Assembly (NCBI RefSeq): GCF_029263785.1
Contig: NZ_JAJUFE010000001.1
Span: 80,459 to 144,458 of the forward strand
DNA length: 64,000 nt
From: Pusillimonas sp.
Lineage (GTDB): Bacteria > Pseudomonadota > Gammaproteobacteria > Burkholderiales > Burkholderiaceae_B
Direction of reading: 5' to 3'
Shown here: in pieces, positions 1-64,000 of the stretch
How the letters are laid out: every line of letters starts with the position of its first letter
Position numbering within the stretch: the stretch's first letter is position 1
Position numbers and translations under genes: made by a program
Notes under the pieces: model-generated
Told to the model about the DNA's origin: nothing
Database searches by the model: none
The model's input: only the letters and a program-made list of their open reading frames with translations

Positions 1-144
1 AATCTCGGTTAGCTCTTGCGACAGCATCAGGAACGCTTCTTTACAATATTTGTTCGATCCACAGGAGATAATACCCGCCCGGCCGGCGCTTATGGCCAAC
101 CCTGTGGCAAAATGCCCCGCTTGAATCTGTATTACAGTTTGGCC

Positions 145-2520
145 ATGACAAGTATCACTGCACCTCTCGCGCCCGACACATCCGTCCAGGGCAAACCCGA
201 ACACATCATTGCGCTGTTGGCCGAAGAACTCGGCGTCAAACCTGTGCAGGTGGCGGCCGCCATCGAACTGCTGGACGGAGGAGCGACCGTTCCGTTCATT
301 GCACGCTACCGTAAAGAGGCAACAGGCGGACTCGACGATACCGTCCTGCGCAATCTGGAAGTTCGCCTGATCTATGTGCGCGAACTCGAGGAACGGCGAG
401 CAGCAATTCTTGAGTCGATAGAGCAGCAAGGCAAGCTGACCGAGACGCTGGCCAAAGAGATCCGTGCCGCGGACACCAAGCAACGTCTTGAAGACCTGTA
501 CGCTCCGTACAAGCCCAAACGCCGGACGCGAGCGCAAATAGCGCGCGAGGCGGGTCTGGAACCACTGGCCGATGCCATTTTAGCTGACGCTGACTGCGAC
601 CCGGCTGCACTGGCAAACACCTACCTCAACCCCGAAGCCTCGATCAACGATGCCAAGGCAGCACTGGACGGTGCACGCGACATTCTTGCCGAGCGCTACG
701 CTGAAGACGCCGATCTGCTGGCAGACCTTCGCGAGCACTTGTGGAATACCGGCAGGCTTTACTCCAAGGTCGTCGAGGGTAAAGAAGACGAGGGTGCCAA
801 TTTTCGGGATTGGTTCGATTTCAATGAAACTTTGCGAACCCTGCCCTCACACCGCATCCTTGCCTTGCTTCGTGGCCGCCAGCAGGGCGTGCTGGATCTG
901 CGCCTGGGCCTGGAAGCAGAGCTTGAAACGCAAATTCCTCATCCCTGCGTCGCACGCATTGCACAGCGGTTGGGATTGGATGTGAGTTTTTCTTTGGATG
1001 CCTCTGCTCGCCAACGATGGCTGGCAGAGGTGTGCCGCTGGACGTGGCGCGTCAAGCTGCTTACCGCCTTCGAAACAGAACTGATCGGACGATTGCGCGA
1101 GAATGCAGAAGCAGAGGCCATTCGAGTATTTGCCGCCAACCTGAAAGACCTCCTGCTAGCCGCGCCAGCAGGCCCCAAAACAGTGATGGGCCTGGACCCT
1201 GGCATACGTACCGGAGTCAAAGTCGCCGTCATCGATCCCACCGGAAAACTGCTGGATACCGCTACGATTTATCCGTTTGAGCCCCGCCGCGACCGCGAAG
1301 GATCCATACGTGCGCTGGCTGCTCTTGCCACCAAGCATAAGGTGGAGCTTGTCGCCATTGGTAACGGAACCGCCTCCCGAGAAACCGAGAAGCTCGTGGC
1401 GGATCTGCAGCAAGCCATTCCGCAACTTGGTCTCACCAAGGTCGTTGTTTCCGAGGCCGGCGCTTCCGTGTATTCGGCATCCGAGCTGGCAGCGCAAGAG
1501 TTCCCCGATCTGGATGTCAGCCTGCGCGGTGCAGTATCCATAGCCCGCCGCCTGCAGGATCCCCTGGCTGAGCTCGTCAAGATCGAGCCAAAAGCCATCG
1601 GAGTCGGCCAATACCAGCACGATGTCAATCAGCGCGAACTGGCGCGATCACTGGATGCGGTAATCGAGGACTGCGTCAACGCCGTCGGCGTGGACGTCAA
1701 CACTGCTTCGGCCGCCCTGCTCAGTCGCGTGTCGGGCCTGAATGCGTCGTTGGCGCGCAATATCGTCGCCTGGCGTGACGAAAACGGCGCGTTCGCCAAC
1801 CGCAAGATGCTGATGAAGGTGTCTCGCTTTGGAGAGAAGTCGTTCGAACAGGCGGCCGGCTTCCTGCGTATCGCCAACGGAGACAACCCACTTGACGCCT
1901 CGGCCGTCCACCCGGAAGCCTACCCGGTAGTTGAACGTATCCTCAAGAGGATCGACGCCGATGTGCGTCAGGTCATGGGCAAGCAGGACGCTCTCAAGGG
2001 CGTCTCGCCCTCCGAGTTCACGGATGAGCGATTCGGGCTGCCGACAGTGCGCGACATTTTCGCCGAGCTGGAGAAGCCGGGGCGTGACCCTCGACCGGAA
2101 TTCCGGACAGTACAGTTCAAAGAAGGAGTCAACACCCTGAATGACCTGCATGAGGGTATGATTCTTGAAGGCGTAGTCACGAATGTTGCCAATTTTGGTG
2201 CCTTCGTTGACATCGGTGTTCACCAGGACGGCTTGGTCCATATCTCGGCCCTGGCTGACCGCTTCGTGAAAGACCCGCGCGACGTCGTGCGAGTGGGCCA
2301 AACGGTCAAGGTCAAGGTTGTAGAGGTTGATATCGCGCGTAAGCGGGTTGGCCTGACCATGCGCCTCGATGACAATGCACCGCCTGCCGCGCGCAGAAGC
2401 AGTGATCGCCCGGAAGGCCGCCCAGACCGCTCGCGGGGCGACAAGCAGCGCCAGGGCGGACGCGATTCAGGTCAAGGGATGGGCGCCATGGCAGCCGCGT
2501 TTGCCAAGTTAAAGCGATAG
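145..2520 (+). CDS. tex: Tex family S1 RNA-binding transcription accessory protein
   Basis: Tex is a conserved nucleic-acid-binding protein implicated in transcription and RNA handling. The 791-residue product has the family layout: a helical N-terminal Tex domain (residues about 20-200), a YqgF/RNase H-like domain starting at the [12 protein letters not shown] segment (about residue 342), helix-hairpin-helix repeats (around [19 protein letters not shown]) and a C-terminal S1 domain ([20 protein letters not shown] to [10 protein letters not shown]), then a basic disordered tail rich in R, G and Q. The frame is open from position 16, but the residues before the ATG at 145 do not resemble Tex, so 145 is preferred; the ribosome site there is weak. 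The next gene starts 11 bases downstream on the same strand. Confidence 0.95.
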
Positions 2521-2531
2521 GAGCAACGCAG

Positions 2532-3047
2532 ATGAACGACGATGTCCGGCAGAAGCTCGCTTCGCTTATCGACCTGCTCAGCTGTCACTATCTCGATTCG
2601 CACGAAGTCGAGGCTATCGTCTCGTTGTGCATGCAGACGCGCAACGAGCCAGCCCGGACACTTGCAAAAAACTACGGCGAAGACGCAGCACAGGTTGCAC
2701 GATACGATCCGGACGGCGTCACGGCATTCGTTATCTTTACCGAACTCGAAGACTATTTCGCAGTGTCAGACACCGTGGATGAACTGCACGAGCAGATCAT
2801 CGATTCATTCGATGCTCCAACCTTGCCTGAATATCCATACGACGACAACAAGTTCGAAACTGTCGTGGATTACTTTGAGTGGCTCGACACGCAGCTGCTG
2901 GCACATCACCCCAAGTACTGCCTGATCGAGTTCGGACAAAGCTACACGCACGACTTCCAGACCATTCTGGTCCTGCGTGATACGGTGGACCAGATCCTGG
3001 CCCTGTGCAAGGACCTGGGCATCTGGGCCGAACGCTGCTCGGCCTGA
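2532..3047 (+). CDS. Conserved hypothetical acidic protein
   Basis: I do not recognise a named family. The 171-residue product is acidic and soluble, with no signal peptide or membrane segment. It is rich in D, E, Y and F around residues 55-125 (TELEDYFAVSDTVDELHEQI, YFEWLDTQLLAHHPKYCLIE) and looks like a compact alpha/beta protein. A GGAG lies about eight bases before the ATG, and the gene follows tex by 11 bases, so the two are probably co-transcribed. It converges on trpS with only seven bases between stop codons. Coding is supported by the spacing, the start and the globular composition; function is unknown. Confidence 0.75.
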   Translation: MNDDVRQKLASLIDLLSCHYLDSHEVEAIVSLCMQTRNEPARTLAKNYGEDAAQVARYDPDGVTAFVIFTELEDYFAVSDTVDELHEQIIDSFDAPTLPEYPYDDNKFETVVDYFEWLDTQLLAHHPKYCLIEFGQSYTHDFQTILVLRDTVDQILALCKDLGIWAERCSA

Positions 3048-3054
3048 AAGCCGT

Positions 3055-4377
3055 TTACACGTTTTGAAGGGCGGAGCGCAGCTTTGGCACGTCCGTTTCA
3101 CTTAGCCGTGCCACCAGAACATCGTCGATCCTGAGTTCTACCGTTTTTCCGTCGCCGTGCAACGCGGCGTCGGGCAGCCCTTGCTGCAAACGCTTGATCA
3201 GCATTCCGGCAGTCTTGGGGTCATCGAACGATTCGGACAGGAACACGTCACTTCCATCAGTATCCTGCAGGCGGAAGCGGAAGCGCCCGTCGTCATCGCG
3301 GAAGCTTACAAACCGAGCTTTCTTTTCAACTTGTTTTGATGGACCCGCAGACATCGCGACAGCCTTGGGACTGCGCAAACCTACGGCCTCCCGAAGGCGT
3401 TCCATCAAGGGCGCCGCCAGCTTACGCGCCTTGACTGCGCCAGCCTGGAGTATGTCCTCGATGCGTTCCGGATTGGCCATGAGCTCGTCGTAACGAGCAC
3501 GCATGGGACCGACCTCTTCTTCGATCAGATCGAACAGCTGCTGTTTTGCTTCACCCCAGCCAAGTCCTTGTTCAAGCGCTTGGCGAAACTGCGCACTTTG
3601 CTCGGGTGTCGCAAAGGCACGGTACAAAGTGTACAGGTGGGACCCTTCTGCATCCTTGGGTTCACCGGGCTGGCGCGAGTCGGTCACGATGCGCATCACT
3701 GCGGCGCGCGTTGCCCTGGCGCCACCGTCGAATAAAGGGATGGTGTTGTCATAGCTCTTGGACATCTTGCGCCCGTCCAGGCCGGGCAGTGTCGCCACAT
3801 CGTCATCGATCTGAACTTCCGGCAACACAAAAAAATCGTGACCTTTTCCATAAAGATGGTTGAAACGCTGGGCAATGTCGCGCGCCATTTCCAGATGCTG
3901 GATCTGGTCCCTGCCTACCGGCACCTTATGCGCGTTGAACATCAAAATGTCGGCCGCCATCAGAACAGGATATGAAAACAGGCCCATGGTGACACCGTCA
4001 TCCGGATCCACACCCTTTGCAGTATTCTGATCGACCGAGGCCTTATAGGCGTGAGCACGGTTCATCAGGCCTTTGGCGGTGACACAACTGAGCATCCAGC
4101 AAAGCTCGGGGATCTCGGGCACATCGGACTGTCGATAGAACGTGACCTTCTCTGGATCCAGCCCGGCCGCCAGCCAGGTCGCAGCTATCTCAAGCCGCGA
4201 ACGCGCCACTCGTTGCGGGTCGTCACATTTGATCAGGGCGTGATAATCGGCCATGAAATAAAAAGCATCCACGTCCGCTTGGCGGCTGGCTTCTATCGAG
4301 GGGCGGATTGCACCGGCGTAGTTGCCCAAATGCGGTGTACCGGTGGTAGTAATGCCGGTCAATACACGAGTAGTCAT
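3055..4377 (-). CDS. trpS: Tryptophan--tRNA ligase with C-terminal extension
   Basis: Class I aminoacyl-tRNA synthetase that charges tRNA-Trp. The HIGH-type signature appears as TPHLGNY (residues 14-20) and the KMSKS loop as KMSKS (204-208). The typical enzyme is about 330-350 residues; this one has 440. The extra C-terminal ~95 residues (about 345-440) contain [20 protein letters not shown], which resembles the small YegP/DUF1508 fold (RFRL...G.V.L.S..F.), but that match is from memory. Longer TrpS proteins are known in betaproteobacteria. The gene lies 21 bases downstream of zapE on the same strand and probably shares its transcript. Confidence 0.95.
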
Positions 4378-4398
4378 AGTCGTTGAGCTGTCGAAGTT

Positions 4399-5490
4399 TT
4401 ATAAATCGGCCGTTTCCCGGCGCTCGGATTCAAGATATTCGCGGGATTGCATCTCGATGATGCGTGATACCGTCCGATGAAACTCATTGGACATGGGGCC
4501 GTCAGTATAAAGTTCATCGGCAGGACATTCCGCCGACATCACCAATTTGACCTTGTGATCGTAAAAAACGTCGATCAGCCAGGTAAACCGCCTTGCAGCC
4601 GACGCATCGCGTGCTTGCATCCGGGGCACATCGGACAAGATCACCGCCTGGAAGCGACTGGCAAGGTTGAGGTAGTCGTTCTGCGAACGGGGCCCTGCAC
4701 ACAAGGTCGCAAAATCAAACCACACCACCGTGCCGCTGAGTGCGACCGCCTTCAGTTCACGGTTCTCGACGGTCAGCACAGGCTTTAATGCGGCAGTGTC
4801 AGACAAGCGTTCGAACACCTCTCGAAGCTGCTGGTCTGTGTCCTCGCGGATGGGAGTCAGATAAAGAGGAACCTGTTCCAAAGTGCGGCGTCGATAATCG
4901 ACTCCGGTGTCGACGTTGAGCACGTCGAGCCTGTCATAGATCAGCTTGATCGCAGGCAGGATCCGATCGCGATGCAGACCATCCGGGTAAAGATCGGACG
5001 GTTCGTAATTGGACGTCATGACAAACGATGTGCCCTGCTCGAAAAGCTTCAGCAAGAGCTTGTGCAGGATCATGGCATCGGCCACGTCAGAAACGTGGAA
5101 CTCGTCAAAGCATATCAATCGATAACGCTTGGCGATGCGGCGCGCCACTTCGTCCAGCGGATCAGCCTGCCCGCTGACCTCGCCAAGCTCGCGATGCACA
5201 CCTCGCATGAACTCGTGAAAATGCAAGCGAGCCTTGCGCTTAAGAGGGACGGTCTGGAAAAAGGCGTCCATCAGAAAACTCTTTCCGCGCCCTACTCCGC
5301 CCCACATATAAATACCGCGAGGAATGTCCGGTCGCTTGAAGAGCTTGCGCAAGGGAGACGACCGGGCCTGCTTATATAGCACCCAGTCATCGTAAAACGC
5401 CTGCAAGCGCTCGATCGCCGCCAACTGCGCCTCATCAGGCTGATAGCCGCGCTCTTGCAGTGCCTGATGATAATACTCACGAACATTCAT
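4399..5490 (-). CDS. zapE: Cell division protein ZapE (AFG1-like ATPase)
   Basis: P-loop ATPase of the AFG1/ZapE family; in E. coli ZapE associates with the Z-ring late in division. Walker A is GGVGRGKSFLMD (about residues 64-75) and Walker B is LICFDEFHVSD, followed by the sensor-like FVMTSNYEPSDLYPDG. The length of 363 residues fits the family. The frame is open 13 codons further upstream to 5529, but those codons run through the lpdA terminator, so the ATG at 5490 (MNVREYYHQAL) is taken. An AGAGG lies about 11 bases upstream. It is followed by trpS. Confidence 0.93.
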   Translation of the reverse strand: MNVREYYHQALQERGYQPDEAQLAAIERLQAFYDDWVLYKQARSSPLRKLFKRPDIPRGIYMWGGVGRGKSFLMDAFFQTVPLKRKARLHFHEFMRGVHRELGEVSGQADPLDEVARRIAKRYRLICFDEFHVSDVADAMILHKLLLKLFEQGTSFVMTSNYEPSDLYPDGLHRDRILPAIKLIYDRLDVLNVDTGVDYRRRTLEQVPLYLTPIREDTDQQLREVFERLSDTAALKPVLTVENRELKAVALSGTVVWFDFATLCAGPRSQNDYLNLASRFQAVILSDVPRMQARDASAARRFTWLIDVFYDHKVKLVMSAECPADELYTDGPMSNEFHRTVSRIIEMQSREYLESERRETADL

Positions 5491-5513
5491 TGAACATCGG
5501 ACCTCTAGGAAGG

Positions 5514-5538
5514 AAAAAGGGGGCGGCATGCCCCCTTT
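5514..5538 (-). terminator. Rho-independent terminator after lpdA
   Basis: Read on the minus strand this is an AAAGGGGGC / GCCCCCTTT hairpin with a five-base loop, followed by further Ts, starting 27 bases past the lpdA stop. Because zapE starts only 24 bases beyond it, zapE either has a promoter inside this hairpin region or depends on read-through. Confidence 0.8.
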
Positions 5539-5564
5539 GTTCTGCTACTGTCTGCGATCGCGGA

Positions 5565-6992
5565 TCAGAAATTAAGCGTACGCTTGTCTACTGCCAAAGC
5601 AGCTTCCTTCATGGCCTCGGACAGTGTGGGGTGGGCATGGCAGATACGGGCGATGTCCTCGGCTGCACCACGGAATTCCATGATGGTAACCGCTTCAGCA
5701 ATGAGCTCGGACGCCATCGGACCCACAATGTGGACGCCCAGCACTTCGTCGGTCTTGGCGTCTGCCAGAACCTTCACGAAACCCGTTGTATCACCCAGGG
5801 CACGCGCGCGACCGTTGGCCATGAACGGGAAGCTTCCCGCTTTGTAGGCGACTCCGGCGGTTTTGAGCTGCTGTTCGTTGCGACCTACCCAGGCGATTTC
5901 GGGCGAGGTATACAGCACGTTGGGAATTACGGCGTAGTTGACGTGACCGTGTTGACCGGCGATGGTCTCGGCAACGGCCACGCCCTCTTCCTCGGCCTTG
6001 TGAGCCAGCATCGGACCGCGTACGACGTCGCCCACTGCCCAGACGTTAGGGAGGTTGGTACGGCAGTCGTCATCAACAACAATGAACCCGCGCTCGTCCA
6101 GCTTGAGTCCAACGGTTTCAACGCCCAGACCTTCGGTATGAGGCACCCGGCCGATCGATACGATAAGGTTGTCGACCACCAGTGACTGCTCGGCACCGGA
6201 GGCATCGGTGTAGGGAACGGTCACGGACTTAGCTGTAGTCTTGACCTCGCCAATCTTGACACCGCACTGGATGTTCAGACCCTGTTTGGTAAACGCCTTT
6301 TGAGCTTCTTTGGCAACCTGCTGATCGGCAACCGCCAGGAACTCGGGCATGGCTTCGAGAATCGTGACCTCGGCGCCCAGGCGACGCCACACGCTGCCGA
6401 GCTCGAGGCCGATTACACCCGCACCGATGACACCCAGTTTTTTGGGAACACCGGGCAGTCGCAACGCACCGTCGTTGGAAAGGATTTTTTTCTCGTCAAA
6501 AGGCAGACCGGGAAGTTCGCGAGGCGAAGACCCGGTGGCGATGATGACGTGTTTGGCGACCAGATCCTCGTCGGACTGACCGGAAACCTTGATGGACCAG
6601 CCACCGTCAACCTGGGCGCCGAACGAACCCTTGCCATGGAAGAACGTAACCTTGTTCTTCTTGAACAGGTAAAGGATTCCTTCGTTGTTCTGCTTGACGA
6701 CGGTATCCTTGCGACCGATGAGGGTGTCAAGCTTGAGGCTGAGACCCTTGACCTCGATACCATGCTCGGCAAAGTGTTTGCCGGCCTGTTCGTAATGCTC
6801 GGAAGATTGCAGCAGAGCTTTGGACGGGATGCAGCCCACGTTGGTGCAGGTGCCTCCCGGAGCGGGTTTGCCGTCGCTGGTAGACCAGGCGTCGATGCAG
6901 GCCACCGACATGCCAAGTTGCGCGGCGCGAATGGCGGCAATATAGCCTCCGGGGCCGGCCCCGATTACCACTACGTCAAATTGTTTAGCCAT
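5565..6992 (-). CDS. lpdA: Dihydrolipoyl dehydrogenase (E3)
   Basis: FAD-dependent E3 component that reoxidises the lipoyl groups of 2-oxoacid dehydrogenase complexes. Visible features in the 475 residues are the N-terminal FAD motif [10 protein letters not shown], the redox disulfide in [16 protein letters not shown] (about 48-62), the second dinucleotide motif [10 protein letters not shown] and the C-terminal catalytic His-Glu segment [14 protein letters not shown]. It is the last gene of odhA-odhB-lpdA on the minus strand, 116 bases after odhB, so it probably serves the 2-oxoglutarate dehydrogenase complex. A strong terminator follows. Confidence 0.97.
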
Positions 6993-7021
6993 CTTGTGTA
7001 CTCGGAATTAGAGGAAGCGAT

Positions 7022-7088
7022 TGTCCGGCTCCGCCCCGGCCGACGCCACGCATAGCGAGGCGCGAACGGCATGCGGCTGGGCCGGACA
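7022..7088. repeat. GC-rich inverted repeat between odhB and lpdA
   Basis: TGTCCGGC at 7022-7029 is the exact reverse complement of GCCGGACA at 7081-7088, with further partial pairing inside (GACGCCACGC opposite GCGAGGCGCG). The resulting stem-loop of about 67 bases fills most of the odhB-lpdA gap. It has no T-run on the minus strand, so it is more likely an intercistronic hairpin (RNA processing or differential expression) or a dispersed palindromic repeat than a terminator. Confidence 0.5.
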
Positions 7089-7108
7089 TGTTCAAGGACG
7101 AGCAGGAA

Positions 7109-8329
7109 TCAGACGTCCAGCAACAGGCGCTGCGGATCTTCCAGCGCTTCTTTCATGGCGACCAGAGACAACACGGCCTCGCGACCGTCGATGATGCGGT
7201 GATCGTAAGACAGGGCCAGGTAGTTCATCGGACGAATGACGATCTGGCCGTTCTCGACCACAGGACGCTCTTTGGTGGCATGGATGCCCAAAATAGCGGA
7301 CTGCGGAGGATTGATGATGGGCGTGGACAGCATTGAACCAAACACGCCGCCATTCGAAATGGAGAACGTACCGCCGGTAAGCTCTTCGAGTGTCAGCTTG
7401 CCGTCGCGGGCGCGAGCGCCAAAATCGGCGATCTGCTTCTCGATTTCGGCAATCGAAAGCTGGTCTGCGTTGCGCAAGATGGGCACAACCAGTCCGCGTG
7501 GACTGCCTACCGCAATGCCGATGTCGAAATAGCCGTGGTAGATGATGTCCTTGCCATCAACTGAAGCATTGACAATGGGGTACTTCTTGAGGGCAGCGAC
7601 GGCTGCCTTCACGAAGAACGAGGTAAAGCCCAGCTTGACGCCGTGCTCTTTCTCGAACTTGTCCTTGTAGCGGGCACGCAAATCGAGGATGCCCTGCATG
7701 TTGACTTCGTTGAAGGTGGTAAGAATTGCGTTTTCGGCCTGCGACTGAAGCAGGCGCTCGGCCACCCGAGCACGCAGGCGGCTCATGGGCACGCGCTGTT
7801 CCGGACGACCATCGAGCGACATGGTGGGCGCCACCGGAGCCGCAGCGGCTGCTTTCTTGGGTGCGCTGTCGGCTGCCAACGCATCACCCTTGGTGACGCG
7901 GCCGCCACGACCCGTGCCTTCAACGTTTGCAGGATCGATACCTTTCTCGGCCAGGATCTTGCCCGCAGCCGGCGAAGCGATCGCTGCAGCAGGAGCGGAC
8001 GCGGCAGGCGCTGATGACGGTGCTGCGGCAGGAGCTTCGGCTGCCGGAGCCTCGGCAGGTGCAGCTGCGGGGGCAGCAGCAGCCTTGGCTTCGGTGTCGA
8101 TACGAGCCAGGACTTCGCCTGATGCAACCGTACTGCCATCGGCCTTGACGATTTCGCTCAGGACGCCGGAAGCAGGCGCAGGCACTTCGAGCACCACCTT
8201 GTCGGTCTCGACCTCGATGAGGATCTCGTCTGCTTCAACGGCTTCGCCAGGCTGTTTTTTCCAGTTGAGCAGCGTTGCTTCGGAAATGGATTCTGAAAGC
8301 TGCGGTACGAGAACTTCTGTAATTGCCAT
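7109..8329 (-). CDS. odhB: 2-oxoglutarate dehydrogenase E2, dihydrolipoamide succinyltransferase
   Basis: Core E2 of the 2-oxoglutarate dehydrogenase complex, transferring succinyl groups to CoA. The 406 residues show one lipoyl domain with the modified lysine in [14 protein letters not shown] (about 36-49), an Ala/Pro-rich linker, an E1/E3-binding domain ([20 protein letters not shown]) and the catalytic domain ending in [16 protein letters not shown], where the His and Asp are the acyltransfer residues. It starts 28 bases after odhA on the same strand, giving the usual odhA-odhB order. Confidence 0.97.
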
Positions 8330-8357
8330 GGTGTTTTTCCGTAAAGATGAGTGTTCG

Positions 8358-11228
8358 TTATTTGGTCAGCACGAAGCTTTTGAATTTGGGGGCCATGGCC
8401 TGCTCGAGCAGAGCACGCTGCTGCTCTTGGTGCTTGGCCAGATAACCCACCGCCGGCGAGGCCGATGCACTGCGCCCCGCGTAGCCCAAACGCTGGCCTT
8501 CCACCATATTCTCGTACAGATGGTGTTGGATATAGAACCAGGGTCCTTGGTTTTGCGGTTCGTCCTGCACCCAGACGATCTCCTTGGCATTGCTGTATTT
8601 TTGCAGCTCGGCCTGAAACGCCTTGTGGGCAAACGGGTACAGCTGCTCGATACGCAGGATGGCGATGTCAGACCGGCCGGCTTCGGTGCGGGCGTGAACC
8701 AGGTCATAGTACACCTTGCCCGAGCAAACGAGCACGCGGTTTACCGCTGCCGGATCGATGTTTGCGTCCTGCTCGCCGATGACAAGTTCGAACTGCCCGT
8801 CGGCCAGGTCGGTAAGAGGAGACGTGGCGTCCTTGTTTCGCAATAGCGACTTGGGCGTAAAGATGACCAAGGGCTTGCGGAAGGGACGGATCATCTGGCG
8901 GCGCAGCACATGGAAAATCTGTGCGCCGTTGGTGGGCTGGACAACCTGCATGTTGTTGTCAGCGCAAAGCTGCAGGAAACGCTCGATGCGGGCTGACGAG
9001 TGTTCGGGGCCTTGACCTTCGTAGCCATGGGGAAGCATGAGGGTCAGACCGCACTGGCGGCCCCACTTGGCTTCGCCCGACGAAATGAACTGGTCGATGA
9101 CAACCTGTGCGCCATTGACGAAATCGCCGAACTGGGCTTCCCAGATGGTAAGCGTGTTGGGTTCGGCTGTAGCGTAACCATATTCAAACGCCAGGACCGC
9201 CTCTTCGGACAGTACCGAGTCGATAACGGTAAACGGCGCCTGCTTTTCGGACACATTCTGCAGGGGAATATAGGTACCGTCGTTCCAGCGGTCACGCTTC
9301 TGGTCGTGCAATACGGCATGTCGGTGCGTAAAGGTGCCGCGACCGGAGTCTTGCCCGGTAATGCGCACGGCATAGCCCGACGCCACAAGAGTTGCGAACG
9401 CCAGATGTTCGCCCATACCCCAGTCGAGGCGAGCCTCGCCGCGGGCCATCTTGAGGCGGTCGTTCAGCAACTTGTTGACCAGCGGATGAACGGTAAAGCC
9501 TTCGGGGACCGTGGTGATTTTTTCGCCAATGCGGGTCAGCTCGGCCAGCGGCACACCAGTATTGGCCTCATCGGTCCATTTGGCGTTCAGGAACGGGGTC
9601 CAGTCGGTGGCGTATTTGCTCTTGTAATCGGTAAGCACCTGTTCGACAGTGCGCTTGCCTTCTTCCATGAGCTGACGATACGCCTTGACCATGTTGTCGG
9701 GCTCGTCCGGGCTCAGGACGCCCTGCGCCACCAGCTTTTCGGCGTACAGCTTGCGGGTACCCGGATGCTGACCGATGCGCTTGTACATCAGCGGCTGCGT
9801 CAGCGAGGGAGTGTCTTGTTCGTTATGGCCCAGTTTGCGGAAGCAAACGATATCAACCACGACGTCGTGCTTGAACTCGCGGCGATAATCAAGCGCCAGC
9901 TGCGTAACGTACACGACAGCTTCGGGATCGTCGCCGTTGACGTGGAACACCGGCGCTTCGATCATCTTGACCACGTCGGTACAGTACAGTGTCGAACGGG
10001 TGTCGCGCGGATCGGAGGTAGTGAAGCCGATCTGGTTGTTGATGACGATGTGCACCGTTCCGCCGGTACCATAGCCGCGGGTTTGCGCAAGGTTGAGCGT
10101 TTCCATGACAACGCCTTGGCCTGCAAAGGCCGCGTCGCCGTGGACGAGCACAGGCAATACCTGGCTGCCATCGGTATCCTGGCGACGATCTTGACGCGCA
10201 CGCACGCTGCCCTCAACCACCGGGTTGACGATTTCGAGGTGGGACGGGTTGAATGCCAGGGACAGATGAACGGGACCGCCGCGCGTGGAAAGGTCGCTGG
10301 AGAACCCGTTGTGATACTTGACGTCGCCATCGGTAAGCGCCTGGCTGTGCTTGCCTTCGAATTCGGCGAACAGATCACTGGGCATCTTGCCCATGATGTT
10401 GACGAGCATGTTGAGGCGACCGCGGTGCGCCATGCCTACAACGATTTCCTGGACTCCGTTTTCGCCGGCATGGTTGACCAGTTCGTCCATCGAGACGATG
10501 AAGCTCTCGCCGCCTTCCAGCGAGAAGCGCTTCTGACCCACATACTTGGTATGCAGGTAACGCTCGAGGCCTTCGGCATCGGTAAGTTGCTGCAATATGC
10601 GGGTTTTACGCTCGGCGGAAAACGCGGGTACTCCGACGGTGGATTCGAGACGTTCCTGGATCCAGCGCTTGGCGGTAGGATCGGAAATATGCATGAACTC
10701 GGCACCGACAGTTCGACAATACGTATCGCGCAACGCCTTGAGCATGTCTCGCATGGTCATGGTGTCGGCTTTGGTGAAATACGTATTGGTGGCGGCGTAG
10801 ACCTGGTCCAGATCGGCTTCGGTCAGGCCGTAGAAGGCCGGATCGAGTTCGGGGATATTGGGGCGCTCTTGACGCTTCAGAGGGTCGAGTTCGGCAACCC
10901 GTACACCCAGAGTGCGGTAGGCGGCGATCAGCGACTGAACAGAGACCTGTTTGCCGGCAACAGCCAGATCAGGCTCTTGCACGCGAGCGACAAAAGCGTT
11001 GGCTTTGGCACGCTGGGCAAAAGACTCGATAATGGGGGCATGCGCTTGATCGCGCGTAGTTTCCTGGCCGTCAGTGGCAGGCTGGTGTTGAAGCTGATCG
11101 AAGTAGTTCCGCCATTTTTCGGAAACCGAACCGGGATTCTCCAGGTAAGATTCGTAGAGTTCCTCTACGTATGGGGCGTTGCTACCAAAAAGATAAGAGT
11201 TAGATAAAAGTTCTATTTCCGATGACAT
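8358..11228 (-). CDS. odhA: 2-oxoglutarate dehydrogenase E1 component
   Basis: Thiamine-diphosphate E1 that decarboxylates 2-oxoglutarate in the TCA cycle. The 956-residue length fits SucA/OdhA. Recognisable segments are the N-terminal E2-interaction region ([20 protein letters not shown]), [16 protein letters not shown], the [12 protein letters not shown] cofactor region and the C-terminal [15 protein letters not shown] with [12 protein letters not shown]. The start codon is preceded by AGGTGA nine bases upstream, inside a structured leader described separately. A 735-codon antisense frame over this gene is treated as a shadow. Confidence 0.97.
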
Positions 11229-11315
11229 ATAAACGCTTCACCTATCCGAGTGTCTCACTCGTTATGATGCAGGACAACCTTCCGCGACACGGCCAGACCG
11301 AATAGCGGATAGCGG
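11229..11315 (-). promoter_or_regulatory. Candidate sucA-type cis-regulatory leader RNA of odhA
   Basis: The minus-strand leader immediately before odhA contains a perfect CGAGTG-AGA-CACTCG hairpin (11261-11247). CTATCCG at 11312-11306 is exactly complementary to CGGATAG at 11248-11242, which abuts and overlaps the AGGTGA ribosome site (11243-11238). The two pairings share bases at 11247-11248, so they could form competing structures or a pseudoknot that masks translation start. A conserved sucA RNA motif upstream of sucA in Burkholderiales, with part of its structure overlapping the Shine-Dalgarno, is established knowledge; assigning this leader to it is inference. Confidence 0.55.
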
Positions 11316-11513
11316 GGGCAGAAGGCAACGTGTACGACGCCTTGTGATCAGCCGTAGTACAAGTAGTATACCCACAAACCCTTATTGTGTGACGCGAAAC
11401 ACGGCGCAAAACCGCCCGTCACGCAAAAAAGCGTTGAAGATAACTGACACTCTGCGAGTTGTATTGTCAGGCAGTACACTTACGCTTTGCTTAGAACAGG
11501 AGTCACCCCCACC

Positions 11514-13811
11514 ATGGATGCCAACGCCGACCTCTCGAAACTGGCACTCGACTATCATGCCTTCCCCGTTCCGGGGAAGATTTCGGTCACGCCGACCAAG
11601 ACGCTGGCCAACCAAGACGACCTTTCGCTGGCCTACTCGCCGGGTGTAGCCGCGGCCAGTATGGCCATCTACAACGAGGGCGACGAAGCCGCGGCGCTGT
11701 ACACCTCTCGTGCCAACCTGGTGGGTGTGGTTACCAACGGTACCGCTGTGCTGGGCCTGGGCAATATCGGCCCTCTCGCCGCCAAGCCGGTCATGGAGGG
11801 CAAAGGATGCCTGTTCAAGAAATTCGCCGGCATTGATGTATTTGACATTGAGCTCAACGAAAACGATCCGGATAAGCTGGTCGACATCATCGCGGCGCTG
11901 GAGCCCACCCTGGGTGGGGTCAATCTTGAAGACATCAAGGCTCCCGAATGCTTCTATATCGAAAAGAAGCTTCGCGAACGCATGAAGATTCCGGTCTTCC
12001 ACGACGACCAGCACGGCACGGCCATCATTTCGGCTGCTGCGATCCTCAACGGTCTCAAGGTGGTCGGCAAGGACATCGCGAGCGTAAAGCTGGTTTGTTC
12101 GGGAGCCGGCGCCGCTGCCATCGCCTGCCTGAACCTTCTTGTCAGCCTGGGACTTCCTCGCAGCAACATCTATGTAACCGACTCTCGCGGCGTCATTTAC
12201 GAAGGCCGTGAAGAGAACATGGAACAGACCAAGGCCGAATACGCTCAAAAGACTGACGCCCGTACCCTGGCAGATGTCTGCAAGAACGCCGACGTGTTCC
12301 TGGGCTGCTCGGCTCCGGGGGTCCTCACCGCCGACATGGTCAAGACCATGGCCGATCGTCCGCTGATCCTGGCACTGGCCAACCCTGAACCCGAAATCCG
12401 CCCCGAAGTGGCGAAGCAGGCGCGCGCTGACTGCGTCATTGCAACCGGCCGTTCCGATTACCCCAACCAGGTCAATAACGTTCTGTGCTTCCCCTTCATT
12501 TTCCGTGGCGCTCTGGACGTGGGCGCCACCATCATCAACGAGGAAATGAAGCTGGCCTGCGTTCGTGCCATCGCCGAACTGGCTGAGGCCGAGCAAAACG
12601 ACGAAGTGGCAAATGCCTACGCCGGCCAGGATCTTACGTTCGGCCCCGAGTACATCATTCCCAAGCCATTCGATCCGCGCCTGATCGTCAAGATTGCTCC
12701 GGCGGTGGCCCAGGCCGCCATGGACTCCGGCGTTGCGACCCGTCCGATCACCGACATCGAGGCCTATCGTCAGAAGCTGATGAGCCTGGTGTATCACACG
12801 GGCCAGCTCATGCGCCCGCTGTTCATGCAGGCCAAAGAAGCTCCAAAGCGGGTTATCTACGCCGACGGCGAAGACGAGCGAGTTCTGCGTGCCGTCCAGG
12901 TAGTAATCGACGAACAGATCGCCCAACCAATTCTTGTTGGCCGCCCTGCAGTCATCGAAATGCGCATCAAGCGGTTCGGCCTTCGCCTTGTTCCGGGTGA
13001 AAATATTGAAATCGTCAATCCGGAAGACGATGAGCGCTTCAACGAAACCTGGAGCAGTTATTACAAGATTCAGGGTCGTAACGGTGTCACTCCCGATATC
13101 GCCAAGGCGATGGTGCGCAAGCACAACTCGCTCATCGGCGTGATGCTGATGCGCCGCGGTGATGCTGACGCAATGCTGTGCGGCGTGGCCAGCCGATATG
13201 ACAATCAACTGCGCTATGTGGACGAAGTCATCGGACTACGGGACGGGGCCAAGACATATGCCGCGATGAACGTCCTTATGCTGCCCGACCAGACCCTGTT
13301 CATCTGCGACACCCACGTCAACGAGAATCCCACCGCCGAAGAAATCGCTGACATGACGATCCAGGCGGCCGCCGAGGTGTTGCGATTCGGTGTAGTGCCC
13401 AAGATTGCCCTGCTGTCGCATTCGAACTTCGGTAGCCGTGTCACCGAGTCGTCGCGAAAAATGGCCGAGGCACGACGCATCATCGCCGAGCGTGCGCCTC
13501 ACCTCGAGGTGGACGGCGAGATGCATGCTGACGCGGCACTGTCAGAGAAGATCCGCTTGAAGGCTTTTCCGGATTCGACCCTGAAGGGGCCCGCCAATCT
13601 GTTGATCACGCCCAATCTGGATACCGGGAACATTGTCTACAACATGCTGAAGATGACCGGCAGCAATGGCGTGGCAATGGGGCCGGTTCTGCTGGGCGCT
13701 GCACGCCCTGTTCATATCCTGACCACCAGCGCCACCGTGCGTCGCATTGTGAACATGACGGCACTGGCCGTTGTGGATGCACAGCAGGAGGCCGGACAGG
13801 TTCAGTTGTAA
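11514..13811 (+). CDS. maeB: NADP-dependent malic enzyme with phosphotransacetylase-like C-terminal domain
   Basis: Decarboxylates malate to pyruvate with NADP reduction. The 765 residues match the two-part MaeB layout: malic enzyme domain (about 1-430; [61 protein letters not shown]) followed by a phosphate acetyltransferase-like domain (about 430-765; [19 protein letters not shown] near the end), which is regulatory in characterised homologues. The start is the ATG at 11514, with AACAGGAG eleven bases upstream; the frame is open nine codons earlier. It is transcribed divergently from odhA. CTGACA (11444-11449) and TGTCAG (11465-11470) form an inverted repeat in its upstream region that could be an operator. 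Confidence 0.96.
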
Positions 13812-13832
13812 TCAGGACGTCTTGCTTCCTTG

Positions 13833-13868
13833 AAACCGGCGAGGCTATTTGGCTTCGCCGGTTTTTTT
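13833..13868 (+). terminator. Rho-independent terminator after maeB
   Basis: AAACCGGCGA (13833-13842) pairs perfectly with TCGCCGGTTT (13855-13864) across a 12-base loop and runs into a T tract, 21 bases after the maeB stop codon. Confidence 0.88.
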
Positions 13869-13881
13869 ATTGGGGGTCGGG

Positions 13882-14112
13882 CTTGAGGCCTGGCTGCGGG
13901 GAGAGTCTAAAGCCGGTCGCATCCGGCGGTCCCGCTTCGCGGGACTGCCCGCGTCTACCTCGTCCGTGCGGGCGGCAGCAAAACTCGACCTCAGCGCTTA
14001 CGCGCTTCGGGACTCGTACATGTTGCTGCCGACTTCCCCCGCGCTCCCTTCGGTAGCACGCGGCGCCGTCTGGACGACCGGCTTTAGACTCTCCCCGCAG
14101 CCAGGCCTCAAG
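13882..14112. repeat. 231-bp element bounded by perfect 38-bp inverted repeats
   Basis: Bases 13882-13919 and 14075-14112 are exact reverse complements over 38 bp; the arms begin CTTGAGGCCTGGCTGCGGGG. The 155-bp interior holds nested short palindromes: GTCCCGC/GCGGGAC at 13929-13945, AGCGC/GCGCT at 13993-14006, and GGCAGCA (13974-13980) opposite TGCTGCC (14024-14030). No convincing gene is present; because of the symmetry both strands encode similar residues near the ends. The element fills the space between the maeB and gltA terminators. It could be a non-autonomous transposable element, a dispersed structured repeat or a noncoding RNA. No target-site duplication is obvious. Confidence 0.75.
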
Positions 14113-14152
14113 AACACAGGAATACGCCCCCAACACCCCGCAGCAACCGACC

Positions 14153-14176
14153 AAAAAAAACGCCCCGAAGGGCGTT
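14153..14176 (-). terminator. Rho-independent terminator after gltA
   Basis: On the minus strand AACGCCC-TTCG-GGGCGTT is followed by eight Ts, 15 bases past the gltA stop. The UUCG tetraloop and long U-run make it a strong terminator for the sdh-gltA operon. Confidence 0.92.
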
Positions 14177-14191
14177 TGAATCGAACGATTC

Positions 14192-15493
14192 TTACTTGGC
14201 CGGCACGTCGCGGGGGGCCGCTCCGGTGTACAGCTGACGCGGACGACCGATCTTGTAATCAGGATCAGAGATCATCTCGTTCCACTGGGCAATCCAGCCA
14301 ACCGTGCGAGCCAGAGCGAAGATCGCCGTGAACATCGACGTCGGAATGCCAATGGCACGCTGAACAATACCCGAGTAGAAGTCAACGTTCGGATACAGCT
14401 TGCGATCCACGAAGTACTGATCTTCAAGAGCAATGCGCTCGAGCTCCATGGCAAGCTTGAACAGAGGATCGTCCTCAAGACCCAGAGCCGAGAGCACTTC
14501 CTTGCAAGTTTCCTGCATCAGCTTGGCACGCGGATCGTAGTTCTTGTAGACACGGTGGCCAAAGCCCATCAGGCGAACGCCCGAGTTCTTGTCCTTGACC
14601 TTTTCCATGAACTCGCCAACTTTGGCGACACCGCCATTGGCTTGCAGCTCTTCAAGCATTTGCAGGCACGCCTCGTTGGCGCCGCCATGAGCAGGACCCC
14701 ACAGGCAGGCAACACCCGCAGCAATCGCTGCGAACGGGTTCGTACCCGACGAACCGCACAGACGTACGGTCGAGGTCGAAGCATTTTGCTCGTGATCAGC
14801 GTGCAGGATGAAGATGCGATCAAGCGCGCGCTCGACGACTTCGTTCACCTGATACTCTTCGCAGGGGTTCGCGAACATCATGCGCAGGAAGTTGCCCGTG
14901 TAGGACAAATCGTTGCGCGGGTAGATGTATGGCTGGCCCATCGAATACTTGTACGCCATCGCAACCAGGGTAGGCAGTTTGGCTATCAGACGAATGGCCG
15001 AGATTTCACGGTGACGCGGGTTGGTGATGTCTGTGGCGTCGTGATAGAACGCCGACATTGCACCGATCATGCCGGTAAGCACGGCCATCGGGTGCGCGTC
15101 GCGTCGGAAGCCACCCAGGAACACCTGCATTTGCTCATGAACCATCGTGTGATTCGTGACCAGTGCATCGAATTCCTTCTTCTGCTGGGCGTCAGGCAAT
15201 TCACCGTTCAGGATCAGGTAGCTGACGTCCATGAAATCGCAATTTTCTGCGAGCTGATCAATGGGGTAACCACGGTACAGCAGCTGTCCCTTGTCGCCAT
15301 CGATATAGGTGATGCTCGACTCGCACGACGCGGTGGCCAAAAAGCCCGGATCGTACGTAAACATGCCTGTCTGGCCATATAGCTTGCGAATATCGATGAC
15401 ATCCGGACCGATCGTTCCCTTGTAAACCGGGAACTCAACAGAGTTGCTGCCGTCGGAGAACGATAAAGTGGCTTTTTTATCTGAAAGTTGCAT
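14192..15493 (-). CDS. gltA: Citrate synthase (type II)
   Basis: Condenses acetyl-CoA and oxaloacetate to open the TCA cycle. The 433 residues are the length of proteobacterial hexameric type II enzymes. Catalytic regions are visible as [29 protein letters not shown] (catalytic His) and [15 protein letters not shown] (catalytic His), and the C terminus carries RPRQLYTG. The frame is open to 15571, but [12 protein letters not shown] at 15493 is the family start and has an AGGA about eight bases upstream. It follows sdhE by 16 bases and ends the minus-strand gntR-sdhCDAB-sdhE-gltA series. Confidence 0.97.
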
Positions 15494-15509
15494 TTCAATC
15501 CTCAAGTTT

Positions 15510-15770
15510 TTACAGCTTCCGCATTTGCTCGACCAGACGACGCAGCTCGGGAGTATCGTATTCTCCGGCAAGCTCGGTTCGGGCTAGCAACACATCAAGC
15601 AATTCGTTATCCCCCATCTCAAACAGAAGAGTCAGGGCATGCACATCGGCGTCGGTAAGCTGGGTCTCGTACTGATCGAGGAACTTCGTGATGATCAGAT
15701 CGTTTTCCAGCAGGCCGCGCCGGGCTCGCCAACGCAAGCGCGGACGGTCGATCTCCGACTGTTTTTTCAT
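15510..15770 (-). CDS. sdhE: FAD assembly factor SdhE
   Basis: Small helical protein that promotes covalent flavin attachment to SdhA. The 86 residues contain the family signature RGxxE in [11 protein letters not shown] (about residues 18-28) and the acidic [13 protein letters not shown] helix. The position directly after sdhB (12 bases) and before gltA is the standard context. The older name YgfY and an antitoxin interpretation apply to the same family, but the operon position favours succinate dehydrogenase maturation. Confidence 0.92.
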
Positions 15771-15782
15771 GGAACCATCGCC

Positions 15783-16499
15783 TCAGATTGTGCGACGAAC
15801 CAGAAGTTCTTTGATCTGGCCGATGGCTTTCGCCGGGTTAAGCCCCTTCGGACAGACATCGGTACAGTTCATGATGGTGTGGCACCGGAACAAGCGATAC
15901 GGATCCTCGAGATTATCGAGGCGTTCGGCGGTCGCTTCGTCACGGGAATCCACGATAAAACGGTAGGCCTGGAGCAATCCGGCAGGACCCACGTACTTGT
16001 CGGGGTTCCACCAGAACGACGGGCAGGACGTCGAACAGCAAGCACACAGAATACACTCGTACAGGCCATCGAGCTGCTCGCGCGCCTCGGGCGTCTGCAG
16101 ACGCTCTTTCTCGGGCGGCGGCTGATCGTTGATCAGGAACGGCTTGATTGAGTGGTATTGGTTGAAGAAGTGAGTCATGTCGACGATCAGGTCGCGCACG
16201 ACTGGCAGACCGGGCAAGGGTCGCAACACGATTGGCTCGCTGAGTTCGCGCAGGTTGGTCGTGCAGGCCAGACCGTTCTTGCCATTGATGTTCATGGCGT
16301 CGGAACCGCACACCCCTTCGCGGCACGAGCGGCGCAGCGCCAGGCTGTCATCGACATCGTGCTTGATCCGAACCAGGGCGTCCAGAAGCATCTTGTCGTT
16401 TGGCTGCAGCTCGACCTCGAGCTTCTGCATGTAGGGACGCTCATCCTTGTCGGGATCGTAGCGATAGATTTCAAATTTGACGATACGTTTTTCGCTCAT
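15783..16499 (-). CDS. sdhB: Succinate dehydrogenase iron-sulfur subunit
   Basis: Electron-transfer subunit of complex II. The 238 residues carry the N-terminal [2Fe-2S] motif [13 protein letters not shown]...ACTTNL and the C-terminal cysteine clusters [12 protein letters not shown] and [17 protein letters not shown] for the [4Fe-4S] and [3Fe-4S] centres. It starts 13 bases after sdhA and precedes sdhE by 12 bases on the same strand. Confidence 0.97.
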
Positions 16500-16512
16500 T
16501 TCAGTATCCTGC

Positions 16513-18291
16513 TTAGAAGGTCCGTGCCTTGGGTGGGAAGCTCTCGACGGTAAGTGGCTTCATTTGCACAGGCTTGTATTCGAGGCGGCGGCCTTCCGAG
16601 AACCATAGGGAGTGCACCAGCCAGTTCTCGTCGTCCCGCTCGGGATGATCGTCCAGCGCGTGAGCACCGCGGCTTTCGGTACGGTTGGCGGCTGCCTTGG
16701 TGGTGGCAAGCGCGACTTCCTTCATGTTGGCCAGTTCGAGGGCCTCCATGCGGGCCGTGTTCCAGACCTTGGACTTGTCCTTGAAGTAGACATTGTCGCA
16801 ACGCTCGGCGATACGCTCCATGTCGGCAACCCCTTCGTTCAGCAGCTTGAGGGTGCGGAACACACCGCAGTGGTTCTGCATGCTGTTGCGCATGGCGTTG
16901 TGAACTTCGTAGACGTTTTCGCCCGAAGTGCGCTTCTCGAGTTCGTTGACGCGGTCGAGCGAAAAATCGATGGCCGACGGAGGGATCTCCTGGTGCGAAT
17001 GCTGACGCTCGGGATGCGACTCAACGATGTGATTGCCGGCGGCACGGCCGAACACGATAAGGTCGAGCAGCGAGTTCGTACCCAGGCGGTTGGCACCATG
17101 AACCGACGTGGCAGCACATTCGCCCACCGCGTACAGACCCTGAACAGGCACGTTCTCGCCATTGCGCCAATCCATCACCTGACCATAAATATTGGTGGGC
17201 AGACCACCCATCTGGTAGTGAATGGTGGGAACGACGGGGATCGGGTCCTTGATCGGATCAACGTTGCCGAACTTGATGGCAATTTCACGGATCGAGGGCA
17301 GACGCTTCATGATGGTTTCGGCGCCGATGTGATCCAGCTTGAGCAGGATGTGATCGCCGTTGGGGCCACAGCCGCGTCCTTCCTTGATTTCCTGGTCCAT
17401 CGAACGCGAGACGAAATCGCGTGGAGCCAAATCCTTGAGCGTAGGAGCGTAGCGCTCCATGAAGCGCTCGCCATCCTTGTTGAGCAGGATGCCGCCTTCG
17501 CCGCGAACGCCTTCGGTGATCAGCACGCCGGCACCGGCAACACCCGTGGGGTGGAACTGCCAGAACTCCATGTCTTCCAGAGGAAGACCCGCACGCGCCG
17601 CCATGCCAAGACCATCACCGGTATTGATGAAGGCGTTTGTGGAAGCTGCCCAGATGCGGCCGGCACCACCGGTGGCCAGCACGGTTTGCTTGGCTTCCAG
17701 GACGTAGATCTCGCCGGTTTCGAGTTCGAGTGCGGTAACGCCCAGGACATCGCCGGCCTGATTGCGCAGGAGGTCCAGAGCCATCCACTCGACAAAGAAC
17801 TGCGTACGCGCGGCCACGTTGCGCTGATAGAGCGTATGCAACATGGCATGACCGGTACGGTCGGCTGCTGCACAGGCGCGCTGCACCGGCTTCTCGCCGA
17901 AATTGGCCGTGTGACCGCCAAAAGGACGCTGGTAGATGGTGCCGTCGGTATTGCGGTCGAACGGCATGCCGAAGTGCTCGAGCTCGTAAACGGCGTTGGG
18001 CGCCTCGCGACACATGAATTCGATTGCGTCCTGGTCGCCGAGCCAGTCGGAACCCTTGACGGTATCGTACATATGCCAGTACCAGTTATCTTCGCTCATG
18101 TTGCCCAATGCGGCACTGACGCCACCCTGCGCCGCCACAGTGTGCGAACGGGTGGGGAAGACCTTGGACAGGACGGCGACCGAAAGGCCCGCTTGCGCCA
18201 GTTGCAGCGAGCAACGCATGCCGGCCCCGCCGGCACCTACAACCACCACATCGAACTGGCGGCGAGGTATGGAATGTTTGACAGCAGCCAC
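16513..18291 (-). CDS. sdhA: Succinate dehydrogenase flavoprotein subunit
   Basis: Catalytic subunit oxidising succinate to fumarate with covalent FAD. Visible features in 592 residues are [20 protein letters not shown], the flavinylation histidine in [17 protein letters not shown], the substrate-site segments [16 protein letters not shown] and [12 protein letters not shown], and [18 protein letters not shown]. The start is a GTG three bases after the sdhD stop; a GGAG lies 11 bases upstream. A long open frame opposite this gene on the plus strand is a shadow. Confidence 0.97.
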
Positions 18292-18294
18292 GGC

Positions 18295-18678
18295 TTATAG
18301 ACTCCAGAGAACTTTAGCGAAATAAACGATAGAACCCACCAGCCACAGCAAGGTCAGAACTTGCAGGAACAGGCGCAGGCCTGCCGATGTGACGTAATCC
18401 ATCCAGATGTCGCGCACACCGACCCAGGCATGCCAGGCGACCGACAGGAAGGCCAGCGTCGCCAACAACTGGCCCACGGGCAATGCGCCCAGATGGAAGG
18501 TGAACAGATGCTGCCAGGCTTCAAAGTTCATTTCCGAAGAAAAGAGGAAGCCGAAGAACAGGATCAGCGTATAAACGGCCATGATGACGGCCGTGCAGCG
18601 TTGAACGATGAAATCAAGGGTGCCGTAGTGGGCACCGACCACCAGACGTTTTGTGCCGAGACGTTGTTGAGTTGTCAT
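18295..18678 (-). CDS. sdhD: Succinate dehydrogenase membrane anchor subunit D
   Basis: Hydrophobic anchor subunit of complex II (127 residues). Three membrane segments are visible: FIVQRCTAVIMAVYTLILFF, GQLLATLAFLSVAWHAWVGV and the C-terminal LFLQVLTLLWLVGSIVYF. The histidine in AWHAWVGVRDIWMDYV is the usual heme/quinone-region residue. It overlaps the sdhC stop codon by one base (TAATG), indicating translational coupling. Confidence 0.94.
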   Translation of the reverse strand: MTTQQRLGTKRLVVGAHYGTLDFIVQRCTAVIMAVYTLILFFGFLFSSEMNFEAWQHLFTFHLGALPVGQLLATLAFLSVAWHAWVGVRDIWMDYVTSAGLRLFLQVLTLLWLVGSIVYFAKVLWSL

Positions 18679-19091
18679 TACCAGGCTCCGAACAGTTTAA
18701 GACCAAACACCACGGTCAGGGCGAGGCTGACCCCAAAGACGATCCCGGCGGATTTTTGCGCCGAGACTTTGTCCATGCCGATGTGCAGGTCAAGCACGAG
18801 GTAGCGGATGCCGGCACAGAAGTGATGCAGGTAGCCCCAGATAAGCACCAGGAACACGAGCTTGCAAACAGGATTGGAAGCCCATTCGCGCATCGAGGCA
18901 TAGGTTTCAGGCGAGGTGACGCTGGCCGCAAACAAGGGCACAATGATCAGCGGCAAGCTCAGGAACAGCAACGCGCCACTGATGCGGTGCAAGATTGAAG
19001 ATTTTCCCGCAAGCGGGAGGTGGTATCTGAGTATCTGCGGGATGCTTAAATTGCGATACTGCGGACGTGGCTTGGAAGCTGAATCGGACAT
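18678..19091 (-). CDS. sdhC: Succinate dehydrogenase cytochrome b556 subunit
   Basis: Anchor subunit C of complex II. In 137 residues it has RPQYRNLSIPQILRYHLPL, the quinone-site segment SILHRISGALLFLSLPLII, HHFCAGIRYLVLDLHIG with the heme-ligand histidine region, and a last membrane helix. The frame is open 26 codons further upstream; the ATG at 19091 (MSDSASKPRPQYRNLS) fits the family. It begins 99 bases after the gntR stop, so the sdh genes could be read from the gntR promoter, from a promoter in that gap, or both. Confidence 0.94.
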   Translation of the reverse strand: MSDSASKPRPQYRNLSIPQILRYHLPLAGKSSILHRISGALLFLSLPLIIVPLFAASVTSPETYASMREWASNPVCKLVFLVLIWGYLHHFCAGIRYLVLDLHIGMDKVSAQKSAGIVFGVSLALTVVFGLKLFGAW

Positions 19092-19190
19092 GACGGCCTC
19101 GAGGTTGTAACAATTAATTTTTGCAAAGCGATACGGGCTATTTTCGCCTATTTGTGCGAAGACGATCAAATAACTGGCAAATTCTTCCTG

Positions 19191-19961
19191 CTAATTCAAA
19201 CTATTGCGGTAATGGAACCGCTCTGTGACGTAAAGTCCGCGCCGAACTTCCATGGGACGGTCGCCGTAGGTGTATGACACCCGCTCGACCTGCAGCAATG
19301 GAGTGCCGGGCTCGACCCCCAGCAACTGCGCGGCCTCGTCAGACGCCGCCATCGCGCGGATCTTCTCTTCTGCCCTGACCATGCTTACTCCGTATTCCGA
19401 TTCGAAGAAGGCATATAGCGGCCCCTTGTAACGGGAAAACGAGTCGGCGGTCAGGCCGCGAAAGACAGCACCCGGCAACCAGATGTCGTCCAGAATGGTG
19501 GGCACACCGTCGAACGACAGCACGCGGCGCAGGTTCACGACACTGTCGGCGGTGCGCAGGTCGAGAAGACGTGCAATATCGACCGGTGCCTTTACGCGCC
19601 GGCATTCAAGTATCTGGCTTCCGGAGACGGGCTGTTTGCCGTCATCGGGGGTCAGGCGCAAAAAGCGAAAACGCACCTTGGCTTCGTGATGAGTCGCAAC
19701 GAACGTACCCTTGCCCTGGCGGCGCAAAAGCAGATTTTCGGCTGCAAGTTCGTCAATTGCCTTACGCACCGTGCCCTGGCTGACCTGGAATCGGGAGGCA
19801 AGCTCCAGCTCGCTGGGTATGGCTTCGCCGGGTTTCCACTCGCCACGGTCAAGACTCTGCAGCAGCAAACCCTTGATCTGCTGATACAACGGGCTATACG
19901 CCGCGCTGGAGGCAGCGCGCTCGGTATCGGGCGCAGAGTCTGTGACGGGTTTTTCGGACAT
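19191..19961 (-). CDS. GntR family (HutC/UTRA) transcriptional regulator
   Basis: DNA-binding regulator with an N-terminal GntR winged helix (about residues 22-90; SPLYQQIKGLLLQSLDRGEW, PSELELASRFQVSQGTVRKA, LLLRRQGKGTFV) and a C-terminal UTRA effector-binding domain (about 95-250). It sits directly upstream of sdhC and divergent from mdh. A 19-bp palindrome (20051-20069) in front of it recurs upstream of acnB, so it probably senses a TCA-related metabolite and controls these genes. No clear Shine-Dalgarno is seen before the ATG. The effector is unknown. Confidence 0.93.
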   Translation of the reverse strand: MSEKPVTDSAPDTERAASSAAYSPLYQQIKGLLLQSLDRGEWKPGEAIPSELELASRFQVSQGTVRKAIDELAAENLLLRRQGKGTFVATHHEAKVRFRFLRLTPDDGKQPVSGSQILECRRVKAPVDIARLLDLRTADSVVNLRRVLSFDGVPTILDDIWLPGAVFRGLTADSFSRYKGPLYAFFESEYGVSMVRAEEKIRAMAASDEAAQLLGVEPGTPLLQVERVSYTYGDRPMEVRRGLYVTERFHYRNSLN

Positions 19962-20050
19962 GAAAGAAGAAGAAGATGCGTCTCGGATGAAGTGAGGTAA
20001 AACGGCCGTTATTTTCGCACGGTTCGCGTTTTCTGTCTAACACTCTTCTG

Positions 20051-20069
20051 TCTTATATAAGATATAAGA
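20051..20069. promoter_or_regulatory. Palindromic operator, copy 1 (gntR/mdh intergenic region)
   Basis: TCTTATA-TAAGA-TATAAGA is a perfect inverted repeat with a five-base centre. The same 19 bases (20 with the preceding G) occur at 24370-24388 upstream of acnB. It lies 90 bases upstream of the gntR start and touches the -35 box of a candidate mdh promoter. It is the best candidate binding site for the adjacent GntR protein. Confidence 0.75.
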
Positions 20070-20098
20070 TTGACGCTGTTCTGGGTTTCCCGTAATCT
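20070..20098 (+). promoter_or_regulatory. Candidate mdh promoter
   Basis: TTGACG (20070-20075), a 17-base spacer and TAATCT (20093-20098). The -35 box is close to consensus and the -10 box is weak. The preceding base is the last base of the palindromic operator, so the regulator would contact or block polymerase here. Confidence 0.45.
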
Positions 20099-20131
20099 TT
20101 TATCGTTTTAAACTAGCGAATGTCATTCAAA

Positions 20132-20182
20132 GTCCATTGACGTGAAACGGTCGACGAGCTCGCCCTTTTCAGGTCAATGGAC
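20132..20182 (+). promoter_or_regulatory. Stem-loop in the mdh leader
   Basis: GTCCATTGAC (20132-20141) is the exact reverse complement of GTCAATGGAC (20173-20182); pairing extends imperfectly on the inner side (GTGAAACGG opposite CCTTTTCAG). The loop is about 31 bases. It lies between the candidate promoter and the mdh ribosome site (CGGAG at 20207-20211) and could influence mRNA stability or translation, or be a second protein-binding palindrome. Confidence 0.5.
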
Positions 20183-20217
20183 CTGTTTATTCGTCCCTCA
20201 TCACATCGGAGATCTCC

Positions 20218-21207
20218 ATGTCCAAACCCGCCATGCGCGTCGCCGTAACCGGCGCCGCCGGCCAAATCGGCTACGCCTTGCTGTTCCGCATCGCTTCAGG
20301 CGAAATGCTTGGCAAAGACCAGCCCGTCATCCTGCAGTTGCTTGAAATTCCCGACGAGAAGGCTCAGAAGGCGCTCAAGGGCGTCATGATGGAACTGGAC
20401 GACTGCGCGTTCCCGCTGCTGGCCGGCATGACTGCGCACAGCGACCCTCGCGAGGCCTTCAAGGACGCTGATATTGCACTGCTGGTTGGCGCCCGCCCCC
20501 GTGGCCCAGGCATGGAGCGCAAGGATCTGCTCCAGGTCAACGCCCAGATCTTTACCGCCCAGGGCAAGGCCCTTAACGATGTTGCCAGCCGCGACGTAAA
20601 AGTCTTGGTGGTGGGCAACCCCGCCAACACCAACGCGTATATAGCCATGAAGTCCGCGCCCGATCTGCCGGCAAAGAACTTCACTGCCATGCTGCGCCTG
20701 GACCACAACCGTGCCCTGACCCAACTGGCTGCCAAATCCGGCAAGCGTGTCGCAGACATCGAAAAACTCATTGTCTGGGGCAACCACTCGCCCACCATGT
20801 ACCCCGACATCCGTTTCGCGACAGTCGAAGGCCAGAGCCTGCAGCAGCTCATCAACGACGACGTCTGGAACCGCGAAGTCTTCATCCCCACGGTGGGCAA
20901 GCGTGGCGCCGCCATCATCGACGCTCGTGGCCTGTCGTCAGCCGCTTCGGCCGCCAACGCAGCCATTGATCATGTTCGCGACTGGGTCCTGGGCAGTAAC
21001 GGCAAATGGGTAACCATGGGCGTTCCCTCCGACGGTTCCTATGGCATTCCTGAAGGCATCATTTACGGTGTACCTGTTACTACCGCCAACGGCGAGTACA
21101 CTGTGGTGCAAGGCCTGGAAATTGATGACTTCTCACGCGAACGCATGGATTTCACCTTGAACGAACTGCTCGAAGAGCGCGACGGAGTCAAGGACCTGCT
21201 TAGCTGA
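20218..21207 (+). CDS. mdh: Malate dehydrogenase
   Basis: NAD-dependent oxidation of malate to oxaloacetate. The 329-residue protein shows the Rossmann motif [19 protein letters not shown], the substrate-site segment [27 protein letters not shown] and the catalytic histidine in [13 protein letters not shown], all typical of the proteobacterial MDH class with an approximately 330-residue chain. CGGAG precedes the ATG by six bases. It is transcribed divergently from gntR-sdh and is closed by its own terminator. Confidence 0.97.
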
Positions 21208-21259
21208 TACATCGCCGGCGAAAAAACATGCCGGCATCACCCGCTAGGTTTCAGACCAG

Positions 21260-21292
21260 GCCCCGCCGCCCTTCAGGCCGCGGGGCTTTTTT
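21260..21292 (+). terminator. Rho-independent terminator after mdh
   Basis: GCCCCGC (21260-21266) pairs with GCGGGGC (21280-21286), followed by six Ts. It lies 52 bases after the mdh stop and 45 bases before prpC, so prpC is either read through or has a promoter in this short gap. Confidence 0.85.
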
Positions 21293-21337
21293 GCAGCCGT
21301 CGGCGTTGAAGCCGGCCGGTTCACAAAGGAGACAAGC

Positions 21338-22501
21338 ATGGCCAATACAAATAAGAAAACCGCAACCCCTCCCAAGCCGAAGAAATCCGTCGCGCTTTCG
21401 GGCGTGATTGCCGGCGACACCGCATTGTGCACGGTTGGACGCAGTGGCAACGACCTGCATTACCGAGGCTACGATATTCTCGATCTGGCGGCCAACAGTG
21501 AGTTCGAGGAAATTGCGCATTTGCTGGTACACGGCAGCCTGCCCACCCGGGCCGAGCTTGCAGCATACAAAGAAAAGTTGCGCCGCCTGCGCGGTCTGCC
21601 CGAATCGCTTCAGATGGCGCTTCAATGCCTGCCGCCGGCAAGCCACCCCATGGATGTCATGCGCACCACAGTTTCAGTACTTGGCTGCCTTCTGCCAGAA
21701 AAAGACGACCACAACCCGGCCGACGCCCGCGATATTGCGGATCGCCTGCTGGCCTGCCTCGGCCCGGCCCTGCTTTACTGGTATCACTACAGCCACAATG
21801 GCCGGATCATCGACACTCAGACCGACGATGACAGCATCGGCGGTCAATTCCTGCATCTTCTTCATGGAGAAGCACCCAAAAAAGAATGGGTTGATGCCAT
21901 GCATACGTCGCTGATCCTGTATGCGGAACATGAATTCAACGCCTCCACCTTTACTTGCCGCGTCATCGCCGGAACGGGATCGGACATGTATTCGGCCATT
22001 GCCGGCGGCATAGGCGCCTTGCGCGGACCCAAGCATGGTGGCGCTAACGAGGTAGCCTTCGATATACAAAAACGCTACTCGTCACCTGACGAGGCTGAAG
22101 CTGACATTCGCCGCCGGCTCGACGCCAAAGAAGTGATCATCGGATTTGGCCATCCGGTTTATACGGTTTCCGACCCACGCAACCAGGTCATCAAGGAAGT
22201 CGCCCGCAAGTTGTCTCGCAATGCGGGCAACATGAAAATGTACAACATCGCCGAACGGCTTGAAACGGTTATGTGGGACGTCAAGAAAATGTTCCCGAAC
22301 CTGGACTGGTTCTCGGCAGTGTCGTATCACATGATGGGCATACCCACCGCCATGTTCACCCCCTTGTTTGTCATGGCCCGCACGGCTGGTTGGGCCGCAC
22401 ACATCATCGAGCAGCGCATCGACAACAAGATCATTCGCCCCACCGCCAACTATGTGGGTCCCGAAAACCAAAAATTCATTCCACTCGGCAAGCGCCGCTA
22501 A
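21338..22501 (+). CDS. prpC: 2-methylcitrate synthase
   Basis: Citrate-synthase-family enzyme that condenses propionyl-CoA with oxaloacetate. At 387 residues it is shorter than GltA and lacks the GltA N-terminal domain. Catalytic segments are [29 protein letters not shown] and [16 protein letters not shown]; the [10 protein letters not shown] variant is typical of PrpC rather than GltA. AAAGGAG precedes the ATG. It is followed 18 bases later by prpD. Some enzymes of this class also make citrate, so a second citrate synthase role is possible. Confidence 0.93.
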
Positions 22502-22519
22502 GACTTAACAGGAAGTTTC

Positions 22520-23971
22520 ATGTCCGCCCCCATCTCCAACATCCGTCCTGACTACGACCAGGTTCTCGTCGACATTGCCGACTACGTCTTGAACTACCAG
22601 GTACAAAGCCCCCTGGCGTACGAAACGGCTCGCAACTGCCTGATTGACACGCTGGGTTGCGGGCTCGAAGCACTTGACTACCCGGCCTGCACCAAACTGC
22701 TCGGCCCGGTCGTTCCGGGCACTATCGTTCCGAACGGGGCCAAAGTGCCAGGCACGCAGTTCCAGCTCGACCCCATACAAGCGGCATTCAATATCGGCGC
22801 CATGATTCGTTGGCTCGACTTCAACGACACCTGGCTGGCCGCCGAATGGGGCCATCCATCCGACAACCTGGGCGGCATCCTCGCCACTGCCGACTGGCTG
22901 TCGCGAAATGCACTCGCCGCCGGCAAACCACCCCTGCTCATGCGCGACGTGTTGACCGCCATGATCAAGGCCCATGAAATCCAGGGTTGCCTCGCGCTGG
23001 AAAACTCCTTCAACAAGGTCGGGCTTGATCACGTCGTGCTGGTAAAGGTGGCTTCCACGGCTGTAGTGGCCCAGATGATGGGACTTAGCCGGGAAGAAAT
23101 CTTGAACGCGTTGTCACTGGCATGGGTGGACGGCCAAAGCCTTCGAACCTATCGCCATGCTCCGAATACGGGCAGCCGCAAGAGCTGGGCGGCGGGCGAT
23201 GCCACCAGCCGGGCCGTGCGCCTTGCCCTCATGGCCCGTACCGGCGAAATGGGCTATCCGTCGGTTCTCACTGCCAAGACCTGGGGCTTTTATGACGTGC
23301 TTTTCAAGGGTCAACCTTTCAGGTTTCAGCGCCCTTATGGCAGCTATGTGATGGAGCATGTGCTGTTTAAAATCTCGTATCCGGCCGAGTTTCATTCTCA
23401 GACTGCTGTTGAATGCGCCATGCAGGTTCACCAGAAGCTGCTTGCCGAAAACAGGTCTGCCGACGACATCAAGCAGATAACGATACGCACACACGAAGCC
23501 TGCATTCGCATCATCGATAAAAAGGGCCCGCTCAACAATCCGGCTGATCGAGATCATTGCATCCAGTATATGGTGGCAGTACCGATACTGTTTGGCCGCC
23601 TGACTGCTTCAGACTATGAAGATGATGTCGCTTCAGATCCACGCATCGACGCGCTCCGTGACAAGATCATATGCGTGGAAGACCCGACATTCACCGCCGA
23701 CTATCACGACCCTGAAAAGCGTTCAATCGCAAACGCACTGACGGTAGAGTTCCACGACGGCACCAGGTTCGACGAGATTGTGTGCGAGTACCCCATCGGC
23801 CACAAGCGTCGTCGCGCCGAAGGTATCCCCTTGCTCGAGGCAAAGTTCCAAACTAACCTGGCTCGGCGCTTTCCACCCAAACAGCAAGATCTCATTCTGA
23901 AAGCCTCGCTGGACCAGTCCAGGCTAGAGGCGATGCCGGTGCACGAATACGTCGACCTGTACGTTATTTGA
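22520..23971 (+). CDS. prpD: 2-methylcitrate dehydratase
   Basis: MmgE/PrpD family enzyme that dehydrates 2-methylcitrate to 2-methylaconitate. The 483-residue length and the segments [40 protein letters not shown] (with the conserved histidine), [20 protein letters not shown] and [11 protein letters not shown] match PrpD. AGGAAG precedes the ATG by six bases. prpB (methylisocitrate lyase) is not present in this window; AcnB, encoded downstream, can catalyse the intermediate hydration step in other bacteria. Confidence 0.95.
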
Positions 23972-23987
23972 ACGGAGCCCACGACTC

Positions 23988-24263
23988 ATGACCAGAGACA
24001 TCAAGCAGAACCTGGAATTACATCGCTTTGAATGGGCCGAGGACGATGCCCTCTCCGTTCTCGAATACAGGCTCGACGGAAATACATTCACCATCACTCA
24101 CACTGAAGTGCCCCAAGCACTCAGTGGCCGAGGCATTGCCTCGGACTTGGTCAAGCACGCCCTGAATACGGCGCGTAGCCGGGGATGGAAGGTTCGAATC
24201 GAGTGCAGCTACGCAGCCACATACGTAAAACGGCATCCTGAATATCAGGATCTGATTGCCTGA
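23988..24263 (+). CDS. Small GNAT-like N-acetyltransferase domain protein
   Basis: A 91-residue protein of the compact GCN5-related acetyltransferase type (NATD1/YidJ-like). The acetyl-CoA loop region reads TEVPQALSGRGIASDLVKHA (about residues 37-56), followed by ARSRGWKVRIECSYAATYVKRHPEY, the characteristic family ending. It lacks the other half of a full GNAT fold, which is normal for this subgroup. It is 16 bases after prpD and probably the last gene of that transcript. The substrate is unknown. Confidence 0.85.
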   Translation: MTRDIKQNLELHRFEWAEDDALSVLEYRLDGNTFTITHTEVPQALSGRGIASDLVKHALNTARSRGWKVRIECSYAATYVKRHPEYQDLIA

Positions 24264-24369
24264 CCCGGCGCGTCCTGTTGCGCCCCTGACCAGGCACCGT
24301 CAAATCCCTGTAAGGGCGCGCTTTGCGCCGCGTAAAGCATCAACCGGGGATCGTGTGAAACCTCGCAAG

Positions 24370-24388
24370 TCTTATATAAGATATAAGA
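24370..24388. promoter_or_regulatory. Palindromic operator, copy 2 (upstream of acnB)
   Basis: Identical to 20051-20069 (TCTTATA-TAAGA-TATAAGA); a further half-site-like ATAAGACA follows to 24397. It lies 10 bases upstream of the -35 box of the candidate acnB promoter, an arrangement like that at mdh. Outside the preceding G, the flanks differ, so the identity is not simple duplication of a longer segment. Confidence 0.75.
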
Positions 24389-24398
24389 CATAAGACAT

Positions 24399-24428
24399 TT
24401 GCCTGATCGCCCTCCTTCCAGATACAAT
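24399..24428 (+). promoter_or_regulatory. Candidate acnB promoter
   Basis: TTGCCT (24399-24404), an 18-base spacer and TACAAT (24423-24428). The -10 box matches consensus at five of six positions. The palindromic operator is immediately upstream. Confidence 0.5.
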
Positions 24429-24472
24429 TACATCATCAATTACCCGCTTTTTCCTATTAAAAGGCACGCCTC

Positions 24473-27064
24473 ATGCTGGAATCTTATCGCCAACACGTTG
24501 CCGAACGCGCTGCGTTGGGCATACCCCCCCTGCCCCTGTCGGCCCAACAGACCGCCGATCTCATCGAATTGCTCAAAGCCCCTCCCGCCGGCGAAGAAGC
24601 AAATCTGGTCGAATTGATCACGCACCGCGTGCCCGCCGGCGTTGACGACGCTGCCAAAGTCAAGGCTTCGTATCTGGCCGCCATCGCATTCGGCAAAGAA
24701 GTCTGCCCCCTGATCGATCGCAAGAAAGCAACCGAATTGCTTGGCACGATGCTTGGCGGCTACAACGTCGCCCCTCTTATCGAACTGCTCGACGACGCCG
24801 AACTGGGCACCATCGCTGCCGACGGCCTCAAAAACACCCTGCTTGTGTTCGACGCCTTCCATGACATCCAGGAAAAGGCCGAAAAAGGTAATGCCAACGC
24901 CAAAGCCGTCCTGCAAAGCTGGGCCGAAGGCGAATGGTTCACGAGCCGTCCCGAAGTTCCAGAAAGCCTCACCATCACGGTCTTCAAGGTTCCCGGCGAA
25001 ACCAACACCGACGATCTGTCCCCTGCGCCCGACGCAACCACCCGCCCCGACATTCCGCTGCATGCCCTGGCAATGCTCAAGAACCGCCGCGAAGGCGCCC
25101 CGTTCGAGCCCGAAGAAGACGGCAAGCGCGGCCCGGTACAGTTCATCCAGAGCCTCAAGGAAAAAGGCCATCTGGTTGCCTATGTAGGCGACGTCGTTGG
25201 TACAGGCTCATCGCGCAAATCGGCGACCAACTCGGTGCTGTGGTTTACCGGCCAAGACATTCCCTATGTACCCAACAAGCGCTTCGGCGGCGTCTGTCTG
25301 GGCGGCAAGATTGCTCCGATCTTCTACAACACAATGGAAGACGCCGGCGCACTGCCCATCGAGCTGGATGTTTCCCAGATGAACATGGGAGATGTGGTCG
25401 AGTTGCGTCCTTACGAAGGCAAGGCACTCAAGAATGGTGAGGTCATCGCCGAATTCGAACTCAAGTCCGAAGTGCTGTTCGACGAAGTTCGCGCCGGCGG
25501 ACGCATCCCGCTGATCATTGGCCGCGGTCTTACCGCCAAGGCACGCGAGGCATTGGGCCTGCCTCCTTCCACCCTGTTCCGTCTGCCCAAAAACCCCGAA
25601 GATTCCGGCAAGGGCTTTACACTGGCGCAGAAAATGGTGGGTCGTGCCTGCGGTCTGCCGGAAGGCCAGGGCGTTCGCCCGGGCACCTATTGCGAGCCGA
25701 AGATGACTTCCGTGGGCAGCCAGGACACCACCGGCCCCATGACTCGCGACGAACTCAAAGACCTTGCATGCCTGGGATTCTCGGCAGACCTGGTCATGCA
25801 ATCGTTCTGTCACACGGCCGCCTACCCCAAGCCGGTCGACGTCAAGACACACCACACCCTGCCCGACTTCATCAGTACGCGTGGCGGCATTTCGCTTCGC
25901 CCGGGCGACGGCGTGATCCACAGCTGGCTCAACCGCATGCTGCTGCCCGACACTGTCGGCACCGGCGGCGACTCGCACACACGCTTCCCCATCGGCATCT
26001 CCTTCCCTGCGGGCTCGGGCCTTGTGGCCTTCGCCGCAGCAACCGGAGTCATGCCCCTGGATATGCCTGAATCAGTTCTGGTGCGGTTCAAGGGCGAGCT
26101 GCAGCCCGGCGTAACCCTGCGCGACCTGGTCAACGCGATACCGCTGTATGCCATCAAGCAGGGCCTGCTTACCGTCGCCAAACAAGGCAAGAAAAACGTC
26201 TTCTCGGGCCGCATCCTCGAAATCGAAGGGCTGCCAGACCTCAAGGTGGAACAAGCATTTGAGTTGTCCGACGCATCTGCCGAGCGCTCTGCTGCAGGCT
26301 GCACCGTGCGCCTCAACAAAGAGCCCATTATCGAATACATCCAGAGCAACATCGTGATGCTCAAGTGGATGATCGCCAATGGTTACGAAGACGAACGCTC
26401 GTTGGCACGACGCATCAAGGCCATGGAAGCCTGGCTCGCCAACCCGCAGCTGCTCGAGCCCGATGCCGATGCCGAATACGCAGCGGTCATCGAGATCGAC
26501 CTGGCAGATATTCACGAACCCATCGTGGCCTGCCCCAACGATCCGGACGACGTCAAGACCCTGTCAGAGGTGGCCGGTGCCGTCATTGATGAAGTCTTCA
26601 TCGGAAGCTGCATGACCAACATCGGCCACTTCCGCGCGGCCTCGAAACTGCTCGAGGGCAAGCGAGACATTCCAGTCAAATTGTGGGTCGCTCCTCCCAC
26701 CAAGATGGATGCCCAGCAACTGACCGAAGAAGGCCATTACGGTGTCTTTGGCACCGCCGGCGCGCGCACCGAAATGCCCGGCTGCTCGTTGTGCATGGGC
26801 AACCAGGCACAAGTACGCGAGGGTGCCACGGTTATGTCGACCAGCACGCGTAACTTCCCGAACCGCTTGGGCAAGAACACAAATGTGTATCTGGGTTCGG
26901 CCGAACTGGCTGCCATCTGCTCGCGTCTGGGCCGCATTCCCACCAAGGAGGAATACATGGCCGACATGGGCATCATCAACGAAAGCGGCGACGAGGTCTA
27001 TCGCTATCTCAACTTCGATCAGATCGAACAATACAAAGAGATCGCCGATTCGGTGGGTGTGTAA
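24473..27064 (+). CDS. acnB: Aconitate hydratase B / 2-methylisocitrate dehydratase
   Basis: Iron-sulfur hydratase interconverting citrate and isocitrate; AcnB enzymes also act on 2-methylaconitate. The 863 residues begin with the HEAT-like AcnB domain ([20 protein letters not shown]), followed by the swivel domain ([26 protein letters not shown]), and carry the cluster cysteines in [15 protein letters not shown] and [14 protein letters not shown]. The domain order (swivel before catalytic) distinguishes it from AcnA. It follows the prpCD-GNAT genes, after an intergenic region with the GntR-type operator and its own promoter. Confidence 0.97.
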
Positions 27065-27090
27065 CCAAGCCGAAGGGTATTCCCCATCCA

Positions 27091-27124
27091 AGCCCCTTCC
27101 GGCAAGCCGGAGGGGGCTTTTTTT
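27091..27124 (+). terminator. Rho-independent terminator after acnB
   Basis: AGCCCCTTCCGG and CCGGAGGGGGCT form a hairpin with a CAAG loop and a small mismatch, followed by a run of Ts, 26 bases after the acnB stop. Confidence 0.88.
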
Positions 27125-27268
27125 CTGATTCCCCATACGCCATCCAATAGGGCATAAAATAGGCGCAATAGTTCTTCAGCCTTGCGACAGTCCTTTCAGG
27201 CATTGTCGTACAGTCAATAACGTGTTTGTTCTTCACAGCGTCAAGCCACTTTCAGCACGGAGCACAAT

Positions 27269-29971
<2,703 letters not shown>

Positions 29972-29990
29972 TATACAAGTTGCCCCCCAG

Positions 29991-30028
29991 AGCCTCCGGT
30001 CCGCCTCGGGCGGTCCGGGGGCTCTTTA
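29991..30028 (+). terminator. Probable terminator after acnA
   Basis: AGCCTCCGGTCCGCC and GGCGGTCCGGGGGCT pair with a short loop and three mismatched or wobble positions. The following CTTTACTT is only weakly T-rich, so termination efficiency is uncertain. It lies 20 bases after the acnA stop. Confidence 0.65.
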
Positions 30029-30077
30029 CTTGGAATCCGGTGCACAGGGTTAAACTACAGTATTAAAGAGGAAGCCA

Positions 30078-31298
30078 TTGTCAAAGATGTCCGACCGCAC
30101 CCGAACCTTACGCTCGACGCGCCTATCGCGCGAAGCCCAACGCCTGGTCACCCTGGCCGATTCACTAGCACGATCGGGAAGCCGGCTCGAAGACATCTAT
30201 TGGGAAAATCTGTTCCAGGCATTGCTGGGCAAGTTGCTGACGCAAAAAAAGAATGAAGCGATCGAATCGGCTCTGGAACACCTGCTGGCGACCAATATGG
30301 ACGCCTACGAAATCCTGATAGAACAAGTCGAGACGCATACAGAATCGGCTGTCGTCAACCACGAGGGTCAGGCCTACGACGTGCTGCTTATCTGTGCACC
30401 CATTGTCACCTGGACCCGCTACCAGCTTCCACGCGCGGTCGACCTTGGCCCCCATCTGCATAAGCTCACCCGGTCTCTGCAAACGCATATTCTGGCCGAA
30501 GGCACACATGTATCCCTGCTGCCCGGAATGGTCAGTTTCGACCAAATGCCACGATCGTTTCATGAGACGCTGGAATGGACCCAACGCCTTGGACGTGCGG
30601 CGCTCAGGCAAAAACCCGACAACACCCTGGTCGTGTCTTCCCCGGCAGCTGAAGGCATGCTTGCCGACGCCCGCTTTATCGTCGGCGCAGTTGCGACACC
30701 AAAGGGCGGTCCGGTGTTCAGATGGCAGACGGGCACGCCCGACGAGCCCATCAGTCGCGCCCAGTGTTTTGACGGATGGCAAGCAGAGTGCGCTGAGCTT
30801 ATTGCGGGCAGCTTTACGGGCTGTAGCATCGAATACCTTCAGCCAGACGCCTATTATGTGGCAAGCCGCGATGCCGACCGGCGCATTCGCCCCCTGGCGC
30901 TCAAGGCTGCAGCCACCTGGTTGCAAACGGCCGCCGGACTGCCCGGCAATCAGCTTCGTGCCACCGTCGTGGCCTGCGGTGAATCCACCATCGAGGAATA
31001 TCGCATCGGCTTCAGCACCGCCCAAGCTACCGACGTAATTTACGGCTGTATATGGCCCGTACTGAGCAAGGAAGAAGCCGCTGTCGAGGTTCTGGACATC
31101 GGCCAGACCAGCGTGCCCGAAGAAATTGCCGCCATTCTCAAGGAACAGGGCATCAGCGATGTACGCCAGCTTCCCGGTTTGTTCCCGATTGAGTTTTGTG
31201 ACGATTGTGGCGCGCCCTACTTTCCTAATCCCCTGGGCGATCTGCTACATCCCGAACTGCCTGACGAAATTGACGTCAATCCACTCAATTTCCACTGA
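30078..31298 (+). CDS. DUF2863 family protein
   Basis: A 406-residue protein that I assign to DUF2863, a family seen mainly in betaproteobacteria and of unknown function. It is soluble, with a basic N terminus (RTRTLRSTRLSREAQRLVTL) and a C-terminal CDDCGAPYFPNPLGDLLHPE that looks like part of a metal site or a DUF2863 hallmark. A GAGGA (30068-30072) is five bases before a TTG at 30078 but 14 before an ATG at 30087, so TTG is chosen; ATG at 30087 is the alternative. It precedes earP by 24 bases. Confidence 0.85.
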   Translation: MSKMSDRTRTLRSTRLSREAQRLVTLADSLARSGSRLEDIYWENLFQALLGKLLTQKKNEAIESALEHLLATNMDAYEILIEQVETHTESAVVNHEGQAYDVLLICAPIVTWTRYQLPRAVDLGPHLHKLTRSLQTHILAEGTHVSLLPGMVSFDQMPRSFHETLEWTQRLGRAALRQKPDNTLVVSSPAAEGMLADARFIVGAVATPKGGPVFRWQTGTPDEPISRAQCFDGWQAECAELIAGSFTGCSIEYLQPDAYYVASRDADRRIRPLALKAAATWLQTAAGLPGNQLRATVVACGESTIEEYRIGFSTAQATDVIYGCIWPVLSKEEAAVEVLDIGQTSVPEEIAAILKEQGISDVRQLPGLFPIEFCDDCGAPYFPNPLGDLLHPELPDEIDVNPLNFH

Positions 31299-31322
31299 AA
31301 GCAACACTTCACCCGATCGGAC

Positions 31323-32432
31323 ATGCATCTGCCCGGTTTTGATATTTTTTGTCGAGTTGTCGACAACTACGGCGATATTGGGGTCTGCTGGCGCCTGGCC
31401 AAGCAGTTGGCACAGCACTCCGAGGTAGGCCCGGTACGCCTATGGGTCGATGACCTGGCTTCATTCCACCAAATCGAAAAGTGCGTGCGTCCCACCGCTG
31501 CACAGCAAGTCGCACGAGGTGTCCAGATTCATCATTGGACCCAAACGCTTCCAGATGTTCGTCCGCTGGAGGTGGTCGTGGAAGCGTTCGCCTGCGATCT
31601 GCCACAGATGTTTCTGGATCGGATGACAGACAATCTGTGGATCAACCTGGAATACCTCAGTGCAGAGGACTGGGTGGAAAGTTGTCATGCCCTGCCCTCG
31701 ATTCAACCCAACGGACTGAACAAGTTCTTTTTCTTTCCTGGCTTCACGCCGCGAACCGGCGGCCTGTTGCGCGAACCCGACTTGCTTGATTCGCAAGCGA
31801 CATGGACAGCATTGCCCGAATCACGCCGGGCGCTCCTTGACAAGATCGGCATGCCCGATCATGTGCAAGGGCTATTACTCAAAGGATGGCGTCAGGCGTT
31901 TGTCTTCTGCTACAACGATGCGCCTGCACAGGCTTTGGCCAACGCACTGGGTCATCCCGGGCAACCTACCCTGGCAATCGTTCCACGGGGAGTACTTCCC
32001 GAGCTCTCGCAGCTTCAAAACGAATCGTTCCAGGTATTTGAGTCTCCGTTTGTCGACCAGGACGACTTTGATCACCTGCTATGGTCGAGCGATCTGAACG
32101 TCGTCCGGGGCGAAGATTCGCTTGTCCGAGCCATATGGGCCGGCAAGCCCTTCTTGTGGCATATTTATCGACAAAAGGAAGACGCTCATATGGCCAAGCT
32201 GGATGCCTGGCTCGAACGCACGCACTTAAGCGCCGAATTTAGGCAAACCATTCGCGCCTTCAATCAAACCGACGAGTCTGCCGCCATTGCAAGCCTGCAG
32301 GAAGCCGTCGAGCCCCGCGCCTGGGAGCAATGGCGCATGGAATGTCTGGCCTTTCGTCAGGCAATGACAGACCAGACTTCCCTGGTCACACGTTTACTGG
32401 CGTTTCGCGCGGAAAAAGCCGGCAGCGGGTAA
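31323..32432 (+). CDS. earP: Protein-arginine rhamnosyltransferase EarP
   Basis: Transfers rhamnose from dTDP-rhamnose to Arg32 of elongation factor P, allowing it to relieve stalling at polyproline. The 369 residues have the family signatures: FDIFCRVVDNYGDIGVCWRL at the N terminus, with the two catalytic-site aspartates, and VRGEDSLVRAIWAGKPFLWHIY near the C terminus, with the nucleotide-sugar-binding glutamate. It is 79 bases upstream of efp, whose product carries the target arginine. Confidence 0.96.
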   Translation: MHLPGFDIFCRVVDNYGDIGVCWRLAKQLAQHSEVGPVRLWVDDLASFHQIEKCVRPTAAQQVARGVQIHHWTQTLPDVRPLEVVVEAFACDLPQMFLDRMTDNLWINLEYLSAEDWVESCHALPSIQPNGLNKFFFFPGFTPRTGGLLREPDLLDSQATWTALPESRRALLDKIGMPDHVQGLLLKGWRQAFVFCYNDAPAQALANALGHPGQPTLAIVPRGVLPELSQLQNESFQVFESPFVDQDDFDHLLWSSDLNVVRGEDSLVRAIWAGKPFLWHIYRQKEDAHMAKLDAWLERTHLSAEFRQTIRAFNQTDESAAIASLQEAVEPRAWEQWRMECLAFRQAMTDQTSLVTRLLAFRAEKAGSG

Positions 32433-32511
32433 AATAGCAAGTTTTGTACGTACTGCTCCGGTCCGGTAAAAATGAAGCTGGAGCAAATCTACTTCCGGAG
32501 TGCTTTGCAAG

Positions 32512-33069
32512 ATGAAAACCGCACAAGAATTGCGCGTTGGGAACGTAATCATGGTGGGCGACCAGCCACTGGTCGTTCAAAAGGCCGAATACAACAAATC
32601 GGGCCGAAATGCCGCAGTCGTCAAACTCAAGTTCAAGAATTTGCTCAGTGGTTCAGCCAGCGAATCCGTATATAAGGCTGACGAAAAATTCGAAGTGATT
32701 GTGCTCGAGAAAAAAGAATGCACATATTCGTATTTTGCCGACCCCATGTATGTCTTCATGGACGAAGAGTACAACCAGTACGAGGTCGAGGCTGACAGCA
32801 TGGGCGACGCCCTGGACTACCTTGAAGAGAACATGGCGGTAGAAGTCGTGTTCTACGAAGGTCGGGCTATCTCGGTCGAGCTTCCCACCATTATTGTGCG
32901 CGAAATCACCTACACCGAGCCCGCCGTCAAAGGCGACACTTCCGGCAAGGTGCTCAAGCCCGCCAAAATCAACACAGGCAAGGAAATCGCGGTTCCGCTG
33001 TTCTGCACTATCGGCGACAAGATCGAGATCGACACCCGCACGGGTGAGTACCGCAGCCGCGTCAACTAA
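32512..33069 (+). CDS. efp: Elongation factor P, Arg32 type
   Basis: Translation factor that binds between the P and E sites and rescues ribosomes at consecutive prolines. The 185 residues contain the KOW-like domain I and two OB domains ending in [12 protein letters not shown]. In the tip loop [11 protein letters not shown] the residue at position 32 is arginine, the EarP substrate, rather than the lysine modified by EpmA. The start is the ATG at 32512; an upstream in-frame GTG at 32500 adds four residues that do not belong to the family. GGAG is 11 bases upstream. Confidence 0.97.
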
Positions 33070-33077
33070 ACGGCAGC

Positions 33078-33548
33078 CTATTGAAGGCGGTCGTCGTCCA
33101 GAAAGTCGGGAATGGGCAAGACAGCAATGCCCTCCCGCGCCAGCTCTTCTCGTTCCTGGGGCGTGGTCGAGCCGCGGATAGGCCGGTGATCGATTTCGCC
33201 CTCGTGCATGCGACGAGCCTCCTGCGCAAAGCGATCGCCTACATTATCGGCATTACGGACAATCTCGCGTATGTGCGAGAGAACTTGCGCCTGCAGCTTG
33301 GCCAAGGTCACAGACGCTTCGGACGCCTCCGGGGTGGCTTGCATTGATTCGGTGTGTTCGCCATCGGATTTGCCTCGGCCCATGTTCAGGCGAGGCGCAG
33401 ACAACATCTTGCTGATCTGATTGCTGTCGCAGACGGGACACACCAACAGGCCCTGGTCGCGCTGCTTGTCGTAGTCATCAGCCGACCCGAACCAGCCTTC
33501 GAACACGTGGCCCACATCACACTGGAGATCAAATACTTTCAATGCCAT
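33078..33548 (-). CDS. DUF1178 family zinc-ribbon-like protein
   Basis: A 156-residue protein matching DUF1178. The N terminus FDLQCDVGHVFEGWFGSADD and the following CPVCDSNQISKMLSAPRLN supply four possible metal ligands (Cys10, His14, Cys37, Cys40), and the C-terminal part is helical (ARRMHEGEIDHRPIRG). Its function is unknown. It converges on efp with eight bases between stops. Confidence 0.88.
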   Translation of the reverse strand: MALKVFDLQCDVGHVFEGWFGSADDYDKQRDQGLLVCPVCDSNQISKMLSAPRLNMGRGKSDGEHTESMQATPEASEASVTLAKLQAQVLSHIREIVRNADNVGDRFAQEARRMHEGEIDHRPIRGSTTPQEREELAREGIAVLPIPDFLDDDRLQ

Positions 33549-33699
33549 GAATTATCAGATGGGGGCCGCCCCAAAAATTGCAATACACCCTGATTATAGG
33601 CTTGTCTGCACGGGCTACCCAGAGTTGATTCAATTCAGACTTCACACAGATGGCTGGCGGGCAGGAAACAGGCCCGGCCCGATTGAGCGTGACCTTGCC

Positions 33700-35448
33700 C
33701 TATAAACGTGGCACGGCAGCCAGCATACGTCGGGTCTGCTCATGCATTGGCCGGTGCAAGACCTGCTCGGCAGGCCCGGTTTCAACGATGCGGCCCTGAT
33801 CCATGACAGCGATCCTATCCGAAAGATATTCCACAACGCCGAAATTGTGTGTGATGAAAAGGTAGGCGAGTCCTGAATCCCGTTGCAATTCCAGCAACAA
33901 CTCCAAGAGTTGAGCTTGCACGGATACATCAAGCGCCGACGTGGGCTCATCACAAACCAGCACTTTTGGCTCGACCGCCAACGCGCGGGCAATAGCTATT
34001 CGCTGACGTTGGCCACCCGAGAACTCATGCGGGTAACGATCAACCGAGTTGGATGGCAAACCGACGCGATCAAGCAATTGACGCACGCGCAGCCGGCGTG
34101 TCTGCCTGGACACGTCCGGTTGCAGGGCCGCCACGCCCTCCTCGAGAATTTCACTGACCTGCATACGTGGATCGAGCGACGCATACGGATCTTGAAAAAC
34201 GATCTGGATGTCGCGTCGTGCGCGTTTCAGTGCACCGCGCCCGGCATCCAGTATGGACTGTCCGGCGAGCACGGCCGTGCCCGAGACATTCGCCTGCTTG
34301 TCCAACAGTCGCAGCAAGGCCTTGGCTGTCGTGGTCTTGCCGCAACCCGACTCTCCAACCAGCGAAAGGGTTTCGCCGGCATCAAGCGTAAATGACAAAC
34401 CTTTTACGACTTCGACTGCATCGGTGTTTCGGCTAAACAGCCTGCTGCGCGGCTGGTATGTGACGCGCAGGTCCCGGACATCCAGCACCGGAGAACCACC
34501 TGGCCGAGCTTCCGCCGACCCGGGGCGACGGCCGCAAGCCGGCTGCTGCACCTCAGATGTTGCAGGCGGGGGTCGACTGGAATCAACTCCGGCATCCACC
34601 GTTAGCCGGGTGCCGCGCTTCTCAAACGTGGGAATCGCAGCCAATAGCTGCCTCGCATAGGGATGCTTGGGCGAACTGAAAAACTGTTCGGTAGGCACGG
34701 ACTCAACAATCTGTCCGTAACGCATAAGCGCCACGTGGTCCGCAACCTTTCTGACGACAGCCAGATCATGCGTGATCAGCAAAATGGCCAGACCCATTTC
34801 TTTTTGTATGTCCGCAAGCAGATCCAGGATCTGAGCCTGCACGGTAACATCCAGCGCGGTAGTGGGCTCATCAGCAACCAGCACGACAGGTTCTGCCGCC
34901 AGGGCAATGGCGATCATGACCCGCTGCTTCTGTCCACCCGAAAACTGAAAGGGATAATCGTTAAGCCTGCGTTCGGCGTTCTCGATTCCTACCCGGTCAA
35001 GCCACTGAACAGCCTTGCGACGTGCCGCAGCGCCGCGCAACGTGGTGTGCGTGTGGATCGTTTCCAGAATCTGGCGACCAACCGTCAAGACCGGATTCAA
35101 ACTGGTAGAAGGCTCCTGGAATACAATACCGATCCTCCCGCCACGCACTGCCCGCATGGATGACTCGGCCATCCGGCCCAGATCCTGGCCATCGAGCAAG
35201 ACATCGCCGTTGGTCATGCGTCCGGCCTCGGGTAACAGGCGAAGCAATGCCAAGGCCGTCATGCTTTTCCCGGAGCCGGATTCCCCCACCAGGGCAAAGG
35301 TCTGGCCACGCTCAACGGCAAGGGCCAGATCCCGGACGACCTGCACCGCGCCCTCATCGTTCTGGATTTCGACGCACAGGTCGCTGATGGTCAGGATATC
35401 TTTCGCGTTTCGCCGTGTGTTCACCATCGAACCCAAGGAGCCGTTCAT
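33700..35448 (-). CDS. yejF: Oligopeptide ABC transporter, fused double ATP-binding protein (YejF type)
   Basis: Energises peptide import. The 582 residues contain two complete ATPase domains: the first with GESGSGKSMTALALL, the signature FSGGQKQRVMIA and VLVADEPTTALD; the second with GESGCGKTTTAKALL, FSGGQRQRIAIA and VLVCDEPTSALD. A Pro/Gly-rich linker of about 45 residues (near 290-325) joins them. The start codon overlaps the yejE stop (ATGA), so the genes are translationally coupled. This is the last gene of a yejA-yejB-yejE-yejF series. Confidence 0.94.
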   Translation of the reverse strand: MNGSLGSMVNTRRNAKDILTISDLCVEIQNDEGAVQVVRDLALAVERGQTFALVGESGSGKSMTALALLRLLPEAGRMTNGDVLLDGQDLGRMAESSMRAVRGGRIGIVFQEPSTSLNPVLTVGRQILETIHTHTTLRGAAARRKAVQWLDRVGIENAERRLNDYPFQFSGGQKQRVMIAIALAAEPVVLVADEPTTALDVTVQAQILDLLADIQKEMGLAILLITHDLAVVRKVADHVALMRYGQIVESVPTEQFFSSPKHPYARQLLAAIPTFEKRGTRLTVDAGVDSSRPPPATSEVQQPACGRRPGSAEARPGGSPVLDVRDLRVTYQPRSRLFSRNTDAVEVVKGLSFTLDAGETLSLVGESGCGKTTTAKALLRLLDKQANVSGTAVLAGQSILDAGRGALKRARRDIQIVFQDPYASLDPRMQVSEILEEGVAALQPDVSRQTRRLRVRQLLDRVGLPSNSVDRYPHEFSGGQRQRIAIARALAVEPKVLVCDEPTSALDVSVQAQLLELLLELQRDSGLAYLFITHNFGVVEYLSDRIAVMDQGRIVETGPAEQVLHRPMHEQTRRMLAAVPRL

Positions 35449-36917
35449 GACGAAGCTCCTGCAGCGTCGGCCTTTGCCTGAGGTTCCGGGCGTCGTAACC
35501 GCGGCCTGAACCGGCGAGTACGGGGATCGAACGCCGCCTGTACGGCGTCAGCAAAGATGTTTGCGGACAGAACAAGCGCCAGCATGAAAACGAATGCAGC
35601 CAGCAGGTTCCACCAGATCATCGGGTCGCGCGACATTTCCATCCGTGAAGAATCAATCATGGTGCCAAAGGAAGGCGTGGCCGGGTCGACCCCGATACCC
35701 AGGTACGACAGCACAGCCTCGTACAACACCAATCCGGAAAACTCCAGCACCATTGTGATCAGGACAATGTGCATCAGATTGGGCAGCAGATGGCGGCTCA
35801 TGATGCGCCAGTGGCTGACACCGAATGCACGCGCAGCCTGCACGTATTCAAGTTCGCGAAGCTTGAGTGTCTCGGCGCGCAGCAAGCGGCATAACCCAGA
35901 CCAGCCGGTCAGACCCAATATCAGGCACAACAGGAAAAGCCGCAAGTCCGCCCGTGCGGCGACCGTAGGAAACAACTCGGGGTTCGTATCGATATAGACC
36001 TGCATCATCAGCACACAGGCCGCGATCAACAGGACGCCCGGTATAGAGGTCAAGGTTGTATAGATGTACTGGATGACATCGTCAACCCTGCCCTTGAAAT
36101 ATCCGGCAGATATTCCAAAGACCAAGGCAGGAGGCAGCATGGCCAAGGTGGTAAGCGTTCCAATTACCAAAGCAGTACGGACACTCTTCAATGCCTGCCT
36201 CAGAACGTCATTGCCGGTGCGATCAGTGCCGAATACGTGATAGTCGAGCGCCAGAGACCACGCAACGCATACCACCAGCGCCATGAGGCTGAACGTAATC
36301 CATATGGCGCGCCATGGAACACCCGACTCGCTGTTCCACCAGCCCCTCCAGGCGTATGGAACGGATCCCCGGGCACGTTTCATTTGACCGGCGGTAAGGA
36401 CGACAGCTCCAAGCATTGCTATGACGATAGCCGTGGCCAAGCCCACAAGCATGCGGCGCTGCAGGTCGCGTGCATGGTCGGCATCGTCTTCAAGGAGCTG
36501 GCCCGCAAACTTCAGCCGCGGATAATCGCGTACGGCTTCGCCGTCAATAATCTGGGTTTCTTTCGTGAATTGCCGCAAGGCCAAAGGGGCAGAATATGTT
36601 GCCTCGGGGCTTCCAAGGCGCGACCAGGCAAGGACATCGTCAAGCGCCGAGCGAACCACCGGCGAATACACGGGCTGAGCCGCCTCTGTACCCTGTGCGG
36701 GAGGCATGAGCGGCCGATAATGGATGGAATCAAGCAAGCCGACAAGCAGAAAAGCACCCAGCACCATCGCCGCACACATTGCAGAGCTTGTCCGAGCCAC
36801 ACTGCTCCACGCCTTGCGCAGGCCCGGCGTGCGTGAAACCTTCCACCCATACAGCAGCATTCCCGCTATCAGGCAGTACACAAAAACGTCAGTCCACAGA
36901 AAGATAAACTTTGGCAT
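35445..36917 (-). CDS. yejE: Oligopeptide ABC transporter permease (YejE/DppC type) with N-terminal extension
   Basis: Inner-membrane permease of the yej-type importer. The canonical DppC-like part begins near residue 203 (AIWITFSLMALVVCVAWSLA, then YHVFGTDRTGNDVLRQALKS) and contains the EAA loop EYVQAARAFGVSHWRIMSRH. Before it lies an unusual ~200-residue segment with about three extra membrane helices (near residues 8-25, 45-62 and 157-177) and a ~90-residue soluble stretch, so the product is 490 residues instead of about 340. It starts five bases after yejB. Confidence 0.9.
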   Translation of the reverse strand: MPKFIFLWTDVFVYCLIAGMLLYGWKVSRTPGLRKAWSSVARTSSAMCAAMVLGAFLLVGLLDSIHYRPLMPPAQGTEAAQPVYSPVVRSALDDVLAWSRLGSPEATYSAPLALRQFTKETQIIDGEAVRDYPRLKFAGQLLEDDADHARDLQRRMLVGLATAIVIAMLGAVVLTAGQMKRARGSVPYAWRGWWNSESGVPWRAIWITFSLMALVVCVAWSLALDYHVFGTDRTGNDVLRQALKSVRTALVIGTLTTLAMLPPALVFGISAGYFKGRVDDVIQYIYTTLTSIPGVLLIAACVLMMQVYIDTNPELFPTVAARADLRLFLLCLILGLTGWSGLCRLLRAETLKLRELEYVQAARAFGVSHWRIMSRHLLPNLMHIVLITMVLEFSGLVLYEAVLSYLGIGVDPATPSFGTMIDSSRMEMSRDPMIWWNLLAAFVFMLALVLSANIFADAVQAAFDPRTRRFRPRLRRPEPQAKADAAGASS

Positions 36918-36922
36918 GGCGT

Positions 36923-37900
36923 TTACTCGAAGCGGACCCGGGGGTCGAAAATCGTGTATGAAATATCGGCCAGTATCAAGCCCACGATATACAGGGCTGA
37001 ACCCAGGAACACCATTGCCCGGACGATTGAAAAGTCTTGCGCATTGATGGCATCAATGGTGTAACTGCCCAAGCCGGGAATTCCGAAAAAGGATTCAGAT
37101 ATCAGGCTGCCCATGAACAGCAGGGGCACTGCCGACACGGCCCCCGTCAGTATGGGCAGCATGGCGTTACGCAGGACGTGGCGGAACAAGATCACCCGCT
37201 CGGCAAGGCCCTTGGCACGGGCGGTCCGTACGTAATCTTTATTTATCTCTTCCAGAAAAAGGGTTCTGTAAAAGCGGGATTCGGCTCCAAGACGCGACGC
37301 AATACCCACAATGACGGGAAGAATCAAGAACCGGATGCTGCTCCATCCTTCCATATAGCCTGAATACGGTACCCATCGCAGTACCTTGGCAAACAGCCAT
37401 TGGCCCGCAATGATATAAAACAACCCCGAAATCGAAAGCAGCAGCACGCAGACGACGACCCCGGTAAAGTCCAGGGGCGTATTTCGGAAGAACACCAGCA
37501 ACAGCGCAAACGAAATGCATGCCCACAATCCCAACAGGAAAGTTGGAATGGCAAGCGCCAGGCTCGGCCCCATCCGTTCGCGAATCTCATGGCCGATGCT
37601 GCGACCGCCGTCAGAAAAACCAAAATCCATCACCAGCAGCGGCGCCGACCTTTCGAAGAAAATGGTTTCGGTCAGGCGTTGTGTACCCTGCGCTTCCGCG
37701 TTATAGAACAAAGGCTTGTCATACCCGCGTTCGGCCTTCCATTTTTCAATGGCTTCGGGGCTGACGCGTTGCCCACCGATCGCCATTCGCGCCATGTCAT
37801 CGGGCGTATTGACCGCAAAAAACAAGATGAAGGTAAGAAGATTGACGCCAATCAGAATGAAAATACCGTAGACCAAGCGTCGGAGGATATAGCGGCTCAT
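36923..37900 (-). CDS. yejB: Oligopeptide ABC transporter permease (YejB/DppB type)
   Basis: Partner permease with the DppB fold: N-terminal helix in YILRRLVYGIFILIGVNLLTF, RYDKPLF-like periplasmic start (ERGYDKPLFYNAEAQG), the EAA loop DYVRTARAKGLAERVILFRH and the C-terminal ISYTIFDPRVRF typical of this family. The frame extends upstream to 38017, but MSRYILRRLVYG at 37900 is the family start and overlaps the yejA stop codon as ATGA. Length from there is 325 residues. Confidence 0.94.
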   Translation of the reverse strand: MSRYILRRLVYGIFILIGVNLLTFILFFAVNTPDDMARMAIGGQRVSPEAIEKWKAERGYDKPLFYNAEAQGTQRLTETIFFERSAPLLVMDFGFSDGGRSIGHEIRERMGPSLALAIPTFLLGLWACISFALLLVFFRNTPLDFTGVVVCVLLLSISGLFYIIAGQWLFAKVLRWVPYSGYMEGWSSIRFLILPVIVGIASRLGAESRFYRTLFLEEINKDYVRTARAKGLAERVILFRHVLRNAMLPILTGAVSAVPLLFMGSLISESFFGIPGLGSYTIDAINAQDFSIVRAMVFLGSALYIVGLILADISYTIFDPRVRFE

Positions 37901-40155
37901 TGCCCTGCTCCTTGCGACCGCTCGGCAAGGGCAGTCTCCCTTTCTCTGCGCCTTATGATGCGAATGGCCGGATATACGCCCGCCACGACCAAGGCCAGCA
38001 GTACCCATAGCGGCCACCAGACCGGCGGATTCCAGGCCTTGATGCGCTCGGCACGCATGTCGGCATCGATGCGCAGATACTGCAAGGTATTACGCACCAT
38101 CTGTGTAGGCTTGGCATTGGCCACCCACGACTGATAGGCACCGCCCGATTTCGGATAGAAACCAAACATCCACGGTAAATCCCGTTGGGTGATTTCGACC
38201 ATCTGTTGCACCAGGGCGTCTTTTTCGGGCCCGTCGTCCAGATAGCGCATCGACTCGAAAAGACGGTCGAATTCCGGGTTCTGATAGTTGGAGGCGTTCT
38301 CGCCTCCATGCCTGGCCTTTCCATTTGGCCCGTACAAAAGGAACAGGAAATTCTCGGCATCCGGGTAATCGGCTACCCACCCCCACATAAACATCTGTGC
38401 AGAGCCCTGACGCATCTTGTCCTGGAAACGGTTGTAGTCGGTTGCACGAACCTCAAGCTCGACGTTGAGCTTTTTAAGCTGCCGACGCATCCAGTCGACA
38501 GTAGCGTTCGATCCCATGCCGCCGGCAGAGTCAAAATGCAGGATCAGCGGCTGCCCCGTATCAGCGTGGCGTCCGTTGGGATAGCCCGCTTCGGCCAAAA
38601 GCTTTTTGGCCTCTTCGAGTGGTCTGCGCACGACCCGGCCGCCGTCGACTTCGTAAACCGAAAGGTTGGCCCCCTGCGGCGGGGCCTGATACCCCGGTAT
38701 GTTTGGTGGAACCGGGCCGTGAGCAACCTGGCCCTGGTCGTTCAGGAAGATTTGGATGTATTGCTCCCAGTCGAAGGCAATACTGATGGCCTGGCGCAAC
38801 TTGCGGTTCTTCTCGGCCTGCTCTGGCGTGTCGCCCCCGCCCACCACGGGATCAAGCCAGTTGAAACCCAGGTAATAGATCTGCGCTTCGGTAGAAGTGA
38901 GCAGTTGCAGCCCCCGGTCACGATAAAGTTCAGCTTTTTCTGGAGAGTCGCCCGCAGCCACCTGCATTGCTACGCCGTAACTCGAGTCGTCCGCCTCGGG
39001 AACGTCGTAGTAACCCTGCAAGAACTTGCCCATCAGAGGGACGCTTTCTTTCTCGATCGAAAAAACAATTCGGTCGATAAACGGTGTCTTCTTGCCACAG
39101 TCAATCAGCAGACCTGACTTGCCGTCCTGCTCTTCACCATTGCACGGATAGGGTTCACCGCGGAAGTTGGGATTGCGAACCAACACATGCCTGCGGTTCT
39201 GAATGGACTCAGCAAGCATGTAGGGCCCTGTGCCCACCGGCCAGGTATTTAGCGAAAGATTATGTTCCGCCATACCCGCCTGGTGATAAAAGCGATCCGC
39301 TTCCCATGGAATGGGCGCAGTGAATGTCATGGCCAGCCAGTATTTGAACTGTGGGTACTTGCCCCTGACTTCGATCCGCAGGGTGTGATCGTCGAGTGCG
39401 CGCACCCCATCGAAACCGTATTGCCGAAGATCGAGCCAGCCCGTTTTACCATTGGCCTCGCGCTGCTTCTGAATCTCCCGCAGTTGAGCACCGTATTCGC
39501 CCAGGCCCACAATATGTTCGGACATCAAGCCAAATATGGGCGAAACCACGCCCGGGCTGGCCAGCCTCCGAATGCCGTAGACGTAGTCATGGGCGGTGAG
39601 TTCACGAGTTCCCGTCAGGGCGAAATCTGTGATGGCGTATTTATCTTCGAGTTGATCGGGCGTTATGGGCCAGTAGGCGTAGTTGCCGGAGGGCTCTCTG
39701 GCAAAAGCCGGATGCGGCTGATACAGAATGCCAGGCTGTATGTTGATGTCGTACACGCTCAGGGCAATGGATTCTCCGGGGGCGTCGTCCGGTAACTGGC
39801 GACCCTGGTCATCGTAATAGACCGGATGGCTGATCCGGCTGGCAGCCCGCGGGCGAAGCTCGTAGGGGCGGGCCAGATAGTCGTAGCCGTACAAGGGTTC
39901 GTATATGGAATACGTAAACGGGGTCTCATCGGCAGAATACGAACTGGCGGGGTCAAGATACTTGGGCGAGCGCTGAGAAAATGCCGTGTACAACACGTTC
40001 TGTGCCTCGGCGCCCCGCACATAAGGACTGTTCACCGGCGCATCCGAGCAAGCGGACAACAAGCACAGCATGGACACAAGCACCACTGTCCACAGCCCGA
40101 GCCATGATTCTGCGCGTTGACCTCGATTCGCTAGCACTGCGCTTGCTTCCAGCAT
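37897..40155 (-). CDS. yejA: Extracellular oligopeptide-binding lipoprotein (YejA type)
   Basis: Periplasmic solute-binding protein (SBP family 5) of the importer. A lipoprotein signal is visible: WLGLWTVVLVSMLCLLSAC with the lipobox LSAC. The mature part includes YEPLYGYDYLARPYELRPRA, LDDHTLRIEVRGKYPQFKYW-like repeats of the family and a C-terminal binding-lobe ending FGFYPKSGGAYQSWV, plus a final membrane-like segment (PLWVLLALVVAGVYPAI), an odd feature for a binding protein. Starts at 40167 (GTG), 40155 (ATG) and 40137 (GTG, with GGAAG eight bases upstream) are all possible; each overlaps the end of the nuclease gene. Confidence 0.88.
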   Translation of the reverse strand: MLEASAVLANRGQRAESWLGLWTVVLVSMLCLLSACSDAPVNSPYVRGAEAQNVLYTAFSQRSPKYLDPASSYSADETPFTYSIYEPLYGYDYLARPYELRPRAASRISHPVYYDDQGRQLPDDAPGESIALSVYDINIQPGILYQPHPAFAREPSGNYAYWPITPDQLEDKYAITDFALTGTRELTAHDYVYGIRRLASPGVVSPIFGLMSEHIVGLGEYGAQLREIQKQREANGKTGWLDLRQYGFDGVRALDDHTLRIEVRGKYPQFKYWLAMTFTAPIPWEADRFYHQAGMAEHNLSLNTWPVGTGPYMLAESIQNRRHVLVRNPNFRGEPYPCNGEEQDGKSGLLIDCGKKTPFIDRIVFSIEKESVPLMGKFLQGYYDVPEADDSSYGVAMQVAAGDSPEKAELYRDRGLQLLTSTEAQIYYLGFNWLDPVVGGGDTPEQAEKNRKLRQAISIAFDWEQYIQIFLNDQGQVAHGPVPPNIPGYQAPPQGANLSVYEVDGGRVVRRPLEEAKKLLAEAGYPNGRHADTGQPLILHFDSAGGMGSNATVDWMRRQLKKLNVELEVRATDYNRFQDKMRQGSAQMFMWGWVADYPDAENFLFLLYGPNGKARHGGENASNYQNPEFDRLFESMRYLDDGPEKDALVQQMVEITQRDLPWMFGFYPKSGGAYQSWVANAKPTQMVRNTLQYLRIDADMRAERIKAWNPPVWWPLWVLLALVVAGVYPAIRIIRRRERETALAERSQGAGQ

Positions 40156-40757
40156 TGATAGCGCCACACCCAGGGAGGGATTTGCCCATCCTGACTCCAG
40201 ATGCCGACACGCGCCTGGCGCGCCTTGTCTTCAAGACGGCGAAGGGACGGGTCGCGCAGGAACTTGCCCTTGCCTTCCATGTTGGCCCATGCCATTCCCG
40301 CACTCACTTGCTGTTGATTGGCAGTAAGTCCGCCAGGCAAGGGCACATCGCAAACGCTTCGTTCATAGCGATCACGTTCATAGCAGTGCAGAGTCAGAAG
40401 TTTGCCGGCGATCAGACTCGACAAGGACTTGCGTGACGCCTGGGACATGGGTTGGCCCGGGCGATCTTTATCTTTGGTAATTTCGGGTGCGTCAATGCTT
40501 GCCATGCGGATACGTTCGCGGCGCTGGTCCACGAGCAATGTGAATGTATCGCCATCTGCTACGTGAACAACGGTGCCCCGCAACTCGAACTCATACCCTG
40601 GACCCGGCTGACCGGCAGACATACGTTGCTGCTGCCAGAGGATCGCCATTAAAACCACGGCCACCGCCGCCATGCCCACACGGCGACGCGACGGCCATTG
40701 TATGGTTGACGGCGCGGCCTTTTGCGAAGACTTATGGCGGGAAGGTGACAATTTCAT
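40131..40757 (-). CDS. Membrane-anchored thermonuclease (SNase-like) family protein
   Basis: Staphylococcal-nuclease-fold protein of 208 residues. An N-terminal membrane anchor or uncleaved signal (VGMAAVAVVLMAILW, about residues 29-43) precedes the domain. Active-site-like residues are visible: VVHVADGDTFTLLVD (metal-binding Asp), RIRMASIDAPE (Arg, Asp and Glu of the catalytic set) and YERDRYERSVCDV (second catalytic Arg). It is therefore likely an active extracytoplasmic nuclease. The ATG at 40757 is chosen over an upstream extension that would run into aidB. Its 3' end overlaps the yejA start. Confidence 0.9.
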   Translation of the reverse strand: MKLSPSRHKSSQKAAPSTIQWPSRRRVGMAAVAVVLMAILWQQQRMSAGQPGPGYEFELRGTVVHVADGDTFTLLVDQRRERIRMASIDAPEITKDKDRPGQPMSQASRKSLSSLIAGKLLTLHCYERDRYERSVCDVPLPGGLTANQQQVSAGMAWANMEGKGKFLRDPSLRRLEDKARQARVGIWSQDGQIPPWVWRYQCWKQAQC

Positions 40758-40785
40758 AGCACGAATGATATACAAAATTCCAGCA

Positions 40786-42423
40786 TCATTCGTACCACGC
40801 CCTGCGAATAAGTTCCCTTGCGGTGTCCACCTGCCCCACCGTGCCATACAGCGCCATGGGCTGAGCCCCGAAACGGGAGCGCAGAAAAGCATCGGAAACG
40901 ACTGAAGGCGCATGCCGTCGCAACAGGTTGGCCTGCGTCAGCAATACCAGCCACTGAGCCACATGGCGAGCGCAGCCCTGCAAAGTCGCTTCATCAGCAG
41001 AAACCAGGGTGGCAAGCTGCTCGGCGCGCTGGGACAGCATCGGTTCGTCCGAGCTTTCGCTGATCAGGGCGTCGATCAGAGCCCCTGCGAAGTCAGGTTC
41101 GCGTCGCAGGCCGCGCAGTACATCCAGGCACATCACATTGCCGGAGCCTTCCCAAATGGCATTGACCGGCGCCTCGCGAAACAGTCGCGGCATGGGACCG
41201 TCTTCGATATAGCCGTTGCCGCCCCATACCTCCATGCATTCAGCGGTCACCCCGACTGCCCGCTTGCATATCCAGAACTTGGCTGCGGGAGTGAGGATAC
41301 GCCTGTAAGCCTGATTCAGAAGGTCGTCGTTATCAAAGGAACGCGCCAGACGCAATGCCAGCACGGTAGCGGCCTCGCTTTCCAGGGCAAGATCGGCCAG
41401 TACGGCCTGCATCAAGGGCTGGTCCACCAAGGCCCGGCCGAACGCTTGCCGGTAATCAGCATGATGTATTGCCTGCACCACCGCTTGCCGGATCAACGCT
41501 GTGCTTCCCAGGACGCAATCAAGTCGGGTTAAGGAGGCCATTTCAACCAGAGTGGCTATTCCGCGCCCCGGTTCACCCACCAATACGCCATGGGCACCCA
41601 TGAATTCGACTTCAGCACTGGCATTGGAGCGATTTCCAAGCTTGTCCTTCAGCCGTTGGATCTGAACTGCGTTAAGCGTTCCATCCGGCCGCCAGCGCGG
41701 GACGAAAAAACACGAATGCTGTTCTTCGTGCTGGGCGAGAACCAGATGCGCGTCGGCAGTTGGCACGGAGAAAAACCATTTATGGCCGACCAGAGAATAG
41801 TCCGCAGCTCGTCCTCCTCTTCCCACAGGGACAGCAGTACTGGTGTTTGTACGAAGGTCTGAACCCCCTTGCTTTTCGGTCATGCCCATGCCGATCAGCA
41901 TGGATTTCTTTTCAGGCAGGGGCTTGTCGGCAGGGTCATAGTCGCGCGACAGCAATAAGGGCCGCAGCATGTCGTACAAGGGCTCGCGGCTGAGTATCGG
42001 TATGGCTGCCGAGGTCATGGTCAGCGGGCACAGGGTGCCCGCTTCGATCTGGCCATGCAGCAGATACAAGGCGGCCCGACCCACCTGCGCCCCGGGTTCG
42101 GCCGCGTCCCAGGCCTGACTATGCATTCCCCTGATCATGGCCTGCTTCATGAAGACATGCCAGCCCTCGTCATAATGGACCTTGTCGACGCGGTTTCCAA
42201 ACCTGTCAAAACGTTCGGCTATCGGGTGATAGATGTTGGCCCGTCGGGCGAACGCCAGCGCTTCTGACGTACCAAGCCAGGCTCCGTAATCCTCCAGGAC
42301 GGCACTATAGGTACCGGCTCCTTCCCGCTGAACGGCTTCTTGCAGTGCAACGTCAGCCGTGTAAAGGTTGTAGCCTTCAAGCTCGGGAACCTGGTTTACG
42401 ACTTCGTGCGTTGGCCATTTCAT
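40786..42423 (-). CDS. aidB: AidB-like acyl-CoA dehydrogenase family protein
   Basis: Flavin-binding acyl-CoA-dehydrogenase-fold protein of the AidB branch, which in E. coli binds DNA during the alkylation response. The diagnostic GMGMTEKQGGSDLRTNTS, the WFFSVPTADAHLVLAQ segment and the C-terminal NAIWEGSGNVMCLDVLRG are present. The start at 42423 (MKWPTHEVVNQ) is preceded by GGAGG and aligns with the E. coli N terminus; the frame runs 28 codons further upstream. The length of 545 residues matches AidB (about 540). An isovaleryl-CoA dehydrogenase activity is possible. Confidence 0.92.
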   Translation of the reverse strand: MKWPTHEVVNQVPELEGYNLYTADVALQEAVQREGAGTYSAVLEDYGAWLGTSEALAFARRANIYHPIAERFDRFGNRVDKVHYDEGWHVFMKQAMIRGMHSQAWDAAEPGAQVGRAALYLLHGQIEAGTLCPLTMTSAAIPILSREPLYDMLRPLLLSRDYDPADKPLPEKKSMLIGMGMTEKQGGSDLRTNTSTAVPVGRGGRAADYSLVGHKWFFSVPTADAHLVLAQHEEQHSCFFVPRWRPDGTLNAVQIQRLKDKLGNRSNASAEVEFMGAHGVLVGEPGRGIATLVEMASLTRLDCVLGSTALIRQAVVQAIHHADYRQAFGRALVDQPLMQAVLADLALESEAATVLALRLARSFDNDDLLNQAYRRILTPAAKFWICKRAVGVTAECMEVWGGNGYIEDGPMPRLFREAPVNAIWEGSGNVMCLDVLRGLRREPDFAGALIDALISESSDEPMLSQRAEQLATLVSADEATLQGCARHVAQWLVLLTQANLLRRHAPSVVSDAFLRSRFGAQPMALYGTVGQVDTARELIRRAWYE

Positions 42424-42581
42424 GGCGTCCTCCGATCTGCACCAGTGCAGGGCGTCTTCCGTGTTAAAACTTGCGTCAACTTCGACAAAACGCGGCTGAT
42501 CCTTCATAGTATCGCCAAGCCGTCACCGTGCGGCAACAATGCCGGTGACTCTTCGATCATTCGTATGCATAAGGATTTTTC

Positions 42582-42956
42582 ATGAACGATCGTACTCTGG
42601 TCATTGCAGGTGCGCTTTGCCTGCTGGCAGGTGTCGGTGCAGGAGCATTCGGTGCGCACGCGTTAAAGCGCATGCTAAGCGTCGACATGCTTCAGATCTG
42701 GCAGACTGCCGTGCTGTATCAACTGATCCATGGACTTGGAATGCTGGCAGTCGCCGCCCTGGCGGTGCGATTCCACGCGCCCTTGCTTTCATGGGCCGGC
42801 ACACTCATGTTCGCAGGCATCATCCTGTTCAGTGGGTCTTTGTATGTGCTGGCACTAACCGGCACCAAATGGCTGGGTGCCGTCACCCCCATCGGGGGGA
42901 CCCTGTTCATCATTGGCTGGGCACTGGTGGCAATGGCCGCATGGCGCCATGCTTAG
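42582..42956 (+). CDS. DUF423 family membrane protein
   Basis: A 124-residue inner-membrane protein of the DUF423 (YgdD-like) family with four hydrophobic helices. The N-terminal LCLLAGVGAGAFGAHALK and the central WQTAVLYQLIHGLGMLAVAA are the family hallmarks. Its function is unknown. It is divergent from aidB across about 158 bases in which I recognise no specific site. Confidence 0.92.
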   Translation: MNDRTLVIAGALCLLAGVGAGAFGAHALKRMLSVDMLQIWQTAVLYQLIHGLGMLAVAALAVRFHAPLLSWAGTLMFAGIILFSGSLYVLALTGTKWLGAVTPIGGTLFIIGWALVAMAAWRHA

Positions 42957-43015
42957 CAGGCATCCGGCCTTGACTGCATCGATACATATAAAAAAACGTC
43001 TTACATGGGGTTGTC

Positions 43016-44068
43016 ATGACAACGATTTCAAATAATAAGGAATTGCGCGACTTCATCATCGGTCTTCCCAAGACCGAGCTTCATCTTCACATTGAAGGCA
43101 CCCTCGAGCCTGGCATGATTTTTTCTCTGGCTCAACGTAACGGCGTGACGCTCCCTTATGCGTCCGAGCAGGCGCTGCGCGACGCCTATGCGTTTACCGA
43201 CCTTCAGTCATTTCTCGACCTTTACTACGCTGGAGCGGGCGTCCTTCTGACCGAACAGGACTTTCACGACATGACTATCGCTTACCTGAAGCGAGCTCAT
43301 GCCGATGGCGCACGACACGTCGAGATCATGTTTGACCCTCAAACCCATACTGTTCGGGGCGTCCCCATTGACACAGTCTTCCAGGGCCTGGCATCTGCCG
43401 CAAGGCAGGCTCGTTCGCAGTGGGGGATCAGCAGTTACTTCATACTTAGCTTCCTGCGTCATCTAAGCGAAGAAGACGCGTTTGCCACCCTTGAGCAAGC
43501 CTTGCCGCTCCGAAAGGATTACGCTGACCTGTGGATTGCCATTGGTCTGGATTCGGCCGAACGAGGAAACCCACCCGAAAAATTCGCTCGGGTCTATGCG
43601 AAGTGCCGTGAGCTGGGATTCCGGCTGGTCGCTCATGCGGGCGAAGAAGGTCCGCCCGACTACGTGCGCGATGCACTCGACCTGCTCAAGGTCGAACGCA
43701 TCGACCACGGGGTCCGAAGCGAAGAAGACCCGGCCCTGATGCAACGCCTTGCCGAAATGCAGATGCCGCTGACAGTCTGCCCACTTTCCAATTTGAAGCT
43801 CTGCGTGTTCGACTCCATGGAACAACACAATATTGCCCGCCTGTTGCGCCAGGGTTTACGGGTCACCGTCAATTCCGACGATCCGGCCTACTTTGGCGGC
43901 TACCTGGTTGACAACTATCTTGCGATAGCGCAGTCGCTTGATCTAGGTCGGGACGACCTGGGTGTTCTGGCGCGCAACAGCATTCTGGCCTCTTTCTTGC
44001 CAGACTCCGACAAGCAATCCTTGCTCAACGAACTCGATAATTACCTGGCAAAGCACAACGTGATTTGA
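43016..44068 (+). CDS. Adenine deaminase (adenosine deaminase family)
   Basis: Zinc-dependent deaminase of purine salvage. The 350 residues contain the metal motif HLHIEG (His23, His25), the catalytic glutamate in HAGEEGPPDYVRDALDLL, the RIDHG segment and NSDDPAYFGGYL with the metal-binding aspartate. The HAGEEGP and CPLSNLKLCVF variants are those I associate with adenine deaminases rather than adenosine deaminases (HAGE followed by A); this substrate call is from family knowledge and could be wrong. A strong bidirectional terminator follows. Confidence 0.9.
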   Translation: MTTISNNKELRDFIIGLPKTELHLHIEGTLEPGMIFSLAQRNGVTLPYASEQALRDAYAFTDLQSFLDLYYAGAGVLLTEQDFHDMTIAYLKRAHADGARHVEIMFDPQTHTVRGVPIDTVFQGLASAARQARSQWGISSYFILSFLRHLSEEDAFATLEQALPLRKDYADLWIAIGLDSAERGNPPEKFARVYAKCRELGFRLVAHAGEEGPPDYVRDALDLLKVERIDHGVRSEEDPALMQRLAEMQMPLTVCPLSNLKLCVFDSMEQHNIARLLRQGLRVTVNSDDPAYFGGYLVDNYLAIAQSLDLGRDDLGVLARNSILASFLPDSDKQSLLNELDNYLAKHNVI

Positions 44069-44077
44069 CGGGCAATA

Positions 44078-44108
44078 AAAAACCCCATCGCATGATGGGG
44101 TTTTTTTT
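44078..44108. terminator. Bidirectional terminator between adenine deaminase and cspA
   Basis: AACCCCATC and GATGGGGTT pair around a four-base loop, with an A tract before and eight Ts after, so it can end transcripts from both sides. A second perfect hairpin, GCCTGCTGCC (44113-44122) with GGCAGCAGGC (44129-44138), lies between it and the cspA stop. Confidence 0.9.
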
Positions 44109-44151
44109 GAAAGCCTGCTGCCCGATCAGGCAGCAGGCAACCAGGCAATAT

Positions 44152-44361
44152 TCAGATAACCTGGATCGACTTGGCTTGAGGACCTTTCTGGCCTTCAGCA
44201 GACACGTAAGAAACGCGCTGGTTCTCTTCGAGGGTTTTGAAGCCCGTGCCCATGATGTCGGTGTGATGTGCAAAGAGATCTTTGCCACCGGCCTCAGGCT
44301 TGATGAAGCCGTAGCCTTTTTCGTTGTTGAACCATTTAACAATACCAGTTTCAGTTTGCAT
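44152..44361 (-). CDS. cspA: Cold-shock domain protein
   Basis: A 69-residue single-domain RNA/ssDNA-binding protein of the CspA family. RNP1 is KGYGFI (residues 15-20) and RNP2 is DLFAHH, a slight departure from the common DVFVHF. AAGGG lies about nine bases upstream of the ATG. The upstream region to the divergent glycosylase gene (44362-44609) is AT-rich and could hold a long leader, as is usual for cold-shock genes; it contains AGTAC/GTACT inverted copies at 44434-44451 but no promoter I would defend. Confidence 0.95.
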   Translation of the reverse strand: MQTETGIVKWFNNEKGYGFIKPEAGGKDLFAHHTDIMGTGFKTLEENQRVSYVSAEGQKGPQAKSIQVI

Positions 44362-44609
44362 TTTTGCAACCCTTTAAAAATATGAGCAAAACGCCCGGGG
44401 AACAGACTATCAAGGGTGGAGATGGAGCAAAAAAGTACTGTTTTTGGTACTGATTGGACAAACTACAACGAACTTGAAAATCTAGCGAATCATCGTAGCG
44501 GTGGGCCATGTCCAAGTCAAGCGATAATTACCAAAATCTTCGATTTTTTTGCGACAAGACGTTTTGCCGCAAAATCACAACACTACATCACACCCAAACC
44601 GATATTTTC

Positions 44610-45161
44610 ATGCAAAGGCTACCCCGCGATTTCTACGCCCGAGACACTGTGACTGTCGCTCGAGATTTACTCGGGAAAACACTGGTGCACCATGTTGAAG
44701 GTCGACCGCGCATGGCACGAATTGTCGAGGTCGAAGCCTATCTCGGTCCTTCCGATCTGGCGGCACACTCATCCAAAGGCCTTACCCCCCGCACGCGCGC
44801 CATGTTTGGACCGCCGGGTCACGCCTATGTATACCTGATCTATGGCATGCATCATTGCATGAATGTCGTTACCGAACCCGAAGGCAGCGGAACCGGCGTC
44901 TTGCTACGTGCCGTAGAGCCGCTGGCCAATGTCCAGGGCAATACCAAGGGTCCGGGCCTGCTGACGCGGGCCTTGGGAATTGACCTTAGCCATTACGGAC
45001 ACGACCTTTGCAGTGACGAACTGCATCTGCTGGCATCCGAAAGCGATCCCGCTCCGGAAATCGTCTCCCGCCCTCGGGTGGGCGTAGCCTACGCCCAGGA
45101 ATGGGCAGAAAAACCGTTGCGCTTCTATATCGCCGGAAATCCGTTCATATCCCGCAAATAG
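44610..45161 (+). CDS. 3-methyladenine DNA glycosylase (AAG/MPG family)
   Basis: Removes alkylated purines in base excision repair. The 183 residues carry LPRDFYARDTVTVARDLLGK, the catalytic segment ARIVEVEAYLGPSDLAAHSS (Glu as general base), the FGPPGHAYVYLIYGMHHCMN block and GPGLLTRALGI, all diagnostic of the eukaryote-like AAG family. The frame is open from 44508, but the family N terminus begins at the ATG at 44610. No strong ribosome site is seen. Confidence 0.94.
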   Translation: MQRLPRDFYARDTVTVARDLLGKTLVHHVEGRPRMARIVEVEAYLGPSDLAAHSSKGLTPRTRAMFGPPGHAYVYLIYGMHHCMNVVTEPEGSGTGVLLRAVEPLANVQGNTKGPGLLTRALGIDLSHYGHDLCSDELHLLASESDPAPEIVSRPRVGVAYAQEWAEKPLRFYIAGNPFISRK

Positions 45162-45185
45162 CGAGGGTGACACTGTTCAGCTGCC

Positions 45186-45611
45186 TCATCGCAGAAGCAG
45201 CAGTTCGGGTACACAATTGGCCTCACACATTACAACCGCGTTCTGATCAAAGTCCCGACCCAACGCGGCAGCCAGCTCGCGGCTTACCCCCAGGACAAGC
45301 AAACTGGCCTCAGCCGGCCATGGGCCCGAAAAATGCTGACCGCTTCCGCAGAAATAGGGCCACCCCCTCTGCTCTACAAGGTCGACAAGCTTTTGCTGCC
45401 GTTGAGCATTCTGGTCTGAGCTCAACAGACGGCTGAAAGGATTGCAGGCTGTGACAACAACGCTGGAACGTACACCATATTGTTCGTGCAGTTCCAGGAG
45501 CGGCTGACTGAACTGACCGATCCTGAGCGTGAACGGGTGCGGCGCATAGACCCGATAGTCAGTCTGACGATACGCAGCAAGTGTCGAAGCAGGAATAACA
45601 GAGGTGGCCAT
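45186..45611 (-). CDS. DUF3293 family protein
   Basis: A 141-residue protein with the DUF3293 pattern: an N-terminal LAAYRQTDYRVYAP, VVVTACNPFSRLLSSDQNAQ in the middle and LGRDFDQNAVVMCEAN near the end. Cytosolic and of unknown function. It converges on the glycosylase gene (24 bases between stops) and is divergent from the AsmA-like gene. Confidence 0.88.
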   Translation of the reverse strand: MATSVIPASTLAAYRQTDYRVYAPHPFTLRIGQFSQPLLELHEQYGVRSSVVVTACNPFSRLLSSDQNAQRQQKLVDLVEQRGWPYFCGSGQHFSGPWPAEASLLVLGVSRELAAALGRDFDQNAVVMCEANCVPELLLLR

Positions 45612-45688
45612 GGCCTGATCCTACAACAGACAGTGCGCCGCGAATATGCGGGCGGCGGACGCAAAAGCGATGCGCATAGAGGCTGCTT

Positions 45689-47707
45689 ATGTCCCGTTAC
45701 GCGAGGATCCTGCTTTGTATTGTATTGTCCCTTGCGCTTGTGGTTGCAGTGGGAATCACCGCGATCTCCATTTTCAATTGGAATTGGGCCAAACCCTGGG
45801 TAGAAGGACAACTTGGCACACTGCTGCATCGTGAAGTGCAGATCGAAGGACGGCTGGAAGTTGATTGGAAGCGGCCGCCCAAAGGCGCGGGATGGCGTAG
45901 CCGGATACCCTGGCCTGAAATCACTGCCAACAATGTCAGAGTAGCGCAACCCGACTGGACCCAAAGCGACGTCGATATGGGCCGCGCCCAACAACTCAGG
46001 CTTCTCGTCGATCCCGGCGCCCTCTTTGCCAACACCGTTCGCGTCGCTCGCCTCGAGTTGAAAAACGCGGATCTGGATCTGCAGCGCACCCGGACGGGAT
46101 CCCGAAACTGGACTTTGCGCGAGACATCGGAAACATCCGATGAGCCTGCAAAGTGGCAGTTTGCGCTTCAAGACCTGGCCATGGAAAACGTAAAGATTCG
46201 AATCCGTGACCCCTCGCTTGAATTGGATATAAAGGCAAGGATCGACTCCCTGGCTGACAACCAGTCATCCGGTTATGCGGTCGGCTGGCAGGCCGAAGGG
46301 CAATACAAAGAGGGTGAGATATCCGGGCAAGGCAAGGCTGGCGGCCTGCTGGCGCTCCAGGAAAGCAGCCCGGCAATAAATGCCCCGTTCCCTTTAGAAG
46401 CACAGCTAAAGTTTGGCAGCACGTCGACCCAGTTTGAGGGGACCATCACTCGGCCAGCGCAGTTGGCCGCAGTGGACCTTCAGTTCCGCCTCGGGGGTGC
46501 CACCATGGCCGACCTGAACCCCTTGTTTGGTACGGCGCTTCCCAACACACCTCCATACGAAACTGAAGGCCGCCTCGTCGGTGAACTTGCCTCGGAGGAG
46601 GATGTGTGGCGATATGAAGACTTCACCGGAAAGGTAGGCTCCAGCGACATCAGGGGAACCGTGCAATATCACATTCGCGAGCCGCGCCCGCTCCTCACGG
46701 GGACGCTTGAGTCGGAACTGCTGCGTTTCAAGGATCTGGGCCCCCTGGTCGGAGTGGATGAGCGCCAGGAGAAAAAAAACACGACCAAGCGCCAGCCGGC
46801 TGACAAGGCGGTACCGGTGGACACCATCGATACTGACACCTGGGACATGATGGATGCTGACGTCCATTTCAAGGGCAAACAAATCGTACGAAACGAAAAC
46901 CTGCCGCTTGACAACCTGGAGGCCAAAATAAAACTGCAGAATCGGAACTTATCCCTGGTTCCCCTTAACTTTGGCATGGCTGGTGGAAGCTTGCGCACCG
47001 AGGTGGAACTGGACGGACGCAACAAACAGATCAAGGCACGCCTGAAAGCGACGGCTCGCGGTCTGCAACTCAGAAAATTGCTGCGTGGCGCGGAATCGAT
47101 GCGCGCCAGCCTGGGTACCGTCAACGCCGATGCATCGCTCTCAAGCCTGGGAAATTCATTCGCCGAACTTCTGGGCAAATCGAATGGGGAATTCAAGGCT
47201 GTGGTGACCAAGGGGACAGTCAGCCACTTTTTGCTAGAAGCGGCCGGCCTCAATATCGCTGACATGGTGATCGTAAAACTGTTCGGTGATGAGCAGATAA
47301 TGCTCAACTGCCTCGCTGCCGACTTTGACGTGAAGAATGGCTTGATGCAGACAAAGGCCTTCAAGCTCGACACGGACGATGCGGCCATCGACATTACCGG
47401 CACCATCAACCTGGCCTCCGAGAAACTGGATCTGGACATCGACCCGGAAAACAAATCACTGCGCATATTCACCTTACGCACGCCCCTTTATGTGCGCGGC
47501 ACGTTCAAGAACCCCGACGTAGGGGTGCATGAGGGGCCGATTGCTGCAAGGGCCGGAGCCGCCGTTGCGCTGGGAGTGATTGCTACGCCTTTGGCTGCCC
47601 TGATTCCTTTGCTTAACCTGGGAACGAACGATACCAACGAGTGCGCCCCACTTATGAAGACGGCAAAAGAAAAGCCAAAGGCTCCCCGGCCAGGCAAGCA
47701 AAAGTAA
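45689..47707 (+). CDS. AsmA family protein
   Basis: A large envelope protein of the AsmA family (672 residues), thought to act in lipid transfer or outer-membrane homeostasis. One N-terminal membrane anchor (ILLCIVLSLALVVAVGITAI, about residues 7-26) is followed by the AsmA start NWAKPWVEGQLGTLLHREVQ and a long beta-rich periplasmic region. The C-terminal AsmA domain contains GNSFAELLGKSNGEFKAVVT and FTLRTPLYVRGTFKNPDVGV. The end is a second hydrophobic stretch and a basic Pro/Lys tail. It is alone on its strand. Confidence 0.9.
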   Translation: MSRYARILLCIVLSLALVVAVGITAISIFNWNWAKPWVEGQLGTLLHREVQIEGRLEVDWKRPPKGAGWRSRIPWPEITANNVRVAQPDWTQSDVDMGRAQQLRLLVDPGALFANTVRVARLELKNADLDLQRTRTGSRNWTLRETSETSDEPAKWQFALQDLAMENVKIRIRDPSLELDIKARIDSLADNQSSGYAVGWQAEGQYKEGEISGQGKAGGLLALQESSPAINAPFPLEAQLKFGSTSTQFEGTITRPAQLAAVDLQFRLGGATMADLNPLFGTALPNTPPYETEGRLVGELASEEDVWRYEDFTGKVGSSDIRGTVQYHIREPRPLLTGTLESELLRFKDLGPLVGVDERQEKKNTTKRQPADKAVPVDTIDTDTWDMMDADVHFKGKQIVRNENLPLDNLEAKIKLQNRNLSLVPLNFGMAGGSLRTEVELDGRNKQIKARLKATARGLQLRKLLRGAESMRASLGTVNADASLSSLGNSFAELLGKSNGEFKAVVTKGTVSHFLLEAAGLNIADMVIVKLFGDEQIMLNCLAADFDVKNGLMQTKAFKLDTDDAAIDITGTINLASEKLDLDIDPENKSLRIFTLRTPLYVRGTFKNPDVGVHEGPIAARAGAAVALGVIATPLAALIPLLNLGTNDTNECAPLMKTAKEKPKAPRPGKQK

Positions 47708-47728
47708 CCTGAAGGGCAATCTTGTCTT

Positions 47729-47848
47729 GCTTCCGTACGTGCTTCCGTACGTGCTTCCGTACGTGCTTCCGTACTTGTTTCCGTGATTGCCTCCGTAATT
47801 GCATCCTCGAGTGTGGCCGCAAGTGCATCGGCGACTGCGTCCGTACTC
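47729..47848. repeat. Ten-unit 12-bp tandem repeat with graded decay
   Basis: The unit GCTTCCGTACGT occurs three times without change (47729-47764), then as GCTTCCGTACTT, GTTTCCGTGATT, GCCTCCGTAATT, GCATCCTCGAGT, GTGGCCGCAAGT, GCATCGGCGACT and GCGTCCGTACTC. Ten 12-bp registers run to base 47848, where the phnE stop codon ends. Because the period is a multiple of three, both strands stay open; one frame encodes Cys every fourth residue (CFRT repeated). It lies between the AsmA-like gene and the convergent phnE. Confidence 0.85.
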
Positions 47849-49839
47849 TAACTGCGTCCCACTCGCGACAGGTTCAAGATGCGCACGCTGCGGTCGATGA
47901 GCACCGTCAGCAAGATCATGACGAGAAGGTAAGTTCCGGCGCGCTCGAAGCGGAACCACTCAAAATTGAAATTGAACTGGAATCCCAAGCCACCTACGCC
48001 GATCAAGCCCAGCACCACCGCAGCCCTGACATTGCTTTCAAACTGAAAAAAAACATAGGTTGTCCAGTCTCTCCATGCCAAAGGTGCCGCCACCATCGCA
48101 TATGCAGCAGGTCGGGACGCGCCACACGAGAGCTCGAATCGATTCAGTGCAAGGTTATCTACGGCTTCGCCAAATACTCGGGTCAAGACGCCCACAGTGT
48201 GGACGGCAATCGCGAGGGTGCCAGCCACCAATCCCGGGCCAAAGAATGCAATGAACAGAAACGCCCACATTACCTCCGGGACACCCCGCGAAATCATGGC
48301 TGTCAGACGGGCAAGCACCAGTTGACCGGTTCGCCAGGCTCGTAGCCACCCAGGCGCGGTTTCGCCACTGAAATGACCGGATTTCAACTGGAAGGTTGCC
48401 GAATGCAGATAGGTCAACAAGATAGTCACTGCTACACCCAGCACAGTACCCACTACGCCAATCGCCAGGGGCACTGCGGCGGATTCTATGGCACGCCATA
48501 CGAACCACTTGCGCAGCTCGTCCAGCCACGTTGCCCAAGCCTGCCCATTCCAGAACTGGCCCGGACCGTATTGGGAAAACAGCTCAACTGCCTTGCCCTC
48601 GGCCTTCCGTTTTGCGATTTCATCCTCGGGGCCGATGCCGATAGCGGTCAAGTCAAACTCGGGCGATACAAGCCGCTGAAAGAACCGAAGGTTGTCCCAC
48701 GCCTTGCCGCCAAGCAGTTCGGCGGCAGGCGCAAGATGGTTCCGTGCTGTGCCTCCTTCGCCCGCCCGGTTACCCCAGCCCATGAACCAAAGTGACCAGA
48801 GCATTACTAGAACAACGAATCCCGCGGCATACCATGGACGTCGAGGCGGTCGAGAAGCCGCCGAGCCAGCGCCTCGACCGGAAGGGGCTGCGGTTCTCGC
48901 GGCGCGGACTGCGTCCCCACGAAGCATACTGCGCACGTAATTACTGGCCAGATCAGCGGTCAGGGTCAGAAATAAGGTGAAAAGGATTAGCGTGCTGACT
49001 TTATCCCACGCTCCGAACCGGATCTGGTACCAGATTTCCGATCCCAGGCCCCCACCACCAACAGCGCCGATCACGGCGGCATTGCGGATTGCGCATTCGG
49101 TACGCATTAAAGTAAAGGACAATACGTTCCGCGAAGCCAAAGGGCGAATTCCATACAGGAAAGTGGCAAGACGGCCCCCGCCCTGACTACGCACCTGGGC
49201 GTAGCGAGATTCTTCGACTCCGTCCCACAGCTCGCTATAAACCTTGGCCAGGATTCCCGTAATATTGAGCGCGAGGGCAAGTGCACCGGTCAACGGGCCC
49301 AAACCGATCATGGCCACCAAGATCACTGCCCACACAAAGTCTGGCACCGCCCTAAGCACATCTTGCGTCAATCGGCAGATAGCGCACAGCAAGGCCGCTG
49401 GCGAACGCAAAGGAAAATGCCGCCAAGCCCGTCTCATACGGCCGGCAGGCAGGAAGCTTGCCACAAACCCTTCCCGCTCCTCGCCCACGCAAACCGCACG
49501 ACTTGATCCCATCGCCAGGGGCCATGCCAGAAGGACGGCAACGACTGTGCCCAGGACAGCCGCCGACAAGGTCTGAAGGGTGAGGTCCCACGAGTGCCAG
49601 AGAAATTCCGTGGAAAAATCGGGAGACAGGAATGCCCCCAGCCAGGCACCCATCCGGCGCGCGGCCTCTGCCCGTCGGTGTGCGTCGAATAGTACGTCCC
49701 AATCCCACTCGACAGAAAAGCCCGCCGCCAGCAATGCCAGCAGCAACAGGAGCAAGGCAATGAAACTACCTACCGGACGATGTTCATGACGTCGCATCGC
49801 CGACCCTTGCCTTGGCATCGCCGACCCTTGCCTTGTCAT
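47848..49839 (-). CDS. PhnE-like ABC transporter permease, tandem double-domain form
   Basis: Inner-membrane permease of a phosphonate-type importer. The 663-residue product is twice the normal PhnE length and contains two permease modules: residues about 25-310, with RTECAIRNAAVIGAVGGGGLG, and about 440-655, with FESNVRAAVVLGLIGVGGLG. These are the same signature in duplicate, so the protein can supply both halves of the channel. The first ATG (49839) overlaps the phnC stop as ATGA, but two more in-frame ATGs follow in a 21-bp duplication (49818 and 49797), each with an AGGG about eight bases upstream. Confidence 0.9.
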   Translation of the reverse strand: MTRQGSAMPRQGSAMRRHEHRPVGSFIALLLLLLALLAAGFSVEWDWDVLFDAHRRAEAARRMGAWLGAFLSPDFSTEFLWHSWDLTLQTLSAAVLGTVVAVLLAWPLAMGSSRAVCVGEEREGFVASFLPAGRMRRAWRHFPLRSPAALLCAICRLTQDVLRAVPDFVWAVILVAMIGLGPLTGALALALNITGILAKVYSELWDGVEESRYAQVRSQGGGRLATFLYGIRPLASRNVLSFTLMRTECAIRNAAVIGAVGGGGLGSEIWYQIRFGAWDKVSTLILFTLFLTLTADLASNYVRSMLRGDAVRAARTAAPSGRGAGSAASRPPRRPWYAAGFVVLVMLWSLWFMGWGNRAGEGGTARNHLAPAAELLGGKAWDNLRFFQRLVSPEFDLTAIGIGPEDEIAKRKAEGKAVELFSQYGPGQFWNGQAWATWLDELRKWFVWRAIESAAVPLAIGVVGTVLGVAVTILLTYLHSATFQLKSGHFSGETAPGWLRAWRTGQLVLARLTAMISRGVPEVMWAFLFIAFFGPGLVAGTLAIAVHTVGVLTRVFGEAVDNLALNRFELSCGASRPAAYAMVAAPLAWRDWTTYVFFQFESNVRAAVVLGLIGVGGLGFQFNFNFEWFRFERAGTYLLVMILLTVLIDRSVRILNLSRVGRS
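49798..49839. repeat. 21-bp tandem duplication at the phnE start
   Basis: Bases 49798-49818 and 49819-49839 are 20/21 identical. On the minus strand each unit begins with ATG and contains CAAGGGTCGGCG just before the next ATG, so the N terminus reads MTRQGSA-MPRQGSA-M. The duplication creates alternative starts, each with its own AGGG ribosome-site-like element. Confidence 0.8.
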
Positions 49840-50645
49840 GCGAGCAACGCCATTTCATCCAGGTGCAGCGCGCGATACTCGGCACCATACAGCTCGCGCA
49901 GCAGATGCTGGCTGATATCTCCCGGTTCGCCCTGCCAAAATATTCGTCCTGCCCTCAATGCAATAACCCGATCAAAGTTGCCTTGCAACAGATCCAGCGT
50001 ATGGAGATTGACAAGTAGCGTGGCACGGTCGCGCCGCGCTATTGCGCATAGCAGGCCAATGATCTCCTGGCCAAGTCGAAGATCAAGTGCGCTGACAGGT
50101 TCATCTGCCAGCACCAGTCGCGGCTGCTGGACAATGAGACGCGCTACGGCGACGCGCTGCTGCTGACCACCCGACAGCTCATCCGGCAAGGACCAAAGCC
50201 TGTCGGCCAGCTCAACCTGCGACAGCGCACTGACCGCACTCTGAATTTCCTGCGGCCACAACAGTGAAAACACCGCCCTGGGAAGCGACCAGTAGCCCAA
50301 ACGCCCCATGAGGACGTTATGCACTACGCGCAGTTGCGGAATGAGATTGTCGTGCTGATGCAGAAAGCCAATCTCGCGGCGCAGACGGGCAAGCCGTTTC
50401 CCGTGCAGTTGAGAGACGTCTTGCCCAAGCGTCGTCACACTTCCCTGAACAGGTTTGATCAAGCCGGCAATCACGCGGAACAGGGAGGTCTTGCCAGCGC
50501 CGGATGGACCAATAATGGCTACGCGCTCGCCAAGCGCGATACAAACATCAATATCAGCGAGCACCCGATGCGATCCGTACGCCACGGAAACGTTTTCGAT
50601 ATGCACGGGTATTGCGGATTTTGCCGAATGAGCGGGTGGGATCAT
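49836..50645 (-). CDS. PhnC-like ABC transporter ATP-binding protein
   Basis: ATPase of the phosphonate-type importer. Walker A is GPSGAGKTSLF, the signature LSGGQQQRVAVA, Walker B RLVLADEPVSALD and the switch histidine NLHTLD. The PhnC-like VHNVLMGRLGYWSLPRAVFSL segment supports the subfamily. The start is uncertain: ATG at 50645 gives 269 residues and fits family length; the frame continues to a TTG at 50708, nine bases after phnD. Its stop overlaps the phnE start. Confidence 0.9.
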   Translation of the reverse strand: MIPPAHSAKSAIPVHIENVSVAYGSHRVLADIDVCIALGERVAIIGPSGAGKTSLFRVIAGLIKPVQGSVTTLGQDVSQLHGKRLARLRREIGFLHQHDNLIPQLRVVHNVLMGRLGYWSLPRAVFSLLWPQEIQSAVSALSQVELADRLWSLPDELSGGQQQRVAVARLIVQQPRLVLADEPVSALDLRLGQEIIGLLCAIARRDRATLLVNLHTLDLLQGNFDRVIALRAGRIFWQGEPGDISQHLLRELYGAEYRALHLDEMALLA

Positions 50646-50717
50646 GGTTGCGGTTCCGAACGGGGATGAACGGCCTTGCTCGACCCTTTGCTGCGGCAAG
50701 GCCTTCAAACGGATGCG

Positions 50718-51644
50718 TCAGTTGCCGATGTCCAGACCGGCTTCAAGCAGATCCACAACACTTTGCCATTCTGAAATATCCGCCTCGACGAACTTGCCGG
50801 CCTTGAGGTATTTGAGTACTTTGGCGCCGTTTTCGTCGCTGGCGTCCAAGGCAAGCAAGGCCGTACGAAGCTGGCCCAAGAGTTCCGGCCCCAGATCAGC
50901 GCGCGCGGTCAGCGCGTAATCGATGTACGGAGGTGTCTTGTAGATAATGGGCGCCTTTTCCTGAAGATCAGCTGGAGCCTTGTCCCAGCTGGCAAAGTTC
51001 AGGGCACCTACCTGATGCGTGCCGTCGGCCACCATCCGCATCACAACATCATGACTTCCGGAATAAGCGACAGTCCGGAACACTTTTTCGGGAGTCATGC
51101 CTGTCTGATCGATGAAGAACTTGCGCGGCATCACGTGTCCTGAGGTGCTGCTCTTGCTACCGAACGTGAACGTCCAGTTCTTGCCTTTGGCGGCCTTTGC
51201 AAGCTCGCTCAGGTCAGGCAGTTGACCCAGTTGGGTATTCGGGTTGGCAATGAAATAACTGACGAATCCCTTATCAATATCGCGAGAACCCAAAATGGTG
51301 ATGTCTTCACCCATTTGCATGCGGGCCTGAGCGGTTGTAACGCCCCCAAGCCAGGCAATATGGGCTCGGCCCGTCGCCAGCGCCGTCACGCTGGCTGCGT
51401 AATTCTCAACGTGCATGTATTCGACGGGGATGCCAACGGCTTCACCCAGATAACTGGCCAGCGCGCCGAAATTCTCGCGCATCCGGTCAGCGTCACCGTC
51501 GTCGGGAATGGCAGTAACGATGAGTTTGGAAGGGGCTTGTTGCGCGCCGGCTGGCGCGCCAAGAGTCAGAGTAAGTGCAGTAGTAAGGGATAAAGCGAAC
51601 AACGAGTGCAGATACTTCCTGCGCACGGCAGAGAATGTATTCAT
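50718..51644 (-). CDS. PhnD-like periplasmic binding protein (phosphonate / possible selenate-type)
   Basis: Binding protein that should feed the downstream PhnC/PhnE-like transporter. The 308 residues start with a signal peptide (YLHSLFALSLTTALTLTLGAP ending AGAQQA). The mature part has IPDDGDADRMRENFGALASY, HIAWLGGVTTAQARM, FGSKSSTSGHVMPRKFF and VAYSGSHDVVMRMVADG. These resemble the PhnD subfamily annotated as putative selenate-binding more than classical PhnD, but this is from memory and the ligand is unproven. The ATG at 51644 has CGGAG upstream. No phosphonate or selenium genes are nearby. Confidence 0.88.
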   Translation of the reverse strand: MNTFSAVRRKYLHSLFALSLTTALTLTLGAPAGAQQAPSKLIVTAIPDDGDADRMRENFGALASYLGEAVGIPVEYMHVENYAASVTALATGRAHIAWLGGVTTAQARMQMGEDITILGSRDIDKGFVSYFIANPNTQLGQLPDLSELAKAAKGKNWTFTFGSKSSTSGHVMPRKFFIDQTGMTPEKVFRTVAYSGSHDVVMRMVADGTHQVGALNFASWDKAPADLQEKAPIIYKTPPYIDYALTARADLGPELLGQLRTALLALDASDENGAKVLKYLKAGKFVEADISEWQSVVDLLEAGLDIGN

Positions 51645-51838
51645 GGGAAGACTCCGGTAGGTTCGATTTTGGCAACTACAGCACCAGGCCGAACGGCACT
51701 GGGTCGGAGCTGAACCGCTCCTGGAAGGCAAGCCCAGCCATGCTAACACTGAAATGCAACAGCGTCGATACTGGGGACAAGGGGCTCGGGCACGCAAAAT
51801 GCCAGTCTGCCGGCTATTACAGATACGGAAAACAGCTC

Positions 51839-52384
51839 ATGAAAAGAATGATTGCAGCATCCGGCTTCGCCCTGCTTGCAGGCTGCGCGACTACGCAAAA
51901 CGACCTGCCCACACAATCCGACCTGGATCTGGATAAATATGCAGGTACCTGGTTTGAGCAAGCGCGGCTTCCCAACCGGTTTCAGAAAGACTGTATCGGC
52001 GAAGTGCGAGCCGACTACACACTCAAGCCCAACAACAGATTAGAGGTCGTCAACCAATGCAAGGCGCGGGACGGCAGCGTTAAAACCGCAGGCGGAGAGG
52101 GGCGACTGAACCCATCGTTTGCTCCACCCGATCCCGCCAGACTGGAGATTCGGTTCGCACCCCAGTGGACATCCTGGATACCCATGGTGTGGGGCGACTA
52201 CTGGATCATCCGGGTAGCAGGCGATTACAACCATTCTCTCGTCGGAACGCCCGACCGAAAGTACCTGTGGGTCTTGTCCCGGCAGCGGACGGCAGATGCT
52301 GCATCTGTGCAAGCATTGCTGGACTACGCAGCGACCTTGGGCTTTGCTACTGACGATATACGGCGAACATCAAGTCAGCAGTGA
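51839..52384 (+). CDS. blc: Lipocalin family lipoprotein (Blc-like)
   Basis: Outer-membrane lipocalin that may bind lysolipids or help envelope maintenance. A lipoprotein signal is present (MKRMIAASGFALLAGC, lipobox LAGC), followed by the lipocalin signature DKYAGTWFEQARLPNRFQ and VWGDYWIIRVAGDYNHSLVG, GTPDRKYLWVLSR. Length from the ATG at 51839 is 181 residues; the open frame upstream lacks homology. It is divergent from the PhnD-like gene across 194 bases in which I see no recognised site. Confidence 0.93.
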   Translation: MKRMIAASGFALLAGCATTQNDLPTQSDLDLDKYAGTWFEQARLPNRFQKDCIGEVRADYTLKPNNRLEVVNQCKARDGSVKTAGGEGRLNPSFAPPDPARLEIRFAPQWTSWIPMVWGDYWIIRVAGDYNHSLVGTPDRKYLWVLSRQRTADAASVQALLDYAATLGFATDDIRRTSSQQ

Positions 52385-52511
52385 CTGGCAGATGCCGGGT
52401 CGTGCAGCCAGACTGCTGACCGGAACAGGCGGACATCGGCCACCTGCCCTATTTCTACGGCGAAGCGTCCCGTGTATACCTGAACTCACGCCAAACGCAT
52501 AGGAGGGAGGT

Positions 52512-52739
52512 ATGACGGACGACAAAGTGTTGATATGTGCTGCCTGTGCAGAGGTAGCTGCCACACCCGGAAAAGCCGGCCCCCATAAGTACATGCTCGT
52601 CGAAGGTCAGTGGGCAGGACAATACGACGGAGTGTGCGATACCACCTACCGCTGCCTGGAATGTAATTCGCGATGGGCGAGGCAGCGCGACAAACTGGGA
52701 TGTACCCAGACGTTCCGGTTGCTCTCGGAGAGCAGATAA
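52512..52739 (+). CDS. Small cysteine-rich hypothetical protein
   Basis: A 75-residue protein with two CxxC pairs (ICAAC near residue 8 and RCLEC near residue 47), plus single cysteines at CDTTY and GCTQT, suggesting a small zinc ribbon. A very strong ribosome site, AGGAGGGAGG, directly precedes the ATG, so translation is likely. I do not recognise the family. It converges on the DUF333 gene. Confidence 0.75.
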   Translation: MTDDKVLICAACAEVAATPGKAGPHKYMLVEGQWAGQYDGVCDTTYRCLECNSRWARQRDKLGCTQTFRLLSESR

Positions 52740-52780
52740 GAAAAGGTAAAGACAGAGGTCAATAGCGCGACGCCATCACG

Positions 52781-53017
52781 CTAGTTATTCGGATGGTTGC
52801 GCCGGTAAAACTCCCACTCGTCCACTTTCGTGCCATCGGGAAGCACACACATGGAAATGTTTCCTTCCGGTCGCTCGTGAATATCCAGCGTTCCCCCGCG
52901 CTCGATGCAGTACACCGAAGCCGGGTTAGGGATCCCCAAAGTAAGTACCGGATCCGGACCGGATACGGTACAGCCTGCCATAAGCGCAGCAACCGCCACA
53001 ACTCCAAGCTTTTTCAT
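52781..53017 (-). CDS. DUF333 family lipoprotein
   Basis: A 78-residue lipoprotein: signal and lipobox KLGVVAVAALMAGC, then the single DUF333 (YhfC/heme-shock-like) domain NPASVYCIERGGTLDIHER to ISMCVLPDGTKVDEWEFYRR with its two conserved cysteines. The ATG at 53017 is preceded by CAGGAGG; the frame is open further upstream but without signal-peptide logic. The ribosome site lies in a hairpin (see next entry). Function in this family is unproven. Confidence 0.9.
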   Translation of the reverse strand: MKKLGVVAVAALMAGCTVSGPDPVLTLGIPNPASVYCIERGGTLDIHERPEGNISMCVLPDGTKVDEWEFYRRNHPNN

Positions 53018-53021
53018 AGCT

Positions 53022-53040
53022 CCTCCTGTTTTGCAGGAGG
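53022..53040 (-). promoter_or_regulatory. Hairpin sequestering the ribosome site of the DUF333 gene
   Basis: On the minus strand CCTCCTG (53040-53034), a five-base CAAAA loop and CAGGAGG (53028-53022) form a perfect seven-pair stem. The 3' arm is the Shine-Dalgarno, four bases before the ATG. The 5' arm is itself an anti-Shine-Dalgarno sequence, so translation should be restrained until the stem opens. Confidence 0.65.
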
Positions 53041-53195
53041 TGAATTGTAATGCTTGTGTAATTACCGCCAGGCCGCTTCGCATCATTCCCTGCGATCAGC
53101 TTATGGCGCGACTTGCACCCGCGTGAATGAACGTCCCCTGTTTACGGGGTAGAGCCCGACTTGCACCCGCAGGAGTGCGCCCAGGCAGGACGCAC

Positions 53196-53232
53196 AAAAA
53201 ACCGCCTAGAGATTACGCCTCTAGGCGGTTTT
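53196..53232 (-). terminator. Terminator after tRNA-Arg
   Basis: AAACCGCCTAGAG (53199-53211) and CTCTAGGCGGTTT (53219-53231) form a perfect 13-pair stem around a seven-base loop; the minus-strand read-out continues into Ts. It lies 27 bases beyond the tRNA 3' end. Confidence 0.9.
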
Positions 53233-53258
53233 AACCTGTTGATTAGACAGGGTAATTC

Positions 53259-53335
53259 TGGCGCGGCTGGCAGGATTCGAACCCACGACCCCTTGGTTCG
53301 TAGCCAAGTACTCTATCCAACTGAGCTACAGCCGC
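53259..53335 (-). tRNA. tRNA-Arg(ACG)
   Basis: A 77-base cloverleaf with encoded CCA. The acceptor stem is GCGGCTG/CAGCCGC, the D-arm AGCTCAGTTGGATAGAGT, the anticodon stem-loop CTTGG-CTACGAA-CCAAG with anticodon ACG, and the T-arm GTGGG-TTCGAAT-CCTGC. The ACG anticodon (A34 normally edited to inosine) reads CGU/CGC/CGA. A terminator follows and a promoter-like sequence precedes it. Confidence 0.96.
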
Positions 53336-53347
53336 CAAAGAAGCGAA

Positions 53348-53378
53348 ACTATAACACAAAAAATTAATCGTGTCGCAA
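53348..53378 (-). promoter_or_regulatory. Candidate tRNA-Arg promoter
   Basis: On the minus strand TTGCGA (53378-53373), a 19-base AT-rich spacer and TATAGT (53353-53348), 12 bases before the tRNA 5' end. Both boxes are near consensus; the spacer is long. Confidence 0.45.
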
Positions 53379-53417
53379 CAGGTGGGCTCCAACTCCCCTT
53401 TTGACTACAATTCTTGC

Positions 53418-54359
53418 ATGAAAAGTGCCTATTCCTGCGATTATTACTGGGTCGAGTCCCTGGTAAACAGCTACATTCACGAGTGGCGTCAGGCAAAGTT
53501 CGATGCGGTAATCGCCATTGCGCGCGGGGGCCTGACACCGGGAGTCATGGCGTCCACTGCCCTGTCACTTCCCATGCACGCCTTAAGCTACAGCCGCTCA
53601 ACCCGACAGGTCTCGTGGTTTACACGAGACACGCCCCGTCTGGGCACCCGGGTATTGCTGGTGGAAGATATCGCCGGCCGCGGCACCACGTTAGTCGACA
53701 GTGTCAATTTTCTGCGCGATCAGGGTTTCGACACCTCGATCTTCACCCTCGCCTGGGATGAAGAATCCCGTATCAGGCCGGATTACGGCTTTCAGATCCC
53801 TGCGGGCAGTCGGGCCTGGTTTCCCTGGGAACGCGAGTCGATTACAGACGCATCCGGTGACACCAATAATATGCCCGACCAACCTGAATACGAGTACGCA
53901 TCTTGGGCCATAGATCTGGACGGCATCCTGCTGCCCGATGTCCCTGAAGAGCATTATCTGCGCGACCTGCAAGATGCACTGTTGACGCGGGACGCACTGG
54001 AACCCAATGCCAGCCTGCCCAATCGCAATCTGCACGATCTGCCTATTGTGACCGGCCGCCCCGAGCAGGATCGGGCACGCACGCAAGCCTGGTTGGACCG
54101 GCATGGCTTCGGGGGAGAGTTGATCATGCGGAATGAAGCCAAATATTCGGCTGCGCAAACCCCACTGCACAAGGCAGACGCCATTGTGCAGCGTCGATTC
54201 ACCCACTTTATTGAAAGTGATGCGATACAGGCGCTCGAAATCGCGAATCGGGTAAAGGTAGCCCGGATAATCTGGTGGAACGGGTCGCGCGCCATGGCCG
54301 TCTATGCGCATGAGGCTCACGAACTTATAGCCAAAGAGGCAGCGGGCGCTAATCTATAA
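53418..54359 (+). CDS. Phosphoribosyltransferase-HAD hydrolase fusion protein
   Basis: A 313-residue two-domain protein. The N-terminal part (about 1-150) is a type I phosphoribosyltransferase with the PRPP loop VLLVEDIAGRGTTLVDS (79-95) and FDAVIAIARGGLTPGVMAST. The C-terminal part (about 160-313) is a HAD-like hydrolase: motif I AIDLDGILLPD, motif II VTGRPEQDR, a lysine in PLHKADAI and motif IV FIESDAIQALEIA. Substrates of either half are unknown. The start is the ATG at 53418; 16 further codons are open upstream. It is followed 89 bases later by a 2-hydroxyacid oxidase gene. Confidence 0.88.
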   Translation: MKSAYSCDYYWVESLVNSYIHEWRQAKFDAVIAIARGGLTPGVMASTALSLPMHALSYSRSTRQVSWFTRDTPRLGTRVLLVEDIAGRGTTLVDSVNFLRDQGFDTSIFTLAWDEESRIRPDYGFQIPAGSRAWFPWERESITDASGDTNNMPDQPEYEYASWAIDLDGILLPDVPEEHYLRDLQDALLTRDALEPNASLPNRNLHDLPIVTGRPEQDRARTQAWLDRHGFGGELIMRNEAKYSAAQTPLHKADAIVQRRFTHFIESDAIQALEIANRVKVARIIWWNGSRAMAVYAHEAHELIAKEAAGANL

Positions 54360-54448
54360 TCGCCACCATGCGGCCCGCCGCGTCATACCCTTGCGCGGCA
54401 GCAGAATCATTAATCCAATCGCCGCACATATCCACTTGGGAGAAGCCC

Positions 54449-55624
54449 GTGCCACGCCTTGCCACCGCTACCTGCATTGAAGACCTGCGCCGGATGGCGC
54501 AACGACGAGTGCCGCGCATGTTTTACGATTACGTTGCCTCGGGCTCGTGGACGGAAAGCACTTATCGGGCCAATGTCGATGACTTTCAACGTCTGAAGTT
54601 CAGGCAGCGCGTAGCCGTAGATATCGGCACACGCAACTTGCGCAGCACCATGATCGGCACCGGGGTCAGCATGCCAGTTGCCTTGGCACCTACTGGGCTG
54701 ACAGGAATGGTGTGCGGTGACGGAGAAATCCTGGCTGCACGAGCAGCCGAACGCGTCGGCGTCCCGTTTACGCTCTCTACGATGAGCATTTGCTCTATAG
54801 AAGACGTTGCAGAGCATACAAGCCGTCCGTTCTGGTTTCAGCTTTATGTGATGCGCGACCGGACCTTCATGCGCAGACTCATCGCACGCGCAAAAGCCGC
54901 CGGCTGCTCGGCACTTGTGCTGACGCTCGACCTGCAGGTCATGGGGCAACGTCACAAGGACATCAAGAATGGTCTGACTGCGCCGCCCCGCCCGACGCTC
55001 AGGAACCTGCTTGATCTGGCCACCAAACCTCATTGGTGCTGGTCGCTGTCCCGGACACGACGTCGCGGGTTTGGCAATATTCTGGGGCATGTGGAAGGCG
55101 TCAGCGACATGTCGTCGTTGGCCTCCTGGACCAACGATCAATTCGACCCGACCTTATGCTGGGACGACATAGCGTGGATCAAGGAAGCCTGGGGTGGAAA
55201 ACTGGTGGTAAAAGGCATCATGGATGCCGAAGACGCCCGGCACGCTGTGCGCTGTGGTGCCGACGCCCTGATCGTTTCCAATCATGGGGGCCGGCAACTG
55301 GATGGTGCGCCCTCGTCCATTGCCGCGCTGCCGCACATCGTGGCCGAAGTGGGCAACGACATAGAAGTATGGTTTGATGGGGGCATTCGCTCGGGGCAGG
55401 ACGTGTTGCGTGCCATTGCCCTGGGGGCAAAAGGCACGTTCATCGGGCGAGCATTTCTTTATGGTTTGGGCGCAGGCGGCCAGGCAGGTGTCGAACGCGC
55501 GCTTGCAATCATTGCCAAGGAGCTGGATATCAGCATGGCGTTTTGTGGCAGGACGGATATCGGCGGCGTGGATCGCTCCATACTGCTCAACCCTCAGATT
55601 TTCGACGACCTGACAAAAATATAA
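54449..55624 (+). CDS. FMN-dependent alpha-hydroxy-acid dehydrogenase/oxidase (LldD-like)
   Basis: Oxidises an L-2-hydroxy acid to the 2-oxo acid with FMN. In 391 residues the family markers are MFYDYVASGSWTESTYRANV, MPVALAPTGLTGMV, the catalytic histidine segment SNHGGRQLDGAPSS and the FMN phosphate-binding WFDGGIRSGQDVLRAIALGA and FIGRAFLYGLGAGG. The GTG at 54449 has GGGAG seven bases upstream and gives family length; an ATG at 54368 has no ribosome site. The substrate could be lactate, mandelate or another hydroxy acid. It converges on the TRAP transporter genes. Confidence 0.92.
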   Translation: MPRLATATCIEDLRRMAQRRVPRMFYDYVASGSWTESTYRANVDDFQRLKFRQRVAVDIGTRNLRSTMIGTGVSMPVALAPTGLTGMVCGDGEILAARAAERVGVPFTLSTMSICSIEDVAEHTSRPFWFQLYVMRDRTFMRRLIARAKAAGCSALVLTLDLQVMGQRHKDIKNGLTAPPRPTLRNLLDLATKPHWCWSLSRTRRRGFGNILGHVEGVSDMSSLASWTNDQFDPTLCWDDIAWIKEAWGGKLVVKGIMDAEDARHAVRCGADALIVSNHGGRQLDGAPSSIAALPHIVAEVGNDIEVWFDGGIRSGQDVLRAIALGAKGTFIGRAFLYGLGAGGQAGVERALAIIAKELDISMAFCGRTDIGGVDRSILLNPQIFDDLTKI

Positions 55625-55631
55625 ACAGCCG

Positions 55632-56936
55632 CTACCGATACAGAAGCGAGGGGAACCACAATGCAATGTCTGGCCACCACACCATCAGCAACAACAGCGC
55701 CAACGGAGCAATCAAGAAAGGGAACACCCCACGGTACAGCACAGACAAGGGGATTTCCGGTGCCTGGGCCCGAATCACGAAAATATTCATGCCTACGGGT
55801 GGCGTGACCAGACCCAACTCGACAACCAGTACCAAAAGTACCCCAAACCAGACGGGATCGAACCCGGCGCCGACGACCAGTGGAAAAAATACCGGCACGG
55901 TTATCAGCACCATTCCGATGCCATCCAGAAAACATCCCATGATGATGTAGAAAACGATCAGGATGAGCATGATGACGGCGGGCGATGCATTGAGGCTTCG
56001 CGTCCATTCGACCAGCGTCTGTGGCAGCTCGGTCAGTACTACAAAATACGAAAAGATGAACGCGCACAGCACAACCAGAAACAACATGCTGGATATCAGA
56101 ACGGTTTCCACAACGGCTTCGTGCACGCGCTTCCAGGTGAGCCGGCCTCGTACAAGACCCAACAGAAATGCACCGAACGATCCGACGGCCGCCGATTCGG
56201 TAGGGCTGAACCAGCCCAGGTAAATACCGCCAATCGAAACGCCGAATAAAAGAGCGATTTCCCACATGCTGACCAAGGCGCGCAATCGTTCACCCCAGCC
56301 CGCGCCGGGCATCGGCGTTTCGTGGTTATCCTTGCGATGCACCAGCCAAGCCAACACCAGGCCGTAGAACAATGCAAGCAGTACAGCAGGAACCAGCGCC
56401 GCCGCAAAAAGCCGTTGCACGGATTGCTCGGCAATAATTGCGTATATGACAAGGATGATTGAGGGCGGAATCAATATGCCCAGCGACGCGCCAGCTGCAA
56501 TCACGCCGGAGCTGAGCTTGTCACGGTATCCCGCCTCTCGCATTTCGGGCAACGCAATTCTGGCCATGGTCGCGGCTACCGCCAATGACGAACCGCAAAC
56601 TGCCCCGAACGCCGCACTGGCACCGAGGGTGGCGTATGCCGGCCCGCCCCGACGCCCCGAGAACAAGGAACGAACCGCACGAAAAAGTTGACTGGAGATT
56701 CCCGCGCTGCTGGCCAGCGCACCCATCAGTACAAACAGTGGAACGACGGAAAGCGCATAGGCCGAGCCCATTTCGAACGGGGTGGAACCCAGAACGATAA
56801 ACGCACGATCAAACCCGCTGATGGCGGCGTAGCCAAACGCCCCGACCAGCCCCATGGCGACTGCAACCGGAACCCTGATGAAAATCAGAAACAACAGAGC
56901 CGCCATTCCCGCCAGACCAATGGCCTGAACACTCAT
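55632..56936 (-). CDS. dctM: TRAP transporter large permease DctM
   Basis: Sodium-coupled TRAP transporter large membrane subunit (434 residues, about 12 membrane segments). Diagnostic segments are FIRVPVAVAMGLVGAFGYAA, GVIAAGASLGILIPPSIILV, LGWFSPTESAAVGSFGAFLL and LGLVTPPVGMNIFVIRAQAP. The start at 56936 overlaps the dctQ stop as ATGA; the frame extends further upstream within dctQ. It is last in a dctP-dctQ-dctM operon. Confidence 0.95.
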   Translation of the reverse strand: MSVQAIGLAGMAALLFLIFIRVPVAVAMGLVGAFGYAAISGFDRAFIVLGSTPFEMGSAYALSVVPLFVLMGALASSAGISSQLFRAVRSLFSGRRGGPAYATLGASAAFGAVCGSSLAVAATMARIALPEMREAGYRDKLSSGVIAAGASLGILIPPSIILVIYAIIAEQSVQRLFAAALVPAVLLALFYGLVLAWLVHRKDNHETPMPGAGWGERLRALVSMWEIALLFGVSIGGIYLGWFSPTESAAVGSFGAFLLGLVRGRLTWKRVHEAVVETVLISSMLFLVVLCAFIFSYFVVLTELPQTLVEWTRSLNASPAVIMLILIVFYIIMGCFLDGIGMVLITVPVFFPLVVGAGFDPVWFGVLLVLVVELGLVTPPVGMNIFVIRAQAPEIPLSVLYRGVFPFLIAPLALLLLMVWWPDIALWFPSLLYR

Positions 56937-57472
56937 TGAATAACTCCGTGAGTTCTCCCGGCTGAAGCCCGACGACGACTTCGTATCAGGTCTGACAGCT
57001 TGAACAATGCAGCAATCAGTGCAGCGAACACGCCAACCAGGCAGGGAATCCACAACCAGTACAACATGATGGGCAGATCAGGCTTACGATCCTGATAGAC
57101 GTAGGCCTCCCAAGCCGGCGTAGGCATGTGCCAAAGCAACATGCCCAGGAACACCGCCGAAAGAAGCAGCCCGACGATCTTGAGCAAGACGACCAGATTA
57201 CTGCTGATGAAATGGTCGATGATGTCGACAGTAATGTGTGTGTCGTCCAGAAAGGCTTCGCCAATTCCGAGAAACACCACAAACACCATCAGAGTTTCAA
57301 CAAGATCGTAGGTACCCAATACGGGAATGCCAAACAGATTGCGCAGCAAAACATCTGCCATGGTGATGCACACCATCATTGCCAGAGCCAACCCGGCAAT
57401 CAGGGTCAGGCCACGCAAGACAAGGCGCATCCAATGATGGATGCGCTGGCCTGATTCAGCCTTGGCCGCCAT
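56933..57472 (-). CDS. dctQ: TRAP transporter small permease DctQ
   Basis: Small membrane subunit with four helices. The family signature appears as ADVLLRNLFGIPVLGTYDLV, followed by ETLMVFVVFLGIGEAFLDDTHITVDII. The ATG at 57472 (MAAKAESGQRIH) is chosen because AGGAG is eight bases upstream; the frame is open nine codons earlier inside dctP. Length is 179 residues. It is translationally coupled to dctM. Confidence 0.92.
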   Translation of the reverse strand: MAAKAESGQRIHHWMRLVLRGLTLIAGLALAMMVCITMADVLLRNLFGIPVLGTYDLVETLMVFVVFLGIGEAFLDDTHITVDIIDHFISSNLVVLLKIVGLLLSAVFLGMLLWHMPTPAWEAYVYQDRKPDLPIMLYWLWIPCLVGVFAALIAALFKLSDLIRSRRRASAGRTHGVIQ

Positions 57473-57473
57473 A

Positions 57474-58496
57474 TCATTGCTCCTTGGAGCGTGCGGCAAC
57501 GGCCTCTCGCAAGCGTTTCAGTGCCTCTTTACCGGGCAAACCCTTCTCTTCGAGCGCTGCCACCTTCTTGCTGATCAGTTCTTCGGTGATCTTGTCATAG
57601 GCGGCAGCGTCTGCCTGGCTAAGCTCGATCAGCTTGACGTTATGCTCTTTCATGTACTCGAGCCCGATTTCGTCGGCCTTGTCGGAAGCGGTACCCACAC
57701 GCTTCGCGCCATCCAGGCCAGTGGTGTCGTCAATGAGCTTTTGAAGGTCGGCCGGCAGCTTGTTATAGCTGTCGGGATTCATAACCATGGCAAAGGTCAC
57801 GACACCGCCATTGATGGTGGTGGCCGACTTCAATTCGGGACCCAACTGAAAACTTTGGGCTCCTTCATAAGACATCAGGGTGCCGTCGATGGTGCCTTTA
57901 CTCAGTGCGTCTGCCACTTCAGCCGGCGCCACGCCAACAGGGGTCGCGCCCAGCGCGGAAATCAGCGAAGCGTATACTGAACCGGGGTGCCGGATACGCA
58001 GGCCATTCATCTGATCCAGACTGGTGACCTCTTTTTTGGCCATCAGTAAGGGAACGGGTGGCGTCGCCATAAAGTACAGAATCTTGACGCCCTGGTATTC
58101 CGGCTCGAGCAGGTCTTTGATATCCATAAGCGCCTGCGAACCGACACGACCATTAGGAATCAGCGAAGGATGCTGCGCCAGTTCGGTCATGGGGAAGCGG
58201 CCGGGAGTCGCGCCTTGCAGCACATAGGCCATGTCTGCCACACCGGTTCGCGCCAGGTCGAATTGGCGGTTTACCGGCCCCATCTGCGAAGAGGGAAAGA
58301 GTTTCAGGATCAGTCGGCCGTTGGATTTTTCGTTAAGTTCTTCGGCCCACCGCGTGATCTCGCGATTGATCATGTGCTTCGGCGGCAAGTAAGTAGAGAC
58401 CTTAAGCTCGTAGGTTTCCTGCGCCTGTGCCGGGGAGAACCCCGCAGCGATGGTTACAGCGGCCAGAGCGGCCAAAAAAGTACGCCTAGTATTCAT
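57474..58496 (-). CDS. dctP: TRAP transporter substrate-binding protein DctP
   Basis: Periplasmic binding protein of 340 residues with a twin-arginine-like start (MNTRRTFLAALAAVTIAAGF) and cleavage near AQAQE. The DctP fold is clear: SNGRLILKLFPSSQMG, MNGLRIRHPGSVYASLISAL with the conserved carboxylate-binding arginine, and VADALSKGTIDGTLMSY. The ligand is probably an organic acid. A near-palindromic hairpin at 58614-58638, upstream of this gene, could be an operator. Its position between a 2-hydroxyacid oxidase and an aryl-acid ligase module suggests uptake of the catabolised acid. Confidence 0.94.
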   Translation of the reverse strand: MNTRRTFLAALAAVTIAAGFSPAQAQETYELKVSTYLPPKHMINREITRWAEELNEKSNGRLILKLFPSSQMGPVNRQFDLARTGVADMAYVLQGATPGRFPMTELAQHPSLIPNGRVGSQALMDIKDLLEPEYQGVKILYFMATPPVPLLMAKKEVTSLDQMNGLRIRHPGSVYASLISALGATPVGVAPAEVADALSKGTIDGTLMSYEGAQSFQLGPELKSATTINGGVVTFAMVMNPDSYNKLPADLQKLIDDTTGLDGAKRVGTASDKADEIGLEYMKEHNVKLIELSQADAAAYDKITEELISKKVAALEEKGLPGKEALKRLREAVAARSKEQ

Positions 58497-58658
58497 AGTT
58501 GTCTCCGTGGTTATGGTGCAGACCCTTCGAGCTTGTGCCCTGTCTTGGGTCTGTCACTTATATTGACTACTTATCCGTACTGCGTTGGGCCGCATTTCTT
58601 TTGCATCAGCGACGTCGGTCGCCTGATGAAGCACGGCTAGCGGCGAAAATCTGAAACA

Positions 58659-59423
58659 TCAGGTCGAGCTTGAAAAACCTCCGTCGATAACAATGACCTC
58701 ACCCGTTACAAACCGGTTCGACTTCACCAGGCTGAGCATGGTTTCGGCGACATCGTCTGCCGTAACGCAACGCTTGAGCGGCGTCAACTTAGCACGACGT
58801 TCCATCAAACGGTCGTAATTATCCTTGAGCATGCGTTTCATCCAGTCGCCCTCCATCCAGCCAGGGGCCACCGCATTCACCCGTATTTCGGGTCCAAGAT
58901 TGTAGGCGAGCACTTTGGTAAGACTTACCACGGCAGCTTTGCTGGTTGCGTATGCCAGGGGTTGAGGGCCCGGGCGCAGCCCCACAATGCTTGCCGTATT
59001 GACCACGCAGCCGTTGCCTGCCGCCTTTAGCATGGGCACTGCTGCCCGGGTAACCTGAAACATGCCGCGGACATTCACAGCAAATACCCGATCCCAGTTC
59101 TCGGCTGTTACTGCTTCAAAATCCTTTGGATCAATCGCCGAAGTGGTTCCCGCGTTATTGATAAGGACGTCAAGACGTCCGAATCGATTCTGGATTTCTG
59201 CCACCATATTGCGAACAGCGGGGTCTTCGCTTACGTCGCACTGCAGCACGATCGTTTTTGCTCCCAATGCTTCGGCCTCGGCAGCCGTTTCGGCGGCGGC
59301 AGCCTGACTGCTGCTGTAGTTGATGGCCACGTCGTAGCCTTCGCGCGCCAACGCCAATACCGCACTGCGACCGATACCTGTACCTCCACCCGTTACCAGG
59401 GCCACAGGTTTCTGCTGATCCAT
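58659..59423 (-). CDS. Short-chain dehydrogenase/reductase (FabG-like)
   Basis: NAD(P)-dependent oxidoreductase of 254 residues. It has the classical SDR motifs: TGGGTGIGR (11-19), NNAG, the catalytic Ser in NTASIVGLRPG and YATSK for Tyr/Lys, then VNAVAPGWMEGDW. The substrate is unknown. GGAG precedes the ATG. Its promoter carries the first TGAACATGTTCT palindrome, and it is divergent from the aryl-acid ligase that carries the second, so both are probably controlled by the TetR protein encoded downstream. Confidence 0.94.
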   Translation of the reverse strand: MDQQKPVALVTGGGTGIGRSAVLALAREGYDVAINYSSSQAAAAETAAEAEALGAKTIVLQCDVSEDPAVRNMVAEIQNRFGRLDVLINNAGTTSAIDPKDFEAVTAENWDRVFAVNVRGMFQVTRAAVPMLKAAGNGCVVNTASIVGLRPGPQPLAYATSKAAVVSLTKVLAYNLGPEIRVNAVAPGWMEGDWMKRMLKDNYDRLMERRAKLTPLKRCVTADDVAETMLSLVKSNRFVTGEVIVIDGGFSSST

Positions 59424-59451
59424 GCCGTCTCCTTGCCAGATTATTTTTTTA

Positions 59452-59463
59452 TGAACATGTTCT
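59452..59463. promoter_or_regulatory. TetR-type operator, copy 1 (SDR promoter)
   Basis: TGAACATGTTCT, a palindrome with core GAACATGTTC. It adjoins the -10 box of the SDR promoter on its downstream side, where bound repressor would cover the transcription start. Confidence 0.7.
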
Positions 59464-59492
59464 ACTTTAGATCACGATCATATTTCTGGCAA
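59464..59492 (-). promoter_or_regulatory. Candidate SDR promoter
   Basis: On the minus strand TTGCCA (59492-59487), a 17-base spacer and TAAAGT (59469-59464), directly followed by the AGAACATGTTCA palindrome. The -35 box matches consensus at five positions and the -10 box at four. Confidence 0.65.
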
Positions 59493-59552
59493 GAACAAAA
59501 AATCCCGTTCGGCCGGGTCGGAAAGCCTTCACTCCCTGGCTGATCTATTTCG

Positions 59553-59581
59553 TTGACACTCCACTGATCAGACCATAAACT
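59553..59581 (+). promoter_or_regulatory. Candidate promoter of the aryl-acid ligase-amidohydrolase operon
   Basis: Perfect TTGACA (59553-59558), a 17-base spacer and TAAACT (59576-59581). The last T of the -10 box is the first base of the second palindrome, so the layout mirrors the SDR promoter. Confidence 0.7.
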
Positions 59582-59592
59582 GAACATGTTCA
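59581..59592. promoter_or_regulatory. TetR-type operator, copy 2 (ligase promoter)
   Basis: TGAACATGTTCA, a perfect 12-bp palindrome immediately after the -10 box and 98 bases before the ligase start codon. Confidence 0.72.
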
Positions 59593-59690
59593 TCAAAATC
59601 AAAAGAAAAATGGCGGCACGATAGATTGCGACGGCAAACCATGGCTGGTCGATTTTGCAGCCGCTGATAAAACACTTCCAGGAGGAAACA

Positions 59691-61358
59691 ATGCTAGAAG
59701 GAGTCGTCCCTTTTCCACCCGACTTTGCACGCCGATACCGAGAAAAAGGATATTGGCAAGATAAATCGCTGGCGCAGGAGTTTCGGGTGGTGCTGCAAAA
59801 ATACGCGGATCGGATTGCTGTCATCGATGGAGCCCGGCAATACACCTATTGCCAACTCGATGAAGAATCCAACCGCCTGGCATTGAACCTTCTTGACCTG
59901 GGGCTGCAACCACTGGATCGCGTCGTAGTACAGCTTCCCAATGTGGCGGAGTTTGTCATTCTTTACCTCGCACTCCAGAAGATCGGCTGCATTCCCATCG
60001 CTGCGCTTTCGAGTCACCGCTTTCTGGAGGTCAGCCAGTTTGTCTCGCTTTCCGGCGCGGTGGCGTGCGTCAGTCCCGAAAAGCAAGGTGAATTTGATTT
60101 TCAGGAAATGATCGCTCGCGTGCAGCAACAAAGTCCGTGCCTTAAGCACGGCATTATTCTGGGAACTGCCCGACAGGGATTTCAATCCCTGCGCGAACTG
60201 ATAAGCAAGACGCCCACACGCGGCCCCAAAACGCTGGAACAGATCCAGATCGATCCTACCGACCCCGCTGTGTTCCAGCTTTCCGGCGGTACTACCGGGG
60301 TTCCAAAGCTGATTCCCCGCACCCACAACGATTATGCGTACAACTCCAAGATTGCGGCAAAAACTTGCCGTATCGAGGGGCATCACGTCCTTCTGGTCGT
60401 TCTGCCAATTGCTCACAATCTTCCACTGGCCTGCCCAGGTATCCAGGGCTTCATGTTCCAGGGAGCCAAGGTAGTGCTGTCGGCAAGTACACGTCCTCAG
60501 GACATCTGCGCTGCCATACAAGAGCACGGTGTGACACACATCAAGGTTGTGCCGGCCCTGCTCATCCGGCTGCTGAATGACCCATCCATCAGCAAATACG
60601 ATCTCTCATCGCTTCAAGTGATTCAGAGCGGAGGGCAACGACTGCAGCCCGAAGTACGTTTGCTGGCTCGCAAGCTCATCCCGAATGCCTTCATCCAGGA
60701 GAACTTCGGCATGGGTGAAGGCATGCTGTTCTTCGTTCGCCACGACGACCCCGAGGATGTGCGCCTGGAAACCGTTGGCAGCCCCGTGTGCGAAGACGAC
60801 GAAGTACGTATCGTGGACGAGGACGGCATTGACGTTCCTTTCGGTGAAACCGGCGAAATGTGGTGCAGGGGGCCCTATACGCTGCGAGGCTACTTTGGCG
60901 TCCCCGAGTACAACAAAACCGCCTTTACTCCCGATGGCTTCTACAAATCGGGCGATCTGATGCGGCAGCACCCTTCAGGGCGGTATATGGTCGAGGGTCG
61001 CCGCAAGGACCTTATCAATCGCGGTGGTGAAAAAATCAGCGCCGAAGAAATCGAGAACCTGATCCTGTCGCATCCATCCGTCAAGAACGTTGCGTGTGTG
61101 CCCATTCCTGATCCCGATATGGGCGAGCGGATGTGCGCGTGCGTTGTATTGCACGAAGGCGCCAGCCTCGATTTCGATTCACTCAAGTCCTACCTGATCG
61201 AAAAAGAAATCGCCAAATACAAGCTGCCCGAGCGCCTGGAAATAATGGATGACTTTCCGCTTTCAACCTTTGGAAAGGTCTCAAAAAAGAAACTGCGCGA
61301 AATGATCACCGAAAAAATTAACGTAGAACAACGCGGTCAAGCCTCTGCCGCGCAATAA
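59691..61358 (+). CDS. EntE-like aryl-acid:AMP ligase, probably salicylate type
   Basis: ANL-superfamily enzyme activating an aromatic acid as its adenylate, then possibly to CoA. The 555 residues align well with EntE: PPDFARRYREKGYWQDKSL, FQLSGGTTGVPKLIPRTHND (P-loop, about 195-214), NFGMGEG, INRGGEKISAEEIENL and the catalytic lysine in STFGKVSKKK (Lys529). The pocket reads AHNLPLACPG (241-250): the HN pair is typical of hydroxybenzoate ligases, and Cys248 stands where I recall Ser in dihydroxybenzoate and Cys in salicylate enzymes. No carrier protein or NRPS is nearby, so a catabolic CoA ligase is more likely than a siderophore enzyme. AGGAGG precedes the ATG. Confidence 0.9.
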   Translation: MLEGVVPFPPDFARRYREKGYWQDKSLAQEFRVVLQKYADRIAVIDGARQYTYCQLDEESNRLALNLLDLGLQPLDRVVVQLPNVAEFVILYLALQKIGCIPIAALSSHRFLEVSQFVSLSGAVACVSPEKQGEFDFQEMIARVQQQSPCLKHGIILGTARQGFQSLRELISKTPTRGPKTLEQIQIDPTDPAVFQLSGGTTGVPKLIPRTHNDYAYNSKIAAKTCRIEGHHVLLVVLPIAHNLPLACPGIQGFMFQGAKVVLSASTRPQDICAAIQEHGVTHIKVVPALLIRLLNDPSISKYDLSSLQVIQSGGQRLQPEVRLLARKLIPNAFIQENFGMGEGMLFFVRHDDPEDVRLETVGSPVCEDDEVRIVDEDGIDVPFGETGEMWCRGPYTLRGYFGVPEYNKTAFTPDGFYKSGDLMRQHPSGRYMVEGRRKDLINRGGEKISAEEIENLILSHPSVKNVACVPIPDPDMGERMCACVVLHEGASLDFDSLKSYLIEKEIAKYKLPERLEIMDDFPLSTFGKVSKKKLREMITEKINVEQRGQASAAQ

Positions 61359-61381
61359 ACCCCGATTGAACGGAAGGCCTT

Positions 61382-62224
61382 ATGAGAATCATCGATTTGC
61401 ACTGCTACCCCAATACACAAGAGTGGATTTCCTGCCAGCAGCCCTATGTCGACGCGTTGGCCCAGTACTGGAATCGTCCCTGGACACCAAAAACTGAAGA
61501 AGAGGTGGTAAAGGATTTTACCGACGCAGGGGTCGAAGCCGTCCTTGTTGCTCTTGACCTTGAAACCACAGTGGGAACGCCGCCCTGCTCTAACGAGTAT
61601 GTGCACGGCATGTGGAAGCGAAACGAAGGACGAATCATCCAGGCGTGGGCTGCGGTCGAGCCCGCAAAAGGAGAAATAGCCATACGTCAGGCGCGACAGG
61701 CCATACAGGAGTTCGGCATGATTGGGTTCCATTTTCATCCCATCATGCAGCATTTCTCGGTGGACGACCGCCGTTATTACCCCCTGTTTGAAGAAATTGC
61801 TCACCTCGGGGCCGCTGTCATGATTGACGTCGGCACCACGGGCATGGGGGCGGGAATGCCAGGAGGCATGGGCGCAGTCATTCGTCACGCCCACCCGGCT
61901 GCCATCGATCAGTTGGCGGCCGATTTTCCAACCCTCAAGATCATCATGGCTCACCCGGGCTGGCCATGGGTCGATGAAACCACGGCCGTCGCACTTCACA
62001 AGGGGAATGTCTACTGGGAGATGTCGGGCTGGGCACCGAAATACTTCTGGCCGCAGCTTAAAGTAGATATGCGCAGCCGTTTACAGGACAAGATCATGTT
62101 TGGCAGCGACTACCCCAGCATGCCCTACGAACGGCTGTTGCGAGAATGGGCGGAACTCGGATACAGCGACACCATCATGGAAAAGATTTTCCACGGCAAC
62201 GCCGAGCGGATACTCGGCCTGTAA
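61382..62224 (+). CDS. Amidohydrolase-2 family protein
   Basis: A 280-residue TIM-barrel metal-dependent hydrolase/decarboxylase family member (ACMSD/gamma-resorcylate decarboxylase superfamily). Family landmarks are IIDLHCYPN at the N terminus, FHFHPIMQHF, IIMAHPGWPWVDE (metal histidine on strand 5) and KIMFGSDYPSMPYERLL (metal aspartate on strand 8). The usual HxH on strand 1 reads HCY, so one metal ligand seems replaced. It is 24 bases after the ligase and surely co-transcribed. It could hydrolyse or decarboxylate a ring-derived intermediate; the reaction is unknown. Confidence 0.9.
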   Translation: MRIIDLHCYPNTQEWISCQQPYVDALAQYWNRPWTPKTEEEVVKDFTDAGVEAVLVALDLETTVGTPPCSNEYVHGMWKRNEGRIIQAWAAVEPAKGEIAIRQARQAIQEFGMIGFHFHPIMQHFSVDDRRYYPLFEEIAHLGAAVMIDVGTTGMGAGMPGGMGAVIRHAHPAAIDQLAADFPTLKIIMAHPGWPWVDETTAVALHKGNVYWEMSGWAPKYFWPQLKVDMRSRLQDKIMFGSDYPSMPYERLLREWAELGYSDTIMEKIFHGNAERILGL

Positions 62225-62226
62225 GT

Positions 62227-62868
62227 TTACTTGGCGGGATTCAGCCCATTTATATAAATACGGAAGTGCTTGCGCAAAGTCGCAAGCCCTTCCTTGAGAT
62301 CGGGATCATCTTCGGAAATCCATAAGCGCACAGCACCGGCGTATACATAAAACAGCCCCAATGCAATAGTGGCCGGATTCTCGCGAGAGTGGATCCGGCC
62401 CTTCTTTTGCGCCTCGACAACAAGTTGTCGCACGGTGTCGATAACACGCAGCCGGTTGTCATTGAACTCGCCTGACAGTTTGCCGTGTCGATAAAAAGTC
62501 AGCTCTCGCAGCAATATGCGAGACAAAGTGGGGTTGCCCGCAAAGTCTTCGTACAGAAATGAAAAGAAAGAAACCAGTTGTTCGAGCAGCGATTTTCGAG
62601 GGCTGATGGCCTGCTGTGCCCGATGCTGGATATCGTTGAGGTGATCGACGTAGATGAGGAAAATGAGATCCCGCTTATCGTCGGCATAATTGAACAATGT
62701 GCCCAAACCCACTCGAGCACGCTTGGCAATATCACGCGTTGTGGCCGCGTCGTACCCCAGCTCGGTAAAAAGCTCTCGTGCCGCAGCTTTGATGCGCGAC
62801 AACTTTTCCAGTTTATTTTGTTCCCGCAAACCCAGGACGGGCGCATCGGCTTCGCCGCTATTGTTCAT
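62227..62868 (-). CDS. TetR family transcriptional regulator
   Basis: A 213-residue regulator with an N-terminal TetR DNA-binding domain: SRIKAAARELFTELGYDAAT then TRDIAKRARVGLGTLFNYAD (about 24-65), and a ligand-binding C-terminal domain. It converges on the amidohydrolase gene with two bases between stops. A TGAACAAGTTCA palindrome lies 132 bases upstream and related sites are at the SDR and ligase promoters, so it is the likely repressor of this module and of itself. The start at 62868 is an ATG without a clear ribosome site; the frame extends to a TTG at 62910. Confidence 0.93.
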   Translation of the reverse strand: MNNSGEADAPVLGLREQNKLEKLSRIKAAARELFTELGYDAATTRDIAKRARVGLGTLFNYADDKRDLIFLIYVDHLNDIQHRAQQAISPRKSLLEQLVSFFSFLYEDFAGNPTLSRILLRELTFYRHGKLSGEFNDNRLRVIDTVRQLVVEAQKKGRIHSRENPATIALGLFYVYAGAVRLWISEDDPDLKEGLATLRKHFRIYINGLNPAK

Positions 62869-63000
62869 ATATAGGATTGACTTGTTTTGGTCGTGGTTAA
62901 AAACCGGCAACTACGAAAAGCTCCGCCTCGAATATGAGCATGCCCAAAAATGTCGGCGATGCGCTACAGGCAGCAGATACTTTATCCTGTAACCCCAAAA

Positions 63001-63012
63001 TGAACAAGTTCA
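63001..63012. promoter_or_regulatory. TetR-type operator, copy 3 (upstream of tetR)
   Basis: TGAACAAGTTCA, the same half-sites as copies 1 and 2 with an AA centre. It is in the 314-base gap between the argE-like gene and tetR (62869-63182). In that gap I otherwise see only the argE terminator and no convincing promoter boxes or small gene. Confidence 0.6.
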
Positions 63013-63149
63013 AAAAATAGTTGGAGCACTTATCCGGCATGATGGCTCGTTGCGAGCCGGAGCGCCTGAGCGCGTTGCTGACACCCACCAGGCCAAGCAG
63101 AACATGGCGCCCCGGCATACGCCCTGACCAGTTCGGTTAGTCAGCCGAA

Positions 63150-63175
63150 GAAAAGGCGGAGCGAACCACCCTTTC
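63150..63175 (-). terminator. Probable terminator after the argE-like gene
   Basis: On the minus strand GAAAGGGTGG and CCGCCTTTTC form a ten-pair stem with two wobble pairs around a six-base loop, with the T-run inside and just after the 3' arm, seven bases past the stop codon. Confidence 0.5.
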
Positions 63176-63182
63176 TGACTCA

Positions 63183-64000
63183 TCAAGCCTGGTGCAGATG
63201 GTGTGCCAAACGAAGAAGCATGGCGTCGCATGCCTCCAATTGCTCGATCGCGACGAACTCGTCGGGTTTGTGGCCCTGATCCATACTGCCTGGCCCACAA
63301 ATTACCGCCGGAATGCCCGCCTGATCAAACAGGCCCCCTTCGCTGCCAAAAGCTACCGTGCTGAACTCGGAGAAACCTGTAATGGCCGCTAGCAATTGCG
63401 CTGCCTCGCTATCCGGTGGCGTGGCCAGACCAGGGTACTCAGCAAGCCTTTCAAATGTAATAGCGGTCTGCGCGCTGACCGCCTGCATCCGTGGAAGTAA
63501 TTCATTCTTTGCATAGCTTTCCAGCCTGGCGTGAACCGCCTGCGGATCGAACCCCGGCAATGCGCGCACCTCAAAATCGAATTCGCACTCTGCGGGAACA
63601 ATGTTGAGTGCTCGCCCCCCCTTGATCAAGCCGGTTTGTATCGTCGAATACGGGGGATCGAATCGATCGTCGTGAAGCGCGGGATGAGCCAGGTCGCGGG
63701 CGATATCGCCGAGATGGCAGATCAGCTTTGCGGCATACTCGATAGCATTGACGCCCTGCGGAGCGTAAGCGGAATGGCAGGCTGCGCCATGGACTTTGCA
63801 GCGCATGGCCAGCTTGCCTTTATGCCCCAGCACCGGTTGCAAGGAGGTGGGCTCGCCTATAAGGCACAAGGCAGGTTTATTGCTGCGCTTTTCCAGCTCG
63901 GCCAACATGGAACGAACACCCAGGCAGCCTACCTCTTCGTCATAAGAAAACGCCAGATGCACCGGCCGGGCAAGCGGCTTCGATAAAAAGACAGGAAGCA
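63183..64000 (-). CDS. argE: Acetylornithine deacetylase (ArgE/M20 family), 5' end outside the window
   Basis: Partial gene: the frame stays open to the right edge of the window, where it reads LPVFLSKPLARPVHLAFSYD, so the N-terminal third is missing. The visible 272 residues contain the catalytic SYDEEVGCLGVRSML (general-base Glu), CLIGEPTSLQPVLGHKGKLA, the M20 dimerisation domain and the metal histidine in GHKPDEFVAIEQLE. The GEPT and SYDEEVGCLG signatures support ArgE, which makes ornithine from N-acetylornithine. Related M20 deacetylases of other N-acyl compounds cannot be excluded. Confidence 0.9.
   Translation of the reverse strand, partial: LPVFLSKPLARPVHLAFSYDEEVGCLGVRSMLAELEKRSNKPALCLIGEPTSLQPVLGHKGKLAMRCKVHGAACHSAYAPQGVNAIEYAAKLICHLGDIARDLAHPALHDDRFDPPYSTIQTGLIKGGRALNIVPAECEFDFEVRALPGFDPQAVHARLESYAKNELLPRMQAVSAQTAITFERLAEYPGLATPPDSEAAQLLAAITGFSEFSTVAFGSEGGLFDQAGIPAVICGPGSMDQGHKPDEFVAIEQLEACDAMLLRLAHHLHQA

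Follow-up and report, generated by a model that had tools for sequence, protein, structure and literature searches.

The question raised by this locus is how genes for an SDR oxidoreductase, a TRAP transporter, an acid ligase and an amidohydrolase, which surround a divergent promoter region in a Pusillimonas genome, are controlled. A sequence-only reading of the 64,000-nt stretch analysed here (the window) had proposed that three copies of a 12-nt palindrome place them under a neighbouring TetR protein. The features are collected in Table 1. A pattern scan of the window confirmed palindromes upstream of the SDR gene, the ligase‒amidohydrolase pair and tetR, exactly where that reading had put them, and the tetR ORF was also correctly assigned, with an ATG at 62868 (a TTG-extended frame reaches 62910). 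The dctP gene is probably co-transcribed with the SDR gene, as no terminator-like site was listed in the gap between them and the gene order is kept in two related loci (L052, L053). Domain scans of the ligase were run from 59694. Beyond the module, the window carries a gene for an FMN-dependent lactate-dehydrogenase-like protein (54368–55624; NF008398), convergent with the TRAP genes.

Table 1. Genes, predicted promoters and predicted operators of the module (window coordinates).
Feature	Position	Strand	Basis or remark
TRAP transporter DctM	55632..56939	minus	PF06808; frame extends to 57053
TRAP transporter DctQ	56933..57499	minus	PF04290
TRAP solute-binding protein DctP	57474..58496	minus	PF03480
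SDR oxidoreductase, 254 aa	58659..59423	minus	PF13561/PF00106
Predicted TetR operator O1, TGAACATGTTCT	59452..59463		adjoins 3' end of SDR promoter −10; invariant in 4/4 close genomes, window included
Predicted sigma-70 promoter, SDR-TRAP, TTGCCA-17-TAAAGT	59464..59492	minus	promoter scan
Predicted sigma-70 promoter, ligase-amidohydrolase, TTGACA-17-TAAACT	59553..59581	plus	promoter scan and 4-genome alignment
Predicted TetR operator O2, TGAACATGTTCA	59581..59592		overlaps −10 end and expected start point
AMP-binding acid ligase, EntE/salicylate-AMP-ligase-like	59691..61358	plus	ATG at 59691
Amidohydrolase_2 family protein, 280 aa	61382..62224	plus	PF04909
TetR/AcrR-family regulator, 213 aa	62227..62868	minus	PF00440, E 2e-12
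Predicted weaker tetR promoter, TTGTTC-17-TAAAGT	62979..63007	minus	read by eye; not in promoter scan
Predicted TetR operator O3, TGAACAAGTTCA	63001..63012		upstream of tetR

The SDR and ligase genes diverge from a 267-bp region that contains two of the three palindromes. The copies at 59581 and 63001 are exact matches to TGAACWWGTTCA and that at 59452 matches at 11 of 12 positions; one further copy with a single mismatch, at 31717, lies within a predicted ORF. The claimed geometry, promoters on opposite strands each ending where a palindrome begins, was borne out with a small refinement: the −10 of the SDR promoter abuts its palindrome, and that of the ligase promoter overlaps by one base, its last T being the first base of the palindrome. 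At tetR, the predicted −35 (TTGTTC) lies inside the palindrome, and a similar arrangement is found in L052. Promoter matches alone prove little, because five were found in 58400–63200, the SDR and ligase promoters being two of them, and shuffled sequences gave a mean of 2.9.

Scatter of the 12-mer through the genome had been suggested as a check, and exact copies proved to be few. The whole 2.7 Mb genome holds three, two of them in the module, and no copy of a control pattern. Among relatives, genomes G206, G123 and G124 carry two, three and four exact copies, of which two, two and one are in the module, and the four stray copies of G123 and G124 are all inside ORFs. G205, of the same genus and with neither a TetR nor an amidohydrolase match, has none. 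Weak copies mean little by themselves (32 genome-wide with up to one mismatch against 18 for the control; 10 in the window with up to two mismatches against 5.8 expected). The third exact copy of the host genome lies on contig C45 and extends over the initial codons of a gene that by eye resembles an ABC substrate-binding protein. It is possibly a further target, but more likely represents the codons for MNKF by chance. Ring-cleavage-like genes (a LigB-like protein and an alpha/beta hydrolase, by eye) adjoin this copy (L050, 6365–11319).

Related loci were collected by a TetR-alignment scan of named genomes, which gave 27 loci chosen by TetR homology alone. The SDR/ligase/amidohydrolase/TetR order is kept in FW106-10 bin.30, Eoetvoesiella caeni and Pusillimonas noertemannii, with TetR proteins 80, 77 and 68% identical, and the TRAP genes are kept in two of these three (L052, L053). 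When the SDR‒ligase regions of the four genomes, window included, were aligned, the mean column identity was 63%, and amid this diverged intergenic DNA the blocks TATGAACATGTTCTACTTTAGA and TTGACN-17-TAAACTGAACATGTTCA were invariant in all four. All four also keep the mismatched final base of the first palindrome; at the SDR promoter the −10 and operator are invariant while the −35 varies. Loss of the sites from relatives with the same gene order had been named as counter-evidence. The SDR/ligase pair is present in 3/3 such relatives; the tetR site is retained in E. caeni and P. noertemannii (L052, L053) and lost in FW106-10 (L051), and is thus kept in 2/3.

Twenty-four of the loci are distant, and the 18 with an SDR of at least 50% identity were counted. 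These come from Betaproteobacteria and Acidobacteriota, with TetR proteins 44–57% identical; two (L054, L056) have no ligase or amidohydrolase match, and two others (L057, L060), on short contigs, cover the module only in part. A core GAACNNGTTC occurs in the 300 bp preceding the SDR gene in 12/18, compared with a mean of 0.075 and a maximum of 1 in 200 dinucleotide shuffles. If TGAACNNGTTCA with one mismatch is also accepted, the count rises to 15/18 (shuffle mean 0.15, maximum 2). L057 and L059 lack a site in that interval even when one mismatch is allowed. In L058 the site is farther upstream, ahead of an extra gene resembling (by eye) a substrate-binding protein; it was noticed afterwards and is excluded from the counts. 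A further locus found via the amidohydrolase, L102, has a TetR of 39% identity and the module but no site, and was kept apart; with it, the counts become 12/19 and 15/19. Duplicates were excluded (L098, L099 and L100 repeat L058, L059 and L073; L038–L040 repeat L051–L053).

Spacing from the promoter recurs as well. A script count puts the start of an exact TTGACA 28 nt ahead of the palindrome in 9/15 distant sites, the distance also seen at 59553. The nine are not fully independent, because two pairs among them are similar: over 60 bp, L054 and L056 share 70% and L060 and L064 60%. The implied −10 hexamers (GAAAGT, GAATAT, AAAAGT, GAACAT, GAGACT) are weak, all have A at position 2, and take their final T from the first base of the palindrome. 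In two Acidobacteriota (L055, L065; 2/15) TTGACA starts 13 nt before the palindrome, which then occupies the spacer between the −35 and the expected −10. In L054 (2850–3000) and L056 (9830–9965) the region between the divergent SDR and tetR genes holds two imperfect palindromes, separated by 16 bp (TGAACATGTTTG, TGATCATGTTCA).

This placement bears on the direction of the effect. Some TetR-family proteins are activators, and FasR, one of these, is among the weak family matches of the TetR protein, so that the protein might bind the palindrome and activate, or both activate and repress. The sites, however, overlie the −10 and start point or the −35, where a bound protein would block polymerase, and in L055 and L065 the site is a few bases downstream of TTGACA; activation is accordingly considered improbable, and repression by TetR is preferred.

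Whether the palindrome belongs to the regulator or to the enzymes can be judged from modules that lack a linked TetR. These were found in searches with the amidohydrolase, which gave hits in 8/399 genomes in the order and 12/268 in the family, and in plasmids (153 records, of which two at 60% identity or more were used). At phylum level the same query returned 1/398, its own genome, and no further modules, and the SDR as a class-wide query returned 1/369, again its own genome (at most seven candidates scored per genome). Twelve modules have no TetR homologue in the fetched 14–19 kb (L096, L097, L101, L103, L104, L116–L122). In none of the 12 was a core or one-mismatch site found in the 300 bp upstream (for L096, upstream of the ligase, its first gene). 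Comparison of TetR-linked with TetR-less loci gave Fisher p values of 3e-4 (core) and 1e-5 (one mismatch allowed), which shared ancestry makes optimistic. A LysR gene adjoins the module in 10/12 TetR-less and 0/21 TetR-linked loci (tblastn, three LysR queries, E 1e-15), and these LysR proteins are 57–67% identical where not themselves the query. Seven of the 12 modules are from one genus, whose genomes carry TetR paralogues of 38–47% identity elsewhere. L097 is a close parallel to L069 and L071, with the same hydrolase-thiolase-amidohydrolase-ligase-SDR-ankyrin order (hydrolase and ankyrin by eye), but it has no tetR between hydrolase and thiolase and lacks the site, and its genome gives no match to the TetR protein of the window at E 1e-12.

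Across phyla, then, the palindrome goes with the TetR gene rather than with the enzymes. A chance origin of palindromes beside AT-rich promoters, which the commonness of one-mismatch copies in the genome might favour, is rejected on this co-occurrence (15/18 against a shuffle mean of 0.15, and 0/12 without TetR); with conservation in four genomes and recurrence across phyla, it is scarcely credible. A second alternative is that another regulator binds the palindrome and the TetR gene is a mere neighbour, which would fit the lack of an own site at most distant tetR genes: the core is upstream of tetR in 4/24 (shuffle mean 0.06), and in three of those four the region is shared with a divergent enzyme gene. 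Yet loci picked by TetR homology alone have the site in 15/18 cases against 0/12 without TetR, L097 lacks both TetR and site despite a gene order like that of L069 and L071, and the LysR of the TetR-less group occurs in none of 21 TetR-linked loci. We regard this alternative as unlikely, though slightly less so than activation.

In the reading we favour, the TetR protein very probably uses GAACNNGTTC, represented here by TGAACWWGTTCA, as its operator, and would thereby repress the SDR-TRAP and ligase-amidohydrolase genes and, in this lineage, tetR. This reading is favoured because exact copies of the palindrome are rare genome-wide, and because it is conserved, held at a fixed spacing from TTGACA in many relatives, present with TetR and absent without it; and further because the HTH is conserved, the core is the same as that of KstR, and MbdR is a working precedent (see below). 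Counting against it are the common one-mismatch copies, the siteless loci L057, L059 and L102, the position of the L058 site ahead of an extra gene, loss of the tetR site in L051 and its scarcity in distant loci, and the TetR loci L067, L074 and L076, which have neither the module nor a site close upstream of tetR. Of the original proposal, repression by TetR is supported, and the proposed autoregulation through a separate site is restricted to this lineage. Binding, direction of effect, effector and substrate are given here as we infer them. A TetR dimer would occupy the 12-mer, blocking the stretch between −10 and start point at 59452 and 59581 and the −35 of tetR at 63001. The TRAP transporter would import an acid for activation by the ligase, and a CoA thioester formed in that or a later step would release the repressor.

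The TetR protein belongs to the TetR/AcrR family by its N-terminal HTH (PF00440, 47.1 bits against a gathering score of 24), has 395 homologues at E 1e-3, and its predicted model is all-helical with a mean pLDDT of 92. In a fold comparison the closest solved structures include KstR and FadR (the latter an acyl-CoA complex); EthR and QacR score about equally close, and the comparison therefore does not favour a CoA effector. Site-bearing TetR proteins share a strongly conserved HTH (VGLGTLFNYADDKRDL, with close variants). Nine loci with TetR paralogues but no module (L041–L049, four from the genus with seven TetR-less modules) have no exact TGAACWWGTTCA, and their HTH reads VGIGTLFTYA or similar, compared with VGLGTLFNYA. 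In two from one genus (L045 at 9528 and L049 at 9947; TetR about 42% identical) a one-mismatch TGAACATGCTCA or its complement lies about 152 bp upstream of tetR, and paralogues of this type may use a related site. Six distant loci with TetR but no SDR match of at least 50% identity (L063, L067, L074–L077) are outside the 18. The exact site of L063, about 337 bp ahead of tetR, falls beyond the 300 bp limit used; L074 has its exact copy 4.2 kb downstream, L075 carries a variant, AGAACGTGTTCC, 52 bp upstream, and L077 has TGAACATGTTCG about 2.3 kb upstream. No site was found within 350 bp upstream of tetR in L067, L074 and L076, which have no module, although L067 and L074 have the HTH type of the site-bearing proteins.

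Two characterised TetR systems are comparable. MbdR of Azoarcus sp. CIB represses 3-methylbenzoate degradation; its palindromic operators lie over the promoter of its own gene and over those of the catabolic cluster, which has a CoA ligase among its genes, and a pathway CoA thioester releases the repressor (PMC4424350, available portion). The predicted arrangement here, a TetR with palindromes at the promoters of a ligase-containing cluster and of its own gene, is alike, and the MbdR structure 4uds matches the TetR profile (E 7.5e-10). The MbdR operator, given there as ATACN10GTAT, differs from the palindrome; eight places in the window match it when one mismatch is allowed (7.2 expected), none of them at the promoters in question, and it was rejected as a candidate. 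KstR represses a lipid and sterol regulon in mycobacteria from TAGAAC(N2)GTTCTA (PMC1995591, available portion), which has the GAAC-N2-GTTC core in common with the palindrome but different outer bases. That core (AACNNGTT) is in all three sites. The KstR 14-mer TnnAACnnGTTnnA matches with one mismatch at 59451 and 63000, 59580 not being listed, among 31 window matches against 14.4 expected. The neighbours here are instead an acid-ligase module, and the TetR scores 36.3 bits against the KstR family NF033703, below the cut-off of 280, although in a KstR-family search of its own genome it is the best match, if a weak one. Literature searches for TGAACATGTTCA gave no title on bacterial regulation, and those combining GAACNNGTTC, GAACATGTTC and TetR none on a TetR operator, the bacterial titles including Helicobacter urease control and Staphylococcus genomics. 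The portions available of a RefZ paper (PMC6657595) and a piperine paper (PMC12753220) describe no operator or hydrolase relevant here.

On balance we lean towards a wider interpretation, in which an undescribed TetR subfamily with a KstR-type GAAC-N2-GTTC core and a TTGACA-17-operator promoter forms a portable switch that serves an orphan module for CoA-dependent acid degradation in Betaproteobacteria and Acidobacteriota, the module being re-wired elsewhere to LysR and the operator lost or gained with the repressor. The switch itself is predicted to be of an ordinary kind, MbdR-like in its working. A testable operator and regulon are thereby provided for the TetR subfamily, and the same enzyme module is seen to be paired with two regulator families, of which the palindrome follows one. 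Once found, the inducer would give a lead to the substrate of the ligase-SDR-amidohydrolase pathway, which is widespread and as yet uncharacterised, and the promoter with its operator would be a ready-made biosensor.

As to that pathway, the gene set likely degrades an aromatic-type acid. The ligase matches salicylate-AMP ligase 5wm2 over its whole length (E 2.5e-143), and is in this respect like the EntE, DhbE and salicylate-AMP ligases; it differs in scoring 523.1 bits against TIGR02275 ((2,3-dihydroxybenzoyl)adenylate synthase), below the cut-off of 723.55, and in that none of the eight proteins scanned, from the module and its neighbourhood, is the product of a siderophore gene. The amidohydrolase (2601 homologues at E 1e-3) is 38% identical to a Rhizobium protein annotated as 4-hydroxyphenyl-beta-ketoacyl-CoA hydrolase, in a cluster that includes a gene annotated as feruloyl-CoA synthase. 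In some other genomes a 3-oxoadipyl-CoA thiolase and either one or two enoyl-CoA hydratases accompany the module; L068 has a 4-hydroxybenzoate 3-monooxygenase as well. Our reading is that together these would degrade an aromatic or related acid by a beta-oxidation-like route. A ligase together with a beta-ketoacyl-CoA hydrolase is described for p-hydroxycinnamate and acetovanillone catabolism (CouL/CouO, HpeE/HpeF; PMC9618137, available portion), and the RHA1 cou genes are under the MarR regulator CouR (PMC4737184, available portion). The likeness lies in the pairing of ligase and hydrolase, with the ligase here EntE-like and the hydrolase compared with the annotated Rhizobium homologue.

The first strand of the amidohydrolase reads DLHCY, with Tyr at the second His of HxH, which we take to be the metal motif of the amidohydrolase superfamily; ten of 11 aligned proteins, query included, share this, the Rhizobium homologue being without it. 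Two of the TetR-less modules, each with a thiolase and two crotonases, are on plasmids, one of Acidovorax typed as mobilizable (L103, NZ_AP029020.1) and one of Sphaerotilus typed as non-mobilizable (L104, NZ_CP035710.1). A divergent LysR gene adjoins both, and the Acidovorax module is also near a gallate dioxygenase gene and catA.
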